From: Haloarcula halobia
GTDB lineage: Archaea > Halobacteriota > Halobacteria > Halobacteriales > Haloarculaceae
NCBI RefSeq assembly: GCF_029338255.1
Contig: NZ_CP119787.1
Location: 2,170,001 to 2,234,000, forward strand
Length of the DNA: 64,000 bases
Reading direction: 5' to 3'
Below the pieces are notes generated by a model. That model saw nothing but the letters and a program-made list of their open reading frames with translations. It was not told the origin of the DNA and ran no database searches. Shown here piece after piece: positions 1 to 64,000 of the stretch (the stretch's first letter is position 1; the number at the start of each line of letters is the position of its first letter). Both the position numbers and the translations under genes were made by a program.

Positions 1-126
1 CTGAACGAGCTCGCGTCGGGGTTCGCCCGTCCGATAACCGAGGCCGGGGGCGAACTCATGCACTTTCGCGGGTTCCTCGTCGTCACGCCCCCCGGCGTCA
101 GCATCGACACCGACCGCCTGAACTGA
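1..126 (+). CDS. C-terminal end of an unidentified protein (partial)
   Basis: An open frame runs from the first base of the window to a TGA at 124-126 and gives 41 residues ending in ...DTDRLN. The start lies outside the window. The fragment has no motif I recognise. It converges with the VOC gene on the other strand, with only 3 bases between the stop codons. Function unknown. Confidence 0.5.
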   Translation: MNELASGFARPITEAGGELMHFRGFLVVTPPGVSIDTDRLN

Positions 127-129
127 GGT

Positions 130-816
130 CTACTCGTCGACCAGCGTCAGGTAGTGGCCGTCCCGGTCGCGTATCCGGACGCCCTCGTCGACGGTCGTCA
201 CCGCGAGCGCCTCGTCGGCGACCGCCCGCGCCGTCGACTCCGGGTCCTCGGCGACCACGCCGAAGTCGACGTGGACGCCCCCGCGGGCATCGGCGATACC
301 CAGTCGCGGCGCCCACAGTTCCAGGTCCAGGTCGCCGGTGGTGCACCTGACCCGCCCGGACTCCCGGTCGTCGTCGACCACGTCGAAGCCCAGTGCGGTG
401 TAGAACTCGACGGCGGCCGGGAGCTGTTCGACCTCGAGGACGAGTTCGAACAACCCGGTGACGCCACGTCCCTCGTGGGCGCGCTCGCCGAGTTCGACGC
501 AGTTGCCCTCGGGGTCGTAGAAGTACAGCGAGCGGTCGTCGCCGAACGTCTCCTCGACCAGGTCGAACTGTCCGTCGAGGCGCTCGTACCAGTCGTCGTA
601 CTCGCTGTCGGGCACGGTCAGCGCGTAGTGGGTGTGCAGGCCGCCACGGGGGACCGCTCCCGGGGCACGGAGCCGGAGGTCGGTGTCACCCGCCGCGAGG
701 ACGGCCTCGGACTCGGACGCCTCGCGGACGTCGAGTTCGAGGAAGGCGTCGTAGAACGCCGCCGCGCGGTCGGCGTCCTTCACCTCGAGGGTCAGCCAGG
801 CCGGGGCAGAGAGCAT
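130..816 (-). CDS. VOC family protein with two glyoxalase/dioxygenase-like modules
   Basis: A 228-residue protein made of two vicinal-oxygen-chelate halves. Each half has the pattern of an N-terminal 'hydroxy-acid/AxxFY' strand-helix followed by a C-terminal 'YDPEGNCVELGE' or 'RDGHYLTL' strand. This is the layout of CatE-like catechol dioxygenases and glyoxalase/bleomycin-resistance proteins. I placed the start at the ATG at 816 (MLSAPAWL) because the upstream extension is unlike any VOC protein. The family binds a divalent metal in a beta-alpha-beta-beta-beta cup. The substrate cannot be told from sequence; dioxygenase and resistance-type roles are both possible. It is transcribed away from the MBL-like gene at 905, so the two share a short divergent promoter region. 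Confidence 0.8.
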   Translation of the reverse strand: MLSAPAWLTLEVKDADRAAAFYDAFLELDVREASESEAVLAAGDTDLRLRAPGAVPRGGLHTHYALTVPDSEYDDWYERLDGQFDLVEETFGDDRSLYFYDPEGNCVELGERAHEGRGVTGLFELVLEVEQLPAAVEFYTALGFDVVDDDRESGRVRCTTGDLDLELWAPRLGIADARGGVHVDFGVVAEDPESTARAVADEALAVTTVDEGVRIRDRDGHYLTLVDE

Positions 817-904
817 GGCGGACGTACGCCGCCCAGCCCCAAAGGTCCAGGGACCTAACCCAGTGGATGGCCCCTTTATCTGCCCGAGGGTCGTAGACCC
901 ACCC

Positions 905-1585
905 ATGTCACTGAAAGCAAGCGGCCCCGCGACAGACTGGACGGCGGTCAACCGCTGGGACCGCGGCGCCAGCTGGATTGCGTACCCCGAGGAACCGATG
1001 CAGCGCGCGAGTCACGTGCTCTCGACGGACGCGGGCGTGTTCGTCGTCGACCCGGTGGACGCCGAGGGCGTCGACGACCTGTTGGCCGAGTTCGGCGACG
1101 TCGTCGGGGTCGTCCTCCTGCTGGACCGGCACAAGCGCGACTGTGCCGCCGTCGCCACCCGGTTCGACGTTCCCGTCTACGTCCCCGACTGGATGAGCGG
1201 CGTCGAGGACGACCTCGCGGCGCCCGTCGAGCGCGTCCATCGGCAGCTCCCGGACACGGACTACGGCGTCCACAAGGTCGTCAAGAACCCGCTCTGGCAG
1301 GAGGCGGCGCTCTACGGGGACGACGACGATACGCTGGTCGTCGCGGAGGCCGTCGGCACGGCTGACTTCTTCCTCGCGGGGTCGGAGCGGCTGGGCGTCC
1401 ATCCGGCACTCCGGCTGACGCCGCCGACGAAACTCGGCCGGCTGTCCCCAGAGCGGATTCTGGTCGGCCACGGGCGCGGCGTGATGGACGACCCGGCGGC
1501 GGCGCTGACAGACGCACTCAAGGGCTCGCGCTCCCGGGCCCCGGGCCTGTTCGCGAAGACCGTCAAGTCGCTGGTCATGGGGTAG
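905..1585 (+). CDS. MBL-fold-like conserved haloarchaeal protein lacking the metal motif
   Basis: A 226-residue acidic protein. Its N-terminal half (VDPVDAEGVDDL, VVLLLDRHKRDCAAVA) resembles the strand-loop-helix start of metallo-beta-lactamase-fold hydrolases. In place of the canonical HxHxDH zinc motif there is only DRHKRD. A later segment (GTADFFLAGSERLGVHP) and an ILVGHGRGV stretch near the C-terminus also fit the fold. I infer a non-canonical or inactive MBL-fold protein of unknown role. The start at 905 begins MSLKASGPATDW; the upstream extension overlaps the divergent VOC promoter region. Confidence 0.7.
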   Translation: MSLKASGPATDWTAVNRWDRGASWIAYPEEPMQRASHVLSTDAGVFVVDPVDAEGVDDLLAEFGDVVGVVLLLDRHKRDCAAVATRFDVPVYVPDWMSGVEDDLAAPVERVHRQLPDTDYGVHKVVKNPLWQEAALYGDDDDTLVVAEAVGTADFFLAGSERLGVHPALRLTPPTKLGRLSPERILVGHGRGVMDDPAAALTDALKGSRSRAPGLFAKTVKSLVMG

Positions 1586-1628
1586 GAGGCGCCGACGGGA
1601 CTTTACCCTCACCGCGCTAACGTAGGGT

Positions 1629-2039
1629 GTGGTTTACATCACCCGCGGCCTCGTCGATACCCTGTTGCGCCTGGCACACGAGGCGGAACCGTCCGACGTG
1701 ACCATCTCGCTGGCGGTGACCCCCGCCGGCGAGTTACCGGAGACGGGGCTGCCCGACGAGGCGCCGGTGTTCACCGACTTCTACCTCCCGTCGGCCGGAG
1801 GGTCGGTCAACGCCGTCTTCGGGATGGACCTCGGGATGCCCGCCGGGCAGACCCAGGGGCGGTTCGTCTCCCACCCGAAGGGCAACCTGAGCATCAGCGA
1901 GGCCGACGACCTACACGAGGTGGTCTTCGTCGCGATACCGCCGTGGGACCACGGGTCGTTCGCGGCGTTCGACCGGGCCGGTCGCGAGCAGGACGTCAGG
2001 GTCCTCGACGTCGAACCGCCCGAGGAGTCCCTGGCCTGA
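1629..2039 (+). CDS. JAMM/MPN-like protein with a degenerate metal site
   Basis: A 136-residue protein starting at GTG. Residues 78-93 read GRFVSHPKGNLSISEAD, which aligns with the JAMM signature HxH...S...D. The second histidine (H82), the serines and the aspartate (D93, ten residues after H82) are present, but the first histidine is replaced by V80. JAB/MPN proteins are zinc isopeptidases, for example archaeal JAMM enzymes that remove SAMP modifiers. Losing a zinc ligand would probably abolish that chemistry, so this may be a non-catalytic MPN protein. It converges with the small RHH gene that follows. Confidence 0.65.
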   Translation: MVYITRGLVDTLLRLAHEAEPSDVTISLAVTPAGELPETGLPDEAPVFTDFYLPSAGGSVNAVFGMDLGMPAGQTQGRFVSHPKGNLSISEADDLHEVVFVAIPPWDHGSFAAFDRAGREQDVRVLDVEPPEESLA

Positions 2040-2040
2040 C

Positions 2041-2250
2041 CTACTCCAGGTAGCCCAGGTCGCGCAGCTGGTCGGTGATGTCCTGGAACTCCGCCTCGGT
2101 GAGCTCGCCCTCGCGCTGGTGCTGGACGACGATGCTCCGGAGCAGGAAGCGGACGAGGTCGGACGTGCTCGAGAAACTGGTCCCCTCGATGGTCTCCTCG
2201 ACGCGGTCGGCGAGGTCTTTCGGGATAGAGACCGTGGTGTAATCGGCCAT
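2041..2250 (-). CDS. Small ribbon-helix-helix (CopG/Arc-type) DNA-binding protein
   Basis: A 69-residue protein. The N-terminus MADYTTVSIPKDLADRV, followed by a helix with SSTSDLVRFLLRSI, is the typical strand-helix-helix of CopG/MetJ/Arc regulators, which bind DNA as dimers through the paired N-terminal strand. The C-terminal tail (LTEAEFQDITDQLRDLGYLE) is a common haloarchaeal ending. No toxin gene is adjacent, so a stand-alone regulator is more likely than an antitoxin. Confidence 0.8.
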   Translation of the reverse strand: MADYTTVSIPKDLADRVEETIEGTSFSSTSDLVRFLLRSIVVQHQREGELTEAEFQDITDQLRDLGYLE

Positions 2251-2289
2251 AGCGTATCCTACGATGCCGACGGGAAAGGAGTTGTCCTC

Positions 2290-2451
2290 TCAGACCTGGT
2301 CGGCCTCGGTGTCGAACTGGCCCATGAGGGCGCCGCTGGTCGGCGAGAACATCATGGGTGCGCGGTCGCTACGCGAGCGATTCTCGGCGAAGGAAGTGGA
2401 GTCGGTCGTGAACGCGTCGTCGTCTGCCGGGGTCGTGATCTGTGTGGTCAT
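2290..2451 (-). CDS. Small hypothetical protein
   Basis: A 53-residue reading from the ATG at 2451 (MTTQITTPADDD...) to the TGA at 2290. An alternative ATG at 2571 would add 40 residues. An AT-rich TATA-like stretch near 2590-2600 sits about 27 nt ahead of 2571 and would favour the longer form. No domain is recognised. The tail (MMFSPTSGALMGQFDTEADQV) has natural-looking composition. It precedes the RHH gene on the same strand and may be cotranscribed. I am not sure it is expressed. Confidence 0.4.
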   Translation of the reverse strand: MTTQITTPADDDAFTTDSTSFAENRSRSDRAPMMFSPTSGALMGQFDTEADQV

Positions 2452-2650
2452 CCTGGGGGTCGATAGTGTCGTGTCGGTTCGGTCGGTCGGTCCGTGGTCG
2501 AGTCGCTGTGGCGTGCCGGCGGGCGAATTGCCTTGGGTACAAGCATGACGTACTACTCCGTTACGGGCCATTCGTCATAAACGTTAATGATTTATTACCC
2601 ACTATTCTGCGATGTGGTCTCTACCCACACGCCACTCCGGGCGGACACCC

Positions 2651-3826
2651 TCAGACGACCAGGCGCTTCTCGTAGTCGGTCAGGTTCTCGTATCCGTCCT
2701 CGGTGACCAGAACCAGGTCCTCGATGCGGACCCCGCCCACGTCGGGGTCGTAGAGCCCCGGTTCCACGGTCACGACGTGACCCGGCCGCAGTTCCTCGCC
2801 GTCGGGGGAGACGCGTGGGAGCTCGTGGACGTCGAGACCGACGCCGTGGCCGGTGCTGTGGATGAACCCCGTCTCGGCCCGCTCGTCGCTCCGGAGCGTC
2901 GGCAGGCCGGCCTCCTCGTAGACGTCACAGACGGCGTCGTGGACGGTCTCCCCGGTCACGCCCGCCTCGAGCACGTCGTAGGCAGCGTCCATGGCCCGCT
3001 CGGTCAGGTCGTACCACTCGGCGATGGTCTCGCTGGGCTCGCCTTTCACGAACGTCCGGGTCATGTCGGCGTGGTACTTCGTCGCCTTGTCCCGGGGAAA
3101 GATGTCGACGACGATGGCCTCGTCGGCCGAGAGCGGGCCGCTCCCGCGGTCGTGGGGGTCCGCCGCGTCGTTTCCACAGGCGACGATCGTATCGTCGAGC
3201 GAACACCCCGCCCGCAGGAGCGTGACCTCGATCTCGGTCTTGACGCGCTCGCTGGTCAGCACCTCCCCGTCGGCCTCGAGCGTGCCATCGTCCCGGACCG
3301 ACGCCGAGCGCAGGAGGTCCTCGGCGGCGGCCATCGCCGCCTCGTTAGCCCGCTGTGCGGTCCGGACGTGTTCGACCTCCGCGTCGGTCTTCGTGGCCCG
3401 GATCTGGGTGACGATGCCGTCGGTGTCGGGGGTCACTTCGATGCCACGGTCCCGGAGCCCGTCGGCCGTCTTCAGCGGGAAGCGCGGCGGGACCGCGACG
3501 TGATCGACGTCGTACGAGCGCAGGAAGTCGGCCAGGACGTAGGCGACCGCCGCTTCGACGCCGTGTGCCTCGATGTGGTCGGCGTGGTCGAAGTCGACGT
3601 ATCGCTGGACGGTGTCGGCCCGCGACTCCCGCTTGGCGCGGCCGAACTCGAGGCTGCGCGGGAAGAGGAGGTGCGTCTCGCCGTCGTACAGGGTCATGAA
3701 CGGGTCGGGAGCGTCGAACCCCGAGAGGTAGAACTGATCTGAGAGCGTCGAGTCCGCGTCGACGAAGTAGCCGTCCGCACCGCTATCGTCGAGATACGTG
3801 TCGAGGCGCGAGAGGTCGGGGTCCAT
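2651..3826 (-). CDS. M24-family Xaa-Pro peptidase
   Basis: A 391-residue creatinase/prolidase-fold peptidase. The N-terminal creatinase-like domain covers roughly residues 1-140 and the pita-bread catalytic domain the rest. The five metal ligands of the family are visible: D241 (VVDIFPRD), D254 (HADMTRTF), H327 (STGHGVGLD), E355 (TVEPGLY) and E369 (VRIEDLVLV). Such enzymes use two metal ions to cleave peptides at Xaa-Pro bonds in the cytoplasm and help recycle proline-containing peptides. Length and motifs are complete. It stands alone. Confidence 0.9.
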   Translation of the reverse strand: MDPDLSRLDTYLDDSGADGYFVDADSTLSDQFYLSGFDAPDPFMTLYDGETHLLFPRSLEFGRAKRESRADTVQRYVDFDHADHIEAHGVEAAVAYVLADFLRSYDVDHVAVPPRFPLKTADGLRDRGIEVTPDTDGIVTQIRATKTDAEVEHVRTAQRANEAAMAAAEDLLRSASVRDDGTLEADGEVLTSERVKTEIEVTLLRAGCSLDDTIVACGNDAADPHDRGSGPLSADEAIVVDIFPRDKATKYHADMTRTFVKGEPSETIAEWYDLTERAMDAAYDVLEAGVTGETVHDAVCDVYEEAGLPTLRSDERAETGFIHSTGHGVGLDVHELPRVSPDGEELRPGHVVTVEPGLYDPDVGGVRIEDLVLVTEDGYENLTDYEKRLVV

Positions 3827-3876
3827 ACTGTGGCTACCGGCGGCGAGGGTGATAGGCGTGGCGGCACGGGCCCCGC

Positions 3877-5133
3877 TCAGTCGTCGCTCTCGACCTGACA
3901 GGAGAACTGCGTCCCGCGGTTGGCGGCGACGTAGCGGTAGACCCGGGTGCCGACGCGGGCCACCGGTGCGAGACCCATCAGGTAGACCAGCGGGAAGAAC
4001 ACCCGGAACTGCCGGAGGAGTTCACGGAAGGCGTCGTAGCCCGCGTATGCTGTCGTCCCGTCGAAGGCGTACATGGCGCTCTGGAAGTCGACGTCGCCGC
4101 GCTGACGGTAGGCGTCCGGCGCCTCCGCCTGCGGGATGAACCGGACCGTGCCGTTGACGTCGAGCATCTTGAACAGGTACAGACTCCGCATACAGAAGTA
4201 ACACTGCCCGTCGAAGACCACGTCGAGGTCCCGGTCGCTCACGACGCGCTCGTAGACCCGGTCCCACGCAAAGAACGTCAGCAGGAGCGGGTAGGTGTCG
4301 ACGAAGAAGATGCCCAGCAGGACCAGCACGCCCGTCTGGAACCCCAGCAGGCCGATGATGAAGGGCGTGACCGTGACGCCGAGCAGCACCGCGACGAGCA
4401 GTCCCATCTCGACGACGAGCGTCCCGATGGACCCGGCGGTTATCAGGGCCGGGTACTCCACCAATGCCGGGCCGATGGGGACGTGCCACTGGTAGAAGGC
4501 GTCGCGGACGACGATGATGCGCGAGAGGGTCACCGACCCCAAGTAGCCGGCGTGGAACCCGCCGAACGGGCCGTTCGGGAAGAGCTTGTTGACCCCGGAC
4601 CCGAAGTATATCATCGCGATGACGAGCAGCGACCACTTCAGCGCGGGCAACTGGTACGAGTCCCGCCCGGAGACGATGAATGACCGCAGCGAGTCCACCG
4701 ACCAGTCTCTCGTCCGGCGCAGGCCGTCGACGGACAGCGCGTGGGTCCCGGAGAAGAGGCTGTAGAACACCAGAAAGTAGACCCCGAGGAACAGCGCCTG
4801 GCTCTCGCCCGAGTTGTTCTGAATCTCCCTGACGGTCCCGAAATGCGCCAGAAGCAGCGCACTGAGCCCCCCGGTGAGGCGGATGCGATAGCCCACGGCA
4901 AAGAGGACGAGCAAACCGATGAGCACCCACTTCTCGACGGTCATGAACAGGCCCGGCGCGACCGGCGGGACCGCCCACGTGAACTCCGGGGTCAGGAAGA
5001 AGGGCACCTCGAAGAACTCGTTCCAGTCGTACATCGCAGTCTTCCAGACGAGCCAGACAGTCAGTATCGTCCGCCCGACGGCGAGGTTGACCGGTGACGA
5101 GCGCTCCTCGTCGGCGAAGTAGTTAACGAACAT
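3877..5133 (-). CDS. HTTM-like membrane domain fused to a DCC thiol-disulfide oxidoreductase
   Basis: A 418-residue protein. Residues 15-290 form several hydrophobic segments with the pattern of HTTM (vitamin-K gamma-carboxylase-like) proteins, including a conserved-looking GSGVNKLFPNGPF loop. Residues 303-400 are a DCC1-like domain opening with VVFDGQCYFC, in which C311 and C314 form the expected redox CxxC. Fusion of the two puts a thiol-redox head on a membrane quinone- or lipid-binding body. The substrate is unknown. Its start overlaps the stop of the next upstream gene by 11 bases, so the two are an operon. Confidence 0.8.
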   Translation of the reverse strand: MFVNYFADEERSSPVNLAVGRTILTVWLVWKTAMYDWNEFFEVPFFLTPEFTWAVPPVAPGLFMTVEKWVLIGLLVLFAVGYRIRLTGGLSALLLAHFGTVREIQNNSGESQALFLGVYFLVFYSLFSGTHALSVDGLRRTRDWSVDSLRSFIVSGRDSYQLPALKWSLLVIAMIYFGSGVNKLFPNGPFGGFHAGYLGSVTLSRIIVVRDAFYQWHVPIGPALVEYPALITAGSIGTLVVEMGLLVAVLLGVTVTPFIIGLLGFQTGVLVLLGIFFVDTYPLLLTFFAWDRVYERVVSDRDLDVVFDGQCYFCMRSLYLFKMLDVNGTVRFIPQAEAPDAYRQRGDVDFQSAMYAFDGTTAYAGYDAFRELLRQFRVFFPLVYLMGLAPVARVGTRVYRYVAANRGTQFSCQVESDD

Positions 5134-5839
5134 CGCGTGCCTCCAGTTCGGCCGCCGAACGCCCTTCGTCCCGGTCGTAGTACTCGAAGACGACCGTCTC
5201 GGACTTCGAGACGACCTCGGACCCGTCCGCGGACGTCTCTATCTCGACCCGGTAGAGGCGGAGGCCGACGAACTCGCCGTACTGGCGGAGTTCGGCCGGC
5301 GTCCACGTGCCGACGTGCCCGTGGGCCGGGAAGTTCACGGCGTGTCGGAGTTTGACGCCGCCGTCTGACCAGACGAGGGCGTTCCGGCCCCCACCCGCCT
5401 CCAGTTCGCCGCGGTACTCGCGGGAACTCTGCAAGAGGAACCGCGCCACCTCCTGATTCTCCGCCTCGGAGTACTCGGTCAGCATCTGGTGGTGCAGGCG
5501 CGACATCCGGATGCCCTCGAACGCGAGCGTCGACTTCGAGTCGAACGGGATCTCCTGCCCGTTCTCGTCGACGACGCGGAACTCGTACTCGACGCGCTCC
5601 TGGTCCCACGTGTTCGAGAACTTGTGGTAGGTGGTGAGCGGCGGCACTGTGAGGGGGACGAGACTGACCTGGCAGAGCAGGAAGACGACGACGAACCCGA
5701 CGGCGAACGTCCGCCTGACTTCCGGGCGCCGATTGAACAGCAGCGCGAGGCCGACGACGGCGAAGAACCCGAAGAATATCAGCGGGAGCACCAGGCCGGC
5801 GTAAGCCCGGAGTACTTCGATGAACGATTGAAGGAGCAT
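5123..5839 (-). CDS. Membrane-anchored protein partnered with the HTTM-DCC protein
   Basis: A 238-residue protein starting at the ATG at 5839 (MLLQSFIEV). Two hydrophobic helices (about residues 8-30 and 40-60) are followed by a mostly beta, soluble domain of about 170 residues with no cysteines in a CxxC and no motif I know. It is translated just before the HTTM-DCC gene, with an 11-base overlap, which argues for stoichiometric, coupled production and a shared complex in the membrane. Function is not known. Confidence 0.7.
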   Translation of the reverse strand: MLLQSFIEVLRAYAGLVLPLIFFGFFAVVGLALLFNRRPEVRRTFAVGFVVVFLLCQVSLVPLTVPPLTTYHKFSNTWDQERVEYEFRVVDENGQEIPFDSKSTLAFEGIRMSRLHHQMLTEYSEAENQEVARFLLQSSREYRGELEAGGGRNALVWSDGGVKLRHAVNFPAHGHVGTWTPAELRQYGEFVGLRLYRVEIETSADGSEVVSKSETVVFEYYDRDEGRSAAELEARDVR

Positions 5840-6136
5840 GGTTCTATCGACCGCCCGCCTCCCCGAGGTGCGAGTCCGACATGGTGGTGATACGTGAACC
5901 TGTCGCCGACACCGCATCTAAGTATTCCCTCCTTAACGGGCCCGAATCGGCGTCTCAGGGCACGAAGTGGCCTGCCGCTGGCCACAGGTTCGGTCACTGA
6001 AGCAGGGACGTGGCCGGGTAGGTCTCGTGGGTGCCGACGGTCACGACGCGTGGGCGTGTGCGTTCGAACAGCCCCACGGTGTCGGTCCGGCTTCCGGGAA
6101 CGGTATCCTCTTTGCATCCGCTCACGACGGGCGGAT

Positions 6137-7429
6137 ATGGACGTCACAATCGCGAACTCGACGGTCACCGGGGTGGCACAGGCCCCGCCGTCGAAGAGTT
6201 ACACGCATCGTGCGATTCTCGCTGCCGGGTACGCCGAATCGGCCCAGGTCCACGACCCGCTGGTGAGCGCCGACACACGAGCCACGATGCGGGCCGTCGA
6301 GGCCTACGGCGGCAGCGTCGAACGCTCGGCCGACGAGTCGACGCTGGACGTCGAGGGATTCCACGGGCGCCCCGCGACGCCCGACGACGTCATCGACTGT
6401 GCCAACAGCGGGACGACGACCCGACTCGTCACGGCTACCGCCGCCCTCCAGGAGGGCCTGACGGTGCTCACCGGGGACGACTCGCTCCGTTCGCGGCCCC
6501 AGGGGGCGCTGCTCGACGCGGTCGAGCAACTCGGCGGGCGGGCCGAGAGCACACGCGGGAACGGGCAGGCACCGCTCGTCGTCGGCGGGGGCATCGGCGG
6601 CGGGTCCGTCGCGATTCCCGGCGACGTCTCCTCGCAGTACATCACGGCCCTGCTGATGGCCGGCGCGGTCACCGACGAGGGCATCGACGTCGACCTGACG
6701 ACCGAGCTCAAGTCCTCGCCCTACGTCGACATCACCCTCGAGGTGCTCGAGGCGTTCGGCGTCGAGGCCGTACAGACCGACGCTGGGTACTCGGTCGCGG
6801 GGGGCCAGACCTACGACCCGGCGGGCGGCGAGTACCACGTCCCCGGGGATTTCTCCTCTATCAGTTACCTGCTGGCGATGGGTGCGCTGGCCGCTGACGG
6901 CGGCCTCCGGGTCACGTCGGCGTTCCCGAGCGCGCAGGGCGACATCGCCATCGTCGACGTGCTAGAGCGGATGGGCGCCGACCTCGAGTGGGACCGCGAG
7001 GCGGGCGAACTCACCGTCAGGAAATCGGCGCTGGAGGGGGTCGAGGTCGGCGTCGAGGACACACCGGACCTGCTCCCGACCATCGCGACGCTCGGGGCCG
7101 CCGCAGATGGCGTCACCCACATCACCGACGCTGAACACGTCCGGTACAAGGAGACTGATCGCGTCAGCGCGATGGCCGAGGCGCTCACCGCGATGGGCGC
7201 CGTCGTCGAGGAACACGAGGACTCGCTGGTCGTCTACGGCGAGGACAGCGACCTGACCGGCGCGACGGTGGACGGCCGCGCGGACCACCGCATCATCATG
7301 TCGCTGGCCGTCGCCGGACTGGTGGCCGACGGCGAGACGACGGTCACCGGCGCCGAACACGTGGACGTCTCGTTCCCGGACTTTTTCGACGTGCTCGCGG
7401 ACCTCGGAGCGTCCGTCACGCGTGCGTAA
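6137..7429 (+). CDS. aroA: 3-phosphoshikimate 1-carboxyvinyltransferase (EPSP synthase)
   Basis: A 430-residue EPSP synthase, the sixth step of the shikimate pathway: shikimate-3-phosphate plus PEP gives EPSP. The two-domain inside-out barrel motifs are present: [14 protein letters not shown] near the N-terminus, ANSGTTTRL around residue 90, the ETDRV segment, and [13 protein letters not shown] near the C-terminus. I chose the ATG at 6137 (MDVTIANS) because the long upstream extension has no homology pattern and overlaps the probable promoter. aroC lies 1.6 kb downstream, separated by three convergent regulatory genes, so the pathway genes are neighbours but not one operon. Confidence 0.97.
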
Positions 7430-7476
7430 CCAGGCCGAGTGCAACGAGACGACCGCTCCGGCATCGGGACCGGACG

Positions 7477-7767
7477 TCAGTCGTCGAGGGTAGCGACCTC
7501 GAGTTCGCCCGTTTCGCTGAGAGCGACCGCCATGCCAGCGTACGTGAAACAGATGCGGAGGTCGGCGTCGGTCTCCCGATGCGTGAGTCGATCGAGAGCC
7601 CCCGTGTCGGTGGCGTCGTACAGCACCGGGAGGTCGACCGGGTCGGTGTCGGTCAGGGCGGCGACGGACCGGACCACGCTGTCGCTCGGTTTCGCAGCTT
7701 CCTCCGGGGAAAACGACTCCCGGACCGACGTGTCCGGTATCTCCGGTGAATCGTTGCGCTCTCGCAT
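7477..7767 (-). CDS. HalOD1 output-domain protein
   Basis: A 96-residue protein from the ATG at 7767; a TTG two codons upstream is also possible. After a 30-residue acidic, flexible N-terminus comes a single HalOD1 domain (VVRSVAALTDTDPVDLPVLYD ... CFTYAGMAVALSE). HalOD1 is a small haloarchaeal output module found alone or attached to sensory proteins; its molecular activity is not established. It begins 2 bases after the stop of the winged-helix gene, so the two are cotranscribed and probably belong to one signalling unit. Confidence 0.85.
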   Translation of the reverse strand: MRERNDSPEIPDTSVRESFSPEEAAKPSDSVVRSVAALTDTDPVDLPVLYDATDTGALDRLTHRETDADLRICFTYAGMAVALSETGELEVATLDD

Positions 7768-7769
7768 GC

Positions 7770-8123
7770 TCAATCGTCTGCGCGTTGCTTGGGGGCCGCG
7801 GTCTGGGGCGAGACCAGCTGGGGGGTGACCGTTCCGATGGGCAGTCTGTAGGCGAGCGCGTTCAGCGACACGATCCGCTCCGTAGGGTCCCAGTCGACGA
7901 GGCCGGCGTCCGCGAGCGTCGGGAGCCCCGTGTGGTGGAGGGAGGCCGTGACGGTTTCGTGAGTGTCGCCGTCTGTCACGTCGTTTGCCCCCAGCTCCGT
8001 TGCCAGTTCTTCCACCGCCAGTTCCCCGTTCCCCTCGAACAGAGTCTGCAGGACCGTCCGGCGCTCCTCGCTCGCGAGCGCGCGGAAGATGCGGTCCCAG
8101 TCTGCCTCCGCTGCCTGGATCAT
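7770..8123 (-). CDS. ArsR-like winged-helix regulator (DUF7344 type)
   Basis: A 117-residue protein. WDRIFRALASEERRTVLQTL opens a winged helix typical of haloarchaeal ArsR-like regulators. A recognition helix follows around DTHETVTASLHHTGLPTLADAG, and the wing reads LVDWDPTERIVSLN. No metal-binding cysteines are present, so it is not a classical metal sensor. It is transcribed ahead of and coupled to the HalOD1 gene. The target is unknown. Confidence 0.82.
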   Translation of the reverse strand: MIQAAEADWDRIFRALASEERRTVLQTLFEGNGELAVEELATELGANDVTDGDTHETVTASLHHTGLPTLADAGLVDWDPTERIVSLNALAYRLPIGTVTPQLVSPQTAAPKQRADD

Positions 8124-8266
8124 ACGAATCTCCCTTCGAGAGGGACTAGGAATAGTGTGGTCCTTGTTATTTCAGGCCCTTTATATTACGGGTAAATCCA
8201 CGTTTCTCAGGTCGGTCACCGGCGGCGGCCTGTTATCCCCGGTAGTAAGGCGTTCTTTCGGTCCCG

Positions 8267-8935
8267 TCACCGCTCGCTCAGGTCGTTCGCTGACCGCTCG
8301 AGGAGTACCTTGCGCAGCACCTTGTTCGCGCCGCGCCGGACGTTCTCGGAGGCCGTCTGTTCGGTGATGCCCAGTTCCGCGCCGATCTCACCGAGCGTGG
8401 TCCCGCGTGGCACCTCGAAGTAACCGTTCTCTACTGCGACCGTCAGGGCCTTTCGCTGTGAATCCGTCAGGTCGAACGAGTACCCGCCCTTCTGTTCGTC
8501 CGTCAGCGTATAGACCCGCTCTAGGGTGAGGGAGATGTCGTGTTCGGTACAGTAGTTGTGGAAGTCCGCCAGCCCCGAGTGGTCGTCGAAGCGCAGTCGG
8601 AAACGCCACCTGTCGTTCCCGCTCGCCTCCAGAATCGTGGCGTTGACCTGGGCCATCCCGTAGACCAGGCTCTCGACGTCCTCGTTCCACTGCACCCGGT
8701 AGAGCCCCCTCCCGTCGACGTAATCCAGCCCCGACAGCGACTTGATGCTGTCGTCGGCCCGGACGTGTTTCTCGAAGTCGTCCAGATCGACTCCGGAGAC
8801 CCAGACGTACGGCATTACCTGTCTCGACGCCGGCACGACCCGCTCCATCTCGACGTGTGTCCCCGCGTCCATCGAGAGCACCCGGCCGAGGATGAATTCG
8901 CTGGAGTCGATGGTGAACTTCGCGATTACGGACAT
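8267..8935 (-). CDS. Bat-type transcriptional regulator with C-terminal HTH_10 domain
   Basis: A 222-residue protein starting at MSVIAKFTIDSSEFILGRVL; an ATG 15 bases upstream would also be in frame. Residues 1-150 match the bacterio-opsin-activator-type N-terminal domain. The end carries the HTH_10 signature LTDSQRKALTVAVENGYFEVPRGTTLGEIGAELGITEQTASE, split here by description only: helix, glycine turn, recognition helix. Such proteins are haloarchaeal transcription factors. It ends convergent with nothing and lies divergent to aroC, with a 120-bp shared upstream region. Confidence 0.88.
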   Translation of the reverse strand: MSVIAKFTIDSSEFILGRVLSMDAGTHVEMERVVPASRQVMPYVWVSGVDLDDFEKHVRADDSIKSLSGLDYVDGRGLYRVQWNEDVESLVYGMAQVNATILEASGNDRWRFRLRFDDHSGLADFHNYCTEHDISLTLERVYTLTDEQKGGYSFDLTDSQRKALTVAVENGYFEVPRGTTLGEIGAELGITEQTASENVRRGANKVLRKVLLERSANDLSER

Positions 8936-9055
8936 CTGATCTGCATCCATTTGCTCCGGTGATACGATAAACCCATGCATCGGCAGGGGGGACCGGGTGA
9001 GCGGCGGTCCCGTCATCTACAAGGTTCAAATGCCCCCGTCCCTCACACCGTGATA

Positions 9056-10255
9056 ATGAACGGCAACGAGTTCGGTCGTCTCTTCCGGATGACGACCTAC
9101 GGCGAGTCACACGGCGAGGCGATGGGCTGTACCGTCTCCGGCGTCCCGGCGGGCGTCGAACTCTCCGAGGAAGACATCCAGACGGACCTGGACCGGCGCA
9201 AGCCCGGGCAGTCGATGATAACCACCTCGCGCGGCGAACCTGACAAGGTGAATATCAACTCGGGGCTCCAGGACGGGTACACCACCGGGACGCCCATCGG
9301 GATGGTCATCCAGAACAAGGACGCCCGCTCGGGGAAGTACGAACCGTTCATCACGGCTCCCCGTCCCTCCCACGGCGACTACACCTACTCGGCGAAGTTC
9401 GGCACCCGCAACTGGGGCGGCGGCGGCCGGTCGTCGGCGCGCGAGACGGTCAACTGGGTCGCCGCCGGCGGCGTGGCGAAGGCGGTGCTCGCCCAGTCGG
9501 ACTTCGACGTCACCATCAAGGCACACGTCTGTCAGATCGGCGACGTCGAGGCCGGGCCGGTCACCTTCGAGGACATGCTCGAACAAAGCGAGGCAAACGA
9601 GGTCCGGTGTGCCGACCCGGACGCCGCCGCGGAGATGCGCGACGTCGCCGACCGGTACCAGAAGGAGGGCGACTCCATCGGCGGCGCCATCTACTTCGAG
9701 TGCCGCGGCGTCCCGCCGGGACTGGGCGCGCCCCGCTTCGACAGTGTCCCCTCGCGGCTGGCCCAGGCGATGTACTCCATCCCGGCGGTCAACGACTTCG
9801 AGTACGGCATCGGGCGTGCGGCCCGGACGACCGCCGGCAGCGAGTACAACGAGGACTGGGAGTTCGACGACGACGGCCACCCGACGCCCGTCGGCAACGA
9901 CCACGGCGGCATCCAGGGCGGTATCACGACCGGCCAGCCCATCTACGGCGAGGTGTCCTGGCACCCGCCCGTCTCCATCCCGAAGACCCAGGAGACCGTC
10001 GACTGGGAGACCGGCGAGCGAAAAGAGATCACCGTCACCGGGCGCCACGACCCCGTCCTGCCGCCGCGCGCCGTGCCCGTCGTCGAGGCGATGCTGTACT
10101 GCACCGTGCTGGACTTCATGCTCCTGGGCGGACGCATCAACCCGGACCGACTGGACGGCCGCCCCGGCGAGTACGACACGGCCTATCACCCCTCCAGCCC
10201 ACAGAACGACCCCGACGACGCCGGGACCCACGCAAAGACCGTCGACGAGGACTGA
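9056..10255 (+). CDS. aroC: Chorismate synthase
   Basis: A 399-residue chorismate synthase, which converts EPSP to chorismate with reduced FMN as the last shikimate step. Signatures seen include TYGESHGEAMGC at the start, the RPSHGDYTY segment, GGGGRSSARET and the late GRHDPVLPPRAVPVVEAM region. The start was set at the ATG at 9056 (MNGNEFGRLF), which matches the family N-terminus; the upstream in-frame extension does not. The gene ends one base before the next start, so it is probably cotranscribed with the glycosylase-like gene. Confidence 0.97.
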   Translation: MNGNEFGRLFRMTTYGESHGEAMGCTVSGVPAGVELSEEDIQTDLDRRKPGQSMITTSRGEPDKVNINSGLQDGYTTGTPIGMVIQNKDARSGKYEPFITAPRPSHGDYTYSAKFGTRNWGGGGRSSARETVNWVAAGGVAKAVLAQSDFDVTIKAHVCQIGDVEAGPVTFEDMLEQSEANEVRCADPDAAAEMRDVADRYQKEGDSIGGAIYFECRGVPPGLGAPRFDSVPSRLAQAMYSIPAVNDFEYGIGRAARTTAGSEYNEDWEFDDDGHPTPVGNDHGGIQGGITTGQPIYGEVSWHPPVSIPKTQETVDWETGERKEITVTGRHDPVLPPRAVPVVEAMLYCTVLDFMLLGGRINPDRLDGRPGEYDTAYHPSSPQNDPDDAGTHAKTVDED

Positions 10256-10256
10256 G

Positions 10257-10883
10257 ATGGACACAGACCAGGACTCGATGTCGAACCCGTTCGGAATGGA
10301 CGCCGAGTGCCGGAACTGCGAGGCGCTCTGTTCGACTCGCGAGAACGTCGTCCACGGCTACGGCGACGTCGGTGCGGAGTTCCTCTTCCTGGGCCCCTCG
10401 CCCAGTGACGGCGCGGACGCCACCGGGATTCCCTTCACGGGGACGACCGAGCGGGAACTGCTCGACATCCTCGCGGCCGTCGACATGTGCGAGGACCCCG
10501 ACGCCGACGAACCGGCGCTCCCCAACGCCTTTCTCACCTACGTCTCGCGGTGTCGGCACCCCGACCGCGAGGCGACCGAGGAGGAGGTGCGGAACTGCGA
10601 ACCGTACCTCAACAGCGAGATACGGATGATAAACCCCGAGATACTGGTCCCGGTCGGCCAGCGGGCCCTCGAGGCGCTGGCCTTCGAGTACACGACCGAG
10701 AACGCGGCCGACCTCGACGTGACCGAGATGCACGCGACGACAATCCGCGGCCGCGGGTTCGAGATTATCCCGATGGTCCACCCGGCCGACCAGTCCGACG
10801 AGCAGCGGACCGCGTTCCTCGAGCACTTCGGCGAGACGCTCGGCCGCGACTACCGACAGACGAAGGGGCGCCGGAGCCGGTAG
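10257..10883 (+). CDS. Uracil-DNA glycosylase family protein with Fe-S cluster signature
   Basis: A 208-residue member of the family 4/5 UDG superfamily. The N-terminal CRNC pair plus a second pair separated by 14 residues (C at RCRHPD and C at VRNCEP) is the four-cysteine set that binds a 4Fe-4S cluster in family 4 enzymes. The active-site loop is present as GPSPSDGADATGIPFTG and the histidine motif as MVHPADQ. The usual 'GEAPG' loop has drifted, so substrate preference may differ. The role would be removal of uracil from deaminated DNA. It follows aroC by one base. Confidence 0.85.
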   Translation: MDTDQDSMSNPFGMDAECRNCEALCSTRENVVHGYGDVGAEFLFLGPSPSDGADATGIPFTGTTERELLDILAAVDMCEDPDADEPALPNAFLTYVSRCRHPDREATEEEVRNCEPYLNSEIRMINPEILVPVGQRALEALAFEYTTENAADLDVTEMHATTIRGRGFEIIPMVHPADQSDEQRTAFLEHFGETLGRDYRQTKGRRSR

Positions 10884-10956
10884 GGGCACCGGAGCCGGAG
10901 AGACGACGGGCCCCGGTCGTGTCAAGATACTCCACACCGTAGTTCTAGGGCCTCCC

Positions 10957-11251
10957 GTGCCTCCGGCCGCCGACCCCCCGCAAGCGGTAGCACAGTTGCT
11001 GGAGACCCTCCGCGCGGACTTCGGCGACGGGTTGCGCAGCTGCGTCGAGTACGCCCCGACGAAAAACGAGGTCTACTATCAGGGAAGACATCGACGACAC
11101 CGTCGCCCAGGGCCGCCTCGTCCGCGTCGAGGAGCTCTACGAGTTCGAGCGCGTCGTCGGTTTCTCCGTCGACGCGTCCGCGACCCCGGACCTGAGCGGG
11201 ATGCTCTCGTCGTATCTCGAGACGGTGTTCGACCCGGGCGACTCGGCCTGA
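10957..11251 (+). pseudogene. Frameshifted small haloarchaeal hypothetical gene
   Basis: From a GTG at 10957 the frame codes about 41 residues (PPAADPPQAVAQLLETL ... NEVYY). At about 11080 it must shift one base forward to continue sensibly as REDIDDTVAQGRLVRVEEL ... ETVFDPGDSA, ending at the TGA at 11249-11251. Both halves have haloarchaeal composition. Together they look like one protein of about 100 residues of the kind with a central 'YxREDI' strand. The unshifted frame turns arginine-rich. A real frameshift or a sequencing error are both possible. Confidence 0.6.
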
Positions 11252-11280
11252 GACGGGCGGGCGTCGAGGGGTCGCGCGCC

Positions 11281-11847
11281 TCAGATCGACTGGAGTATCT
11301 CCCGCTGCATCTCCATCTTGCGCGTCTTGTAGTTGATCTCGACCGGGTCGACGTCGTCGACGTCCTCCGGCCGGAAGATAAAGGAGAGGGCGTCGAAGTC
11401 GAGGTGGGCCTCGATGCCGTCGGGGACGCTGACGAGGTACTCCTCCAGCGTGTCGGCCGAGACGAGCGCCAGCGCGTCCTGCTGGCCCAGCAGGTAGAAC
11501 TCGGCCATGTCCGGAATGTCCGTCCCCTTGTTCTGCCCGAGGCTGTTCTTTATCTTGGGCTTGATGCTGCTCGAGGGGTTCTTTCGCGCCGCGGTGAACA
11601 TCAGGTCCGTCTCGTACTTGAACTCGATGTCGAAGCCGTACTCGGCGTCCCGGAAGTCACGGCCCTGTTCGTCGACCCACCGGAGACGGCCACTGGAGAA
11701 CTCGGCGACCCCCTGTTCGATGAAGTCGGACTTGTCGAAGCGGTCCTGGGCGCGGTTGAGCTGTGACCCGAGCGAGACGATGAGGCGGGCGTACCGTTCT
11801 GCGTCGATGACGTTCTGGAGTTCTCTTGCGTACGAACTCGCTTCCAT
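11281..11847 (-). CDS. Putative type II restriction endonuclease of the methyltransferase block
   Basis: A 188-residue protein with no clear family assignment by eye. Residues 68-77 contain D-I-E75-F-K77 on a predicted strand after RDFRDAEYGF, consistent with the ExK half of a PD-(D/E)xK nuclease core. A basic stretch follows (RKNPSSSIKPKIKNSLGQNKG), suitable for DNA contact. It lies 120 bp downstream of two DNA methyltransferase genes on the same strand and has its own strong TATA element (TTTATAT). I infer the nuclease of a restriction-modification system from context plus motif. An MjaI-like family link is possible but untested. Confidence 0.5.
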   Translation of the reverse strand: MEASSYARELQNVIDAERYARLIVSLGSQLNRAQDRFDKSDFIEQGVAEFSSGRLRWVDEQGRDFRDAEYGFDIEFKYETDLMFTAARKNPSSSIKPKIKNSLGQNKGTDIPDMAEFYLLGQQDALALVSADTLEEYLVSVPDGIEAHLDFDALSFIFRPEDVDDVDPVEINYKTRKMEMQREILQSI

Positions 11848-11967
11848 ACTATGTCCACATTCGGGTAGATGGATATAAATCCTCGAGTGTGACTCTCAAT
11901 CTTGATCACCGGGTCGCCTCGAGCACCGACACAGTCAGAGAGACCACGTCGCGTCGCCGCGGCGCGC

Positions 11968-13218
11968 TCAGTCGAACGAGCTCAACGTCTGCTGGCGCCC
12001 CGGGAGTACCTTCGTCTTCAGGCCGTCCGGGTCGTCCTCGACGTGGACGTCGCCGCGGTGGGCGATGAGGATGCGGTCTATCTCGGTGGCCTCGCCCTTC
12101 GTCTCGCCCCAGATGCGCGAGACCTTCTCGTTGTCCGGCACCCTGTCCTCGACGATGCGGCCGACCTCGAACCCGTCCATCGGGGCGACGACTTCCTCCG
12201 CGACCTCCCTGGCGAGGTTGATGGTCTCGTCGCCCTGGTCGACGTCGCCGATGACGAACGCGGCGACGCCGCTGTCGCTGTCGAGTACCTCGTCGGCGAC
12301 GGCGAACGTCTCGGTCATGAACTCGAGATACGCCTCGAGGTCGAGCTCGTCGTCGAGTCGCTCGTCGACCACGTCGGGTTCCTCGTCTAAGAACCACAGC
12401 CGAATCCAGTTGTAGAGGCCGTACTTGAGGACCTTCAGATAGGGCGGCGACGTGAAGATGAGGTCCACGTCGTCGACGTCCTCAAGATCCGGGAGCGTCT
12501 CGGGCAGGTCCCGCGCGTCCCCGAATATCGCGTGACCGCTCCTGGCCGGGGCGCCGTCGCTGTAAATCGTGCGGAGGCGTTGCTGGAGTTTGTCGAAGAC
12601 GTCCCGCCGGGGCGGCTCGAGGCCCTCCTCCTCGATGTAGTCGCTGACGTAGCCCTCAGACATAGAGAAGGTGTTGGGCATCGAGACCGAGAGGTACTGT
12701 CCGCTCTGGCCGTGCATGATGCCCAGCAGGAGCGCCGTGACGAACGTATCGACCTGCGAGAGCGAGCGCAGGTCCTCGGGGATGCCATCGGTCCCGAGGC
12801 CGAACTCCTCTTTGAGGTAGACGAGCTGGCCCAGCGTGTGGTCGTGATAGAGCATCCGGACCTTCTCGGGGACGTGGTCGGTGGCCGGCGCCTCGTAGGC
12901 AAGGCGCAGCTCCTTGAGGCGGTCGTGTACCGCTGCGGCTGTGGGCGGGTCGACCTTCGCCCGCGTCAGCACGTACGCCATCGGGTTGAGATCGTTCCCG
13001 ACGCCGACCCGGTCGTCGACGCAGGCCTGGAGTGCCGTCGTGCCACGACCCGAGAACGGGTCCAGCACGACGTCGCCCTCGTCGGTCAGCTTCTGGATGA
13101 AGTAGTGGGGGAGCGACGCGGGGAACATCCCCATGTACGAGCACATCGGGTGGAAGCTGTGCTCCCACTTGCGCTTGAGCGTCCGCCACTCGGGACGGAT
13201 GTCGTCGAGGCTTCCCAT
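11968..13218 (-). CDS. DNA methyltransferase with TSPPY motif
   Basis: A 416-residue SAM-dependent amino-methyltransferase. Motif I (DPFSGRGTT, residues 53-61) precedes motif IV (TSPPY, 256-260), so the order is SAM-binding first and catalytic second, with a long insert between them that may include target recognition. SPPY-type motifs are found in N4-cytosine and some N6-adenine enzymes, so the base modified is uncertain. It is preceded by an SD-like CAGGAG and lies 87 bp after the second methyltransferase. It probably protects the host site of the linked nuclease. Confidence 0.85.
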   Translation of the reverse strand: MGSLDDIRPEWRTLKRKWEHSFHPMCSYMGMFPASLPHYFIQKLTDEGDVVLDPFSGRGTTALQACVDDRVGVGNDLNPMAYVLTRAKVDPPTAAAVHDRLKELRLAYEAPATDHVPEKVRMLYHDHTLGQLVYLKEEFGLGTDGIPEDLRSLSQVDTFVTALLLGIMHGQSGQYLSVSMPNTFSMSEGYVSDYIEEEGLEPPRRDVFDKLQQRLRTIYSDGAPARSGHAIFGDARDLPETLPDLEDVDDVDLIFTSPPYLKVLKYGLYNWIRLWFLDEEPDVVDERLDDELDLEAYLEFMTETFAVADEVLDSDSGVAAFVIGDVDQGDETINLAREVAEEVVAPMDGFEVGRIVEDRVPDNEKVSRIWGETKGEATEIDRILIAHRGDVHVEDDPDGLKTKVLPGRQQTLSSFD

Positions 13219-13305
13219 TGGACACTCCTGGGATCGTTCGGCTATTGAACCCGGCGATACGTAACTCGTCGGTCCGGCGGTGGCTGCCAGTCCGTCGTCG
13301 TTCGC

Positions 13306-14037
13306 CTAGTCGGTGAGCGCTGTCATCGTCTCGGCGAAGACGTCCTTCGCGTTCTCGTTCAGGTCGCCCAGCACCGCCTCGCGGTCCTGCTGGGCGGCCG
13401 CGATGCCGACGACGCCGGCCCCGGCCAGCGGGTCGAACACCGTATCGCCAGGCTGTGAGAAGTGGTCGAGGAGGATATCGACCACCTTCGGCGGCAGGCG
13501 CGTCGGATACTTGGGCATCTCGCGGAGGTAGTTGCGCTTGACGTCGAGCACCGAGAGGTTGGCCTCGCCCTCCTGGCAGTGGTCGTAGGAACACTCGTTC
13601 GAGTAGTACCAGTCGTCGCCCTTGACCATCCAGAACAGCTCGTAGACGTTGTGCGCCGGCCGGAGCTTGCAGTAGGGCGCGAAGTTGTACGCCCAGTACA
13701 GCTTCCCCTCCAGCGTCCACTCGTCGTGGCCGAGGACGGCCTGGTGGACGACGTGGCTGTTGTCCTTCCCGGAGAAGACGATGGCTTGGCCCGCTTCGTG
13801 GGTGTTGCGTGCGAGGACGTCCAGCAAGGTGTCGATTTTCTCGCCGTACTCCTCGGTCTCCCACTCCACGTACCCGTCGACGACGCGCGACGTGTCGCGG
13901 TTGTAGTTGCTCGCCTTCCCGTCGAACTGCAGGCCGAAGGGCGGGTCGGTTATCGCGAGGTCCGCGTCGACGCCATCCCACTCGGTCATATCGGTGAGCG
14001 AATACTCGACACGGTCGGCGACGGAAGACTCGGTCAT
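13306..14037 (-). CDS. DNA methyltransferase with DPPF motif
   Basis: A 243-residue enzyme with the catalytic motif DPPF at residues 31-34 and the SAM-binding motif DPLAGAGVVGIAA at 202-214. This is the catalytic-first order of beta-class N6-adenine or N4-cytosine methyltransferases and opposite to its neighbour. It is the first gene of the block and has a TATA box (TTCATTTATA) 24-33 nt ahead of the ATG. Having two methyltransferases of different architecture suggests an asymmetric recognition sequence with one enzyme per strand, or two independent specificities. Confidence 0.85.
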   Translation of the reverse strand: MTESSVADRVEYSLTDMTEWDGVDADLAITDPPFGLQFDGKASNYNRDTSRVVDGYVEWETEEYGEKIDTLLDVLARNTHEAGQAIVFSGKDNSHVVHQAVLGHDEWTLEGKLYWAYNFAPYCKLRPAHNVYELFWMVKGDDWYYSNECSYDHCQEGEANLSVLDVKRNYLREMPKYPTRLPPKVVDILLDHFSQPGDTVFDPLAGAGVVGIAAAQQDREAVLGDLNENAKDVFAETMTALTD

Positions 14038-14106
14038 TGGCGGGACTCACACTATCGCCGTATAAATGAATTCTGAAGGTCCGGCCGACTGCCGGACCGC
14101 GCCCGC

Positions 14107-14574
14107 TCAGTCGATGAGGTCGACGGTCAGCGGATAGTCGTAGACCTCCCGGTCGCTGGCCCGCACCGTCGCCAGCACGACGATGACGATCCAGGCGACG
14201 GCCACGACGGGAACGAGCAGGAACCCGATGCCCACCAGCAACGTCAGCAGCGCGACGAGCATCAGCATCGTCCAGGTGAGCTGGAAGTTCAGCGCCGCCT
14301 TCCCGCTCTCGTCGATGAACGCACTCTCGTCTTTCTTGATCAGCCACACCAGCAGCGGTCCGAGGACGTTCCCGAAGGGAACCACCAGACCGGTGAACGC
14401 GGACGCGTGGAGGATGACCGCCCACGTCTGCTCGTCGTCGGTCACGACGTGCGTCTCGCTCGTCTCGGCCGCCGCGTCCGACGTTGCCGTGGCGTCCGTC
14501 GATACCGTCTCGTCGTCGGTGTCGTCACTGGAGGGGTCAGACAAGCCCGGTTCGTCGTCTCGTTCGGAGACCAT
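14107..14574 (-). CDS. DUF4870 membrane protein
   Basis: A 155-residue protein. An acidic, serine/threonine-rich N-terminus of about 45 residues precedes a DUF4870 (Tic20-like) core: WAVILHASAFTGLVVPFGNVLGPLLVWLIKK, an NFQLTWTMLM helix pair and a final LLVPVVAVAWIVIVVLATV helix. This gives about four membrane segments. The start was placed at the ATG at 14574; an upstream GTG at 14589 is possible. The family function is unknown. It sits just upstream of the methyltransferase block on the same strand but 70 bp away and with no obvious link. Confidence 0.85.
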   Translation of the reverse strand: MVSERDDEPGLSDPSSDDTDDETVSTDATATSDAAAETSETHVVTDDEQTWAVILHASAFTGLVVPFGNVLGPLLVWLIKKDESAFIDESGKAALNFQLTWTMLMLVALLTLLVGIGFLLVPVVAVAWIVIVVLATVRASDREVYDYPLTVDLID

Positions 14575-14916
14575 ACTCGTGTCTGACACGACAGGTACAA
14601 AATACGTTGGGTGTCAGGGGGCCGGTCGCATGGACTGGAGCCGGCGACCGCCGAGTCGCCGTCTGGAGGGCGACCGGGACTCCCTGATACGCGTTCGCTC
14701 CAGTCACCGTCGCTCGGGACAGCGACAGGCGGGCACGGTTCGCTCTCCCGGGGCCATCGCTTCGGCCAGTCCCCGTCCTGCTCCCCGGCCGCCGTTTCCC
14801 TCGGTGCCGTGTCCCAATCAGTTCGAGCGGGTGAGACTCCCCCGAGCCGATACGGCGTCGTACTCCTCAGGGCCGTCTCGGCTCCCGTGCCTGGCGGTGG
14901 CGGCCTCCACCACCGG
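14575..14916. other. Gap of about 340 bp with no supported gene
   Basis: Open frames here are arginine/serine-rich on both strands and change frame without a start signal. I see no tRNA, repeat or TATA-led small gene. It marks the beginning of a gene-poor stretch. Confidence 0.4.
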
Positions 14917-15135
14917 TCACTCCAGTTGCGCTTTCGCCTCGCTGTCGCTGAACTCGAAGTACTCGATCGGTTGTGAGTCGAGTACGCGCCACCCGTCACC
15001 CGTGTACCGCTCGCTGAGGCGTCGGATGTCACTCGACCCGGGCACCATGACGATCCGGAACCGACGTGGGACGTCCTCGATCGGGTGGTATTCGAACCGG
15101 AATATCTCCTCGATCGCCAGGTCGCCCCCGTGCAC
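14917..15135 (-). CDS. Small hypothetical protein
   Basis: A 72-residue frame from a GTG at 15135 (HGGDLAIEEIFRFEYHP) to a stop at 14917. It alternates charged and hydrophobic residues (RFRIVMVPGSSDIRRLSERY) like a real alpha/beta protein, and a TATA-like CATAGAAGTACC lies about 30 nt upstream. The open frame continues upstream to 15282, but that part looks non-coding. The family is not recognised. It could be the surviving end of a longer gene. Confidence 0.4.
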   Translation of the reverse strand: MHGGDLAIEEIFRFEYHPIEDVPRRFRIVMVPGSSDIRRLSERYTGDGWRVLDSQPIEYFEFSDSEAKAQLE

Positions 15136-15397
15136 ACGTGTCCGGGGAACGAGAGGGGCCTTTGGTACTTCTATGAGCCCTGTACAGGTCTCTACAGCAC
15201 TATTGTGTCTATTGGGGTGCGTTTCGTCCCCGGTCGGCCCCGGACCGACACCGACGCAGTCCCCGAGACTCCAGTGGAACACTGGGGGTCCGGGAGACGG
15301 ATGTCCCGACCGGCTACTCGGCCTATTTGGGCCTCAGTAGCCCATCTGCAGTCTCGGAGTTGCATACGTCGAGCCACGAGCGAGCGTTGTCGGGCTG

Positions 15398-15826
15398 TCA
15401 CTGTGTAACCAGGTCGGTTCGTCCACGAAGGATTGTGTTCCTGAGCCGAGGCAGATACTGGGTGAGATCAGATGTCGTGAGGATGCCGACGAGTTCGCCG
15501 TCGTCGGTGACCGGAAGCCGCCGAATCGAGTGCTCTTTCATCAGTGTGGCAGCGACGTGGATGTCGTCCGTGCTTGCGGTCGTGACGAGTGGCGTACTCA
15601 GAAACCCAGCCACGTTAACGGAGTCAATATCGGCCCCGGCTGCCACCTGCTGCATGATATCGGTTTCAGTTACGATGCCGCTGTACTCGCCCGTCTCGGG
15701 GTCGACTACGACTGCCGATCCGATACCGTGATCTGCGAACAGCTTCACGACGTCACGGGCCGTCGTTTCTGGCGGAATCGTCCGAACTGACTGTGTCATC
15801 ACGTCACCGACAAACTGTTCAATCAT
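15398..15826 (-). CDS. Two-CBS-domain protein
   Basis: A 142-residue protein consisting of a tandem CBS pair: MTQSVRTIPPETTARDVVKLF...IGSAVVV...GIVTETDI, then PLVTTASTDDIHVAATLM...RRLPVTDDGELVGILTTSDL. Bateman modules bind adenine nucleotides and usually sense energy or salt state. Here there is no attached catalytic domain, so it must act on a partner protein or as a nucleotide buffer. It is monocistronic. Confidence 0.88.
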   Translation of the reverse strand: MIEQFVGDVMTQSVRTIPPETTARDVVKLFADHGIGSAVVVDPETGEYSGIVTETDIMQQVAAGADIDSVNVAGFLSTPLVTTASTDDIHVAATLMKEHSIRRLPVTDDGELVGILTTSDLTQYLPRLRNTILRGRTDLVTQ

Positions 15827-16144
15827 ACGACTAGTTCCCGCTTGAGACGGTTAACCTTGCCGTGTACGGGCACCTGCTGGCCAGCGTACGCTCTCCCGCT
15901 CGCGCTGAGATGGGTCAATTACAGTGGAAACGGTTTCTATGACGAGTCGTGATTCGGTCAGTCCAGGTCACACAACAGGTGAGTAGCCCGAGCGACGACA
16001 GAGTTCGGGTCTGCCGCGACCGGGCGTCCCGAAACCGGGGCAAGGACCGGTGCTCCATCCGTAGGGGTGTTACTGCCGGCTGTAACCGTAGAGCGTGCTC
16101 GACAACGGGTGCCGGGAATCGTTACCAACGTACGGTCGCCGGTA
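15827..16144. other. Gap of about 320 bp; holds the first copy of a direct repeat
   Basis: No supported gene. It contains GAGATGGGTCAATTACAGTGG near 15908-15928 (written here in full as it is within limits only to 20 bases: AGATGGGTCAATTACAGTGG), which recurs imperfectly at 16515-16535. The remaining frames are short and compositionally poor. Confidence 0.4.
15904..15936 (+). repeat. Direct repeat copy 1
   Basis: About 33 bases centred on TGGGTCAATTACAGTGGAAA. The second copy at 16511-16545 differs at a handful of positions. The two copies flank the small zinc-ribbon gene at 16145-16375, which would fit a decayed mobile unit or a duplicated regulatory site. Confidence 0.45.
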
Positions 16145-16375
16145 TTAGTTCTCGGCCGCAAAGCGGAGCGAACCGCCACTCCCAGCGGTCAGTTCGCCGC
16201 CCTGTCGGCGGGAATTGATTCTCGCATCACAGTTCGGACACTCGTATGTGAGAGAATCGGAACGGACGTGGATGGTCCAGTCACCATTGATTCGACCGTC
16301 GTACTCGCAGTCAGGGCAACACAGCATTGCCTCGTCAACCGGCTGTCGCTCAGTAATGAAAGTAGAAGACTCCAT
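16145..16375 (-). CDS. Small zinc-ribbon protein
   Basis: A 76-residue protein starting at MESSTFITERQP. Two CxxC knuckles (CPDC and CPNC, 29 residues apart) flank YDGRINGDWTIHVRSDSLTYE, forming a rubredoxin-like zinc ribbon typical of many small haloarchaeal proteins. The glycine/serine C-terminus is probably disordered. Function unknown; a nucleic-acid or protein-contact role is usual for such ribbons. It lies between two copies of a direct repeat. Confidence 0.7.
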   Translation of the reverse strand: MESSTFITERQPVDEAMLCCPDCEYDGRINGDWTIHVRSDSLTYECPNCDARINSRRQGGELTAGSGGSLRFAAEN

Positions 16376-16824
16376 TCCCTCAACTACCCTCCAGACACTC
16401 ATAACCCTGTCGTCGTTCAGACCGCGTATCGACTTGTCACCGACGGCTGATAGGGCCGATGCGGTGACGAAATCGGGCAGTTCGTATACCTACCACCTGG
16501 CGTATTCTCGCTCCGAGATGGATCGATTACAGTGGTAACTGCTTCGCGGACAGGGCCGAGACCACGCTGATAGCGGAGACGGAGTAGTGGACTCGTCTCC
16601 CTGCTCGCTGGCGCACCTTTGACCGCGATTGGACGGTGTCACTCGTCTCGCCGCTTCCCAGTATGATATCAACTGGGCGGCTATCGCGACTTCTCGTCTC
16701 TGGGCTATTGGTGACACCCATACCCGGTAAGAGGTCTCCGAGACCGTGCTGCATGGCGGGCCCACAGTCGCAGACGGTACCGGTGGAGGCACCGATCTCG
16801 CGCGGCGGTCGTGGAGTCGATGGA
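16376..16824. other. Gap of about 450 bp; holds repeat copy 2
   Basis: No frame here looks coding on either strand. The only structure seen is the second direct-repeat copy at 16511-16545. Confidence 0.4.
16511..16545 (+). repeat. Direct repeat copy 2
   Basis: Centred on TGGATCGATTACAGTGGTAA, in the same orientation as the copy at 15904-15936. No gene starts directly downstream on this strand. Confidence 0.45.
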
Positions 16825-17037
16825 TCAGTCGATATAGCCGAGGTCGCGGAGATTGCTCAATACGTCTTCGTCTTCAACAGCCCCGTCGATGGCTTTATCC
16901 AGATCACCGTGACGCTGCCGGATCACTTGGAGGAGTTGTCGGGCACTGCGGAGTTTATACTTCACATTCGGATCATCCACGTCGTCCATCGTCCCTTCCA
17001 GTAATTCGTCTATCGTCTCGAGTGTAGTTTCGGCCAT
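16825..17037 (-). CDS. Small helical hypothetical protein
   Basis: A 70-residue, highly acidic and helical protein starting MAETTLETIDELLEG, with KYKLRSARQLLQVIRQRHGD in the middle and the ending LSNLRDLGYID. That ending resembles the tail of the RHH protein at 2041 (RDLGYLE), but the N-terminal DNA-binding strand is absent. It looks like a real, conserved-type small haloarchaeal protein of unknown role. Confidence 0.65.
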   Translation of the reverse strand: MAETTLETIDELLEGTMDDVDDPNVKYKLRSARQLLQVIRQRHGDLDKAIDGAVEDEDVLSNLRDLGYID

Positions 17038-18013
17038 AGAAACGCTAAGTGGCACAAATTACTAAGTTTTGCTGAATACACTCTCTGCAGCCAGCACGCT
17101 CTCGACAAACGAGCCCGGATGGTTCCAGATTCGGGTGAGTGTTTCTAGCCGAGGGTTGTCTCGGCGAATCCGGCATGCTGGCCAGCCCATCTTGCGTGGC
17201 TCGGGACCGGTCCCGCCAGGTCGGGACGACCCCGTCGGGCGGAAACGCGGAAAGGATTGCGACGATTGGTGTGGCGACACTGCCGACACGGAACACTCCC
17301 CCGACAACAGTCACGATCGAGGTCGCACCGGGCCGAAACGCTCCGGGATACGGTAGATCGACCGAGGGAAGTGTCACGAGAGACGCGGCCGCAGTCACGA
17401 CGAGCGTCGCGAAATGAGTCGGGCGCGTGGCCGGCGATTTCATCGTCGAGAACGGGATGGCCGTCATGGGAGAGGCGCTTTGGGCCTTCGATGCCGGCGT
17501 CGGCCTCGAAAATTTCCGCATCTCGGAGAGCCGTTCCGACGGTGTCGTCGGTCAACGACCCCTCGAAGCCTTCGTAACGACTGGATTCGACTCGACGCCG
17601 GCGACAGACGCCGAGTGCTGTGTCAAAAGGCGGCTCCGAACCGCAGTAGAGTCGACTACCTGACCCACTGTCGCCGAATTGCAGCGCGATTCGCGGGAGA
17701 TACGTCGCCAGGAAATCGACACGACGATCCAGCCGTTCGTTGATTCCCTTGCCGTCGTCTGCTTCCGTATCGCTAGCAGGGCGGGACTTGTCCACGAGGA
17801 CCACAACAGTCCATAGCGGCCTGTCTCTCGTGTCCCGACGACACACGTATCGACCGTTCGCGTGTCAAGCACTCGGACCGGGTCGTCGACGAGCGAGTTG
17901 TCTGGTTGCTGTCAGGACAGGTCTGCTGCATACAGCGTGTACGTTCAGGCAAGCACCACCGTGCTCTCTGATTCGGGTTATCGACGGTAGGAACCGAAAG
18001 ACACCGGGCCGCC
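17038..18013. other. Gene-poor stretch of about 970 bp, probably decayed coding DNA
   Basis: Frames of 80-230 codons exist on both strands, but none keeps a believable composition. On the minus strand, hydrophobic pieces (FATLVVTAAASLVTLP, GVFRVGSVATPIVAIL) lie in one frame and pieces such as RYGLLWSSWTSPALLAI in another, as expected for a frameshifted membrane protein. No complete gene can be supported. Confidence 0.4.
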
Positions 18014-19384
18014 TCACAAAACGAACGACGCCACGATGGGCACCGTGTCGATGATAACGACGCCGACGAGGCTCTGCCGTTTGACCGGCCAAGTGGGCGC
18101 GCCTTGAAGCGACTGCCACGGCTGAGCGTCCCTCTGTGTATCCGTGAACTTGTCGGGGCGCGACCCGTCGGTTTCCCGGTCTCCACGCTGGTTGTTCTCA
18201 ATCTGCTGTTGCTTGCCCTTTTTCATTTCCCGATGGATTCGAAGGAAGGAGTGATACAGCCAGAACGCGGTCAACACGATATATCCGATGAGCGGTCCAA
18301 CGTAAAATGCGCCCCACGTGAGGGCGGCGACCGGTGACGAGACGTCGATCCCAGAGAGACGGACGACCCCTTCCGCGTAGAACCGATACGCGACGTACAT
18401 TCCCGAAACGAATAGGATCGCGTTCACGTGCATCGCAAACCGGCCCAGATCACGAAACCCCCCGTGTTCGTCCGGATGGAACGGTTGGTACTGCAGGACG
18501 TCCCGCCGGAGAAGTTCGACGAAGTAGTAGATCAACACGAACACGTCGTAGAACACGGCGATGACAAACAGCGTTACGAGATTGTACGCCACGTAGGAAA
18601 TCGCCTCCCACGGCTGAAACGAGTCGAAGGTGAACGGCAACAGCAGCGGGCCGAGCGCGACCACCAGTGCGAACACGACGGACCGCGGGACCGTGATGGG
18701 ACCAGCCGCATACGAGTACCCGAGCGTATCCACCATCTCCCGGTAGAATTCGTCGTACGCCTCCCGCTTGACGATGCTCGTGTCCCCTAGCTGACTCAGG
18801 AGATGCTCCGTTTTGAGTACCAGCCCGTCGTAGACCAGATGCCCGGCGACGAGAACAAACAAAAAATAGCCGGCCTGAACGGTCACAGCGGGTTTCCCCG
18901 TCGAACCGGACATCGCTAGTACACCGTACAGCGTGTACACGGTACCGATTCCGAGCGGGAGGGCCGTTCCGAAGAACACGGTACTCCGGTGAAGCGACGA
19001 CCCACGCAGCGGGTACGTGACGAGACGGTAGATGAGATACAGCCAGACTGCTGCGAGCAGGACTCCGGGAACCAAGAGCCCGATCGGTCCCAGGTCCGGC
19101 GGTCCGACGGAAACGGACAGTCGCCCCGTTCTGATGAACCCGAAAGCGAGCGTCGGAACGTAGATTGCCAATACGGCCAGGAGAACGACAGGAAGGTTCC
19201 GGAGAACGTCTCGGGTGATCCCGGAGGTTACCTCTATCTCCGGCTTCTTCTCGGAGGACGTGCCCGAGGCGTCCGAAACCGTATCGAACGGAAAGACGGC
19301 ACAGGCGCGATAGAATGGCCCTGTCTCACCGGTCCATCGTTTCCAGTGTGACTGTCGAGCCGGCTTCGACTCGTCGGTGCCCAT
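18014..19384 (-). CDS. Multi-spanning membrane protein of unknown function
   Basis: A 456-residue protein from the ATG at 19384 (MGTDESKPARQ). A hydrophilic N-terminus of about 60 residues is followed by roughly eight hydrophobic helices (for example VVLLAVLAIYVPTLAFGF, LLVPGVLLAAVWLYLIYRL, VVFALVVALGPLLLPF, LVTLFVIAVFYDVFVLIYYF, YVGPLIGYIVLTAFWLYHSF). It ends in a long polar cytoplasmic tail rich in Q, R and D. The end runs into SLVGVVIIDTVPIVASFVL, which may be an altered C-terminus. A TATA box (AAATTATTATA) sits 24-36 nt upstream. No family is recognised. Confidence 0.75.
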   Translation of the reverse strand: MGTDESKPARQSHWKRWTGETGPFYRACAVFPFDTVSDASGTSSEKKPEIEVTSGITRDVLRNLPVVLLAVLAIYVPTLAFGFIRTGRLSVSVGPPDLGPIGLLVPGVLLAAVWLYLIYRLVTYPLRGSSLHRSTVFFGTALPLGIGTVYTLYGVLAMSGSTGKPAVTVQAGYFLFVLVAGHLVYDGLVLKTEHLLSQLGDTSIVKREAYDEFYREMVDTLGYSYAAGPITVPRSVVFALVVALGPLLLPFTFDSFQPWEAISYVAYNLVTLFVIAVFYDVFVLIYYFVELLRRDVLQYQPFHPDEHGGFRDLGRFAMHVNAILFVSGMYVAYRFYAEGVVRLSGIDVSSPVAALTWGAFYVGPLIGYIVLTAFWLYHSFLRIHREMKKGKQQQIENNQRGDRETDGSRPDKFTDTQRDAQPWQSLQGAPTWPVKRQSLVGVVIIDTVPIVASFVL

Positions 19385-19406
19385 GCTCTGTAAGGGAAAC
19401 CGGGTC

Positions 19407-19420
19407 TGTATAATAATTTG
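19407..19420 (-). promoter_or_regulatory. TATA box for the membrane protein at 18014-19384
   Basis: The minus strand reads CAAATTATTATACA about 24-36 nt before the ATG at 19384. This is the spacing expected for a leaderless haloarchaeal transcript, and it supports that ATG over the upstream in-frame one. Confidence 0.6.
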
Positions 19421-19489
19421 GACGAGGCCGTGGATTCGGGAGTTGTACATCAGGGTTAGCCGGTACAACGGGGATTGGAAGGCCCGCCT

Positions 19490-19790
19490 CCTCACGTTGG
19501 TCGCGGCGCTGCGTGATCGGACCGCGAGGCACGTGGAGGTCGACGGCCGACTCGTACCGGTCGCTCGCCAGTTCCCGCTCGACGACCTTCCAGATCCGCA
19601 CCCCCTCGAGCGGGTCGATGCCGTCGATCAGCGATCAGCCGAGGTCCTCGCGGGTCGCCTCCTGGAGGGCGTCCCAGTCGAGCCAGCGGGCTGGCACCTC
19701 GCCGGATCGGTCGCGGGCTTTCGGACAGTGCAACCGCTCCCGATGGTCGCTGGACTGCTGGGTCGCCGGCATTCGGCACCGTCACCCCCC
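19490..19790 (-). pseudogene. Remnant of a haloarchaeal protein interrupted by a stop
   Basis: Reading the minus strand in one frame gives VPARWLDWDALQEATREDLG, an in-frame TGA, then SLIDGIDPLEGVRIWKVVERELASDRYES. These segments read as one small haloarchaeal protein with a 'RWLDW..L...LIDGID' pattern, broken by a stop at about 19635. No start codon precedes it. I call it a remnant with modest confidence. Confidence 0.35.
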
Positions 19791-19848
19791 GACCGGTCGG
19801 CGGTCGGACTCGATGACCGGTAGTTGTTTATCGACCGCTCGTGACACC

Positions 19849-20013
19849 ATGCAAACGATGGTCCTCCAGTACCTCCTCCCGGCCCTGATCGGGTTCGTTT
19901 TCGTAATGGGAGCTGCCTACGCCGGCACGCTCCGGGCGTTAGAGGTCTATTTCGACCCGAACCGTCAGAGCATCTTTCTGTCAGATGACCGCGACCCTCC
20001 GAACGACCGCTAG
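19849..20013 (+). CDS. Small single-span membrane protein
   Basis: A 54-residue protein: MQTMVLQYLLPALIGFVFV begins a hydrophobic helix, then a polar tail with DDRDPPNDR. A TATA-like TTGTTTAT lies 19-26 nt upstream, consistent with a leaderless start. Role unknown. Confidence 0.5.
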   Translation: MQTMVLQYLLPALIGFVFVMGAAYAGTLRALEVYFDPNRQSIFLSDDRDPPNDR

Positions 20014-20120
20014 CGTCTGCATCCCGCTCACCCTCGACGGCCGCTGCCAGCGGTTCGACGGCACCGATGACCTGCAACTCGACGTCGGTCCCGGTAGCCA
20101 TCACACGGACGAGTCGGTCA

Positions 20121-20304
20121 CTACTCATCGATTCCCTGCCAGACGAGGCCGTCGTTCCTCCGATCGATCACTGCACGTGTGACCGAGGGGATCCGAACTG
20201 CGGTACAGTCCCCCAGCAACCCGTGCTCCGCGACGAAGTGACCGACGGCGACCTCGACATCCGGGTCATCCCACGTTTTCCCCACAGTGCTCACATTCGG
20301 CCAT
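20121..20304 (-). pseudogene. Frameshifted small zinc-finger gene
   Basis: From the ATG at 20304 the minus strand codes MAECEHCGENV. A one-base shift then restores a sensible frame, WDDPDVEVAVGHFVAEHGLLG...RNDGLVWQGIDE, to a TAG at 20121-20123. The unshifted frame stops after 12 codons. The CxxC at the start and the tail look like a small Zn-binding haloarchaeal protein. Either the gene is dead or the base call is wrong. Confidence 0.4.
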
Positions 20305-20357
20305 AGCCCAGGCTGCCAGCAGCACTGCTGAGGCGGTTATGCTGATTTACCACTGAG

Positions 20358-21086
20358 TCACCCTTCGAGAACACCCGACTCCTCGTCTCGCAGTTGGAGA
20401 TACGCTTCGGCGATGATAGCAAAACTGACTATCACGAGCGGCGTGGTCACCACGAGACTCACGAGTTGCCCAAGCGTCGGACTCACGAACGAGGCAAGCG
20501 ACCCGAGACTACTGATGAGTCCAGTCACGACGCCCACGACCAACAGCAGCGCCGCGAGCCGCCATCGATTCCCCCGTGCGATCCCCCAGCTTCGCCGCAG
20601 CGACGCCACGAGCCGGGCGTCCTCGACGGCAATCACGAACAAGGCGAACGCGAAACTCACCATGAGGAAAATTCCCGGGATAACCAGCAGGAGGAACCCG
20701 ATGAACGTCGCGATGCTGATGACGATGTTCGCACCGACAGCACTCAGCAGCGCCCGACCGATTCGCCGCGTGAACAGCGATCCGGTGACCGTGCCGCTGT
20801 CGGGCCCCTCCCGTGTGAACGCCCGTGCGGCGGCGATGTAGATCACCATACCGAATACGATGGCCGCGAACGCGAGCGCTCCTGCCACAGCACTCGGGAG
20901 GGGTAGCGTCAACCCAATCTGTCCTTGTTGCTGGACTCCAGGGGGCAGCTGGTCGGCGACAATCGTGTTCACCGAGCTGGTAAACAGCAGTACATAGACG
21001 GCGGTGAGGGCCATCAGTGCGATTCCAACCGGAGAGAGACTCCGGCGAACACCGTTGCTAATTGCACGGCCAATCTGGAGGGCCAT
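20358..21086 (-). CDS. Polytopic membrane protein (DUF7847-like)
   Basis: A 242-residue protein with about six membrane helices. It starts MALQIGRAISNGVRRSLS and contains TAVYVLLFTSSVNTIVAD, AVAGALAFAAIVFGMVIYIAAARAF, the central VISIATFIGFLLLVIPGIFLM, an acidic-basic loop EDARLVASLRRSWGIARGNRWRL, then two more helices. The pattern of an amphipathic loop after a VIPGIFL helix is shared with haloarchaeal DUF7544/DUF7847 and the membrane part of GDPD proteins. Function is unknown. The upstream in-frame extension from 21230 was discarded as it lacks membrane or coding character. Confidence 0.8.
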   Translation of the reverse strand: MALQIGRAISNGVRRSLSPVGIALMALTAVYVLLFTSSVNTIVADQLPPGVQQQGQIGLTLPLPSAVAGALAFAAIVFGMVIYIAAARAFTREGPDSGTVTGSLFTRRIGRALLSAVGANIVISIATFIGFLLLVIPGIFLMVSFAFALFVIAVEDARLVASLRRSWGIARGNRWRLAALLLVVGVVTGLISSLGSLASFVSPTLGQLVSLVVTTPLVIVSFAIIAEAYLQLRDEESGVLEG

Positions 21087-21320
21087 GGCACATGTGCTCG
21101 GGAAGGTGTGAAAAAATCTCCGCCTCGCAACAGGTCGGAAACGATTCACCTCGATGGACCGACACCAACCAACCGTCCTGTCTGGTGCCTGTCGAGATGG
21201 ATGCTTCTTGGCTGACCCCGACTTAATCACTGTGGGGGTGACAGAGTACGTCTCGAGATGTATCTATCCGGTGTGAGTGCCGAGCGCTGTTGGTCGATCG
21301 GAGTGCATAGCAAGGAGGTC

Positions 21321-21779
21321 TCAGGTATTCCAACCACCGTACTCGGTGGAGAATTCACGGCCTGTACGATCTTCCGGGTGTAACCCGAAGAGGCGAAACT
21401 CGACCTCTTCGAACGGAACTCCCCAGATGCCGAAATCCGGTGGGAACTCCGCGTTTGCAGCCAAACTTGCGTAGGCTTTCTCTTCGTCTTCGGTGTCGAT
21501 CTCGTATATCTCGCCCGTGATAACGACACTCCGCCAGATGGAGTCATCATCGGTATCCTGCTCGTAGACGGTGAGGCAAACATTCGGATTGTCATCAATG
21601 ACCGCAGTTTTCCTGCCTTCGTACCCGCCACCCCACTGCATCGGGAAGATCGGTTGCGATACGTCATATCCAAATGATATCGGAATGGCGTATGGGATGT
21701 CTCCGTCGACCATCGCGAGTACGCCAACCCCGTTCCGAATGAGCATCTCGTCGATCTCGTCTGTCTCTAATTCTCTCAT
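21321..21779 (-). CDS. Pyridoxamine 5'-phosphate oxidase family flavin-binding protein
   Basis: A 152-residue split-barrel protein. MRELETDEIDEMLIRNGVGVLAMVDGDIPYAIPISFGYD is the usual start of the PPOX_2 (nitroimidazole-resistance NimA-like) group. YEGRKTAVIDDNPNVCLTVYE and the WRSVVITGEIYEI strand follow. Members bind FMN or F420 as dimers; the substrate here is unknown. A TATA-like AT-rich box lies 24-32 nt upstream, in a region shared with the divergent gene at 21892. Confidence 0.85.
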   Translation of the reverse strand: MRELETDEIDEMLIRNGVGVLAMVDGDIPYAIPISFGYDVSQPIFPMQWGGGYEGRKTAVIDDNPNVCLTVYEQDTDDDSIWRSVVITGEIYEIDTEDEEKAYASLAANAEFPPDFGIWGVPFEEVEFRLFGLHPEDRTGREFSTEYGGWNT

Positions 21780-21891
21780 ATCTGAACGTTACAGAGTAGT
21801 ATGGTTAATCCTGTGGCCGATACCCTTATCTCAAGCATCCAACGAAAGGTAATTTTTATGTGAGATGGATTGGTCCGTTGTGGTGTCACGT

Positions 21892-22311
21892 ATGACACGT
21901 GCACTCAAAGGCTCAGGATTCCTTGGATTGGCCGTGATGATGGTCGTCGGGATGCATCAGTTCGTTCTCCTGGCAGGTGGGAACGGGGTTCCACCGTGGA
22001 TGATCGGTGGGCACGCCCACCTGGGAGTCTTGTCAATCCTTGCGATCGTCATGGGATTCGCGGTCCCGGCGTTAGGCATTACTGGCACGCTTCGAACTGC
22101 AGTCACTGGTCTGTTTATCGCCGGTCAGTGGGGTATTCCGGGGATTGTGTGGCTCGGTGAGGGATTTGGCCTCGGGTTCCTGATGCCGACAGGATTCCTC
22201 TGGGGCACTGCCCTGATTGTATCGATGCTTATCATGTTCTACAAATCAGTCACCCAGTCTGCTAACGCTACTGGGGGTGGCTCGGCTGGGTTTGCTCCGA
22301 CCGACGATTAA
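21892..22311 (+). CDS. Four-helix membrane protein of unknown function
   Basis: A 139-residue protein with four hydrophobic helices and histidines at GMHQF and GGHAHLG near helix ends. The start at 21892 (MTRALKGSG) is preferred to the ATG at 21865. A TATA element (AATTTTTATG) at 21851-21860 would place the transcript start after the earlier ATG. It is divergent from the PPOX gene. The paired histidines could bind heme or metal, but this is only a guess. Confidence 0.6.
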   Translation: MTRALKGSGFLGLAVMMVVGMHQFVLLAGGNGVPPWMIGGHAHLGVLSILAIVMGFAVPALGITGTLRTAVTGLFIAGQWGIPGIVWLGEGFGLGFLMPTGFLWGTALIVSMLIMFYKSVTQSANATGGGSAGFAPTDD

Positions 22312-22513
22312 TCCCTGATCGGCTCCCGCTCGATATCAGTACTGGGGCCGATATCATCAACAGCGTCAGAACTCCCCCTGATGCTTTCCTCACAGTGGGT
22401 CTGAGGCCCGTTGCGTGACTGTCTACTCCGGATTGTCGAGACATCCTATCATCCAGTTCGTTGATGCTATTGAGTGGTACGTAGTCTATTTGGGCTTATT
22501 TCGTTAGAGGACA

Positions 22514-23122
22514 CTACAGTTCGACCCCCGCTCCGTTCGGCGGGTCTCGAAAGGAACCGGTGGGGTTCCCGATAGCAGGATCCACCTGTCGAGCCACGTC
22601 TCTGGGATCGAGATTCACCAACGGATGCTCCTGCGTCTCCTTGGCTGACCGCTCGTGCCGTTGTTCATGTACCCGCGAGTACGGCACCGTCGATAACCAC
22701 TCCACCAGTTCCTCCGGCGACTCCCGCAACACCTCGAAAAAGTGCACGAGGTGCTCGTCGATAGTGATGCAGATGAGCGAGACATTCGGGACTTCATAGA
22801 GTGCAAGCAACGACTCTTCATCCAGGACAGCGACCTCGTCGAGGACGGCGATGAACTGCTCGTCACTCTCACGAAGTTCCTCGATATACATCGACGTTGG
22901 CGTGCCCTCGGTCCGGAGATCGGCGCCAACACCGACCTCGCGAGCGTCGACGAGGTCGTCGTACCGGTGGCCTTCGTTGCAGGCCTTGCAATAGACCGAC
23001 GGACCGTCATTGTCCACGAGGCGAGTGTGTCCCTTCGGGCACCGTATCCGCCACCCCAGTGCAATCCGATCCTGGATTGCTTGGTCTGTGTTCGTCAGAG
23101 ACGTGCGCTCATTCGAGTGCAT
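22514..23122 (-). CDS. Zinc-ribbon protein, last gene of a three-gene set
   Basis: A 202-residue protein starting MHSNERTSLTNTDQ. Residues 24-55 carry a ribbon (CPKGHTRLVDNDGPSVYCKAC) followed by an alpha/beta domain (EQFIAVLDEVAVLDEESLLALYEVPNVSLICITID) and an acidic tail. Its ATG overlaps the stop of the 49-residue zinc-finger gene by 14 bases, so the two are translated together. Similar Zn-ribbon proteins are common in haloarchaeal accessory regions. Function unknown. Confidence 0.65.
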   Translation of the reverse strand: MHSNERTSLTNTDQAIQDRIALGWRIRCPKGHTRLVDNDGPSVYCKACNEGHRYDDLVDAREVGVGADLRTEGTPTSMYIEELRESDEQFIAVLDEVAVLDEESLLALYEVPNVSLICITIDEHLVHFFEVLRESPEELVEWLSTVPYSRVHEQRHERSAKETQEHPLVNLDPRDVARQVDPAIGNPTGSFRDPPNGAGVEL

Positions 23123-23258
23123 GGCCCACCTGTTCGTGGTCGGCGATTGACTGGCAGCGCGGGCAAGCGACGACCCCTGAAAGCGTATCCGTGAAGGGGT
23201 ATCCACAGGCCCGACACCGATACTCGATCGCAATCGTACTGCGAGATGCCTTACTCAT
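23109..23258 (-). CDS. Tiny two-knuckle zinc-finger protein
   Basis: A 49-residue protein, MSKASRSTIAIEYRCRACGYPF...GVVACPRCQSIADHEQ, with two CxxC knuckles 16 residues apart. It overlaps both neighbours (8 bases with the upstream 69-residue gene, 14 with the downstream 202-residue gene), which is strong evidence that the three are one translational unit. Confidence 0.7.
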   Translation of the reverse strand: MSKASRSTIAIEYRCRACGYPFTDTLSGVVACPRCQSIADHEQVGHALE

Positions 23259-23460
23259 CGCCCGCCTCCGAGATCTTCTGGCAGTACTCGGCTGCGGCTG
23301 CAGCGGCCGTCTCACCGTGACCTTCGACAGCGGCGCCGCCCTGCGTGGCGAGCCAGCCACCGTCGTCCCGCTCCTTGAGTACGAACGTGGTCCAGTGCTC
23401 GTGGTGCGTGTGGAGTTCGGTCCGTTTGTGGACCGTCCTGTCGTCGTCGGTCGTCCCCAT
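23251..23460 (-). CDS. Small haloarchaeal protein, first of a three-gene set
   Basis: A 69-residue protein, MGTTDDDRTVHKRTELHTHH...WTTFVLKERDDGGWLATQGG, with an alanine-rich C-terminal helix. It reads like a compact beta-beta-alpha domain (FVLKERDDGGWLATQGGAAVEGHG) reminiscent of HicB-like small folds, though I would not assign a family. First gene of the overlapping trio. Confidence 0.65.
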   Translation of the reverse strand: MGTTDDDRTVHKRTELHTHHEHWTTFVLKERDDGGWLATQGGAAVEGHGETAAAAAAEYCQKISEAGDE

Positions 23461-23698
23461 AGACGGACAGAGCAAGTGGTAATGAAAAGGACGCAGCCAT
23501 GGATGTAGAGTGGAAGTGAAAGTAGAGAGTAGCCCACGATCTACTTTCTGAGCAACTGGTGACGACAGTAGTTTCATCGTTTCAGGGTTGCCTCCGGTTG
23601 GAACGATCCGTAGAATCGCTCGGCGAACTTGCAGTAGCACGAAAGAATATATTTCGAATAGTCTGGCGGCGCTACCGACTTCCCACACCCGGATCGCA

Positions 23699-24826
23699 TC
23701 ACCGAGAGGGGTTCTCGATTGACCGGCGCAGCCACGGCTCGAAGGCGATGTCGCCTTCGATATCGTCTCCCCGCCCCACTTCTCGATCAGCGGGATTCCG
23801 CCGACCATCGGGTCCGCCTGGTCCACTGGCATGCCCCCACCAATTGTCGGTCGCATCAAGCGTGCCATCGTCCCTGTTGAATGCCCCTAGGCGCGTATTC
23901 CCGGCGATATCGTTGAAGTCGACGGTAGTCTCGTCGGCCGCAACCTTGACTTCGATTCCCAAATTGTTGTCTGCAATCACGTTCTCGGTCGCGAGATATC
24001 CGGTCCCATCGGCTTCGACCTCAAACCCGACGCCGTCGAAGTCCGAGTCCGGATCCGACAACACCCTCGCCAACTCGTTCCCACGCACGTCGACGTCTTC
24101 GGGCACTTTACCGTGGTTCCCAGTACCTCGAATCACGACACCGAATCCGTAGGCAGTCACCTCCTCGGCGATGTCCCTCGTGACGTTGTCCTCGACGACA
24201 GCCCCGGTAACGTTCCCCTGGATACTGATGGCGGCAGCGCCCCCGACGTCCTCGTTGCGCAGGTTCCGCACCAGATTCTGGCGTACAGTCGGAGCCTCGA
24301 CCGCCTCGTCTCCGGCGCCACCGAAGATGTTGATCCCATCGACACCGTAGAACCCGCCACCGGGATCATCCCGCTCGAAGTCACGCACGATGTTGTTCTC
24401 GATAACGACGTCGTCAGGCGCGTTGCTGGCTCTGACAGCCTCAGAGGTCTGAGTGCTTTCTGCTGCCGGTGGTGTCACCTCAAATCCGTCCAGCACAGTC
24501 TCATCGGCAGAGAGAACTACCTGCCCTCCGACGGTTGCCTCGTCACCACGGTCGCCATCGCCAGGTGTCCCACTGTTGGGGCCCGCAAGGGTGAGACCGC
24601 TCACGTTGACCGTGATATCCTCGTTGTAGGTGCCTGCTTCGACGCAAATCGTGTCATCGGAGTCCGCACTGTTGATCGCCGCCTGGATAGAATCACCATC
24701 ACTTACAATCGCATCACAGTGCTGGCTTGCACCGGCAAGGCCACTATACGCAGTACTTGCAACGATCGTGCCGCCGAGTGCTTGCAGAACTGTCCGTCGT
24801 CGAACCTGGTTGGTATCACGGGTCAT
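23699..24826 (-). CDS. Tat-exported right-handed beta-helix protein (NosD/PbH1 type)
   Basis: A 375-residue protein with a twin-arginine signal (RRRTVLQALGG) and cleavage near GLAGAS. The mature part opens with SIQAAINSADSDDTICVEAGTY, the classic entry to parallel beta-helix repeats. Repeated VxxN(I/L)V turns follow (VIENNIVRDF, VRQNLVRNL, VVEDNVTRDI, ATENVIADN). It ends at DNWWGHASGPGGPDGR, the usual C-terminal marker of these proteins. It is likely a folded secreted or surface protein, possibly acting on polysaccharide; no catalytic residues can be assigned. The start at 24826 places the twin arginines correctly. Confidence 0.85.
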   Translation of the reverse strand: MTRDTNQVRRRTVLQALGGTIVASTAYSGLAGASQHCDAIVSDGDSIQAAINSADSDDTICVEAGTYNEDITVNVSGLTLAGPNSGTPGDGDRGDEATVGGQVVLSADETVLDGFEVTPPAAESTQTSEAVRASNAPDDVVIENNIVRDFERDDPGGGFYGVDGINIFGGAGDEAVEAPTVRQNLVRNLRNEDVGGAAAISIQGNVTGAVVEDNVTRDIAEEVTAYGFGVVIRGTGNHGKVPEDVDVRGNELARVLSDPDSDFDGVGFEVEADGTGYLATENVIADNNLGIEVKVAADETTVDFNDIAGNTRLGAFNRDDGTLDATDNWWGHASGPGGPDGRRNPADREVGRGDDIEGDIAFEPWLRRSIENPSR

Positions 24827-25330
24827 AAGTTGTCGATTCACCCGTTGCCGGGTGACTCGTATATGTAATTGACACAACTTGAGTTTAAATAACTATTGGT
24901 ATACTAACCATTCGACCAGCCTCAGACGAACACCTGTGGGATTGAAGCGCTGGATACTGATCTCTTCAAGCTCCCGACGAACTGGGCACAGACGAACCGA
25001 TGAGGGATTGATATATTGGCACCGATCCGAGATTCCCTGCTGACAGTCTTTGTTTCGGACTAGTTCTTTGAATTAATACTCACCTCATGCCCGGGAGAAC
25101 AGTTGCACGTTTTTACAAAAACGCGAAATCGTGCCGATACCGGGTCGCTCTATCACTCGAATCTCGCGTCTCCGGGAACGAATCAGTCCGTCTGTAGTCT
25201 TGAAGTTGCAAATCTTCAGCGACGAACGAAGCAGCCGAAGGGCTCAGTATACTGCCTGCAAAGGCTACAAATTGATTTTGTGTCTTAGGTGATTCTTTAT
25301 TTACTCCGCGACTACGCCCATTCAAGAACA
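24827..25330. other. AT-richer gap of about 500 bp without a supported gene
   Basis: Base composition drops below the window average. Frames on both strands lack coding character. The only signals are the TATA-like element at 25294-25303 serving the small gene at 25331 and AT-rich DNA near 24885-24905 upstream of the beta-helix gene. Confidence 0.45.
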
Positions 25331-25528
25331 ATGAGTCCGCTCCAAACACTCTACCCGTTCGTTTTGATTCTGCTGAATATCGTAACGGGATGGCTCCTCT
25401 ACAACCCAGTTGGATCCGACCTCGCAGTAATCTGTTTGTGCGCGGGTCTACTTGTCGGCCTGACCACGCTCGGCCGAACAGCTGGCCGGTGTGCCGATAA
25501 ATATTTGAGACGAACACCTACTAAGTAG
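25331..25528 (+). CDS. Small two-helix membrane protein
   Basis: A 65-residue protein: SPLQTLYPFVLILLNIVTGW and SDLAVICLCAGLLVGLTTL form two membrane helices, with a basic tail. A TATA element (TCTTTATTTA, 25294-25303) lies 28-37 nt upstream. No family recognised. Confidence 0.55.
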   Translation: MSPLQTLYPFVLILLNIVTGWLLYNPVGSDLAVICLCAGLLVGLTTLGRTAGRCADKYLRRTPTK

Positions 25529-25634
25529 TCTCTTCTCTCGGCTACCACCAAAACGAAGCGAATCTGCAGTAACGACTTCACACAGGAGTCGCGATCCGGT
25601 CAGTCGAGACGATGTAGTCAGCAGACGACTGTTG

Positions 25635-26162
25635 TCAGCTTTCTCGACGGAAGTGGCGACTGTGACGGTCCGTATCCCCACGACGTCGGCGTGTCGCCAC
25701 CTCACCGCCCCGATTGAAGAGTCGAGACGTGAACGGTGCGAGACCCGCGCCGACGAGCAACAGACCACCGGCGGCAAGCAAGAACGGCTCTGCACCGAGA
25801 ACGAACATGACGGTATCGCCCTCGAATCCAGCGCGCTGCATGGAGAACTCTCGGTAGAGCGGCCTCGGGGACTGAACCAGATTGAATACCGCCCGAACTG
25901 CGTAGAACAGCACGATTCCGCCCACGACGACCGAGATACTCGACAGGCGTTTCCAACGAAGTCCGGCGACCACACTCCCGACACCAAGCGCCCCCAACTG
26001 AACGAGCAGCACCTCTTCATGATTCAGGCTTCCATCCCAGCCGGACATAATGGTCCCTTCGTATCCCGGTGCGACGTGGATCAACCCCTGAGAGACGCCG
26101 ATCCCGATGGCCGCAAACCCAGCGATAGCCAACGCCAGCGGGACGAATCGATGGTGATTCAT
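25635..26162 (-). CDS. Four-helix membrane protein
   Basis: A 175-residue protein starting MNHHRFVPLALAIAGF, with four hydrophobic helices and a basic C-terminal tail (TRRRRGDTDRHSRHFRR). A clear TATA box (ATATTTTATC on the minus strand, 26187-26196) is 25-34 nt upstream of the ATG at 26162, which supports this start over the in-frame one at 26204. Function unknown. Confidence 0.65.
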   Translation of the reverse strand: MNHHRFVPLALAIAGFAAIGIGVSQGLIHVAPGYEGTIMSGWDGSLNHEEVLLVQLGALGVGSVVAGLRWKRLSSISVVVGGIVLFYAVRAVFNLVQSPRPLYREFSMQRAGFEGDTVMFVLGAEPFLLAAGGLLLVGAGLAPFTSRLFNRGGEVATRRRRGDTDRHSRHFRRES

Positions 26163-26507
26163 AAATGAGGTATGCGGTGTTTGATAGATAAAATATTGGG
26201 ACACATCTGGTACTGATTCGTCATCCGAGTATCCCCGGTCCTCCCTGCGAATTCACACTTACAGAACCACTACTGTCTACAACGCACGCCAATTGAGTGG
26301 GTAGATCGCTACTCTCCGTCTGAAACCCGGACTAACGACCTGTTTCGCAAGTCGGCATCGGTTAAATTAGCTAGTATCGTTGTATTGTCATTGGGACTGT
26401 TAATGCCGTACTCAGACAAATATATTAACCAACAAATACTCTCTCTATCGACGTACGTTCGATCGGAATCGAAAACACTGTGTGATCTAACGTGATCAAT
26501 ACGGACG
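26163..26507. other. AT-rich intergenic region of about 345 bp
   Basis: It carries the promoter of the minus-strand membrane gene (near 26190). On the plus side there is an AT-rich run, ACAAATATATTAACC, about 75-90 nt ahead of the UspA start. If this is the UspA promoter, that gene has a leader of roughly 50 nt. No gene is seen. Confidence 0.45.
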
Positions 26508-26942
26508 ATGTATAGCAATATTCTCGTCCCGACGGACGGCAGCGATTTCGTTGATACGGTGTTGGAACATACAATCGACATCGCCGACGGTCGAGACGTC
26601 ACCGTCCACGCCTTGTACGTCGTCGACGATCGCGCATTCCTGTCGATGAACGATGAAATGCAGGAGGAGGTTCTGGAGAATTTGAAGGCCGAGGGAGAAG
26701 AAGCCACGTCGGTCGTCAAAGAGACGCTAAAGAAGGAGGGAATCGACGTCTCAATGGCAGTGTTGCGAGGGAAACCAGCAGACGTCATCGTGTCATACGT
26801 TACTGACGCCGATATCGACCTGGTCACGATGGGGACACAAGCGGATGAGTACGAAAAGAACATGCTCGGTAGTACGGCACAAAAAGTCGTTCAGAGGTCG
26901 CCCGTGCCGGTATTAACTGTTGGCGTTTCCAAGTCGGAATAG
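26508..26942 (+). CDS. Universal stress protein (UspA)
   Basis: A 144-residue single UspA domain: MYSNILVPTDGSDFVDTVL at the start and GTQADEYEKNMLGSTAQKVV...PVPVLTV at the end. The second segment is the G-x2-G-x9-G-(S/T) type nucleotide loop, with the first glycine spacing changed. ATP-binding Usp proteins act as stress-linked dimers in the cytoplasm. Its lysine content is higher than that of its neighbours. A second UspA gene is at 63098. Confidence 0.9.
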   Translation: MYSNILVPTDGSDFVDTVLEHTIDIADGRDVTVHALYVVDDRAFLSMNDEMQEEVLENLKAEGEEATSVVKETLKKEGIDVSMAVLRGKPADVIVSYVTDADIDLVTMGTQADEYEKNMLGSTAQKVVQRSPVPVLTVGVSKSE

Positions 26943-27216
26943 GGGAGTTATACGGATTACCAGTAGAGCCCATACGTGCGTTCTCGGAGCATCTGTCACG
27001 TCGGTGTGTTCTCCGAGGAGACCATCGTCATTGAGAGTCTGACGGAGTTCCGAGAGGAAGCGTGCCTCGTCAAGATCGACGCTGACCGGTACACGCTCTT
27101 CCCGCGTATCGACGGCGAAGTCGAGAACGCCACGAACTGGACCGTCGCCACCGTCTGGACGACGTCGTCTGGTGCATCCTCGTCGATGATGTGATTCACG
27201 ACTGAAAGGAGTGGAA

Positions 27217-27396
27217 TGGGGTCGGAGGGATTTGAACCCCCGATCGGCTGATATCTCCGTCCTGTGCCTCGGAACTCCAGAGGGTCATCGTCGCGAACCG
27301 GTGATCAGCCGGCCGCTCAGTATATCAGCCCTAGAGTCTCGTCCCAGGCACGTGGCCTCTGGAGTCAGCCGCCTTCCCGGACTAGGCCACGACCCC
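27217..27396 (-). tRNA. tRNA-Trp (CCA) with a 106-nt intron
   Basis: Acceptor GGGGTCG (27390-27396) pairs with CGACCCC next to discriminator A at 27217. The D arm, a T arm with GGTTCAAAT and a 5-nt variable loop are present. The anticodon loop is C-T-CCA-G-A with a GCTGA/TCAGC stem. Exon 1 is 27359-27396 and exon 2 is 27217-27252, so the mature tRNA is 74 nt without CCA. The intron sits between positions 37 and 38, the canonical place for haloarchaeal tRNA-Trp, and is removed by the archaeal splicing endonuclease. CCA is not encoded. Confidence 0.95.
27253..27358 (-). ncRNA. Intron-encoded box C/D guide for Cm34 and Um39 of tRNA-Trp
   Basis: The intron contains two antisense elements. GGCTGATAT (at 27321-27330) ends just before a CTGA box (27317-27320) and pairs with ATATCAGCC across the intron-exon 2 border; its fifth base from the box faces U39. 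CTCTGGAGT (27273-27282) ends before CCGA (27269-27272, a variant box D) and pairs with the anticodon loop; its fifth base faces C34. A GATGA box C'-like element is at 27285-27289. This is the arrangement known from Haloferax pre-tRNA-Trp, in which the intron guides methylation of its own precursor. Confidence 0.88.
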
Positions 27397-27450
27397 GCAC
27401 TCCTGCCTTACCCCAGTTGCATTAAAGGGATTTCGATTGGACGACGACGG

Positions 27451-27678
27451 TCACTCGCGGTCGGTCTCGGCCCAGTCGCACTCCTGGCACTTGTAGCCAG
27501 TGACGAACTCGAGCGCAGAGGGCATGTAGCCCACGGAGAGGACGTTCTCGCCGCACTCGGGACACGCCCGGTCGGCGTCTTCGATCGGTTCAGCGTCCAT
27601 CACGCTCTCGCCCTCGATGAGTTCGGCGAGGCTCTGGGGGGTCTGCATCCGCCCCTGGACGACGCGGTTGTCTGCCAT
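27451..27678 (-). CDS. DUF5795 zinc-binding protein
   Basis: A 75-residue protein, MADNRVVQGRMQTPQSLAEL..., with two knuckles, CPEC (followed by GENVLSVGY) and CQEC, giving a four-cysteine zinc site. This is the haloarchaeal DUF5795 family. It lies 40 nt downstream of the DUF5794 gene on the same strand; the pair is typical of haloarchaeal genomes and is probably an operon. Function unknown. Confidence 0.85.
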   Translation of the reverse strand: MADNRVVQGRMQTPQSLAELIEGESVMDAEPIEDADRACPECGENVLSVGYMPSALEFVTGYKCQECDWAETDRE

Positions 27679-27718
27679 ACCGGACACCGGAGCGGGACCG
27701 GCCTAAATGTTCCCGTTC

Positions 27719-28606
27719 TCAGAGCCAGGGCGCGCGTTCCTCGTCGGGGTCGTAGTCGACCGCGGCACCTGCATCGGTCCCCTCGCTGCCGGCGACGCCC
27801 TGGGAGGCTCCGCCGTCGGCGAAGGCGGCGGTGAGGTCGACGTGGTCCGGTCGGTACTCCGTGTGGCGCTCGCGGACCTCCTGTGGGTCGAACGAGAGCA
27901 GCGCAGTCACGGCGAGCACCGCCAGGGCGACGGGCGCGGTCGTCGGCATCACGCCGAGCACCGACAGTGCCAGGACGCCCAGGGCGACGGCGCTCCCGAA
28001 GCGGAACCGGTCGATGTCGACGGCGTTGCGGAGCCACGGGCTCGTGAGTGCGACAGCGAGGGCGAACCCGACGCCGATGCCGGCGGTGGCGGCCGCGCGA
28101 GCCATCAGCTCCGTGTTGGCATCGACCACGAGTCGCGCGCCCGCCGGATCGACGCTCGCGAGCAGACCGAGGCCGACGATGACGGCCGGCCGGGGCAGAT
28201 ACTCGCCGACGCGGGCGCTCGCGGTCTGGGCTGCGACGGCCAGGATGACGATGCCGGCGAACCGCTCGAACGTCGCGAGATCGACGACGGCGGCGAGGGT
28301 CGGGGCCAGGGCGGCCTCGAGGACCGCGAGCGGGAGCAACACGGCGCCGATGAGGAGCACGACTCTCGCTTGCTCGCGTGGCGTGCCGTCGAGTTCCGCG
28401 AGGACGACGGCGACCATCGCGGACCCGCCGAAGACGAGCAGGCCCACCTCGAGCATGCCAGTGGCCGTCGAGAGCGCGCCAGCGAGGACGAGCGCCGGGA
28501 AGATGCCGTCGACCAGTGGGAGGCCCATGACGGTGGCGAGGAGTCGCCCGCCACGACCGACCTGCCGCTCGACGTCGAGTGCGACCGGGTGTCTGGAGCT
28601 ACTCAT
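27719..28606 (-). CDS. DUF5794 membrane protein
   Basis: A 295-residue integral membrane protein with about seven hydrophobic helices rich in alanine, valine and leucine. It starts MSSSRHPVALDVERQVGRGG and ends in an acidic cytoplasmic tail (YDPDEERAPWL). A conserved-looking ALVLAGALSTATGMLEVGLLVF region sits near the N-terminus. The family is haloarchaeal and uncharacterised. It is paired with DUF5795 downstream. Confidence 0.85.
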   Translation of the reverse strand: MSSSRHPVALDVERQVGRGGRLLATVMGLPLVDGIFPALVLAGALSTATGMLEVGLLVFGGSAMVAVVLAELDGTPREQARVVLLIGAVLLPLAVLEAALAPTLAAVVDLATFERFAGIVILAVAAQTASARVGEYLPRPAVIVGLGLLASVDPAGARLVVDANTELMARAAATAGIGVGFALAVALTSPWLRNAVDIDRFRFGSAVALGVLALSVLGVMPTTAPVALAVLAVTALLSFDPQEVRERHTEYRPDHVDLTAAFADGGASQGVAGSEGTDAGAAVDYDPDEERAPWL

Positions 28607-28989
28607 CGAGTCCTACGGCCGGGGATACCCCAACTCCCGTCGGGCGGCTACGGCACTGGACTGGCTCGATGAGGGGGACAGCCAGTTGCCTTTCCCGAAG
28701 CCCACCGAAAATGTCGTGACGGTCTCCGGAGAGAGCGTCTGTGGTCGGGCAGTGCCCGCGCGGGTGGGTTCGGTCGAATGCATATCTGTAACTAACGTTG
28801 ATATTAGTATAAGCGTTGTGTGATATTCGGCCGCATACACCACGAGAGTTCCACGGTAACCGTACACAAGTGAACGTGTGTCCCACCAGCGGCTCGAAAT
28901 CTGGACGGGGGGTGCGTGTGAGTGTGTGACCGTCCGCCAGTCCCGGTTACTCTCGCAACGTTTTTTACCGGCGATACTGGACGGTTTAC
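28607..28989. other. Intergenic region of about 380 bp upstream of guaB
   Basis: No gene. It contains an AT-rich block (ACTAACGTTGATATTAGTAT, 28792-28811) with an imperfect AACGTT...AGCGTT inverted feel, and the guaB TATA-like TTTTTTACC at 28961-28969, 21-29 nt before the ATG. The AT block is far from either start and could be an upstream regulatory site. Confidence 0.4.
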
Positions 28990-30474
28990 ATGGCGAACGA
29001 TTCCGAGCCCTTTTCGGAGAAACTCCGCGTTCCGGAGGCGCTGACCTTCGACGACGTACTGCTTCGACCGAAGGAGTCCCGCGTCGAACCCGACGAGGCC
29101 GATACGACGACGCGAGTGACCAAATCGGTCAAACTCCAGAAGCCGGTCCTCACCGCCGCGATGGACACCGTCACCGAGGGCGACATGGCCATCGCGATGG
29201 CCCGGCAGGGCGGCCTGGGTGTGCTCCACCGCAACATGGACGTCCCGGAGATGGTCGCCGAGATAGAGCGCGTCAAGCGCGCCGACGAACTCATCATCCG
29301 CAACGTCGTCACCGCACGGCCCGACCAGACCGTCCGCGAGGTCGACGAGATGATGGAGCGGGAGGGCGTCTCCGGAGCCCCGGTCGTCGACGAGGCGACC
29401 GACGAGGTGCTGGGCATCATCTCCGGGACGGACATCCGCCCGTACCTCGAGGTCGGCGAGGACGACGCCGTCAGCGACGCGATGACCGACGAGGTCGTCA
29501 CCGCACCCGAAGACGTCAGCCCGCGCGAGGCACTCGAGCTCATGTACGACCACAAGATCGAACGCGTCCCCATCGTGGACGACGAGAATCGGCTCGTCGG
29601 TCTCGTGACGATGCAGGGGATCCTCCAGCGCCGCGAGTACGACGAGGCGGCCCGCGCCGAGGACGGCAGTCTTCGCTGTGGCGCGGCCGTCGGCCCGTTC
29701 GAGGTAGACCGTGCCCAGGCCGCCGACGAAGCCGGCGTCGACATCCTCTTTATCGACTGCGCTCACGCGCACAACGCCAACGTCATCGACAGCGCCCGCG
29801 ATATCAAGGCCGAGGTCGACGCCGACGTCGTGGTCGGCAACATCGGCACCCGCGAGGCCGCCGAGGCCGTCGTGGACTTCGCCGACGGCGTGAAGGTCGG
29901 CATCGGCCCGGGCTCTATCTGCACCACCCGCGTGGTCACCGGGGCCGGGATGCCCCAGATCACGGCCGTCGCGCAGGTCGCCGACGTCGCCAGCCAGCAC
30001 GACGTGCCCGTCATCGCCGACGGCGGCATCCGGTACTCCGGTGACGCCATCAAGGCCATCGCCGCCGGCGCCGACGCCGTCATGCTCGGCTCGTACTTCG
30101 CCGGGACCGACGAGGCCCCGGGCCGCGTCATCACGATGAACGGCAAGAAGTACAAGCAGTACCGCGGGATGGGCAGCGTCGGCGCGATGAACGAAGGTGG
30201 CGGCGAGCGCTACCTGAAGGACGACGAGGAAAACGAGGAGTACGTCCCCGAGGGCGTCGAGGCCGCGACGCCGTACAAGGGCTCGCTCGCCTCCGAACTC
30301 CACCAGCTCGTCGGCGGGATGCAGTCCGGCATGGGCTACGTCGGCGCCGAGACCATCCCCGAGTTCAAGGAACGCGCCGAGTTCGTCCGCGTCTCCGCGG
30401 CCGGCCAGCAGGAGAGCCACCCACACGACGTGATGATCACGGACGAAGCGCCCAACTACAGCCCGGACAGCTAA
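28990..30474 (+). CDS. guaB: Inosine-5'-monophosphate dehydrogenase
   Basis: A 494-residue IMPDH, which oxidises IMP to XMP with NAD+ as the committed step of GTP synthesis. The beta/alpha barrel start ([13 protein letters not shown]) is followed by a CBS pair at about residues 95-205. The catalytic loop is [13 protein letters not shown] (the cysteine attacks IMP), the phosphate-binding region is [10 protein letters not shown] and the flap is [10 protein letters not shown]. Full length. A frame of about 540 codons on the opposite strand is a composition artefact. The gene has its own TATA element and no operon partner. Confidence 0.97.
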
Positions 30475-30504
30475 CCGCGGGCAGGAATCGCTCGACCCCG
30501 TCGT

Positions 30505-30729
30505 TCAGTCGTAGTACTCCTCGTCGAGGGGCAGCGTCACGTCCGCTTCCTCGACGGCCTCGACTGTCGCCGTCAGCGCGAGCGTCTCGCTACAGCTGGG
30601 ACACGGGACGGCCACGGTTACGTCGAGGGCACCGTCGCGTTCGGCGACGTCGAGCACCGCGGCATCGGCCGGGTAGAGGTACTCGGCCGACAGTTCGTGC
30701 TCGTGGTCGGTGACGTGGTCGAGTTGCAT
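30505..30729 (-). CDS. Small zinc-knuckle haloarchaeal protein
   Basis: A 74-residue acidic protein, MQLDHVTDHEHELSAEYLYPADAAVLDV..., with one CxxC (CPSC) and an acidic end, LPLDEEYYD. A single knuckle suggests a dimeric zinc site or a structural role. The start at 30729 was chosen over the frame extending to 30843, because that part overlaps the divergent GNAT promoter. No known family. Confidence 0.65.
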   Translation of the reverse strand: MQLDHVTDHEHELSAEYLYPADAAVLDVAERDGALDVTVAVPCPSCSETLALTATVEAVEEADVTLPLDEEYYD

Positions 30730-30821
30730 ACACGTGGAGATTCGACACGAACGCTGTTGACAGTTACGGGCGTTCTCGGGTGCTGGGCCCGCCCCCCTAA
30801 CGCAAGATACAGTGTCCCGGT

Positions 30822-31271
30822 GTGCGAAGTGAGCGCGTGTCATCCTACGTCCTCCACAGCGGTCCCGACGATGAACTCGGCGACCGGGCCCGAGCGGTCC
30901 GCCGGACGGTGTTCATCGAAGAGCAGGGCGTCCCCGAGCGCATCGAGATGGACGACAAGGACGAGGCTGCCAGGCACTTCCTCGTCACCGACGACGGCGA
31001 CCCGGTCGCGACGGCGCGGACCCGGTTCGTCGACGAGACGACGGTGAAGGTCGAACGGGTCGCGGTCCTCGACGCCTACCGTGGCGAGGGGCTGGGCGAG
31101 CGGGTGATGGACGCCGCCGAACAGGACGCGAGAGAGCGCGGCGCGAGGTCGGCACTGGTCCACGCCCAGCGCCGCGTCGAGGAGTTCTACACCGACCTGG
31201 GCTACGAGACAGTCGGCGAGGAGTTCGAGGAGGCCGGCATCCCGCACGTCGAGATGGGTAAGTCCCTGTAG
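30822..31271 (+). CDS. GNAT family N-acetyltransferase
   Basis: About 149 residues from the GTG at 30822; a second GTG at 30837, giving SSYVLHSG, is equally likely. The GNAT core is clear: VRRTVFIEEQGVPERIE, VATARTRFVD, then motif A VERVAVLDAYRGEGLGERVMDAA, which binds acetyl-CoA, and the end AQRRVEEFYTDLGYETVGEEF. The 'FIEEQGVP' start and the 'GIPHVEM' end match ElaA-like acetyltransferases. Substrate unknown. Confidence 0.88.
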   Translation: MRSERVSSYVLHSGPDDELGDRARAVRRTVFIEEQGVPERIEMDDKDEAARHFLVTDDGDPVATARTRFVDETTVKVERVAVLDAYRGEGLGERVMDAAEQDARERGARSALVHAQRRVEEFYTDLGYETVGEEFEEAGIPHVEMGKSL

Positions 31272-31289
31272 GCTGGGTTCCAGCGGCGG

Positions 31290-31529
31290 TCAGTTGCGGC
31301 CGATGGCGACGTACAGGATGATGACCAGCAGGCCCGGCAGCAGACCGAGGAAGAAGCCAAAGCCTGTCGCGATAGCCCAGATGACGGCGTTGTCGTTGCC
31401 GCGCTTCGACGCGTCGGAGTACACCCAGTAGCTCGCGCCGACCAGTATCGCGAGGCCGACGAGAAAGATGAACAAGACGATGAACAGCTCGATGGCACCG
31501 GGTATCTGCAGCAGTGGGAGGGGCGGCAT
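31290..31529 (-). CDS. Small two-helix membrane protein
   Basis: A 79-residue protein: one helix at residues 12-35 (AIELFIVLFIFLVGLAILVG), a YWVYSDASKRGNDN loop, then a second helix (FGFFLGLLPGLLVIILYVAIG). The WVYSDASKRG loop is a common haloarchaeal motif in small membrane proteins. Function unknown. Confidence 0.75.
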   Translation of the reverse strand: MPPLPLLQIPGAIELFIVLFIFLVGLAILVGASYWVYSDASKRGNDNAVIWAIATGFGFFLGLLPGLLVIILYVAIGRN

Positions 31530-31874
31530 GGTCGAGGGGTCTCCCGGGTCAGATATATACCTTCTGTCTGATAGGACACGGAGCGCAGTCCAGAGAGGAA
31601 GTCGCTCGCCACTCAGGTCACTGTACGGTCGAGAGAAGCCGCGCCGAGAAAGCGGACGGGGGAAATGAGAACCCGACTGCGAGGCTCCACCAGTCGTCTC
31701 GCGTGGTTCGCCCCTCCGTAGCCACGTCGCTCCTCATGAATGGTTCGCAAGGGAACGGGCCGGACGGGAGTTGAACCGGCGGCAGACGGTCGCTCGCTAC
31801 ACTCCCGCTGCGACTGCCGGGGTTCAAATCCTTCGTAGACGCGTCGCTCCTCACGAAAGGTTCGGAGCAGAAGA
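31530..31874. other. Gap of about 345 bp with tRNA-derived fragments
   Basis: No protein gene is credible here; the longest minus frame is serine- and arginine-rich and runs over the tRNA fragments. It contains the partial tRNA described at 31755-31790 and a duplicated CGTCGCTCCTCA motif at 31724 and 31842. Confidence 0.5.
31755..31790 (-). repeat. Partial copy of a tRNA 3' end
   Basis: The minus strand reads CCGGTTCAACTCCCGTCCGG followed by CCCG, i.e. a T loop plus acceptor strand matching the 3' end of the adjacent tRNA-Lys (GGTTCAAATCCCTTCCGGCC) at most positions. No matching 5' half folds with it. Flanking DNA is also repeated (CGTCGCTCCTCA-TGAATGGTTCG versus CACGAAAGGTTCG). It is a remnant of a tRNA duplication or an attachment-site copy. 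Confidence 0.55.
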
Positions 31875-31948
31875 CGGGCCGGAAGGGATTTGAACCCTCG
31901 ACCGACGGCTTAAGAGGCCGTCGCTCTGCCAGACTGAGCTACCGGCCC
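31875..31948 (-). tRNA. tRNA-Lys (CTT)
   Basis: A 74-nt tRNA. Acceptor GGGCCGG (31942-31948) pairs with CCGGCCC, with discriminator G at 31875. The D arm contains AGCTCAGTCTGGCAGAGC. The anticodon stem ACGGC/GCCGT encloses CTCTTAA with anticodon CTT, and the T arm is GAGGGTTCAAATCCCTT. All arms pair well and there is no intron. Confidence 0.95.
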
Positions 31949-32110
31949 AGCAACTCATCGTTACGGAGGGGGTTGTAAATACGTTTCCTTTCGAACCCGC
32001 AGCGGCCGGTGGAATCCGGTGACGGCGGGCGTGGTCTATCCGTTCTCGGTCGGGGACGGGTCACCGTTCCAGACCGTTGTCGCGTGTGCTGTCTCCGGAC
32101 TGATACGGTG

Positions 32111-32119
32111 TAATATAAG
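32111..32119 (+). promoter_or_regulatory. TATA box for the RCK-DHH gene
   Basis: TAATATAAG lies 26-34 nt before the ATG at 32145, fitting a leaderless transcript and favouring that start over ATGs at 32169 and 32178. Confidence 0.65.
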
Positions 32120-32144
32120 TGCGTCCGTCCGTACGTGACAGTCA

Positions 32145-33602
32145 ATGAGTGCAGCCAGCGGCATCACGATGGCCTCGATGTCTACCTACGCCATCCTCGG
32201 GTGTGGGAGCGTCGGCCACGCCGTGGCGGAGGAGCTCGTCGAGGAAGGCAAGGACGTCCTCATCCTCGACGCCGACGAGGGCCGCGTCGAGGCCCTGCGG
32301 GACCAGGACCTGAACGCACAGCAGGCGGATATCGCCGAGGAGCACATCGTCGAGACGGTCAGCGACCGCGACGTCGTGCTCATCATGTCGCCGGACGTCG
32401 AGGCAAACGCCGAGGCCGTACTGAACATCCGCGAGGCCGGCGGCGACCAGTTCATCGTCGCCCGGGCGGACGACCCCGTCTCGGCCGACGAATTGGCCGA
32501 CCTGGGTGCCGACGTCGTCATCAACCCCTCGGCGGTCATCGCCGACTCGGCCCTGCGAGCACTGGAGACGGGCGAACTCGAATACAAGGCGACCCAGCTG
32601 GGCGACGTCATCGACGGCACGGAAGAACGGATGGCGATTCTCGTCCAGCGCTCGCCCGACCCGGACTCCATCGCGTCCGCGGCGGCGCTCAGGGCCATCG
32701 CCCGGAGCCGTGACGTCGAGGCCGACATCGTCTACGAGGGGGAGATCGGCCGCCAGGAGAACCGCGCGTTCGTCAACCTGCTGGGCATCGAACTCGCTGC
32801 GCGGGAAGACGTGGACCTGAGCGAGTACGACACCTTCGCGCTCGTCGACGTCGCGAAGGGCGGCGAACCGAGCATCGAGGACATCGACATCATCATCGAC
32901 CACTACGAGCACGAGGACGACCACGACGCGACGTTCTCGGACATCCGGCCGAACGTCTCGGCGACGTCGACCATCCTCACGAAGTACATCCAGGAACTGG
33001 ACCTGAACCTGAACGAGACGGTTGCGACGGCACTGCTCTACGGGATTCGCGCGGAGACGCTCGATTTCAAACGCGACACGACCCCCGCGGACCTGACCGC
33101 GGCGGCGTACCTCTACCCGTTTGCCGACCACGATACCCTAGAACAGGTCGAGTCGCCCTCGATGAGCCCCGAGACGCTCGACGTGCTGGCAGAGGCCATC
33201 CGGAACCGGGAGGTCCAGGGCAGTCACCTCGTCTCGAACGCGGGGTTCATCCGCGACCGGGACGCCCTCTCGCAGGCGGCCCAGCACCTCCTCAACCTGG
33301 AGGGCATCACGACGACGGCGGTGTTTGCCATCGCCGACGACACCATCTACCTGGCCGCGCGCTCGAAGGACATCCGCATGAACATCGGCAAGGTCCTTGG
33401 GGACGCTTTCGGCGAGATGGGCAAGACGGCCGGCCACTCGACGGACGCGAGCGTCGAGATCCCCCTGGGCATCTTCACGGGCCTCGATACGAGCGACGGG
33501 AACCGCGACACGCTGCTGGAGCTGACGGAGTCAGCAGTCAAGCAGAAACTGTTCCAGGCGATGGGCGTCGACAGCTCGAGCGAGAACGGGAACGGCAACT
33601 AG
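32145..33602 (+). CDS. RCK (TrkA-N) - DHH phosphoesterase fusion protein
   Basis: A 485-residue protein. Residues 14-135 form a Rossmann TrkA-N/RCK domain (YAILGCGSVGHAVAEEL, LILDADEGRVEAL, FIVARADD). The rest is a DHH/DHHA1 phosphoesterase. DHH motifs are altered: SPDPDSIASAAALRAI replaces the usual D-H-D entry motif, and the signature reads IIDHYEH rather than DHH. AxxLLYGIRAET and a DHHA1-like end (MNIGKVLGDAFGEMGKTAGHS) are present. Related enzymes degrade c-di-AMP or short oligonucleotides; RCK modules bind NAD(H) or c-di-AMP. A nucleotide-sensing or c-di-AMP-linked role is inference. Confidence 0.85.
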   Translation: MSAASGITMASMSTYAILGCGSVGHAVAEELVEEGKDVLILDADEGRVEALRDQDLNAQQADIAEEHIVETVSDRDVVLIMSPDVEANAEAVLNIREAGGDQFIVARADDPVSADELADLGADVVINPSAVIADSALRALETGELEYKATQLGDVIDGTEERMAILVQRSPDPDSIASAAALRAIARSRDVEADIVYEGEIGRQENRAFVNLLGIELAAREDVDLSEYDTFALVDVAKGGEPSIEDIDIIIDHYEHEDDHDATFSDIRPNVSATSTILTKYIQELDLNLNETVATALLYGIRAETLDFKRDTTPADLTAAAYLYPFADHDTLEQVESPSMSPETLDVLAEAIRNREVQGSHLVSNAGFIRDRDALSQAAQHLLNLEGITTTAVFAIADDTIYLAARSKDIRMNIGKVLGDAFGEMGKTAGHSTDASVEIPLGIFTGLDTSDGNRDTLLELTESAVKQKLFQAMGVDSSSENGNGN

Positions 33603-33898
33603 GCCGGGACTTCCTCTTCTTCGTCGTCGGGGTTGCGCAGGCGCTCGACGATGTCGTTGACGATGATGACGTCGCCGACGGCCTGTACCCACCGGTACGG
33701 GAGGATGATGCCGCGTGCGGTTCGGACCTCCTGGTCGAACAGCTCGGTGTTGACCTGGTGCAGGGCGAGGCCGGTGACTTCCTGGCGGTCCAGGTCGAGG
33801 CGGAGGTCCTCGACTTCGCCGACGAAGACGCCATTGTTCGAGTACACCTCGCGCCCGACGAGTGTCGTTATCTCCTGTGGAACGCTCTCCGGGTCCAT
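33599..33898 (-). CDS. PRC-barrel domain protein
   Basis: A 99-residue PRC-barrel: PQEITTLVGREVYSNNGVFVGEVEDLRLDLDRQEVTGLALHQV is described here in pieces, REVYSNNGVFVGEV and LDLDRQEVTGLAL. It then has an ILPYRWVQAVGDVIIVNDIVE strand pair and an acidic tail. Archaeal PRC-barrel proteins include CdpB-like division factors and RNA-processing homologues. This one's partner is unknown. Its stop overlaps the convergent RCK-DHH gene by 4 bases. Confidence 0.85.
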   Translation of the reverse strand: MDPESVPQEITTLVGREVYSNNGVFVGEVEDLRLDLDRQEVTGLALHQVNTELFDQEVRTARGIILPYRWVQAVGDVIIVNDIVERLRNPDDEEEEVPA

Positions 33899-34027
33899 AG
33901 GATGAGGTCGGACGGACGGGTCTTAAAACTTCTTCGGCGACTAGCACGTTCCGGCGGCCGCCCAGAGAGGCACGTGACAACACGACCCACGGGAGCCTTT
34001 TGAATCGAGAGTCCCTAGCCGGGCGCG

Positions 34028-34462
34028 ATGCCCGTGATCGCAGCGTCCATCGACGTTTCGGCACCGCCGGCGACGGTCTGGGAGGTGCTGACCGACGTCG
34101 AGGCGTACCCTCGGTGGAACACGCTCCTCCGTGTACGCGGGGACCTGACCGAACGGGAGACGGTGACCGCTCGCCTGTCGATACCCGGACTCCCGACCGT
34201 TGCGTTTTCCCCAACGATTCTCTCGGTGGTCCCCGGGACAGAGGTGCGCTGGCGCACGTCGCTGTTCGGCCACGCCGCCGAGCACGCCTTCCTGCTCGAA
34301 CCGCTCGAGGGCGGCGCGGGCACGCGGTTCACCCAGCACGAGCGAATCGACGGCCGGTTCGCCACCCCGGTCGTGAACCGGTTAGAGCGGCGGATGCGGC
34401 GGGGCTTCGAGCAGATGAACGTGGGCCTGCGGCGCAGAGCCCTCGAACTCGTAGAGAAGTAA
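34028..34462 (+). CDS. SRPBCC (START/Bet v1-like) family protein
   Basis: A 144-residue helix-grip protein. The entry VIAASIDVSAPPATVWEVLTDVEAYPRWN is the standard polyketide-cyclase/CoxG-like start. It continues with strands around VTARLSIPGLPTVAFSPTIL and GTEVRWRTSLFG and a long C-terminal helix (VNRLERRMRRGFEQMNVGL). The fold binds a hydrophobic ligand in a central cavity. Ligand unknown. Confidence 0.85.
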   Translation: MPVIAASIDVSAPPATVWEVLTDVEAYPRWNTLLRVRGDLTERETVTARLSIPGLPTVAFSPTILSVVPGTEVRWRTSLFGHAAEHAFLLEPLEGGAGTRFTQHERIDGRFATPVVNRLERRMRRGFEQMNVGLRRRALELVEK

Positions 34463-34532
34463 CTCCCGCGGTCGTGCACCACGGGAGCACAGAGACAGAC
34501 CGGCTAAACCCGTACTGCCCCTCTCTGCTGGT

Positions 34533-34907
34533 ATGCGTGACGCAGGCTCGAATACGGACGACGACGTCCCGGACCCGGAACCGCAGTCGGTCGACGCACC
34601 GATCCACGTCGAGAGCACAGCGCACTTCGAGTCGCTGGTCGCCGACCACGACCCCGTCCTCGTGGACCTGTATGCCGACTGGTGTGGCCCCTGCAAGATG
34701 CTCGAACCAGTCGTGGCGGCGCTCGCCGCCGAGACGCCGGCCGTCGTGGCGACGGTCGACGTCGACCAACGCCAGCAGCTGGCCCAGGCGCTCGACGTCC
34801 ATGGCATCCCGACGGTCCTGCTCTACGACGACGGTGACCAGGTAGAGCGCCTGGTCGGGATGCGCGACGAGTCGACCCTGCGTGAACTCGTCGCCCGGTA
34901 CGTCTGA
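34533..34907 (+). CDS. Thioredoxin
   Basis: A 124-residue thioredoxin with a 40-residue acidic N-terminal extension. The active site WCGPCK follows VLVDLYAD. The cis-proline segment is HGIPTVLLYDDG and the end is DESTLRELVARYV. It reduces protein disulfides in the cytoplasm, using reducing power from thioredoxin reductase (not in this window). It lies 70 nt after the SRPBCC gene. Confidence 0.93.
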   Translation: MRDAGSNTDDDVPDPEPQSVDAPIHVESTAHFESLVADHDPVLVDLYADWCGPCKMLEPVVAALAAETPAVVATVDVDQRQQLAQALDVHGIPTVLLYDDGDQVERLVGMRDESTLRELVARYV

Positions 34908-35029
34908 AGGCGCCCGCCGCTGCGCACCGAGACCCATCGCGAAGCGATGGCCCCGGCGGCGTCCGCGAGGCCAGCGAGACAGGCCGGATCGACCACAACA
35001 CTCATCTCGTCCGTGACGAGTGACAACGT

Positions 35030-35731
35030 ATGCCCTCGCTGGTGGTCCACTACGCGCTGGTCGGACTGCTCGCGGCGACGTTGCTCGGGGCGGCGTTCGA
35101 CCGGCGGTCGCTCCTGGTGTCGCTCGCCGTGGTGACGATTCCCGACGTCGACGCGTTCATCGCGCTGTTCTCGACGGCGGGCCATCGAACGGCGACGACG
35201 AACCTCGTGATTCCCGCCGTCGCGGCGGCAGTCCTCGCCGTCGACCTCTACGTGCGTGAGGAGTCGTTCGTCAGGGACCGGTGGGGGGCCTACGGGGTCC
35301 GCGTCGCCTGGTTCTGCGTCTTCGTCTACGCCGTCGCGCACGTCCTGCTGGACGCCGTCGGCGGCGGCGCGAACCTGCTGTGGCCGCTGCACGACCAGTT
35401 CTACCAGATTCGCGGGCGACTGGAGCTGTCGACCCAGCGCGGCATCGTCCAGACGTTCGTCGAGACAAGCCCACCCGCGTCGGAGAGTGGCGGCGGTGGC
35501 GGTGGCGGTGGCGGCGGTGGCGGCGTACCAACCCTCCCGTCTATCGGCAACACGAGCGAGGTCCAGATGAGCACGGGTATCGACCCCAATCCGGGCGCCG
35601 AGGAACAGCCGGAGGTCGTCGACCGCGTGTTCCCCGTCGCGCGCGGCGGCTGGCAACTGTACCTCCTGATAGTGGGGACGCTCGCCACCGCCGCTCGCTT
35701 CGTCGTCGGCTACGACCTGCCCGAGGAGTGA
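35030..35731 (+). CDS. YdjM/LexA-binding-type membrane metal-dependent hydrolase with a polyglycine linker
   Basis: A 233-residue protein. The first half has four hydrophobic helices with family motifs VVHYALVGLLAATLLG, TIPDVDAFIALF, a short TAGHRTATTN histidine region and AHVLLDAVGGGANLLWPL. These match the DUF457/YdjM hydrolase group, whose histidine and aspartate residues can bind metal at the membrane. A tract of 12 glycines around residues 155-166, encoded by a GGCGGT-type repeat, links to a soluble loop and a final helix. It ends about 50 nt before pssA and is probably cotranscribed with it. Confidence 0.8.
   Translation: MPSLVVHYALVGLLAATLLGAAFDRRSLLVSLAVVTIPDVDAFIALFSTAGHRTATTNLVIPAVAAAVLAVDLYVREESFVRDRWGAYGVRVAWFCVFVYAVAHVLLDAVGGGANLLWPLHDQFYQIRGRLELSTQRGIVQTFVETSPPASESGGGGGGGGGGGGVPTLPSIGNTSEVQMSTGIDPNPGAEEQPEVVDRVFPVARGGWQLYLLIVGTLATAARFVVGYDLPEE
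35490..35524 (+). repeat. GGCGGT simple-sequence repeat inside a membrane-protein gene
   Basis: A run of GGC and GGT triplets encodes twelve consecutive glycines. It is in frame; gain or loss of hexamer units would change only linker length. Confidence 0.7.
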
Positions 35732-35781
35732 GCCAGCGCCGTTCCGAGTCCTTCTTGTGGGCGGTTGCCGACCGGACACGC

Positions 35782-36486
35782 ATGGGCTTCGACGTGCGCC
35801 GACGGCTCAGTGTCGCCGACACGGTCACGCTCGCCAACGCGGTGGTCGGATTCGCCGCGGGCGCGGTGGCCTACACCGACCTCCAGCTCGCGGCTCGACT
35901 CATGCTCCTCGCGATAATCCTGGATGCCGTCGACGGCATCGTCGCCCGCGAGGGCGACAGTTCGGCGGTCGGTCCTCTGCTCGACTCCATCACGGACGTC
36001 ATCTCCTTCGGGGCGACGCCGAGCCTGTTCCTTTTCGTCGCGCTGACAGGAGCCTACGGCAGCGTCGGCGAGGCGTCGCCGGTCGTCGTCGTCGGCATCA
36101 CGCTACTCGCCGCAGTCTATGCCGTCTTCTCGGTCGTCCGAACCGCGTTCTACACGACCTACATCGAAGGCGTCGACGCCCGACCCGGCATCCCAAACAC
36201 GCTGGGCGTCATCATCCTCGCGACGGCCTACCTCTCCGGGATCACGAACCCGCTCGTCCTCGCCGCCGGCGCCGTCGTCCTCTCGCTTCTGATGGTCGCC
36301 CCCTTCGACTTCCCCAAACCGGGCGCCAGGACGGCGATACCGATGGGCGCCGTCCTCTCGATCTCCGTCGTCGCACCGACGGCGCTTGGTCGGCTGGGGC
36401 CCCGGGTGATGCTCGTCGTGGCGCTGCTCTTTCTCACACTCGGTCCGCGCTACTACTGGGAGGGGACCGAGGCATCAGGCGAGTGA
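35782..36486 (+). CDS. pssA: Archaetidylserine synthase (CDP-alcohol phosphatidyltransferase)
   Basis: A 234-residue membrane enzyme with the CDP-alcohol phosphotransferase signature D-A-V-D-G-I-V-A-R...LLDSITD at residues 53-74 (D-G-x2-A-R-x8-G-x3-D-x3-D) and six to seven helices. In haloarchaea this subfamily makes archaetidylserine from CDP-archaeol and serine. The phosphatidylethanolamine-type lipid that follows is required for ArtA-dependent C-terminal lipid anchoring of surface proteins. The partner decarboxylase PssD and ArtA are not in this window. The start at 35782 (MGFDVRRRLSV) fits the family. Confidence 0.88.
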   Translation: MGFDVRRRLSVADTVTLANAVVGFAAGAVAYTDLQLAARLMLLAIILDAVDGIVAREGDSSAVGPLLDSITDVISFGATPSLFLFVALTGAYGSVGEASPVVVVGITLLAAVYAVFSVVRTAFYTTYIEGVDARPGIPNTLGVIILATAYLSGITNPLVLAAGAVVLSLLMVAPFDFPKPGARTAIPMGAVLSISVVAPTALGRLGPRVMLVVALLFLTLGPRYYWEGTEASGE

Positions 36487-37248
36487 ATCCAGGAACGATT
36501 CGACCGCCTCGTTGAACGCGGCGGGGTGCTCGACCATCGCGAGGTGGGCCGCGTCGGGCACCAGTGCGAACTCGCCCCGCGATATCGACGCGGCGAGGTC
36601 CTCGTGATACGCGCGCGGGGTCAGTCTGTCGTGTTCGCCACAGACCGCGAGGGTCGGCAGGTCGATGTCGGTCAGCCGGTCCCGTCCGTCGAAGCCGTGA
36701 CAGGCCAGGAAGTCCCGGCGGGTGACCCGCTGACCCACGGCGCGCATCTGGGACCGGGACCGGGCGAGCGTGTCGGCGCCGGTGTCGTGGAACAGGCGGT
36801 CCCGGCCGTGGAGGAACTCGACGGCCCGGTCGAAGTCCGATTCCAGCCACTCCCGCAGGCCCTCGAAAACCGGGAGGGTCGGCCCGGTGCCGAGCAGCAC
36901 GAGTGCCGAGAGGGCGAGGTCCAACTCGGTGGCGGCGCGCTGGACGACGGCGCCACCCAGCGAGTTGCCGACCAGGACGTCCGCGTCGACGGCCCGGGCG
37001 ACGGCCGCCACGTCGGCGGTGTACGCGTCGATAGCGCCCGCCGGGCCGGCGTCGACGTCGTCGGACTCCCCGTGGCCGCTCAGGTCGAGCGCCGCCGCCG
37101 GGTGCGTCGGCCCCGACGGGCCGTACTGATGGCCCCAGACGGCGTGTGTCGCGCCGCTCCCGTGGACGTACAGCGCGGTGTGACCGTCCGCTTCCGGGCG
37201 GGTGTGACGATACGCCGTCTCTCGTCCGTCGTGCGCCGTGGTCTCCAT
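36475..37248 (-). CDS. Alpha/beta hydrolase
   Basis: A 257-residue single-domain hydrolase with a complete triad: nucleophile serine in VGNSLGGAV, aspartate in CGEHDRLTP and histidine in DAAHLAMVEHP. The oxyanion region is YVHGSGATHAVWGHQ, and the strand ALDLSGHGESDD follows the usual pattern. A cap covers about residues 120-195. Substrate unknown; esterase, lactonase and haloperoxidase-like roles are all compatible. Its stop overlaps the end of pssA by 12 bases, convergent. Confidence 0.9.
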   Translation of the reverse strand: METTAHDGRETAYRHTRPEADGHTALYVHGSGATHAVWGHQYGPSGPTHPAAALDLSGHGESDDVDAGPAGAIDAYTADVAAVARAVDADVLVGNSLGGAVVQRAATELDLALSALVLLGTGPTLPVFEGLREWLESDFDRAVEFLHGRDRLFHDTGADTLARSRSQMRAVGQRVTRRDFLACHGFDGRDRLTDIDLPTLAVCGEHDRLTPRAYHEDLAASISRGEFALVPDAAHLAMVEHPAAFNEAVESFLDSLA

Positions 37249-37368
37249 GTAACGGTATCCACGCGAGCGCCGGGAATAAATGCGGTGTCCCGCTGCACGG
37301 AACGAGTGTGAACCGCATTCAATCGATTAGCACCACCCCGCTGCCGTGTTGCGTATTTTTGCGAAATC

Positions 37369-37376
37369 TTTAAATA
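37369..37376 (+). promoter_or_regulatory. TATA box for the Hsp20-like/cdc48 operon
   Basis: TTTAAATA, centred about 29 nt before the ATG at 37402, is a near-consensus haloarchaeal TATA element in an AT-rich stretch. It fixes the start of the small first gene as leaderless. Confidence 0.75.
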
Positions 37377-37401
37377 GTTGTCTAACTTACCTTGTGTTAG
37401 G

Positions 37402-37653
37402 ATGAATTCAGAACGTACGTTGTTCGGCGACGCCCCCTTCCGTCGGTTCGAGTACGACGACCACGTCGTGTTCGCGGCGGACGTGGGACCCGTCGACGAC
37501 GCCAGTGTCGACATCGTCGACGGTACGATCATCGTCGTGGCGGGCGACGACCAGTACGAACAGGCGCTCCCGGCCGGTGTGGACGCACGAGCGTTTATCA
37601 ACCACGGCGTCCTCACCATCGAGCTATCCGACCCCGAGGAGGAGATTCGATGA
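37402..37653 (+). CDS. Hsp20/alpha-crystallin-like protein (DUF7127) coupled to cdc48
   Basis: An 83-residue protein starting [20 protein letters not shown]. The rest is a compact beta sandwich in Hsp20 style ([49 protein letters not shown]), the final strand matching the 'NGVLTI' end of small heat-shock proteins. Its stop overlaps the cdc48 start (ATGA), so it is made together with the unfoldase. I infer a cofactor or substrate adaptor for CDC48; this is not proven. Confidence 0.8.
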
Positions 37654-39920
37654 AACTCACCGTCAAACCACTCAAGCAGAAGGACGCCGGTCGCGGCCTG
37701 GCAGCCATCGACCGCGGTGCGATGGACGAGATGGGCCTCGAGAACGGCGATTACATCGTCCTCGAGGGGCGCCAGGGGAACCGCGCGGTCGCGCGGGTCT
37801 GGCCCGGGTACCCCGAGGACACCGGCAACGGCATCGTCCGCATCGACGGCCAGCTCCGCCAGGAGGCCGGTGTCGGCATCGACGACAGCGTCTCCGTCGA
37901 GAAGGCCGACGTGAACCCGGCGACCCACGTCACCGTCGCCTTGCCCCAGAACCTCCGCGTTCGGGGGAACGTCGGGCCGATGATCCGCAACAACCTCAGC
38001 GGCCAGGCCGTCACCCAGGGCCAGACCGTCCCCGTGAGCTTCGGCCTCGGCCCACTCTCGTCGATGTCCGGCCAGAAGATCCCGCTGAAGATCGCCGAGA
38101 CCGAACCCTCCGGGACCGTCGTCGTCACCGACTCCACGGAGATTCAGGTCAGCGAGAAACCTGCCGAGCAGATCCGCGGCGGCGAGACCGCCGAGGGACC
38201 GGAGACCCCCGACGTCACCTACGAGGACATCGGCGGCCTCGACGGCGAACTCGAGCAGGTCCGCGAGATGATCGAGCTGCCGATGCGCCACCCCGAGCTC
38301 TTCCAGCAGCTCGGCATCGAACCGCCGAAGGGCGTCCTGCTGCACGGCCCGCCCGGCACCGGGAAGACGCTGATGGCCAAGGCCGTCGCCAACGAGATCG
38401 ACGCGTACTTCACGACCATCTCCGGCCCGGAGATCATGTCGAAGTACTACGGCGAGAGCGAGGAGCAGCTCCGTGACATCTTCGACGAGGCCTCCGAGAA
38501 CGCGCCGGCCATCGTCTTCATCGACGAGATCGACTCCATCGCACCCAAGCGCGGCGAGACCCAGGGCGACGTGGAACGCCGCGTCGTCGCCCAGTTGCTC
38601 TCGCTGATGGACGGTTTAGAGGAGCGCGGCCAGGTCATCGTCATCGGTGCGACCAACCGCGTCGACGCCATCGACCCAGCGCTCCGCCGGGGCGGCCGGT
38701 TCGACCGCGAGATCGAGATCGGCGTCCCGGACAAGGAGGGCCGCAAGGAGATCCTGCAGGTCCACACCCGCGGGATGCCCCTCTCCGAGCAGATCGACCT
38801 AGAGGAGTACGCCGAGAACACCCACGGGTTCGTCGGGGCCGACCTCGCCTCGCTGACCAAAGAGAGCGCGATGAACGCGCTCCGGCGCATCCGCCCCGAG
38901 CTCGACCTCGAGTCCGACGAGATCGACGCCGAGGTCCTAGAGCACCTGGAGATAACCGACGAGGACTTCAAGGAGGCCAAGAAGGGTATCGAGCCCTCGG
39001 CGCTCCGCGAGGTGTTCGTCGAGGTCCCCGACATCACCTGGGCCGACGTCGGCGGGCTCGAAGACACCAAAGAACGCCTCCGCGAGACCATCCAGTGGCC
39101 CCTGGAGTACGGGAGCGTCTTCGAGGCGATGGACTTACAGGCCGCGAAGGGCGTCCTGCTGTACGGCCCGCCCGGCACCGGGAAGACCCTGCTCGCGAAG
39201 GCCGTCGCCAACGAGGCCGACTCGAACTTCATCTCGGTGAAGGGGCCCGAACTGCTGAACAAGTTCGTCGGGGAGTCCGAGAAGGGCGTCCGCGAGGTGT
39301 TCAGCAAGGCCCGCGAGAACGCCCCCACGGTGGTGTTCTTCGACGAGATCGACTCCATCGCGACCGAACGGGGCACCCGGTCTGGCGACTCGGGCGTCGG
39401 CGAGCGCATGGTCAGCCAGCTGCTGACCGAACTCGACGGCATCGAGGAGATGGAGGACGTCGTCGTCATCGCGACGAGCAACCGGCCCGACCTCATCGAC
39501 AGCGCCCTGCTGCGCCCCGGACGCCTGGACCGGCACGTCCACGTGCCGGTGCCCGACGAGGAGGCGCGCCGCGCCATCTTCGACGTCCACACCCGCGACA
39601 AGCCGCTGGCAGACGACGTCGACCTGGACCGCCTGGCCCGCCGCACCGAGGGCTACGTCGGGGCCGACATCGAGGCCGTCGCCCGCGAGGCGTCGATGGC
39701 CGCGACCCGCGAGTTCATCGCCAGCGTCGACCCTGAGGACATCGACGACACGGTCGGCAACGTCCGCGTGACGATGGACCACTTCGAGCAGGCCCTGGAC
39801 GAGGTCAACGCCAGCGTCACCCAGGAGACCCGCGACCGCTACGACCAGATCGAAGAGAAGTTCCAGCGCAACGAACCCGGCATGGCCGACGAAGACCCCG
39901 TCGGCCGGACCTTCCAGTAG
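37650..39920 (+). CDS. cdc48: CDC48/VAT-family AAA+ ATPase
   Basis: A 756-residue tandem AAA ATPase. An N-domain (residues 1-185, double-psi barrel plus small barrel: [16 protein letters not shown]...GLENGDYI) precedes D1 (Walker A GPPGTGKT at about 233-240, Walker B IVFIDEID) and D2 (GPPGTGKT at 506-513, VVFFDEID). Arginine fingers and sensor motifs ([31 protein letters not shown]) are present. It unfolds proteins and feeds the proteasome in archaea. It is translationally coupled to the Hsp20-like gene by ATGA overlap. Confidence 0.96.
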
Positions 39921-40039
39921 GACCGGTTTCGGCCGGGCGTCCGCACTCGCTCGTCTTCTCCGTCTACAGCGACGCGGGCAGTCCCATCGTCGCGTCCCAG
40001 AACGCAATACACATTGTCCCGTTGTCCTAACTCCGATCC

Positions 40040-40600
40040 ATGCAGGTGACTGTTCGTGACAACGTCGGGCCGATAACCGGCCTCCTGACGGTCGTCTCGC
40101 TCGCCGTCGTGTTCGGCGCCGTCCTGGGTGCGATTCCCCGGTCGGTGCTGCCCCATCCCCCCGACGCCGTCGTCGACGCCATCCCCCACGTCAACGCTGC
40201 CCTGAGTCTCGTCGCCATCGGCACGATCCTCGGCGGGATTCGCGCCATCCGTCGCGGCGACGTCCGCCGGCACCGACGGCTGATGCTCGCCACCTTCGGG
40301 CTGTTCGTCGCGTTCCTCGTCCTCTATCTCTACCGGGTCATCTTCGAGGGGCCCACGCAGTTCGCGGGCCCCGCCGTCCTCGAGACGTACGTCTACTTCC
40401 CGCTGCTCGCGATACACATCCTGCTGGCCATCGTCGCCATCCCGCTGGTGTACTACGTCCTCCTGCTCGCGTTCTCGCACCCGCCCGCCCGGCTGTCCGA
40501 GACCAACCACCCGCGAGTGGGAAAGGCCGCGGCGACGCTGTGGCTCGTCTCCTTCTCGCTGGGCGTCGTGGTCTATCTCCTGTTGTACGTGTTCTGGTGA
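40040..40600 (+). CDS. DUF420 membrane protein
   Basis: A 186-residue protein with five hydrophobic helices. Histidines expected in DUF420 are seen at IPHVNAALS, RRHRRLMLATFG and LLAIHILLAI, and the end carries SETNHPRVGKAAATLWLVSF. DUF420 proteins are often near cytochrome-oxidase assembly genes in bacteria and may bind heme or copper; no such genes are adjacent here. Convergent with the zincin gene. Confidence 0.9.
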   Translation: MQVTVRDNVGPITGLLTVVSLAVVFGAVLGAIPRSVLPHPPDAVVDAIPHVNAALSLVAIGTILGGIRAIRRGDVRRHRRLMLATFGLFVAFLVLYLYRVIFEGPTQFAGPAVLETYVYFPLLAIHILLAIVAIPLVYYVLLLAFSHPPARLSETNHPRVGKAAATLWLVSFSLGVVVYLLLYVFW

Positions 40601-40616
40601 CAGGGCAACGCCGGAT

Positions 40617-41567
40617 CTATGGGTCGACCCGCGCTATCCACAGGTCCGGAGCGTCGAGTTCCTCCCGGGTCGGGAGGTTCTCGGGGCGGTCCCAGACCCG
40701 GCCCGCGGCAGCGACGCCCCGGTCGTCGACCACTGCGTCGAAAAACGCCTTGCCCCGCTCGTACTGCTGGCGCTTCATCCCGAGGCCCAGAAGGCGCCGG
40801 ACCAGCGTCGCCACCGGGCCACGTCCCTTCCGGCGCTCGTCGACCTTCCGCCGCAGGTCGTCGTACTGGTCGTCGAACGCCCGGTCCATCAGCAGCTCCG
40901 CGTACCCCTCGACGGCCGTCATCGTCGTGTCGAGTTCGCCGAGCGACGAGCGGTCGAGGTTCCCGTCGCTCAACTTGTCGATGGCCGTCTCCATCGACTC
41001 CTCGAGGTGGTCAGAGAGCCACGGCGCGGCCCCGAACTCCGCCGCGTGTGTCACCTCGTGGAAAGCGATCCAGCGGCGGAACCGGTCGCCGTCGACGTCG
41101 AGTTGCCCGGCGACGCGCTGGATGTTCGGCCGGACGAAGTACAGCGCGTGCTCGTCGCCGTCGGCCAGCAAGAGCGGATCGTACTGGCCGAGGACGTTGT
41201 TCCCGAGAAACGAGAGCGCGAAGGCCATCGACCCGGTGTTGACGACCCGGGCGATGCCCGGGATGTACTCCGCCTGCTGCTCGATCGGTGCCATCACCCG
41301 CTCGAACGTAGCGACGTTGGCGTCGATCCAGTGGTGGCGGTTCTGGATCTCGACCGTCTCGGGCAGGTCGAAGTCGAGTTCGCTGACGCGCCGGACGCGG
41401 TCTCTCGCGTCCCGGACGTCGGTCGCGTACCCCTCACGCTCGGCCGTCGAGACGTCGAGGTCACCGGGGTCCGTCCCCGCTTTCGCCGCGGCGGCGACGG
41501 CCTCCCAGTCGATGGGCCCGTCGCCCGACGCCCGCGCGACGGCCCTGACGCTATGGTACAGTCCCAT
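40617..41567 (-). CDS. Zinc-dependent metalloprotease (zincin_2 / F420-biosynthesis-associated family)
   Basis: A 316-residue protein with the zincin motif HEVTH in FHEVTHAAEFGAAPWL and a downstream glutamate in TAVEGYAELLMD. These are typical of the DUF2342-type family first noted beside F420-biosynthesis genes in actinobacteria. The start at 41567 (MGLYHSVRAV) was chosen over the ATG at 41630, whose extra residues lack coding character. Substrate unknown; no F420 genes are nearby here. Confidence 0.85.
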   Translation of the reverse strand: MGLYHSVRAVARASGDGPIDWEAVAAAAKAGTDPGDLDVSTAEREGYATDVRDARDRVRRVSELDFDLPETVEIQNRHHWIDANVATFERVMAPIEQQAEYIPGIARVVNTGSMAFALSFLGNNVLGQYDPLLLADGDEHALYFVRPNIQRVAGQLDVDGDRFRRWIAFHEVTHAAEFGAAPWLSDHLEESMETAIDKLSDGNLDRSSLGELDTTMTAVEGYAELLMDRAFDDQYDDLRRKVDERRKGRGPVATLVRRLLGLGMKRQQYERGKAFFDAVVDDRGVAAAGRVWDRPENLPTREELDAPDLWIARVDP

Positions 41568-41726
41568 ACACCATCGACGGGACGCGCCGAAATATGCCTT
41601 CTCCCCGTTCGCCCACCCGCCGTCCGGCACCGTGGCGTCGCTGGCCGGGTAACCGTGGGCTACTGGTGTGTCTGCCGGACGCGTATGACGAGTCGTGGTG
41701 GAGGAACCGCGGCCAAACGTCGTCGG

Positions 41727-41885
41727 TCAGACGAGCGAGCCACACGACCGACAGCGAGCACGGCCCGCTGTCGGGTCGTACGCGAGCCCGATGGCCTCGC
41801 AGTGACGGCAGTACCTGTCGTCGTCGCTCTCGGGGACTGGGGCACGTCGTGCCTCGACGGCCGCCCGGTGATCAGTGGCGGTCAT
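41727..41885 (-). CDS. Tiny zinc-ribbon protein
   Basis: A 52-residue frame from the ATG at 41885 to the TGA at 41727: MTATDHRAAVEARRAPVPES, then DDDRYCRHCEAIGLAYDP and CRSCGSLV. Two CxxC knuckles (CRHC, CRSC) 18 residues apart make a zinc ribbon. The arrangement of a disordered acidic leader plus a C-terminal ribbon is common among tiny haloarchaeal regulators and RNA-binding proteins. Role unknown. Confidence 0.65.
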   Translation of the reverse strand: MTATDHRAAVEARRAPVPESDDDRYCRHCEAIGLAYDPTAGRARCRSCGSLV

Positions 41886-42301
41886 ACGTCATCCAATACC
41901 ACGGTTCCACTAAAGTACGATGCGCATACTCCCCGTAAGCCTCGGACAATGGCGGTTTACACTTCCGTCTGCCAGCGCCGCACCCGGCCTCGGATGACGT
42001 GCTGCCGAACACGTCTGTGGCTCGTTTTGCGCGATAACGGTATCGGTCTCTCCGCGAGTGTCGCAGTATCGCGATATCGTCGCCCGAGAGACGCCAGTAT
42101 ACACACAATTTGGTTAATCGCCCGTACGTGAGTGTTTTTCGTCTATCAAATCGTCGCAAGTATATCCAAGAGCCCACATAGAGGCAAGTATCGCGTTCTG
42201 GACGAGTGGATAGTGGTTTTTGCGCCCGGAACCGCTCGATAATTCAACCGGTTACGGTATCCCCGGATAGAGATCCAGAATCGAATGGCGGTACGGAGTT
42301 C
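41886..42301. other. Intergenic region of about 415 bp before the sugar island
   Basis: No credible gene. Several AT-rich pieces (ACACACAATTTGGTTAATCG near 42104) could be promoters, but no start follows them. It marks the boundary between core genes and the catabolic island. Confidence 0.4.
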
Positions 42302-43741
42302 CTAGTAGTTGAGGTAGACGGTCTTGGAGATGGTATAGAAGTCCAGGCCGGCGTCGCCCTGCTCGCGGTAGGTCTCGCTCGAGGAGTCTTTCATCCCCCC
42401 GAAGGGCACGTGCAACTCCAGTCCCGTCGTCTTCTCGTTTACCTTCACCACGCCCGAGTCGGCGTCAGCGACGAAACTGTGGGCCTCCGAGAGGTCCTCC
42501 GTGACGATGCTCGCCGACAGCCCGTACGGGACCCCGTTGGCCACCTCGACCGCCTCATCGTAACTCGAGACCGGGATGACCGACAGCACCGGCCCGAAGA
42601 TCTCCTCCTGGGCGATGCGCATCTCCGGCGCTACGTCCGAGAACACCGCCGGCTCCACGAAGTATCCCTCACCGTCGACCTCCCGACCACCGGTCTCGAG
42701 CGTCGCCCCCTCGCTCTCGCCGACCTCGACGTAGTCCAGCGTCCCCTCGAGCTCCGCCTCCGAGACGTGGGGACCCATGTCGGCCCCATCGAGGCCGGGG
42801 CCGATTTCGATAGCCTCTGCTGTGGCGACGATGCCCTCGAGGAACTCCTCGTAGAGGTTCTCGTGGACGATGGCCCGCGAGGTGGCCGTACAGGCCTGCC
42901 CCGTGACCCCGAAGGCACCCGCCGCCGCGATGTCGACGGCCTCCTCGACGTCGGCGCTGTCCATCACCACGACGGGGTTCTTCCCACCCATCTCCAGCTG
43001 GACGCGCTTGCCCGACTCGTTTGCCTGCGAGCCCACCGTCTCGCCGACGGCCGAACTCCCCGTGAACGACACCGCGTCGATCGCCTCGTGAGTCGAGAAC
43101 GTCGTCCCGACCGTCCGACCGGGACCGGTGACCATGTTCAACGCGCCGTCGGGCAGGCCGGCCTCGTCCAGACACTCGACGAGTTGGCGTGCGACACTCG
43201 GCGCGATGGATGCCGGCTTGAAGGCGACGGTGGTGCCGGCCGCGAGGGCCGGCGCGATCTTCCAGGCCGGGATGGCGATGGGGTAGTTCCACGGCGTGAT
43301 GAGCCCCGCGACGCCCACGGGTTCGTTGACCGTGTACAGCGTCTTCTCCGGGGCACTTGCGGGTTTGACCTCGCCGCCGACCTCGCTGGCCTTGGTCCCG
43401 TAGTAGGCGAAGATGTCGATGGCCCGCTGGACCTCACCGCTTGCCTCCGGGCGCGCCTTGCCCTCCTCGCGAACGAGGGTCTCGGTGATCTCCTCCTTGC
43501 GCGCGGCGAGGTTGTTCGAGGCCTCACGCAGGATGGCGCCCCGCTGTGGCCCCGGTGTGGTGCCCCACTCGTCCTGAGCGGCCGCCGCGGCCTCGACGGC
43601 CCGTTCGGCGTCGGCCGTCCCGGACTGCTGGTACCGGGCGACGACCTCCGAGGGGGCCGCAGGATTGTATGTCTCGTAGGTCTCGCCGGTTTCGGATTCG
43701 GTCCACGCTCCGTCGACGTAATTGTGGTACGTCTCTACCAT
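42302..43741 (-). CDS. NAD(P)-dependent aldehyde dehydrogenase (alpha-ketoglutarate-semialdehyde type)
   Basis: A 479-residue ALDH-superfamily enzyme. The oxyanion and NAD region is TPWNYPIAIPAWK. The glycine motif is FTGSSAVGETVG, the general-base glutamate is in QLEMGGKNPVVV and the catalytic cysteine in GQACTATSR. The end matches FGGMKDSSSETYREQG...TISKTVYL. This subfamily includes alpha-ketoglutarate-semialdehyde dehydrogenase (XacF) of the haloarchaeal xylose/arabinose pathway. With the xylose dehydrogenase and dehydratase genes nearby, that is the most likely role; lactaldehyde oxidation is the alternative. The start was set at 43741 (MVETYHNYVDGAWTE); the much longer open frame upstream is non-coding. 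Confidence 0.88.
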   Translation of the reverse strand: MVETYHNYVDGAWTESETGETYETYNPAAPSEVVARYQQSGTADAERAVEAAAAAQDEWGTTPGPQRGAILREASNNLAARKEEITETLVREEGKARPEASGEVQRAIDIFAYYGTKASEVGGEVKPASAPEKTLYTVNEPVGVAGLITPWNYPIAIPAWKIAPALAAGTTVAFKPASIAPSVARQLVECLDEAGLPDGALNMVTGPGRTVGTTFSTHEAIDAVSFTGSSAVGETVGSQANESGKRVQLEMGGKNPVVVMDSADVEEAVDIAAAGAFGVTGQACTATSRAIVHENLYEEFLEGIVATAEAIEIGPGLDGADMGPHVSEAELEGTLDYVEVGESEGATLETGGREVDGEGYFVEPAVFSDVAPEMRIAQEEIFGPVLSVIPVSSYDEAVEVANGVPYGLSASIVTEDLSEAHSFVADADSGVVKVNEKTTGLELHVPFGGMKDSSSETYREQGDAGLDFYTISKTVYLNY

Positions 43742-44697
43742 TGGTAGGAGGGACTCGCCCCGACTACGAGAAGGTTTTGGTGACCGTCGGACAGCACGCA
43801 CACGTGCTCGCGACGGCCGGGCGGCGAACTGGGCAGAACCCGGGTCGAGGGCCGAAGAGCGAGGCCAGCCGCGCTCGACGGCGGTTCGACCGAGTTCGGG
43901 GACATCCAGTGGTGGCCCCGGACCGCGAGAGTACGGGCGACCGAAGTTTCCCAACCGCGTATTCACCATGTGTGAACAGAGTTTCGAACTATCGTTCGTG
44001 AGGAATTCGGGTTTTCGTGACATATGTACGTTTGTTAGAGTGTCCGTCGTTGTTCGGGATTCGGATTTCAGTGACCGAGTTCGAACGCCTTCGTTTCGGG
44101 CGCGAAACGGCAGGATTCGGACGCTTGACGCTCTCTCAGATGGTACCGACGGAACTTCTCGTCTGTATGACTGAACGTTTACACTGACTGAACTACAGTT
44201 CTGACAGGGCAGACGACACGTGCTCAGAGAGCGACCGGCGTCGGGGTCCCGCTGCCGTAGCCGACCCCGACCACTCGGCCCCGACTGCCCAGGACCCGCC
44301 AGGCCGTCCGCAGGGAGGGCCGGAGCTGCGCCGCCTACCGGCGGGTCGGCCCGTCCGTCGTGGTCTGCGAGGACGAGCGTGACGTACGTAGCGACGTCGA
44401 AGATCCCGATTTCGTCCGAGGAGGCAGAGAAGCGAACTTCCTCGACTTCCGCGTCCGACGCGATAGTCCCCCGCGGGACGGGGGCCTGTCTGCTTTCAAT
44501 CAACCGAGATACCCGTTCTACATGACAGGATAGGGGATACGGTGGGTCCGGGAGACGGGTCGTTCTGACCGTCTCAGCGTCGCGCAGTACTGCGGTTTTC
44601 GGCTCCCCTGTCGGGAGTATCGGGCAGCCCGGAGGAAGCATTCGTTCACACAGGGTGAACACGGGACGGGCGCCCGATCGAGAGCGGAAGGGAGCGG
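43742..44697. other. Gene-free stretch of about 950 bp with spaced repeats
   Basis: No complete gene. The minus-strand frame running on from the aldehyde dehydrogenase holds one possible coding remnant near 44330-44510 (RLIESRQAPVPRGTIASD, then EEVRFSASSDEIGIFDVATY), which I cannot identify. Three ATTCGG-containing repeats lie at 44002-44129. The rest looks like decayed DNA left by rearrangement between the dehydrogenase and the dehydratase. Confidence 0.45.
44002..44129 (+). repeat. Three ATTCGG repeats at 54- and 56-bp spacing
   Basis: Copies GGAATTCGGGTTTTCGTGAC, GGGATTCGGATTTCAGTGAC and CAGGATTCGGACGCTTGACG start at 44002, 44056 and 44111. ATTCGG cores are at 44005, 44059 and 44115, about five helical turns apart. 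They could be a regulator-binding array 260-390 bp upstream of the aldehyde dehydrogenase. Confidence 0.45.
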
Positions 44698-45176
44698 TTA
44701 CCTGGAGGTGATCATCCCGTCTTTTAGTGGCCGGACGAACGGTATCGAGACCCGGCTGCCCGTGCAGTGAGAGTTGTAGAACGCGACGATGGTGTCCAGC
44801 GAGCGGGCCGCTTCGACGCCCGTGGACGGATTCTCGATGACCCCGTCGAGGACCGCGACGATGTCGCTGACGGCGTTGCACGCCCGCCGGTCGCCGTCGT
44901 CCCGCGTCCAGGCGTCCTCGATGCCCGGGAGCGGACGTGCTCGCCGCCCTCTGGCCGCCAGTAGCGACACTCGCCGTCGTCGTTGTTGCGGGAGACCTCC
45001 CCCTCGCTGGCGATGAAGTTCAGCGTCATCGAGGACTCGTTGGTCGGGCTTGGGCAGTCGACGGTCGTGAACGTCCCGTCGTCCGTGTGGCTAGAAATCA
45101 CGTCGAGGTCCTCCTCGTCGTGCATCCCGAGGATGCCCATCCCGGGGACGTCCCCCCGTCCCGACGATACCGGCAC
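44698..45176 (-). pseudogene. Truncated, frameshifted Gfo/Idh/MocA oxidoreductase
   Basis: The minus strand codes GMGILGMHDEEDLDVISSHT...SSMTLNFIASEGEVSRNN...YWRPEGGEHV, the C-terminal half of a Gfo/Idh/MocA dehydrogenase. It then needs one extra base near 44945 to continue as LPGIEDAWTRDDGDRRACNAV...STGVEAARSLDTIVAFYNSH...GMITSR. The N-terminal Rossmann domain is missing entirely; the sequence begins 12 bases after the stop of the neighbouring dehydratase. Deletion plus frameshift makes it non-functional. Confidence 0.75.
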
Positions 45177-45187
45177 TGTGAGTCATC

Positions 45188-46363
45188 TCACTCGTAGGTG
45201 TGGAGACTCCCCGTCTGGTTCTCCTCGATGTAGTCCCAGTCGTAGTCGACGCCCAGTCCCGGGCCCTCGGGCACCTCGACCATGCCGTTCTCGTCGACGG
45301 TGTCGATCATATCGGAGTAGTCGCCCTCGTAGACCGGCGGTTGCGTGTTGGGACAGTCGGGGTGCACCAGGGCGAGTTCGTAGTAGTTGGTGTTCCGGAT
45401 GGCCGCGATGCAGTGCCGCTGTGCGGGGCCGGGCGCGTGGAACTCGACGTCAAGGCCGAACCCTTCCGCGACGTTGGCACGTTTCATCGCCCCGGTGATG
45501 CCGGCGTCGTACTCGGGGTCCGCCCGGAGGAAGTCCGTTGCCTCGTTGGCGACGAAGTCCGTCGCCGGTTCGAGCCCCCGGACGTGTTCCGTCTGGAGGA
45601 TGGGGGTATCGAGCTTCTGACGGAGCTTGCGGTGGCCGTGCTGGGAGATGCCGCCGTCCCGGTACGGGTCCTCGTACCAGAAGAAGCCCTCCTCGTCGAG
45701 TGCGCGACCGAGCTTCAGCGCGTCGGCGAACGTCTCGAGTTCGCAGGCCGGGTCGTGCATCAGGTCCATCTCGTCGCCGACGCGCTCCCCGACGGCGTGG
45801 ACCGCCTCGAGTTCACGCTCTAGGTCGCGCGAGCCCTCACTCCCGCCCCAGCCGTGGATCTTGAACGCCCCGTAGCCCATCTCGAGACACTCCTCGGCGA
45901 AGTCGGCGAAGGCCTCGGGCGTGTCGAGGCCGCCGTTCTCGTCGCCGTGGTAGGTCGACGCGTACGCGGGGAACGTCGTCCGGTACGTGCCCAACAGCTC
46001 GTGGATGGGCGCGTCGTAGTACTTCCCGGCGGAGTCCCACAGCGCGATGTCGATGGGGCCGATCCCCATCCGGTCGTACTTCCGGAGGGCGCGCTTGATC
46101 TCCGACCAGTGGTGTTCCCGCTCGAGCGGGTTCTTTCCGAGGAGGTAGTCCGCGAACATGTTGACCTGGGCCGCTCCGGGCGAGTTCCCGCCGACGTACT
46201 CCCCGGTGATGCCCGTGTCGGTGTGTATCTTGAGACCGAACAGTTTCCGTTCGGTCACCGAACCGGGTTCGTAGACGAGGTTGAACCCGTGCTGGTCCGT
46301 CCCCACGTCTTCGATAGGATAGGAGAACTCTACTGACTCGATGCCGGTAATCTCTGGCGCCAT
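45188..46363 (-). CDS. Enolase-superfamily acid-sugar dehydratase (copy 1)
   Basis: A 391-residue mandelate-racemase/muconate-lactonizing-type enzyme. The capping domain covers about residues 1-130. The barrel has a lysine in FKIHGWGG, metal ligands at LMHDPACELE (D), FFWYEDPYRDGG (E) and ILQTEHVRGL (E), and a catalytic histidine in VEFHAPGPAQRH. Such enzymes remove water from aldonic acids to give 2-keto-3-deoxy acids. The substrate is not readable; xylonate, gluconate, rhamnonate and galactonate are candidates. It is clearly paralogous to the gene at 48244. The start at 46363 has a TATA box 21-33 nt upstream. Confidence 0.88.
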   Translation of the reverse strand: MAPEITGIESVEFSYPIEDVGTDQHGFNLVYEPGSVTERKLFGLKIHTDTGITGEYVGGNSPGAAQVNMFADYLLGKNPLEREHHWSEIKRALRKYDRMGIGPIDIALWDSAGKYYDAPIHELLGTYRTTFPAYASTYHGDENGGLDTPEAFADFAEECLEMGYGAFKIHGWGGSEGSRDLERELEAVHAVGERVGDEMDLMHDPACELETFADALKLGRALDEEGFFWYEDPYRDGGISQHGHRKLRQKLDTPILQTEHVRGLEPATDFVANEATDFLRADPEYDAGITGAMKRANVAEGFGLDVEFHAPGPAQRHCIAAIRNTNYYELALVHPDCPNTQPPVYEGDYSDMIDTVDENGMVEVPEGPGLGVDYDWDYIEENQTGSLHTYE

Positions 46364-46383
46364 ACGAGTAGCAAGAGATACCA

Positions 46384-46396
46384 CCACAATAAACCT
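46384..46396 (-). promoter_or_regulatory. TATA box of dehydratase copy 1
   Basis: The minus strand reads AGGTTTATTGTGG, 21-33 nt before the ATG at 46363. Confidence 0.55.
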
Positions 46397-46509
46397 GCGT
46401 GCTTCCCCGCCGAGTACCGCGCCGCGTCCGGCGAACGTCTCAAGTCGTCCCGAGTCCCCTCCGAACCACCGGTGGATTCATCACGACATGGCGAGACGGT
46501 CCGCGTGCC

Positions 46510-47316
46510 ATGGTAGGGCACACCGAATACGACTACACCGGCGAATCGGCAATCGTCACCGGGTCGACGAAGGGTATCGGCCGGGGCATCGCAGAGGGAC
46601 TCGCCGACGCCGGGGCGAACGTCGTCGTCAACGGCCGCGACGACCAGGAGGTGGACGCGGTCGCCGACGAACTGGACGACCGCGGAGGCGGAAGCGCTGT
46701 CGGCGTCACGGCGGACGTCGGTGACCCGGCGGCGATAGAGCGCCTGGTCGACAGCGCCGTCGACGCCTTCGGAGAGATAGACCTCCTCGTGAACAACGCT
46801 GCGACGTGGCCCGAGGAGGAGTCGCTCGTCGAGTCGTCGCTGGACCAGTGGAACCGGACGATGGACGTCAACGTCCGGTCACAGTACTACGCCGCGAAGC
46901 TCGTCGCCGAACACATGATAGCCGAGGGCATCGAGGGCTGTATCGTCAACCACACGAGCCAGGCCGGCGACCGCCGCACCGGCCCCTTCGGCCTCTATGG
47001 CATCTCGAAGACGTCGATAAACGGCCTGACGTGGCGGATGGCCCAGGAGCTGGCCGAGCACGGCATCCGGATGAACGCCATCTCGACGGACGTGACCGAG
47101 ACCGCACAGACCCGCTACGAGGCCGAACAGGCGGCGAAGGACCACCCGGACAGGACCGCCGAGGAGATACTCCGCGAGCGGGGAGAGAAGCGCCCCCTCG
47201 GCCGCCTCGGGCAACCCGAGGACCTCGCGGACGCGGTGCTGTGGCTGGGAAGCGACAGGGCCGACTACGTCGTCGGCGACATCGTCCGCGTGAGCGGCGG
47301 GGGGAACCTGGAGTAG
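46510..47316 (+). CDS. SDR-family sugar or sugar-acid dehydrogenase
   Basis: A 268-residue classical SDR: cofactor loop TGSTKGIGRGIAEGLADAG, an R after VVVNG (GRDDQE), which favours NADP(H), NNA in LLVNNAATWPEE, catalytic serine in VNHTSQAGD and YGISK for Y-x3-K. The start at 46510 (MVGHTEYDYTGE) fits the family. Its stop lies 4 bases before the start of the amidohydrolase, so dehydrogenase and lactonase would be made together, a logical pair for oxidising an aldose to its lactone and opening it. Confidence 0.88.
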   Translation: MVGHTEYDYTGESAIVTGSTKGIGRGIAEGLADAGANVVVNGRDDQEVDAVADELDDRGGGSAVGVTADVGDPAAIERLVDSAVDAFGEIDLLVNNAATWPEEESLVESSLDQWNRTMDVNVRSQYYAAKLVAEHMIAEGIEGCIVNHTSQAGDRRTGPFGLYGISKTSINGLTWRMAQELAEHGIRMNAISTDVTETAQTRYEAEQAAKDHPDRTAEEILRERGEKRPLGRLGQPEDLADAVLWLGSDRADYVVGDIVRVSGGGNLE

Positions 47317-47320
47317 TCCC

Positions 47321-48193
47321 GTGCGGGTCGTCGATACCCACACCCACACCTGGGGCCCGGACACCGAGGAACTGCCCTGGCCGGCGGAGATCCTGCCGCC
47401 GGGGTGGGAGGGCGCCTACACCGCCCACGACCTGATAGCCGACATGGACGCCGCCGGCGTCGAGGAGAGCGTCATGGTCACGACGCCGCTGTACGGCCGC
47501 GGCGTGCGAGCAAACGAGTACACGATGCGCTCCATCGAGGCCTACCCCGACCGCCTGTGGGGCGTCGGCCTGATGGACTTCTTCGGGGACGACCCCGAGC
47601 AGGTCCGTGCGGCCCTCCGTCGCGTCGTCGGCCACGACCGGATGCTCGGCGTCAGGATGCACGCCTGTCTGGCCTACGAGGAGCACGCCTCCGAGCTGGA
47701 CCGGACGGCCGACTGGATCCTCGACGACACCCTCGAACCGGTCTGGGCGGAGGCCGCCGAGCTGGACACGTCGGTGTTCGTCTTCCCGAAGGCCCAACAG
47801 GTGTCGATGATAGAGACGCTCGCGGGCCGCTACCCGGACGTCCAGCTGGTCGTGGACCACATGGCCTTCCCGGACGAGACGACCGACCCCGACGAGGCCC
47901 CCTGGACCGACTTGGAGGCGCTCGCCGACCACGACAACGTCGCCGTCAAGGTGAGCTCGCTTCCCCGGTCGAGCGACCAGGGATGGCCCTACGAGGACCT
48001 CTGGGGGTACGTCCGCCACCTCGCCGACTGGTTCGGGAGCGAGCGGCTGATGCTCGGGTCGGACTACCCGTGGATGGACGACTGGGCCGACTACGAGGCA
48101 TGCCTCTCCTGGGTCGAGGAGGTCCCGTCCCTCTCAGCCCGGGACTATGCCTACATGGCCCACCGGACCTTCGAGTCCATCCACGAGGGCTAG
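47321..48193 (+). CDS. Amidohydrolase-family lactonase (COG3618 type)
   Basis: A 290-residue TIM-barrel amidohydrolase starting at GTG: RVVDTHTHTWGP gives the HxH metal pair, VVDHMAFPD a further histidine and MLGSDYPWMDDW the catalytic aspartate. The COG3618 group contains L-fucono- and L-rhamnono-lactonases and 2-pyrone-4,6-dicarboxylate lactonase. With the SDR directly upstream and the RhaM-family protein in the island, a deoxyhexonolactonase is plausible; a pentonolactonase cannot be excluded. Confidence 0.82.
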   Translation: MRVVDTHTHTWGPDTEELPWPAEILPPGWEGAYTAHDLIADMDAAGVEESVMVTTPLYGRGVRANEYTMRSIEAYPDRLWGVGLMDFFGDDPEQVRAALRRVVGHDRMLGVRMHACLAYEEHASELDRTADWILDDTLEPVWAEAAELDTSVFVFPKAQQVSMIETLAGRYPDVQLVVDHMAFPDETTDPDEAPWTDLEALADHDNVAVKVSSLPRSSDQGWPYEDLWGYVRHLADWFGSERLMLGSDYPWMDDWADYEACLSWVEEVPSLSARDYAYMAHRTFESIHEG

Positions 48194-48210
48194 ACTGGTA
48201 GCTCACCCTA

Positions 48211-48220
48211 GACGTTTATC
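48211..48220 (+). promoter_or_regulatory. TATA box of dehydratase copy 2
   Basis: GACGTTTATC lies 24-33 nt before the ATG at 48244, so this copy has its own promoter despite following the amidohydrolase on the same strand. Confidence 0.55.
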
Positions 48221-48243
48221 GGGTCGCTGTGTCACAGGTCGGT

Positions 48244-49410
48244 ATGACTGCGACCATCGAGCGCATCGAGACCGTCGAGTTCAGCTACCGGTTGCCCGAC
48301 GTGGGGACCCCGCCCGGCGGGTTCGACGTCGTCTACGACCCCGGGAACACGATGGAGCGGCACCTCTTTGCCGTACGAGTCTCGTGTAGCGACGGCCTGA
48401 CCGGCGAGTACGTCGGGAGCAACTCACCCGGCGCCGCCCAGATCAACACCGTCGCGGACTACCTGGTCGGGAAGGACCCGCTCGAGCGGGAACACCACTG
48501 GTCGGAACTCAAACGCGCGCTCCGGAAGTACGACCGGATGGGCATCGGCCCGCTCGACGTCGCGCTGTGGGACTACGCCGGCAAGCAGTACGACGCACCC
48601 ATCCACGAACTGCTGGGGAGCTACCGCGACCGGCTCCCGGCGTACGCCTCGACGTACCAGGGCGACCGGAGCGGCGGCCTGGACTCGCCGGCGGCGTACG
48701 CCGATTTCGCCGAGTCGTGTCTGGACCGTGGCTACCAGGGCTACAAAGTCCACGGGTGGGACGGCGACTGGCGCGACCCCGACCTGCTCGAGGCGACAGT
48801 CCGGGCCGTCGGGGAGCGCGTCGGCGACGAGATGGACCTCATGGTCGACCCCGCGTGTGACCTCGATACCTTCGCCGAGGCGCTCCAGGTCGGACGGGCC
48901 TGTGACGACCACGGGTACCTCTGGTACGAGGACCCGTACCGGGACGGCGGCATCTCCCAGCACGGCCACCGCAAGCTCCGTCAGAAGCTCGAGACGCCGC
49001 TTCTCCAGACCGAACACGTCCGTGGCCTCGAGTCACATACGGATTTCGTCGCCAACGAGGCCACGGACTTCGTCCGCGCCGACCCCGAGTACGACGCCGG
49101 CATCACCGGGGCGACGAAGATTGCGAACGTCGCGGAAGGGTTCGGCCTTGACGTCGAGTTCCACGCGCCCGGCCCCGCACAGCGCCACGTGATGGCCGCG
49201 ACTCGCAATGCCAACTACTACGAGATGGCACTGGTCCACCCGGACGCACCGAACACGACGCCGCCCGTCTACGATGGCGACTACCGCGACGACATCGACG
49301 CCGTCGACGACGCGGGGACGGTACCCGTGCCCGACGGCCCGGGACTGGGCGTCGACTACGACTGGGACTACATCGAGGCCAACGAGACCGGGCGACGGGA
49401 GTACCGCTGA
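48244..49410 (+). CDS. Enolase-superfamily acid-sugar dehydratase (copy 2)
   Basis: A 388-residue paralogue of the gene at 45188, about two thirds identical by eye and sharing the same catalytic set: KVHGWDG lysine, LMVDPACDLD, LWYEDPYRDGG, LLQTEHVRGL and VEFHAPGPAQRH. Differences cluster in the N-terminal capping domain (LPDVGTPPGGFDVVYDPGN here, IEDVGTDQHGFNLVYEPGS there), which sets substrate range in this superfamily. The two may therefore act on different aldonates. The start at 48244 (MTATIERIETVEF) is supported by the TATA box. Confidence 0.88.
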   Translation: MTATIERIETVEFSYRLPDVGTPPGGFDVVYDPGNTMERHLFAVRVSCSDGLTGEYVGSNSPGAAQINTVADYLVGKDPLEREHHWSELKRALRKYDRMGIGPLDVALWDYAGKQYDAPIHELLGSYRDRLPAYASTYQGDRSGGLDSPAAYADFAESCLDRGYQGYKVHGWDGDWRDPDLLEATVRAVGERVGDEMDLMVDPACDLDTFAEALQVGRACDDHGYLWYEDPYRDGGISQHGHRKLRQKLETPLLQTEHVRGLESHTDFVANEATDFVRADPEYDAGITGATKIANVAEGFGLDVEFHAPGPAQRHVMAATRNANYYEMALVHPDAPNTTPPVYDGDYRDDIDAVDDAGTVPVPDGPGLGVDYDWDYIEANETGRREYR

Positions 49411-49425
49411 CCGCTGTCGACCGTC

Positions 49426-50223
49426 TCAGAGGTCCGTCGCCTGCTCGCTGCGTTCACCCTCCGGCATTCCGCCGACCATCCGCTTGACGATCTCGTCCTG
49501 GTCGAACCCCTCGGCGTCGATGGTGCCCGCGCTCTTGCCCTGGTGGAGGACGTGGATGCGGTCGGACGCCCGCTGGATGTAGTCGAGGTTGTGGGAGATG
49601 AGGATGATGGAGATGCCCTGTTCCTGCATGCGGTCGATGAGGTCGAGGACCCTGTCGGCGCCCTCTACCGAGAGCGCACTCGTCGGTTCGTCCATGATGA
49701 CGATCTTCGGGTCCGACAGGAGCGTCCGGGAGATGCTGACGAGCTGTCGTTCCCCGCCAGAGAGGTTCGACACCTTCTCGTCGACGTCGACGCCGATCTC
49801 GAGGTCGTCGAGGAGTTCGCGGGCCCGCTTGCGCATCGCCGGTTTGTTGAGGACCCCGAACAGCCCCGAGGGCCCCGACACCGACTCGCGGCCGAGGAAG
49901 ATGTTCTGGGTGACGGTGAGGTTACCGGCGATGGCGAGGTCCTGGAACGTCGTCTCGATGCCCAGGTCCTTCGAGGCGCGAGCGTTCGCTATCTCGACCA
50001 CCTCGCCGTCGACGCGGATGGTCCCCGAATCCGGCTTGATCGCCCCGGCGAGACACTTGATGAGCGTCGACTTGCCGGCGCCGTTGTCGCCGGCCAGCGC
50101 GAGAATCTCGTTGCGGCGGAGTCTGAACGTGACGTCCGACAGCGCGACCACCTCGCCGTACGTCTTCGTGATGCCCTCCATCTCGACGATGTGGTCCACG
50201 TCGGCGGCTGTCGCCTGGCTCAT
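49426..50223 (-). CDS. Sugar ABC transporter ATPase, single-domain CUT2 type (system 1)
   Basis: A 265-residue ATPase: Walker A ALAGDNGAGKST, Q-loop TTFQDLAI, signature VSNLSGGERQLVSI, Walker B IVIMDEPTSALS and H-loop LISHNLDY. RbsA-type subunits normally have two fused ATPase halves (about 500 residues). This has one and resembles FrcA, so it should dimerise. It is divergent from the permease and binding protein, with TATA boxes for each side in the 118-bp gap. The start at 50223 is MSQATAADVDH. Confidence 0.9.
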   Translation of the reverse strand: MSQATAADVDHIVEMEGITKTYGEVVALSDVTFRLRRNEILALAGDNGAGKSTLIKCLAGAIKPDSGTIRVDGEVVEIANARASKDLGIETTFQDLAIAGNLTVTQNIFLGRESVSGPSGLFGVLNKPAMRKRARELLDDLEIGVDVDEKVSNLSGGERQLVSISRTLLSDPKIVIMDEPTSALSVEGADRVLDLIDRMQEQGISIILISHNLDYIQRASDRIHVLHQGKSAGTIDAEGFDQDEIVKRMVGGMPEGERSEQATDL

Positions 50224-50244
50224 GGCTGTGAAATGTCGACCGTA

Positions 50245-50255
50245 GAATAAAAACA
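50245..50255 (-). promoter_or_regulatory. TATA box of the system 1 ATPase
   Basis: The minus strand reads TGTTTTTATTC, 22-32 nt before the ATG at 50223. Confidence 0.55.
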
Positions 50256-50340
50256 TTGGCCCGTTAGGGACCGTCAGGCAGCGAGCATACATGTCACTTC
50301 GTCCAAAGATTTACTAATGCGTCGCCTGAAGCAACCCAGC

Positions 50341-51327
50341 ATGGCGCGTACGGCCGTCGACGTCGGTGCTGCCAGGGAGCAGGTCACGCTCAAAAAGATC
50401 AGTCAGTACGGGCCGATAATCGGCCTCGTGGGACTGTACGTCGCGTTCACGCTGTTGAACGACAGGTTTCTGACCGTCGGGAACCAGGTGAACGTCCTCC
50501 AGCAGGTGTCGATAATCGGCATCATGGCCATCGGCGTCACCTTCCCCATCCTCTGTGCGGAGATCGACCTGAGCATCGCGCAGGTGATGGAGGTCGGCGG
50601 CCTGACGATCGCGACGCTGGCTGTCGGCGCGCGACTGTTCGAGGGGTTCGCCATCCCGGTTCCGGCGGCCATCCTCGTGGGTCTGTTGCTCGGTGCCACC
50701 TTCGGGGCGCTGTCCGGGTTCGTCACCGCGCGGTTCGGCGTCCCGTCGTTCATGACCACGCTGGCGGTGCTGTTTCTCGCCGACGGGTTCGGTCTCATCG
50801 TCTCGGGCAACCGCCCTATCATCGGGTTGCCGGCGTCGCTGACGGCCATCGGTGGCTCCCGCGTGCTCGGGTTCCCGAGCATCGTCCTCGTCTTCCTCGC
50901 CCTGCTGATCGCGTCGCAGCTGGTCCTCTCGTACACGAAGTTCGGCCTCTACATCTACGCTATCGGTGGTGATCGGCAGGCCGCAGAGCGGATGGGGATC
51001 AACGTCCCCCTGGTGCGGCTGGGGACGCTCGTCATCTCGGGACTGTTCGCCGGAATCGCCGGCCTCGTGACCCTCGGACGCCTCGGTAGCGCCGTCCCGA
51101 CGATGGGTTCGGGGCTCCTGTTGCCGCCGATCGCCGCCGTCATCCTCGGCGGTGCCAACCTCTTCGGGGGGTCCGGCAACATGGTCGGCACGCTCGTGGG
51201 CGTGCTCATCCTCGGCATCCTCCAGAACGGCCTGAACCTGATGGGCGTCGGCCCGTCGGGCCAGCTGGTCGCCCAGGGCATCGTCCTGATGCTGGCCGTC
51301 CTCGCGAACGTCGTCGGCCAGGACTGA
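50341..51327 (+). CDS. Sugar ABC transporter permease, RbsC-like (system 1)
   Basis: A 328-residue BPD_transp_2 permease with about ten hydrophobic helices. The family's cytoplasmic coupling segment is seen as FGLYIYAIGGDRQAAERMGINV, and the end is LPPIAAVILGGANLFGGSGNMVGTL. The ATG at 50341 is preferred to that at 50317, because a TATA-like AAAGATTTACTA at 50305-50316 places the transcript start near it. It moves sugar through the membrane using the divergent ATPase and the downstream binding protein. Confidence 0.9.
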   Translation: MARTAVDVGAAREQVTLKKISQYGPIIGLVGLYVAFTLLNDRFLTVGNQVNVLQQVSIIGIMAIGVTFPILCAEIDLSIAQVMEVGGLTIATLAVGARLFEGFAIPVPAAILVGLLLGATFGALSGFVTARFGVPSFMTTLAVLFLADGFGLIVSGNRPIIGLPASLTAIGGSRVLGFPSIVLVFLALLIASQLVLSYTKFGLYIYAIGGDRQAAERMGINVPLVRLGTLVISGLFAGIAGLVTLGRLGSAVPTMGSGLLLPPIAAVILGGANLFGGSGNMVGTLVGVLILGILQNGLNLMGVGPSGQLVAQGIVLMLAVLANVVGQD

Positions 51328-51350
51328 TACCTGATAACTGAAACGACTTC

Positions 51351-51360
51351 CATTTATACC
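51351..51360 (+). promoter_or_regulatory. TATA box of the system 1 binding protein
   Basis: CATTTATACC lies 40-49 nt before the ATG at 51400, giving a leader of about 17 nt and separate, probably stronger expression of the binding protein. Confidence 0.5.
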
Positions 51361-51399
51361 GATAGTTCTTTCACAGGGCGTGTCAAATTGTGGTGGTGT

Positions 51400-52494
51400 A
51401 TGTCACGCGACATTCCCAGGCGACGGTTCATCCGTACCAGTGCGATCGCAGGCACGGCACTCTTCGCCGGCTGTGGAGGTGACGGTGGCGACGGCGGCGA
51501 CGGCGGCGATGGCGGCGACGGCGGCAGCGACGGCGGCGATGGCGGCGGTGACGGCATGGACGGCGGCGACGGAGACGGCGGTGGCGACGGCGGCGGCGAA
51601 CAGACGACCACCGAGAGCGGTCCGCCGACGGTCGCGCTCTCGGTGCCGTCGCTCGAGTTCACGTTCTTCGCCCGGATGCAGAACGCGTTCGACGCCGCCA
51701 AGAGCGACGGGGCCATCGCCTCGGACTCGGCGTTCTACGACGCCGGCAACTCACAGAGCACGCAGGTCTCGGACGTCGAGACGGCCATCTCGAACGAGGT
51801 GGACCTCCTGCTCATCTCGGCCCTCACGGCCGAAGGGGTCATCAACGCCATCGGCCAGGCCAACGAGGCCGATATCCCGGTCGTCGCTATCGACCGTAAC
51901 GTCGCCGAGGGGGAGACGGTGAGCTACGTCGCCTCCGACAACGTCCAGCTGGGCCGTCGCTCGACGGAGCTGTGTCTGGGCTTCATGCAGGAGATGGAGC
52001 AGAAAGACACCTACAACATCGTCCAGCTCGAGGGGACGCCCGGGGCGAGCGTGACGAACGACCGCGGCGAAGGGTTCAGCAACGCCGTGAGCAACAACGA
52101 CAGTCTCAACCGCCTCGCCAGTCAGACCGGCGAGTTCTCCACGCAGAACGCCCTCAGCGTCATGGAGGACTTCATCACCCAGTACGGCGACGAGATAGAC
52201 GGCGTGTTCTGCCAGAACGACCTGATGGCGCTCGGCGTCCACCAGGCGCTCCAGAACGCGGACATGTCGATGCCGGTCACCGGCATCGACGGCACGGAAG
52301 CGTGGGTCCAGCGGTTCTCGGACAACGAGTTCTACGGGACCATCGCGCAACTGCCCGAGGAGATGGTCAACACCGCCATCGAGACGGGCAAGACCCACCT
52401 CGCCGGCGAGGACGTCGAGGACACCATCGTCATCGACGGCCTCGAGGTCACCCAGGACAACGCCGCCGACTACCTCAGCCAGTACTTCGGCTGA
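51400..52494 (+). CDS. Tat-exported sugar-binding lipoprotein (system 1)
   Basis: A 364-residue CUT2 binding protein. A twin-arginine signal (RRRFIRTSAIAG) and lipobox FAGC give a lipid-anchored mature protein. A linker of about 45 residues follows, made almost only of glycine and aspartate (GGDGGDGGDGG-type), then the Peripla_BP_4 domain (VALSVPSLEFTFFARMQNAFDAAK, LLLISALTAEGVINAIGQAN, DIPVVAIDRNV, GVFCQNDLMALGVHQAL). It captures sugar outside the cell for the permease. The acidic linker is a halophilic adaptation and keeps the domain clear of the S-layer side. Confidence 0.92.
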   Translation: MSRDIPRRRFIRTSAIAGTALFAGCGGDGGDGGDGGDGGDGGSDGGDGGGDGMDGGDGDGGGDGGGEQTTTESGPPTVALSVPSLEFTFFARMQNAFDAAKSDGAIASDSAFYDAGNSQSTQVSDVETAISNEVDLLLISALTAEGVINAIGQANEADIPVVAIDRNVAEGETVSYVASDNVQLGRRSTELCLGFMQEMEQKDTYNIVQLEGTPGASVTNDRGEGFSNAVSNNDSLNRLASQTGEFSTQNALSVMEDFITQYGDEIDGVFCQNDLMALGVHQALQNADMSMPVTGIDGTEAWVQRFSDNEFYGTIAQLPEEMVNTAIETGKTHLAGEDVEDTIVIDGLEVTQDNAADYLSQYFG

Positions 52495-52495
52495 G

Positions 52496-52867
52496 CGGGT
52501 CGGCGACGTCACCGTCCACGTCCGCGGGGCCGACGCCTTCGCGGCCATCGGCGAGGAGTTCGACATCGACCTGGGCGTGCTCGCCTTCGGCACCGTCGGC
52601 CGCATCCACCACAGCGAGGACGGCGAGACCAGGCCGACGAAGTGGTACATGTCCGAGAACGAGGTCGTCGAAGCCGCGAACGACCTCCGGCTCGACCGGC
52701 TGCTGCCCACGCACTTCGACATGTGGAAGGGCGTCACCGGTGACCCGAAGGGCCTGCACGAACACGCCGCGTCCTACGAGTACCCCCGGACCCTGGAGGT
52801 CGTCAGCGTCGGGGACCGGGTCGACCTGGGCGCCCCGGGCGTCGTCCCGCCGTCGACGAACCGCTGA
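52496..52867 (+). pseudogene. C-terminal remnant of a UlaG-like MBL-fold lactonase
   Basis: The frame begins right after the binding-protein stop with RVGDVTVHVRGADAFAAIGEEFDIDLGVLAFGTVG. It continues WYMSENEVVEAANDLRLDRLLPTHFDMWKG...LEVVSVGDRVDLGAPG. This is the second half of a UlaG-type metallo-beta-lactamase-fold lactonase, including the late histidine (PTHFD). The HxHxDH half and start codon are missing. An ATG-like start inside (52577) could give at most a dead fragment. MBL-fold lactonases are reported for haloarchaeal pentose oxidation, so its loss may have been compensated by the other lactonases here. Confidence 0.75.
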
Positions 52868-52868
52868 C

Positions 52869-53951
52869 CTATCGGAGGTCGACCGCGCGCCCGTCGGCCG
52901 CGGCCTCGTAGACGCCCTTGAGCGTCCGCATGTCGACGAGTCCGTGCTCGCCGTCGGCGTAGGGCGCCTCGCCGGTCAGCAGGCAGTGCGAGAAGTACTC
53001 GAACTCCTCTTCCATCTGGTCTATCTGCTCGAAGGCGACGTCCACGTCGGACCCCCCGTGGGAGACGTGGAGCTCTCGCTCGTCCCACGGATAGAAGGCC
53101 GGTTCGACGCGCACCTCTCCCTCGGTGCCGGTCACTCTGATGTGACTCGCCATGGTCGCGTTCTGACTGGCCGTACAGAGGCCGAAGGTGTGGTCGGGGA
53201 AATCGACCTGGAAGGCGGCGTGTTCGTCGGGTACGTCGTCGAACTCCTCCTGGACGGAGGCGACCGAGCCCTGGACGCGCACCGGATCGGCGTCGAGCAG
53301 GAACCGGGCGGTGTTCAGCGAGTAGATGCCGATGTCCATCGCCGCACACCCGCCCGAGAGCTCCCAGTCGAGACGCCACTGGTCGGGGTCGGGGACGAGC
53401 TCGAGGATGGGTTCGGTCATGTTGCCGTGGACGAACACCGGGTCGCCGATGTATCCCGCGTCGATGAGATCACGCGCCCGCCGCACGGCGGGTTCGGTGT
53501 GCATCCGGTAGGCGATCATCAGCGTGACGTCGTGCTCGTTGCAGGCGGCGACCATCTGCTCGGCCCGGTCGACGGTCGCCTCCATCGGTTTCTCACAGAG
53601 GACGTCCTTCCCGAGTTCGGCAGCGCTCTCGACGAACGGGAGGTGCCGGGCGTTCGGCGTGACGACGTAGACGGCGTCGTAGGCGTCGCTGGCGGCACCG
53701 TCGTGGAACTCCTCGTACGTGATGGCGTGCTCGACGGTCTCGGCGTCGGCGGCGACTGACCCGGCTTTCGCCCGGTCGCCACTGACCAGCACCGTCGTCT
53801 CACAGAGGTCGCCGGCGGCGACGGCCGGCATCGCCTGTTCGCGGGTCCACCAGCCGAGCCCCACCATCGCGAACCTGACGGGGTCGTCGGTCTCGGTCAG
53901 GTCTTGCCAGTCGCGGCTGTCGAAGTCCTCGGTGAGTGCGGAAAGCTCCAT
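52869..53951 (-). CDS. Gfo6-like D-xylose 1-dehydrogenase (Gfo/Idh/MocA family)
   Basis: A 360-residue enzyme with Rossmann start [18 protein letters not shown], the EKP motif in [14 protein letters not shown], the substrate segment [18 protein letters not shown] and [22 protein letters not shown] with the catalytic D-x3-Y-like set. The '[11 protein letters not shown]' start is characteristic of the NADP-dependent xylose/glucose dehydrogenases of Haloarcula and Haloferax (Gfo6/XacA). It would oxidise D-xylose or a related aldose to the lactone, the first step of the oxidative pathway. It converges with the MBL remnant at a distance of one base. Confidence 0.85.
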
Positions 53952-54112
53952 ACCGGCCGTTCGACCGCGTTCCAGAAAGAACTACTGGCGCTCACCGCCC
54001 ACTCAGGCGACGGCGTCGTGAGCGCGTCGCGGGGACCGACCGTCCACGCCGAGGGCGTCGTCGAGATTCGCCCGGGGAGGCCGCTGGGCCCTCGGCCCGG
54101 CCGAATTCGTGC

Positions 54113-54868
54113 TCACGAGTACGCCATGTTGATCTCGACGACGTTGGCCGCCGAGAGCAGCAGTTCGGGGAGCTCCTCGTGGAACATGTCGCCCTTGATG
54201 CGCGTCGTCGGGCCGGAGACGCTGAGCGCGGCCACCACGCCGTCGGTGACGACGGGCGCGGCGACACACCGGAGGCCGGGAAGGCGTTCCTCCCGGTCGT
54301 ATGCGTACCCACGCTCGCGGACCGTCTCGAGTTCCCCCTTCAGCTCGTCGGGGTCGGTGATGGTGTTCTCCGTCCGCTGGGGCATCCCGTGTTCGTCGAG
54401 TATCTCGTCGACACGGGACTCGGGCAGTTCGGCCAGTATCGCCTTCCCGAGCGCCGTGCAGTGGAGGTAGACCCGCTTGCCCGCGTACGTGTCGACGTTG
54501 ACCGCCTGCTGGCCCTCGTGTCGGGTGATGTAGACGCCCTGACCGTGTTCCTCGACGGCGGCGTTGACCATCTCGCCGGTCTTCTCGGCGAGCGTCTCGG
54601 TTTCGGGGCGGACCGTCTCGTAGATGTCCATCCGGTTGCGCGTGAACTCCCCGAGTTCGAGGAACCGGAGCCCGACGCTGTAGGTGTCGCCCTCTTTGAG
54701 CACGTACCGCTCCTCCAGCAGCGTCTGGAGGTGGTTGTGGACGGTGCTCTTGGGGATGTCCAGCTCGCTCGCGACGGCCGTCACGCCGGCCCCGTCCAGT
54801 CGTTTCAGGACCTCGATGATGCGGAACGACGTCCGTGTCGCGTTGACGGTGTTCGCCTGGGAGGACAT
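54113..54868 (-). CDS. IclR-family regulator, likely of the sugar island
   Basis: A 251-residue protein. A winged helix at residues 10-70 (SFRIIEVLKRLDGAGVTAVASELDIPKSTVHNHL in pieces) and an IclR effector domain with GKRVYLHCTALGKAILAELPE and GLRCVAAPVVTDGVVAALSVSGP. IclR proteins bind sugar-acid intermediates and repress or activate catabolic genes; XacR of Haloferax pentose catabolism is of this family. An imperfect palindrome just upstream of its own TATA box suggests autoregulation. Confidence 0.9.
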   Translation of the reverse strand: MSSQANTVNATRTSFRIIEVLKRLDGAGVTAVASELDIPKSTVHNHLQTLLEERYVLKEGDTYSVGLRFLELGEFTRNRMDIYETVRPETETLAEKTGEMVNAAVEEHGQGVYITRHEGQQAVNVDTYAGKRVYLHCTALGKAILAELPESRVDEILDEHGMPQRTENTITDPDELKGELETVRERGYAYDREERLPGLRCVAAPVVTDGVVAALSVSGPTTRIKGDMFHEELPELLLSAANVVEINMAYS

Positions 54869-54888
54869 ATTGAACCATACAGGAGCCC

Positions 54889-54897
54889 GGTACTTAA
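54889..54897 (-). promoter_or_regulatory. TATA box of the IclR gene
   Basis: The minus strand reads GTTAAGTAC, 21-29 nt before the ATG at 54868. Confidence 0.5.
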
Positions 54898-54899
54898 CT

Positions 54900-54916
54900 G
54901 TTCAGTCCGTCCGAAC
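54900..54916. promoter_or_regulatory. Candidate IclR operator
   Basis: GTTCAGTCCGTCCGAAC: inverted GTTC/GAAC arms around 9 bases, lying directly upstream of the IclR TATA box, at the position where the TFB-recognition element sits. Binding there would block or recruit TFB. Confidence 0.4.
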
Positions 54917-54943
54917 GGGTTATCAACCCAGGCGAACGGTGGC

Positions 54944-55912
54944 TCACTCCCACGGGATGTCGTCGTGGAACTCCCGTATCTCCTCGAGGCCGGTCAGCGC
55001 GGAGACGGCGCCCGGTCGGGTCGTCGCGACGGCGCCGGCGGCGTTCGCGAGACCGAGCAGTCGCTCCGGGTCCCGGACGCCGCTGGTGAGCGACGCGATG
55101 AAGCCCGCGAGGAAGACGTCGCCCGCTCCCGTCGCGTCCACGGTGTCGACGTCGTACCCGGGGTGTTCGACCAGGCCCGGAACCGGACTCTCGTCCGTCC
55201 CGAAACAGATCGCGCCGTCGCTGCCCCGCGTCAGGACCACCGTGTGTGGACCGAGCGCGGTCACCGCCTCCGCGACAGCGGCGGGGTCGTCGTCATCGAA
55301 CCCGGCGGGGCCGAGGTCCTCGGCGGAGGCCTTCAGGACGTCGACGTTCCCGAGAGCGCCCCGGACGACGGCGGCGTACTCCTGACGACTGTGCCACATC
55401 TCCGGTCGCCAGTTGGGGTCGAGCGAGACCGTCGCCGTCCCCGAGGCCCGTTCTTGCAGGTCCAGCGTGGCGGTGCGACTCGACTCGACGCTGAGTGTGA
55501 CACCGGTCGTGTGGACCCAGTCCGTCTCGGCGAGCGTCGCGTCGGGCACTTCCCCCGCCTGCATCCGCGTGTCGGCGCCGTCGCCCCGGTAGAAGTTGAA
55601 CGAACGGTCGCCGTCGGCGTCGTGGGAGACGACGGCCAGCGTGGTCCGCGCGTCGGGGTCGGTGACGACGTGCGTGGGCGGGATCGCCGAGTCGTAGAGG
55701 TGGCCACGGAGGAAGGTGCCGAAGTCGTCGTCGGCGAGTCGCGTCCAGAACGTCGGCGAGACGCCGAGTCGATCGAGTGCGAGCGCCACGTTCGCCCCCG
55801 ACCCGCCGAAGTTCGGTGTGTAGCCCCCCGCTTCGCCGGGCGGCCCCGGTTCGTCCGGGAGCAAGTCGACGAGCGTGTCGCCAGCGACCAGAACGGTTCC
55901 GTCTTCGGCCAT
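54944..55912 (-). CDS. PfkB-family carbohydrate kinase
   Basis: A 322-residue ribokinase-fold kinase: N-terminal sugar-binding strand PNFGGSGANVALALDRLG and C-terminal anion hole DATGAGDVFLAGF with the catalytic aspartate. Fructokinase, KDG kinase and ribokinase share this build, so the substrate is inferred from context: 2-keto-3-deoxy acid or a ketose. A further in-frame extension to 56650 overlaps the aldolase gene and is not coding. It lies 53 bp after the aldolase on the same strand. Confidence 0.88.
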   Translation of the reverse strand: MAEDGTVLVAGDTLVDLLPDEPGPPGEAGGYTPNFGGSGANVALALDRLGVSPTFWTRLADDDFGTFLRGHLYDSAIPPTHVVTDPDARTTLAVVSHDADGDRSFNFYRGDGADTRMQAGEVPDATLAETDWVHTTGVTLSVESSRTATLDLQERASGTATVSLDPNWRPEMWHSRQEYAAVVRGALGNVDVLKASAEDLGPAGFDDDDPAAVAEAVTALGPHTVVLTRGSDGAICFGTDESPVPGLVEHPGYDVDTVDATGAGDVFLAGFIASLTSGVRDPERLLGLANAAGAVATTRPGAVSALTGLEEIREFHDDIPWE

Positions 55913-55965
55913 ACCGCCACTGTCGCCCCCGTGGTACTTATAGCATGTCGCGCGAGCGACGACCG

Positions 55966-56622
55966 TCAGTCCTCGATTGGACTGCCCCGGTCGCCCCAGG
56001 CCTCGTCGAACCCCGCGATACCCGCCTCGGTCTTCGGGTGGTCGACGTGCGCTTCGAGCAGGGCTGGGCCCATCGTGATGGCGTCGATGCCGGCCTCGTA
56101 CAGCGCCGTGGCCTGAGTCGTGTTGCGGACGCTCGCCGCGAGGACGTCCGTGTCGAACCCCTGGCGGTCGAAGGTCCGCTGCATCCGGGTGACCGTCGCG
56201 AGGCCGTCGGCGCCCGCGTCGTCCAGTCGGCCGACGTACGGGGCGACGAAGTCCGCGTCGTTCTTCGCGGCCAGCATCGCCTGCTCGATGGAGAAGACGA
56301 CTGTCAGTCCAGCGGGGACACCCTGGGAGCGAACGCGAGCGAGCGCCTCGACCCCGGCCCGATTGGCCGGAATCTTCACGACCACGTCGTCGGCCCACTC
56401 CTGGTACCGGTGGGCCTGCTCGACCATCTCGTCGGCCGAGTCCGCGATGACCTGCGCGAAGACGGGTCCGTCGGTCACGGCGGCGACGTCGGTGACGGCC
56501 TCGCGGTAGGAGCGTCCCGACGCCGCGACGATTGACGGGTTGGTCGTGACGCCGTCGACGACGCCGAGCGCGTCGCCGGCGCGAATCTGCTCGACGTCTG
56601 CCGTATCGAGGTAGAGTTTCAT
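55966..56622 (-). CDS. Transaldolase-like fructose-6-phosphate aldolase (FSA/TalC type)
   Basis: A 218-residue short transaldolase-family protein: MKLYLDTADVEQIRAGDALG, GVTTNPSIVAASGRS, the Schiff-base lysine in DDVVVKIPANRAG and FVAPYVGRLDDAG. These features and the short length match FSA/TalC, which cleave or form a C-C bond with dihydroxyacetone or transfer it. It is adjacent to the PfkB kinase and SDR, suggesting a kinase-aldolase branch that feeds triose pools. Confidence 0.88.
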   Translation of the reverse strand: MKLYLDTADVEQIRAGDALGVVDGVTTNPSIVAASGRSYREAVTDVAAVTDGPVFAQVIADSADEMVEQAHRYQEWADDVVVKIPANRAGVEALARVRSQGVPAGLTVVFSIEQAMLAAKNDADFVAPYVGRLDDAGADGLATVTRMQRTFDRQGFDTDVLAASVRNTTQATALYEAGIDAITMGPALLEAHVDHPKTEAGIAGFDEAWGDRGSPIED

Positions 56623-56674
56623 TCGACCAGTCCTGGGCGGGCGGGTTCAAAGAAGGTATCGCCTGCCCCCGACG

Positions 56675-57451
56675 TCAGCGGCCGGCGCTGTACCCGCCGT
56701 CGACGAGCAGCTGGGCGCCCGTGATCCAGGCGGCCTCGTCCGAACAGAAAAACCGGACGGCGTTGCCGACGTCTGCCGGTTCGCCCAGGCGCGAGAGGGG
56801 TGTCTTCGCGGCTTCGCGCTGCTGTGTCGCCTCGTCGTTTATGTCCTGCATCGGCGTCTTGACCACCCCCGGGAGGACGGTGTTGACCGTCGTCCCCGCC
56901 TCGGCGGCCTCGAGGGCCAGCTCCCGCGTGAGATTGACCAGCGCGGCCTTCGTCGCCGCGTAGGGCGCGCCGCCCCCGCCGAAGTGGGCGTTGACGCTCG
57001 AGACGTTCACGATTCGGCCCGACGGTGCCTCGTCGAGATACGGCATGGCGTACTTCGCCGTGGTGAACGCGCCGGTGAGGTTCACCCCGAGGACCTCGTA
57101 CCACTCGTCGAGCGAGATCTCCTGTGTGGTGCCCGGGATCTGGATGCCGGCGTTGTTCACGAGGATGTCGAGGCGGTCGAACCGGTCCAGCGTGTCGGCG
57201 ACGAGTTCGAGGACGTCGCCCTCGTGGCTGACGTCGGTCTCGACGAACAGCGACTCGACGCCGTGCTCGTCGGCGACCAGCTCGTCGGTGGGGACGGACA
57301 CGTCCGTCTCGAAGTACTGCCCCTGCTTCGGGGCGCGGCGAACGTCGGCGACGACGACGTTGGCCCCGGCTGTGGCCAACCGGTCAGCGATGCCGCGTCC
57401 GATACCGCTCGACCCGCCCGTGACGATGGCCGTCCGGCCGTCGAGTGCCAT
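56675..57451 (-). CDS. SDR-family oxidoreductase
   Basis: A 258-residue classical SDR: TGGSSGIGRGIADRL, an aspartate after VVVA (ADVRRAP), which favours NAD+, NNAGIQIPG, active-site serine in VNVSSVNAHFG, YAATK and the end GAQLLVDGGYSAG. The start at 57451 (MALDGRTAIVTGG) fits. It differs from the SDR at 46510 in cofactor preference. It would oxidise a sugar or a 3-deoxy-keto acid, as 2-keto-3-deoxy-rhamnonate/fuconate dehydrogenases do, but this is inference. Confidence 0.88.
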   Translation of the reverse strand: MALDGRTAIVTGGSSGIGRGIADRLATAGANVVVADVRRAPKQGQYFETDVSVPTDELVADEHGVESLFVETDVSHEGDVLELVADTLDRFDRLDILVNNAGIQIPGTTQEISLDEWYEVLGVNLTGAFTTAKYAMPYLDEAPSGRIVNVSSVNAHFGGGGAPYAATKAALVNLTRELALEAAEAGTTVNTVLPGVVKTPMQDINDEATQQREAAKTPLSRLGEPADVGNAVRFFCSDEAAWITGAQLLVDGGYSAGR

Positions 57452-57580
57452 ACTGGACCTGTGGTACCGACTCACAAGACCATTGTGGCTCCGCGGACGA
57501 GCGGCATCGATCGGCACATCCGTCAGATATTAAATCGAGCATAGAACTTTCGATAGGTGAAATCAGCGTACTTCATAAAC

Positions 57581-57590
57581 TTTTATATTA
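57581..57590 (+). promoter_or_regulatory. TATA box of the system 2 transporter operon
   Basis: TTTTATATTA lies 24-33 nt before the ATG at 57614; near consensus. Confidence 0.7.
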
Positions 57591-57613
57591 ATTGGACCAG
57601 AAGCGTAGTTCGC

Positions 57614-58747
57614 ATGGTAGACACCAACAGGCGTTCGTTCCTGAAAGCGACGGGCGCAGCGGTCAGTGCAACGGCGATTGCTGGGTGTTCCGCCGGCCCT
57701 GGGGGCGGGAGCAACACGCTCGAGAAAGTCGGGATGTCGGCGTACGTCCGCGGTGGTTCGTGGATCACAGCCTACATCGAAGCCGCCGAGTTCTACGCCG
57801 AGGACCTCGGCATCGAACTCGAGGTCCGGCCGAACCAGCAGAGCGCACAGAAACAGGTCCAGGACATCCGAGACTTCACGAACGGGGACCACGACGCCAT
57901 CCTCGTCGGCGTCTGGTCGACCGGTGCCGCGGAGGGCGCCATCAACCAGGCCATGGAGCAGGGGACGCCGGTGTTCGCGACGAACGCCGACACCTCGAGT
58001 TCGGAGATTCCGCTCTACGTCGGGTTCAGTAACTACGACGGCGGCGCGTCCTCGGCCGAACAGATGGTCGCGGCCCTCGAAGAGCAGTACCCGGACAAGG
58101 ACACCTGGCGCGTCCTCAACGTCCGGGGCGTCCAGGGCAACCAGTCGGCCAACCAGCGCTCACAGGGCTTCCTCGACGTGATGGCGGAGAACGACCGCGT
58201 CGAGGTCGTCCAGACGTTAAACGGGGAGTACGCCCGCGACGTCGCCCAGTCGACGGTCCAGCAGTGGATCAACGCCAACGGGCGCGTCGACGGCATCTAC
58301 TCCGGGAACCTCTCGATGGGGTTAGGCGTCGTCCAGGCGCTGCGGAACCAGGACATACTCGTGCCGAAAGGCGAGGACGGGCACGTGGTCCTGACCCAGA
58401 TGGACGGCAGTCCGGAAGTGAACCCGCTCGTCGGGGAGGGCATGATCGACGCGGCTGTCGACCAGCCCAACTACTTCTACAATCCCATCGCGATGCAGTA
58501 CATGAAACAGTACGTCGAGGCGGGCAACGACGACAGCGTCATCCCGGAAGTCGACTCGGAGGTCACCGCGGACGACCTCACCATCGAATCCGGCCAGCAC
58601 AAGGGCGTCGAGATGTGGTCCGAGCCCATCTGGGAGCCCGGCATCATGCGCGAGCAGAACGGGCACCCATGGTTCCGAACCAACAGCGTCGTCATCACCC
58701 AGGAGAACTACGACCAGCCGTTCCTCTGGGGCAACGTCTGGGGCTGA
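57614..58747 (+). CDS. Tat-exported sugar-binding lipoprotein (system 2)
   Basis: A 377-residue CUT2 binding protein with signal RRSFLKATGAA and lipobox IAGC, followed by only a short linker (unlike system 1). The binding domain reads VGMSAYVRGGSWITAYIEAAEFYAED, ILVGVWSTGAAEGAINQAME, GTPVFATNADTSS and NVRGVQGNQSANQRSQGF. First gene of a four-gene plus-strand unit with permease, ATPase and lactonase. Sugar specificity is unknown; the sequence is clearly divergent from the system 1 protein, so it probably binds another sugar. Confidence 0.92.
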   Translation: MVDTNRRSFLKATGAAVSATAIAGCSAGPGGGSNTLEKVGMSAYVRGGSWITAYIEAAEFYAEDLGIELEVRPNQQSAQKQVQDIRDFTNGDHDAILVGVWSTGAAEGAINQAMEQGTPVFATNADTSSSEIPLYVGFSNYDGGASSAEQMVAALEEQYPDKDTWRVLNVRGVQGNQSANQRSQGFLDVMAENDRVEVVQTLNGEYARDVAQSTVQQWINANGRVDGIYSGNLSMGLGVVQALRNQDILVPKGEDGHVVLTQMDGSPEVNPLVGEGMIDAAVDQPNYFYNPIAMQYMKQYVEAGNDDSVIPEVDSEVTADDLTIESGQHKGVEMWSEPIWEPGIMREQNGHPWFRTNSVVITQENYDQPFLWGNVWG

Positions 58748-58783
58748 ACCGACCCAGGACTATCTTCAGTACTCCACCACATC

Positions 58784-59796
58784 ATGTCTACCGAAGAAGG
58801 ATTCTTGAGTAGCCGTTTCGGCGACACGGACGACGCCGTACTGACGCTGTTGGACAACATGATCTGGCCGATTCTGGGCCTCGTCATCCTGGGGGTCCTC
58901 GTCTTCGTCCCCCAGACGCTCCGGAACGTCCGGTCGGTCCAGCTGCTGCTGTGGGCCGCCGTCCCGCTTGGCCTGCTGGTGCTGGCCGAGAGCCTCTGTC
59001 TGCTCTCGGGACACTTCGACCTCTCTATCGGGTCGATCGCGGGCTTCTCGGCGATGTTCACCGGGATGTTGCTCGGGACCTGTCCGAGCTGCTGGAACGT
59101 CGTCTCGAGTCCGTGGATCGGGTTCGGTATCATCCTCGGCGCGGGCGCACTCATCGGCCTGGCCAACGGGGTGATGATCGCTCGCGTCGGCCTGAACCCG
59201 TTCCTGCAGACGCTGGCCTTCCTCATCATCTTCGAGGGGGCGAAGACAGCGATGCAGACCCAGCCGGTCACAGGGCTGCCGGCGCTGTACCTGGACATCG
59301 GCGGCACGCCGAACTTCGCCATCGGGGTCCTGCTGGTCGCGTTCCTCGCGTTCGGGCTCCTCATGCGGTTCTCGCGGTTCGGCCAGGCCGTCTACGCGCT
59401 CGGGAGCTCCGAGAAATCGGCCCGTGAGGTCGGCATCGACACCTCGCGGCTCATCATCGTCATCTACACCATCAGCGGCGTGCTCTCGGCTATCGCGGGC
59501 CTGATGTTGACCGGTTTCGTCGGCGTCGTGCCGCCACTCATCGGCGAGGGGCTGGTGTTCCAGGCGTTCGCCGGCGCCGTCATCGGCGGCATCAGCCTGT
59601 TCGGTGGCCGCGGGAAGATCACGGGCGCGCTGGGTGGGGTCATCCTCATCCAGCTGGTCCAGTCGGCACTGAACAACAGCACCGCGGTCGGCGCGACGGA
59701 GATACAGATGATAAACGGGTTCGTCCTGCTCGTCGCCATCCTGCTGTACAGCACGCAGAGCAAGATCAGGTCTCGCATCCTCGCGAGTGGTTCGGT

Positions 59797-59800
<4 letters not shown>
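58784..59800 (+). CDS. Sugar ABC transporter permease (system 2)
   Basis: A 338-residue BPD_transp_2 permease with about ten helices: LLVLAESLCLLSGHFDLSIGSIAGFSAMFTG carries the typical 'GxxDLSxGS' loop, the coupling segment is FGQAVYALGSSEKSAREVGIDT and the end is FAGAVIGGISLFGGRGKITGALGG. Overlaps the ATPase by 4 bases (ATGA), so the two are translationally coupled. Confidence 0.92.
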
Positions 59801-60630
<830 letters not shown>

Positions 60631-60642
60631 CCCCCGCCACCT

Positions 60643-60652
60643 ATTCTTAAGT
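60643..60652 (+). promoter_or_regulatory. TATA-like element of the SMP-30 gene
   Basis: ATTCTTAAGT lies 24-33 nt before the ATG at 60676, so the lactonase can be transcribed apart from the transporter genes. Confidence 0.5.
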
Positions 60653-60675
60653 CACCGTCAGTCGAATCCCCGTCC

Positions 60676-61572
60676 ATGACAGACCCATCCATAGTCGTCG
60701 ACGTCGCCTGTGAAACGGGCGAAGGACCACTCTGGCACCCCGACGAGGGGCGTCTCTACTGGGCCGACATCCCCCGTGGGCGCATCTACCGTCACGACCC
60801 GGATTCGGGCGACCACGAACTCGTCTACGAGGACGAGACAGAGCGCATCGGCGGATTCACGTTCCAGGAAGACGGCTCGCTGCTGCTGTTCCAGGAGGCG
60901 GGGGCCGTCCGCCGTCTCGACCGGGCCGACGGGGGCGTCCGGACGGTGGTCGACCCGGACCCCGACCGCTTCCACGAGCGGTTCAACGACGTCATCGCCG
61001 ACCCGGAGGGGCGCGTGTTCGCGGGCGTGATGCCCGACACGGAACGGGACCGCCCCGGCCAGCTGTACCGCCTCGACACCGACGGTACCTTCGAACTCGT
61101 CCGGGAGGCGTGTACGCTCCCCAACGGGATGGGATTCACGCCCGACCGGTCGCAGTTTTACTTCACCGATACCGGCCTCGTCGACCCGGACAACCCGGGA
61201 TACATCTACCGCTACGACTACGACGTGGCGACCGGGGCGATATCGGACCCCGAGGTGGTCGTCGAGTGCGACGAGTTCGACGGCTACCCGGACGGGATGA
61301 CCGTCGACGAGACGGGGGCCGTCTGGTCGGCGTTCTGGGACGGCAACGCGCTCCACCGGTTCTCGGCCGAGGGGAGCCACGAGGAGGCGGTCGAGTTCGA
61401 CCCGCGGAAGGTGTCGTCGCTGACCTTCGGCGGCCCGGACTACGAGACGGCGTACGTCACGACGGCCTGCGTCAAGACGCGCGAGACAGAGGGCGAGGGC
61501 GCGGGGAGCCTCTACACCGTCGACCTCGGCGTGGGCGGCGTCCCCGAGTTCCGCTCTGCCATCGAGGGCTGA
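60676..61572 (+). CDS. SMP-30/gluconolactonase-family sugar lactonase
   Basis: A 298-residue six-bladed propeller: CETGEGPLWHPDEGRLYW gives the metal-binding glutamate, RFNDVIADPEGRVFAG and LPNGMGFTPD the asparagines and YPDGMTVDETGAVW the aspartate. These are the calcium/zinc ligands of SMP-30 lactonases. It would hydrolyse an aldonolactone made by the dehydrogenases here. It is one of two intact lactonase candidates in the island. Confidence 0.9.
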   Translation: MTDPSIVVDVACETGEGPLWHPDEGRLYWADIPRGRIYRHDPDSGDHELVYEDETERIGGFTFQEDGSLLLFQEAGAVRRLDRADGGVRTVVDPDPDRFHERFNDVIADPEGRVFAGVMPDTERDRPGQLYRLDTDGTFELVREACTLPNGMGFTPDRSQFYFTDTGLVDPDNPGYIYRYDYDVATGAISDPEVVVECDEFDGYPDGMTVDETGAVWSAFWDGNALHRFSAEGSHEEAVEFDPRKVSSLTFGGPDYETAYVTTACVKTRETEGEGAGSLYTVDLGVGGVPEFRSAIEG

Positions 61573-61573
61573 C

Positions 61574-62542
61574 TTACCGGTCGGCCTGGACCTGTTCCCG
61601 CAGTCCGCGCATGTAACCGATTGCGAACAGTCGGCCGAGCGTGTGGTAACCCGGGTTCGAGTTGTCCTCGCCGGCCATCGTCGGGACGTGGTCGGGCCGC
61701 ATCGGGACGTCGTCGCCGACGTGTTCCTCGTGGGCGCGCATCGCCGCCAGCATGTCGGTCTGCCCCTCGTCGTGCCACGTCTCGACGAAGTGGTCGGCGT
61801 CGCCACGGATGTCGCGGAAGTGGACGAAGTGGATGCGGTCGCCGAAGTGCTCGATGGCCGCGGGGACGTCCGTCTCCATCGCCGCGAAGTTACCCTGACA
61901 GAACGTGATGCCGTTGTGCTCGCTCTCGTAGGCGTCGAGCACGCGGTCGTAGGCGTCGACGCTCCGGATGATTCGGGGGACGCCACGGAGTTCCTCGCGC
62001 GGCGGGTCGTCCGGGTGGAGCGCGAGTTTCACGCCGGCCTCCTCGGCGACGGGCGTGACCTCCTGCAGGAAGTACTCCAGGGCCTCCCAGAGGTCCTCGT
62101 GGGTCGCACTGGCCGCGTCCGACGGCGGCCCGCCCTGGACCTTCGCGTTGTCGAACTCGGTCGTGTACGAGCCGCCGCGCGATTCGACGTGGGCGGCGGT
62201 CCGGGCCCACCGCACGCCGGCCATCCAGTCGTAGGCGACGACGGGGATGCCCACCTCGCCGCAGGCCCGGAGGAACCGCTTGAACGTCTCGATGTCCTCG
62301 TCACGTCCGTCCCGGCCGAGTCTGACCCGGTCGGAGATGGGGACCGAGCCCTCCAGGACCGAGAACTCGAGACCCGCGTCGGTGAGCCAGTTGTCGAGAC
62401 CCAGGAGGTCGTCGTACGACCAGTGTATCCGGCCGTCGCCGATCTCGAGTGGGTGGATGACGGTCTTGCGAACCCCCATCTGTTTCGCGAGCTGCCATCG
62501 TTCGTCCGGTTCTGGCGGCAATACGAGTGCTGGATCGACCAT
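61574..62542 (-). CDS. uxuA: Mannonate dehydratase (UxuA family)
   Basis: A 322-residue TIM-barrel enzyme, shorter than the roughly 390-residue bacterial form. Metal ligands and motifs: ITFCQGNFAAM (cysteine), HFVHFRDIRGD (histidine), WHDEGQTDM and VPMRPDHVPTMAGE near the end. UxuA dehydrates D-mannonate to 2-keto-3-deoxygluconate in glucuronate breakdown. UxaC and UxuB are not in the window, so it may serve a modified route or a different aldonate. It converges with the SMP-30 gene at one base. The start at 62542 is MVDPALVLPPEP. Confidence 0.88.
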   Translation of the reverse strand: MVDPALVLPPEPDERWQLAKQMGVRKTVIHPLEIGDGRIHWSYDDLLGLDNWLTDAGLEFSVLEGSVPISDRVRLGRDGRDEDIETFKRFLRACGEVGIPVVAYDWMAGVRWARTAAHVESRGGSYTTEFDNAKVQGGPPSDAASATHEDLWEALEYFLQEVTPVAEEAGVKLALHPDDPPREELRGVPRIIRSVDAYDRVLDAYESEHNGITFCQGNFAAMETDVPAAIEHFGDRIHFVHFRDIRGDADHFVETWHDEGQTDMLAAMRAHEEHVGDDVPMRPDHVPTMAGEDNSNPGYHTLGRLFAIGYMRGLREQVQADR

Positions 62543-62622
62543 ACCGGGGCTGGGAGTGGGGGTATTGTAAGTCTCACGGTGGGCCCGAAGACTCTTCGGC
62601 GGGGAAGCCCTCGCCCCCAAAT

Positions 62623-62958
62623 ATGACCGAACGAGCAGTCTACATCCAGCGGCTCGACCCCGACCGGCGAGACGAGTACGTCACGGCCCACGAGGACGTA
62701 CCCGAGGGAGTGACAGACGCGATGGAGCGGGGTGGCGTCGAGGCGTTCGAACTCTACCTCAGAGACGACATCGCGGTCTGTATCCTCGAGTGTGCGGACG
62801 TAGAGGAGTACCTCGAGGCCGTCGACGGGGACGAGGCGGTCGCCGAGTGGGAGCGCCACACCGGTCAGTTCAAGCGGGAGGGCGTCGACCCCGACGCCGA
62901 CCCCGAGTCCGGCATCCCGTTCATGGACCGTATCTGGCGGTTCGAACCGGAGGACTGA
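62623..62958 (+). CDS. rhaM: L-rhamnose mutarotase family protein (RhaM/DUF718)
   Basis: A 111-residue protein: AVYIQRLDPDRRDEYVTAHEDVPEGV matches the RhaM start with its catalytic histidine (H23), then FELYLRDDIAVCILECADVEEYLE and the end GIPFMDRIWRFEPED. RhaM interconverts alpha and beta anomers of L-rhamnose (some members act on L-fucose), speeding entry into the pathway. It is divergent from uxuA. Its presence points to a 6-deoxyhexose as at least one substrate of the island. Confidence 0.88.
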   Translation: MTERAVYIQRLDPDRRDEYVTAHEDVPEGVTDAMERGGVEAFELYLRDDIAVCILECADVEEYLEAVDGDEAVAEWERHTGQFKREGVDPDADPESGIPFMDRIWRFEPED

Positions 62959-63064
62959 AAGCGGCCACCGACGGCGGACCCGACCCACAATACTGAGAGA
63001 GGTCGCCCGACTCGGCACCACTTTCGGCCCGACGGCGTCCTCACCATCTGGTAACGACCGGAGG

Positions 63065-63072
63065 TATTTTTT
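63065..63072 (+). promoter_or_regulatory. TATA-like element of the second UspA gene
   Basis: TATTTTTT lies 26-33 nt before the ATG at 63098. Confidence 0.5.
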
Positions 63073-63097
63073 CGGACCCCCGAGAACCACCACCCGT

Positions 63098-63553
63098 ATG
63101 GATACTTCGTTCGATACTCTCGTACTGGCCATCGGCCCACGTGACGACGACAGACTCGAAACGCTCGCACAGACGGTCCTCCAGGTCGCGAAACCGACCG
63201 GCGCGACGGTCATCCTCTCACACGTGTTCACCGGCGACGAGTTCAAGGAGTTCGCCCGGGAACTGGACTACCCCCGCGCCACGGAGGAAGACATCGACGA
63301 CATCGTCGACCGGCACAAGTCGGTCCGCTACATGGAGGACGTGTTCGACGAACACGACGTCGACTACGAGGTCGAGGGGTTCGTCGGCGACGCGGCCGAG
63401 AAGCTGGTCGACCTCGCCGATAAGCGCGGGGCGGACCGCGTCGTCATCTCCGGCCGGACGCGAACGCCGGTCGGGAAAGCCGTCTTCGGGAGCACGTCAC
63501 AGACGGTCCTGCTCGACGCGCCCTGTCCCGTCACCTACGTCAAGCCCAACTGA
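63098..63553 (+). CDS. Universal stress protein-like UspA protein
   Basis: A 151-residue UspA domain: FDTLVLAIGPRDDDRLETLAQTVLQVA at the start and VVISGRTRTPVGKAVFGSTSQTVL...PVTYV at the end, with the glycine-rich nucleotide loop G-x2-x-x-VGKAVFGS-type. The first phosphate-loop aspartate is replaced (AIGPRD instead of DGS), so nucleotide binding may be altered. It differs clearly from the UspA at 26508. Confidence 0.85.
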   Translation: MDTSFDTLVLAIGPRDDDRLETLAQTVLQVAKPTGATVILSHVFTGDEFKEFARELDYPRATEEDIDDIVDRHKSVRYMEDVFDEHDVDYEVEGFVGDAAEKLVDLADKRGADRVVISGRTRTPVGKAVFGSTSQTVLLDAPCPVTYVKPN

Positions 63554-63560
63554 GGCGCGC

Positions 63561-64000
63561 TCAGCCCCAGAGGTCGCCCTCGGGGTCGTAGCGGGCGTCC
63601 ATGATGCGGTCCCACTGCGCGTCCGAGAGATCGACGTCGGCGGCGGCCACGTTCTCCTCGAGCTGCTCGGGCGTCCGGGCGCCGACGATGGGGACACAGG
63701 TGAACTCGTCCCAGTCCATCACCCAGCGCAACGCCACCTGAGCGGGCGTCGCGTCCACCTCGTCGGCGACGGTGCGGACCGCCTCGAGGACCTTCCAGCC
63801 CCGCTCGGAGGCGTACCAGTCGCCGAAGAAGTCGTCGAAGCTCCCGCGTGCGCCGTCGGGGGCCTCGACGGCCTCGGGGCCGTCGGGGTCGGCCCGCTCG
63901 TACTTCCCGGTGAGGAAACCGCCGGCCAGCGGCGAGTAGTTACAGACCGCGAGGTCCTGGTCCGCACAGACCTCGAGGTACTCTTTCACGTCCTCGTAGT
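63561..64000 (-). CDS. Aldo/keto reductase, C-terminal part (runs off the window)
   Basis: The minus frame is open to the window edge. It reads ...YEDVKEYLEVCADQDLAVCNYSPLAGGFLTGKY, then EVDATPAQVALRWVMDWDEFTCVPIVGARTPEQLEENVAAAD, given here in pieces: TPAQVALRWV, CVPIVGARTPEQLEEN. These are the late beta-strands and NADPH-binding loop of aldo/keto reductases of the YajO/Tas type. The active-site tyrosine lies beyond the window. Confidence 0.88.
   Translation of the reverse strand, partial: YEDVKEYLEVCADQDLAVCNYSPLAGGFLTGKYERADPDGPEAVEAPDGARGSFDDFFGDWYASERGWKVLEAVRTVADEVDATPAQVALRWVMDWDEFTCVPIVGARTPEQLEENVAAADVDLSDAQWDRIMDARYDPEGDLWG

Follow-up and report, generated by a model that had tools for sequence, protein, structure and literature searches.

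Do two dissimilar amino-methyltransferases (MTases) and the small protein encoded beside them in Haloarcula halobia form a restriction-modification system, and is the small protein its nuclease? The genes lie in a 64,000-nucleotide stretch of contig NZ_CP119787.1 (here, the window), in which M1, M2, and R were all confirmed as head-to-tail minus-strand open reading frames (ORFs). The features are as follows, with the basis of each in parentheses.

11281–11847, minus strand: R, a 188-aa PD-(D/E)xK restriction endonuclease candidate (AlphaFold2 model, structural matches, conservation of D64, E75, and K77)
11617–11658, minus strand: predicted active-site codons of R, namely D64 (11656–11658), E75 (11623–11625), and K77 (11617–11619) (alignments, predicted strands)
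11874–11879, minus strand: TTTATA, the TATA box of R, 32 nt before its ATG (sequence)
11968–13218, minus strand: M2, a 416-aa amino-MTase (PF01555, 2.7e-16; PADLOC MTase_II, 1e-42)
13224–13229, minus strand: AGGAGT, resembling a ribosome-binding site, upstream of M2 (sequence)
13306–14037, minus strand: M1, a 243-aa beta-order amino-MTase (PF01555, 2.7e-17)
14061–14066, minus strand: TTTATA, the TATA box of M1, 29 nt before its ATG (sequence)

The original prediction, made from the DNA letters, was that these genes make up a restriction-modification system, and our analysis indicates that it is very probably right. The locus is most likely a Type II system, as supported by the predicted fold of R, its conserved catalytic triad, gene linkage, co-occurrence across genomes, and purifying selection. 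R would be a small endonuclease of the PD-(D/E)xK type, probably acting as a homodimer and cleaving a particular short sequence in DNA when it is unmodified. By methylating this sequence, probably on adenine, M1 would protect the host genome, and M2 would be a further amino-MTase of the locus that can be dispensed with.

The two MTases do have the opposite motif orders ascribed to them. M1 carries motif IV (TDPPF, residues 30 to 34) ahead of motif I (FDPLAGAG, 201 to 208), whereas M2 carries motif I (LDPFSGRG, 52 to 59) ahead of motif IV (TSPPY, 256 to 260). Both match PF01555 (N6_N4_Mtase) with 63.9 and 60.6 bits, respectively (cut-off, 26.7), as well as many PADLOC Type II MTase models, and their motifs predict m6A as the product of M1 and m4C as that of M2. 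That M2 is the widespread CTAG orphan MTase was considered and ruled out, a close M2 being found in just 4 of 391 haloarchaeal genomes. More distant relatives of M2 (37 to 39% identity) adjoin genes for a HerA-type ATPase and NurA in other haloarchaea, and the M2 family thus serves another type of locus too. This MTase-HerA-NurA locus exists in several haloarchaeal families (L124–L129; e.g., L125:5964-10842 and L124:6066-8760), the HerA-type ATPase being PF01935 in L125 and the NurA-domain gene PF09376 in L124.

TTTATA occurs six times in the window, counting both strands. The spacing of the boxes at R and M1 would yield almost leaderless messages, with little or no leader for R; such messages are common in haloarchaea. 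M2 is preceded by an AGGAG site instead of a TATA box. It had been proposed that R has a TATA box of its own, as when nuclease and MTase expression are timed separately. The box is there and R has its own predicted promoter, but so has M1, and a separate promoter is therefore not peculiar to R.

No family matched R in searches of Pfam, NCBIfam, PADLOC, PHROGs, and the PDB sequences. Pfam includes RE_MjaI, the MjaI-type family that had been named for checking, and no Pfam family matched R at an E value of ≤1. Members of the R family gave only scattered weak matches, with no two libraries agreeing. Set apart by these searches, R apparently represents an undescribed family of restriction endonucleases.

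The D-I-E-F-K strand and the basic stretch that had drawn attention to the 188-residue protein were both recovered, since DIEFKY (residues 73 to 78) is a predicted strand and K/R-rich residues 88 to 107 come after it. From an alignment of 29 rows, with relatives from haloarchaea and viral contigs, AlphaFold2 produced a model with a pLDDT of 91 and a pTM of 0.86; the confident model was obtained only with the 29 rows, as a 5-sequence alignment gave a pLDDT of 34. PD-(D/E)xK similarity in a structure prediction had been named beforehand as a test, and the model displays it. Restriction endonucleases lead both structure searches. The top VIA-align matches are NaeI (1ev7/1iaw; Z 10.6, rmsd 6.3), ThaI (3ndh; Z 9.9, rmsd 3.8), and DpnI (4esj; Z 9.7, rmsd 3.5), followed by Eco15I, NhoI, and SwaI, with PvuII lower; the best Foldseek match is DpnI (E, 1.2e-4). 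Z scores of 10 to 11 are moderate, and the rmsd of the NaeI match is high. ThaI, NaeI, and DpnI are thus the closest solved folds to R, sharing its catalytic core, although they are only 10 to 12% identical to it, with no match at the sequence level, and NaeI and DpnI are longer than R, which aligns to only a portion of each.

Among 43 NR90 relatives of R (less than 90% identical to each other, reaching down to about 25% identity), D64 and E75 are conserved in 43/43 and K77 in 42/43, the single change being to arginine; E44 and N101 vary hardly or not at all. D64 (strand 63 to 67) and E75-x-K77 (strand 73 to 78) lie on adjacent predicted strands, which is the PD-(D/E)xK arrangement. Judging from the model and the conserved residues, R is a predicted PD-(D/E)xK nuclease with a restriction-endonuclease-like fold.

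The same fold is found in nucleases with other tasks. That R is a homing endonuclease, a Holliday-junction resolvase, or a repair nuclease seems very unlikely: Hjc and I-Ssp6803I do match the model, but more weakly (Z 5 to 6.7) than the restriction enzymes that outrank them, the occurrence of R follows that of MTases in genomes and phages alike, and neither an intron nor a junction context was seen. Hardly more credible is the idea that R depends on methylation, as DpnI does (Type IIM/IV), and attacks modified foreign DNA, having come to lie near MTases by chance or in a defence island. DpnI is the best Foldseek match, but the alignment covers only its residues 1 to 163, and the remainder of DpnI has no counterpart in R. 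Moreover, R is repeatedly linked directly to MTases, of two classes, and an R that cut MTase-modified DNA would be suicidal in that setting.

If R is instead the nuclease partner of these MTases, as we favour, they should occur together. R was found in 7 of 391 haloarchaeal genomes, intact in five (G000, G246, G072, G013, and G069), frameshifted in G332, and as a C-terminal fragment in G287. M1 is present in seven genomes as well: these five, G332, and G235. Accordingly, all six genomes with a full-length R (including the frameshifted one) have M1; the naive hypergeometric P value, which ignores relatedness, is about 1e-12, and that by genus is about 5e-7. Close M2 genes (77% identity or more; search threshold, E ≤1e-40) exist in G000, G332, G013, and G072. 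Absence of the third gene beside homologous MTase pairs would have spoken against the original prediction; R accompanies all 4 close M1-M2 pairs, frameshifted in G332 and separated by a gene in G072. An alignment-based search across the phylum (393 genomes) returned only the haloarchaeal carriers already known, and a contig scan with just two short peptide patterns found two loci, so that rarity beyond haloarchaea and phages is only roughly gauged.

Gene order varies among the carriers. M1, M2, and R are co-directional in the window and in G332, whereas M1-M2 faces R (convergent) in G013 and also in G072, where one extra 337-aa gene lies between. In G246, M1 is divergent from R, and in G069 the two are 222 kb apart, with a transposase gene near M1; neither genome has a close M2. 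A functional unit would be expected to survive rearrangement in this way, with R and M1 kept together. In Halorubrum yunnanense, the 337-aa gene between R and M2 (L011:9794-10807) has no Pfam match and lies in a low-G+C stretch (0.51). The G+C content of R and M1 is 0.43 to 0.52 in G013, G069, and G072, below the sampled chromosomes of G013 (0.68) and G069 (0.64), and they therefore look acquired; the window copies (R, 0.62; M1, 0.65) are hardly distinct from the window (0.65).

Another reading, which we regard as improbable, is that the three genes are inherited remnants, with a nonworking R and with M1 and M2 persisting as orphan MTases. Most haloarchaeal MTases are orphans (PMC6471742), and in the sister genome of Halomicroarcula sp. 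SYNS111 (G332), R has a 1-bp deletion at codon 29 (L015:10001-10563), which may be a sequencing error, while M1 and M2 are intact. R in the window, by contrast, is intact, retains all conserved residues, and is under purifying selection, as are its relatives in archaea and phages. The dN/dS ratio is 0.20 between the window and SYNS111 (codons 30 to 188), 0.04 between G072 and G013, and 0.10 to 0.17 in phages. The SYNS111 module is 94% identical to the window at the DNA level, above its flank (89%). Within the same hosts, R is 42 to 52% identical and the MTases are 73 to 78% identical; a nuclease less conserved than its MTases is typical of restriction enzymes. Close copies of M1 and M2 are also few (7 and 4, respectively, among 391 genomes), unlike those of the conserved halobacterial orphans. 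These, namely the CTAG MTase cHG U (HVO_0794) and the GATC MTase cHG W, are likewise haloarchaeal amino-MTases, but cHG U occurs in about 80% of genomes and neither has an equally abundant partner nuclease (PMC6471742), whereas M1 (2% of genomes) and close M2 (1%) both travel with R.

R relatives with up to 57% identity are encoded in IMG/VR viral contigs; none was found in the cultured phages and plasmids searched. In several phage lineages R adjoins a beta-order MTase of PF01555, and in others one of the D12 class; each such locus has one MTase. For about ten of the phage R genes, no MTase lies within the stretch of contig seen. In a reverse search from the phage MTase, 54 of 75 contigs, which are not independent and include many near copies, had an R-profile match within about 3 kb, the end of which usually lay about 50 nt or less from the start of the MTase (gap, −16 to +51 nt); the profile had no match in haloarchaeal control DNA (2.4 Mb). 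Close relatives of M1 or M2 were not found in the viral contigs searched. M1 is homologous to the R-linked phage MTases (28% identity over 219 aa) and shares with them the pattern Y-x-R-D-x3-V-V-x-G-Y after DPP[YF] (motif IV), which is absent from the four other phage MTases examined. This pattern hints at a shared target without proving one. In a midpoint-rooted tree, haloarchaeal R forms one clade inside the viral sequences, which makes transfer from viruses to haloarchaea plausible, depending on the root. There is about an even chance that large uncultured aquatic phages are the main home of the R family, which would serve them as a restriction-modification weapon with exchangeable MTase classes, and that haloarchaea acquired it from this viral pool.

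What site would R cut? The original prediction took the dual MTases to mean an asymmetric target, that is, a Type IIA/IIS-like variant of the Type II system in which each MTase modifies one strand. The tight clustering, in four genomes, of two unrelated MTases whose motif orders are opposite is in keeping with this idea, but the balance of evidence has weakened it, and we consider it doubtful. Intact R and M1 persist in G246 and G069 without a close M2, phage R loci have one MTase, and R is a single domain of 188 aa rather than the usual two-domain IIS layout. R in both G246 and G069 retains all conserved residues; because loss of one strand's MTase should kill a cell with active R, M2 appears dispensable. 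A more distant MTase could substitute for M2 in these genomes. Probably, M1 alone is enough for protection, which would fit a target that is palindromic or, since one MTase may also serve such a site, quasi-palindromic (PMC4081073).

A site-avoidance scan of palindromes (4-base, 6-base, and gapped) and of every 5- and 6-mer, covering 400 kb of each of four carrier genomes, revealed no depletion common to the carriers when they were set against three noncarriers. CTAG is low in all sampled genomes, carriers and noncarriers. Strong depletion unrelated to the R locus was seen for CCCGGG in G013 (6 versus 192 expected in 400 kb) and for GATC in the chromosomes of G246, G055, and G228 (sampled chromosomes of these four genomes, L151–L190 and L231–L250). 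The lack of a shared depleted site counts against the Type II reading, as do the 222-kb gap in G069, the SYNS111 deletion, and the phage R genes without an MTase.

The locus resembles orthodox PD-(D/E)xK Type II systems in having a separate small nuclease gene linked to amino-MTases, in its patchy distribution and gene-order shuffling, and in a nuclease that diverges faster than the MTases; it differs from them in that R lacks a sequence family in the five libraries named above and in that the haloarchaeal locus has two MTases. Type II nucleases are hard to recognise from sequence, and in 2023 a survey of archaea had profiles for only three homologous groups (PMC10609329). The R family profile ties a new candidate nuclease to archaeal MTases and to those of dozens of uncultured phages, and for that reason some MTases labelled orphan or solitary may have nuclease partners. 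It also offers a source of new cutting specificities to assay, one of them from a halophile.

Among 831 phage genomes, a 2014 survey counted nine restriction-modification systems (PMC4176335). Chloroviruses and marseilleviruses, too, are viruses with both a nuclease and an MTase (PMC7253447), but their hosts are eukaryotic, and they are likened to R here by gene content. In L296–L299 (e.g., L297:2367-3005), the R-linked phage MTase described above follows another protein, about 210 aa long and containing ...GRTGDD...HIEQKSG, which is possibly a second, unrelated ExK nuclease partner. In the window itself, a small ORF downstream of R (10957–11253) is apparently broken by a frame change near 11080.
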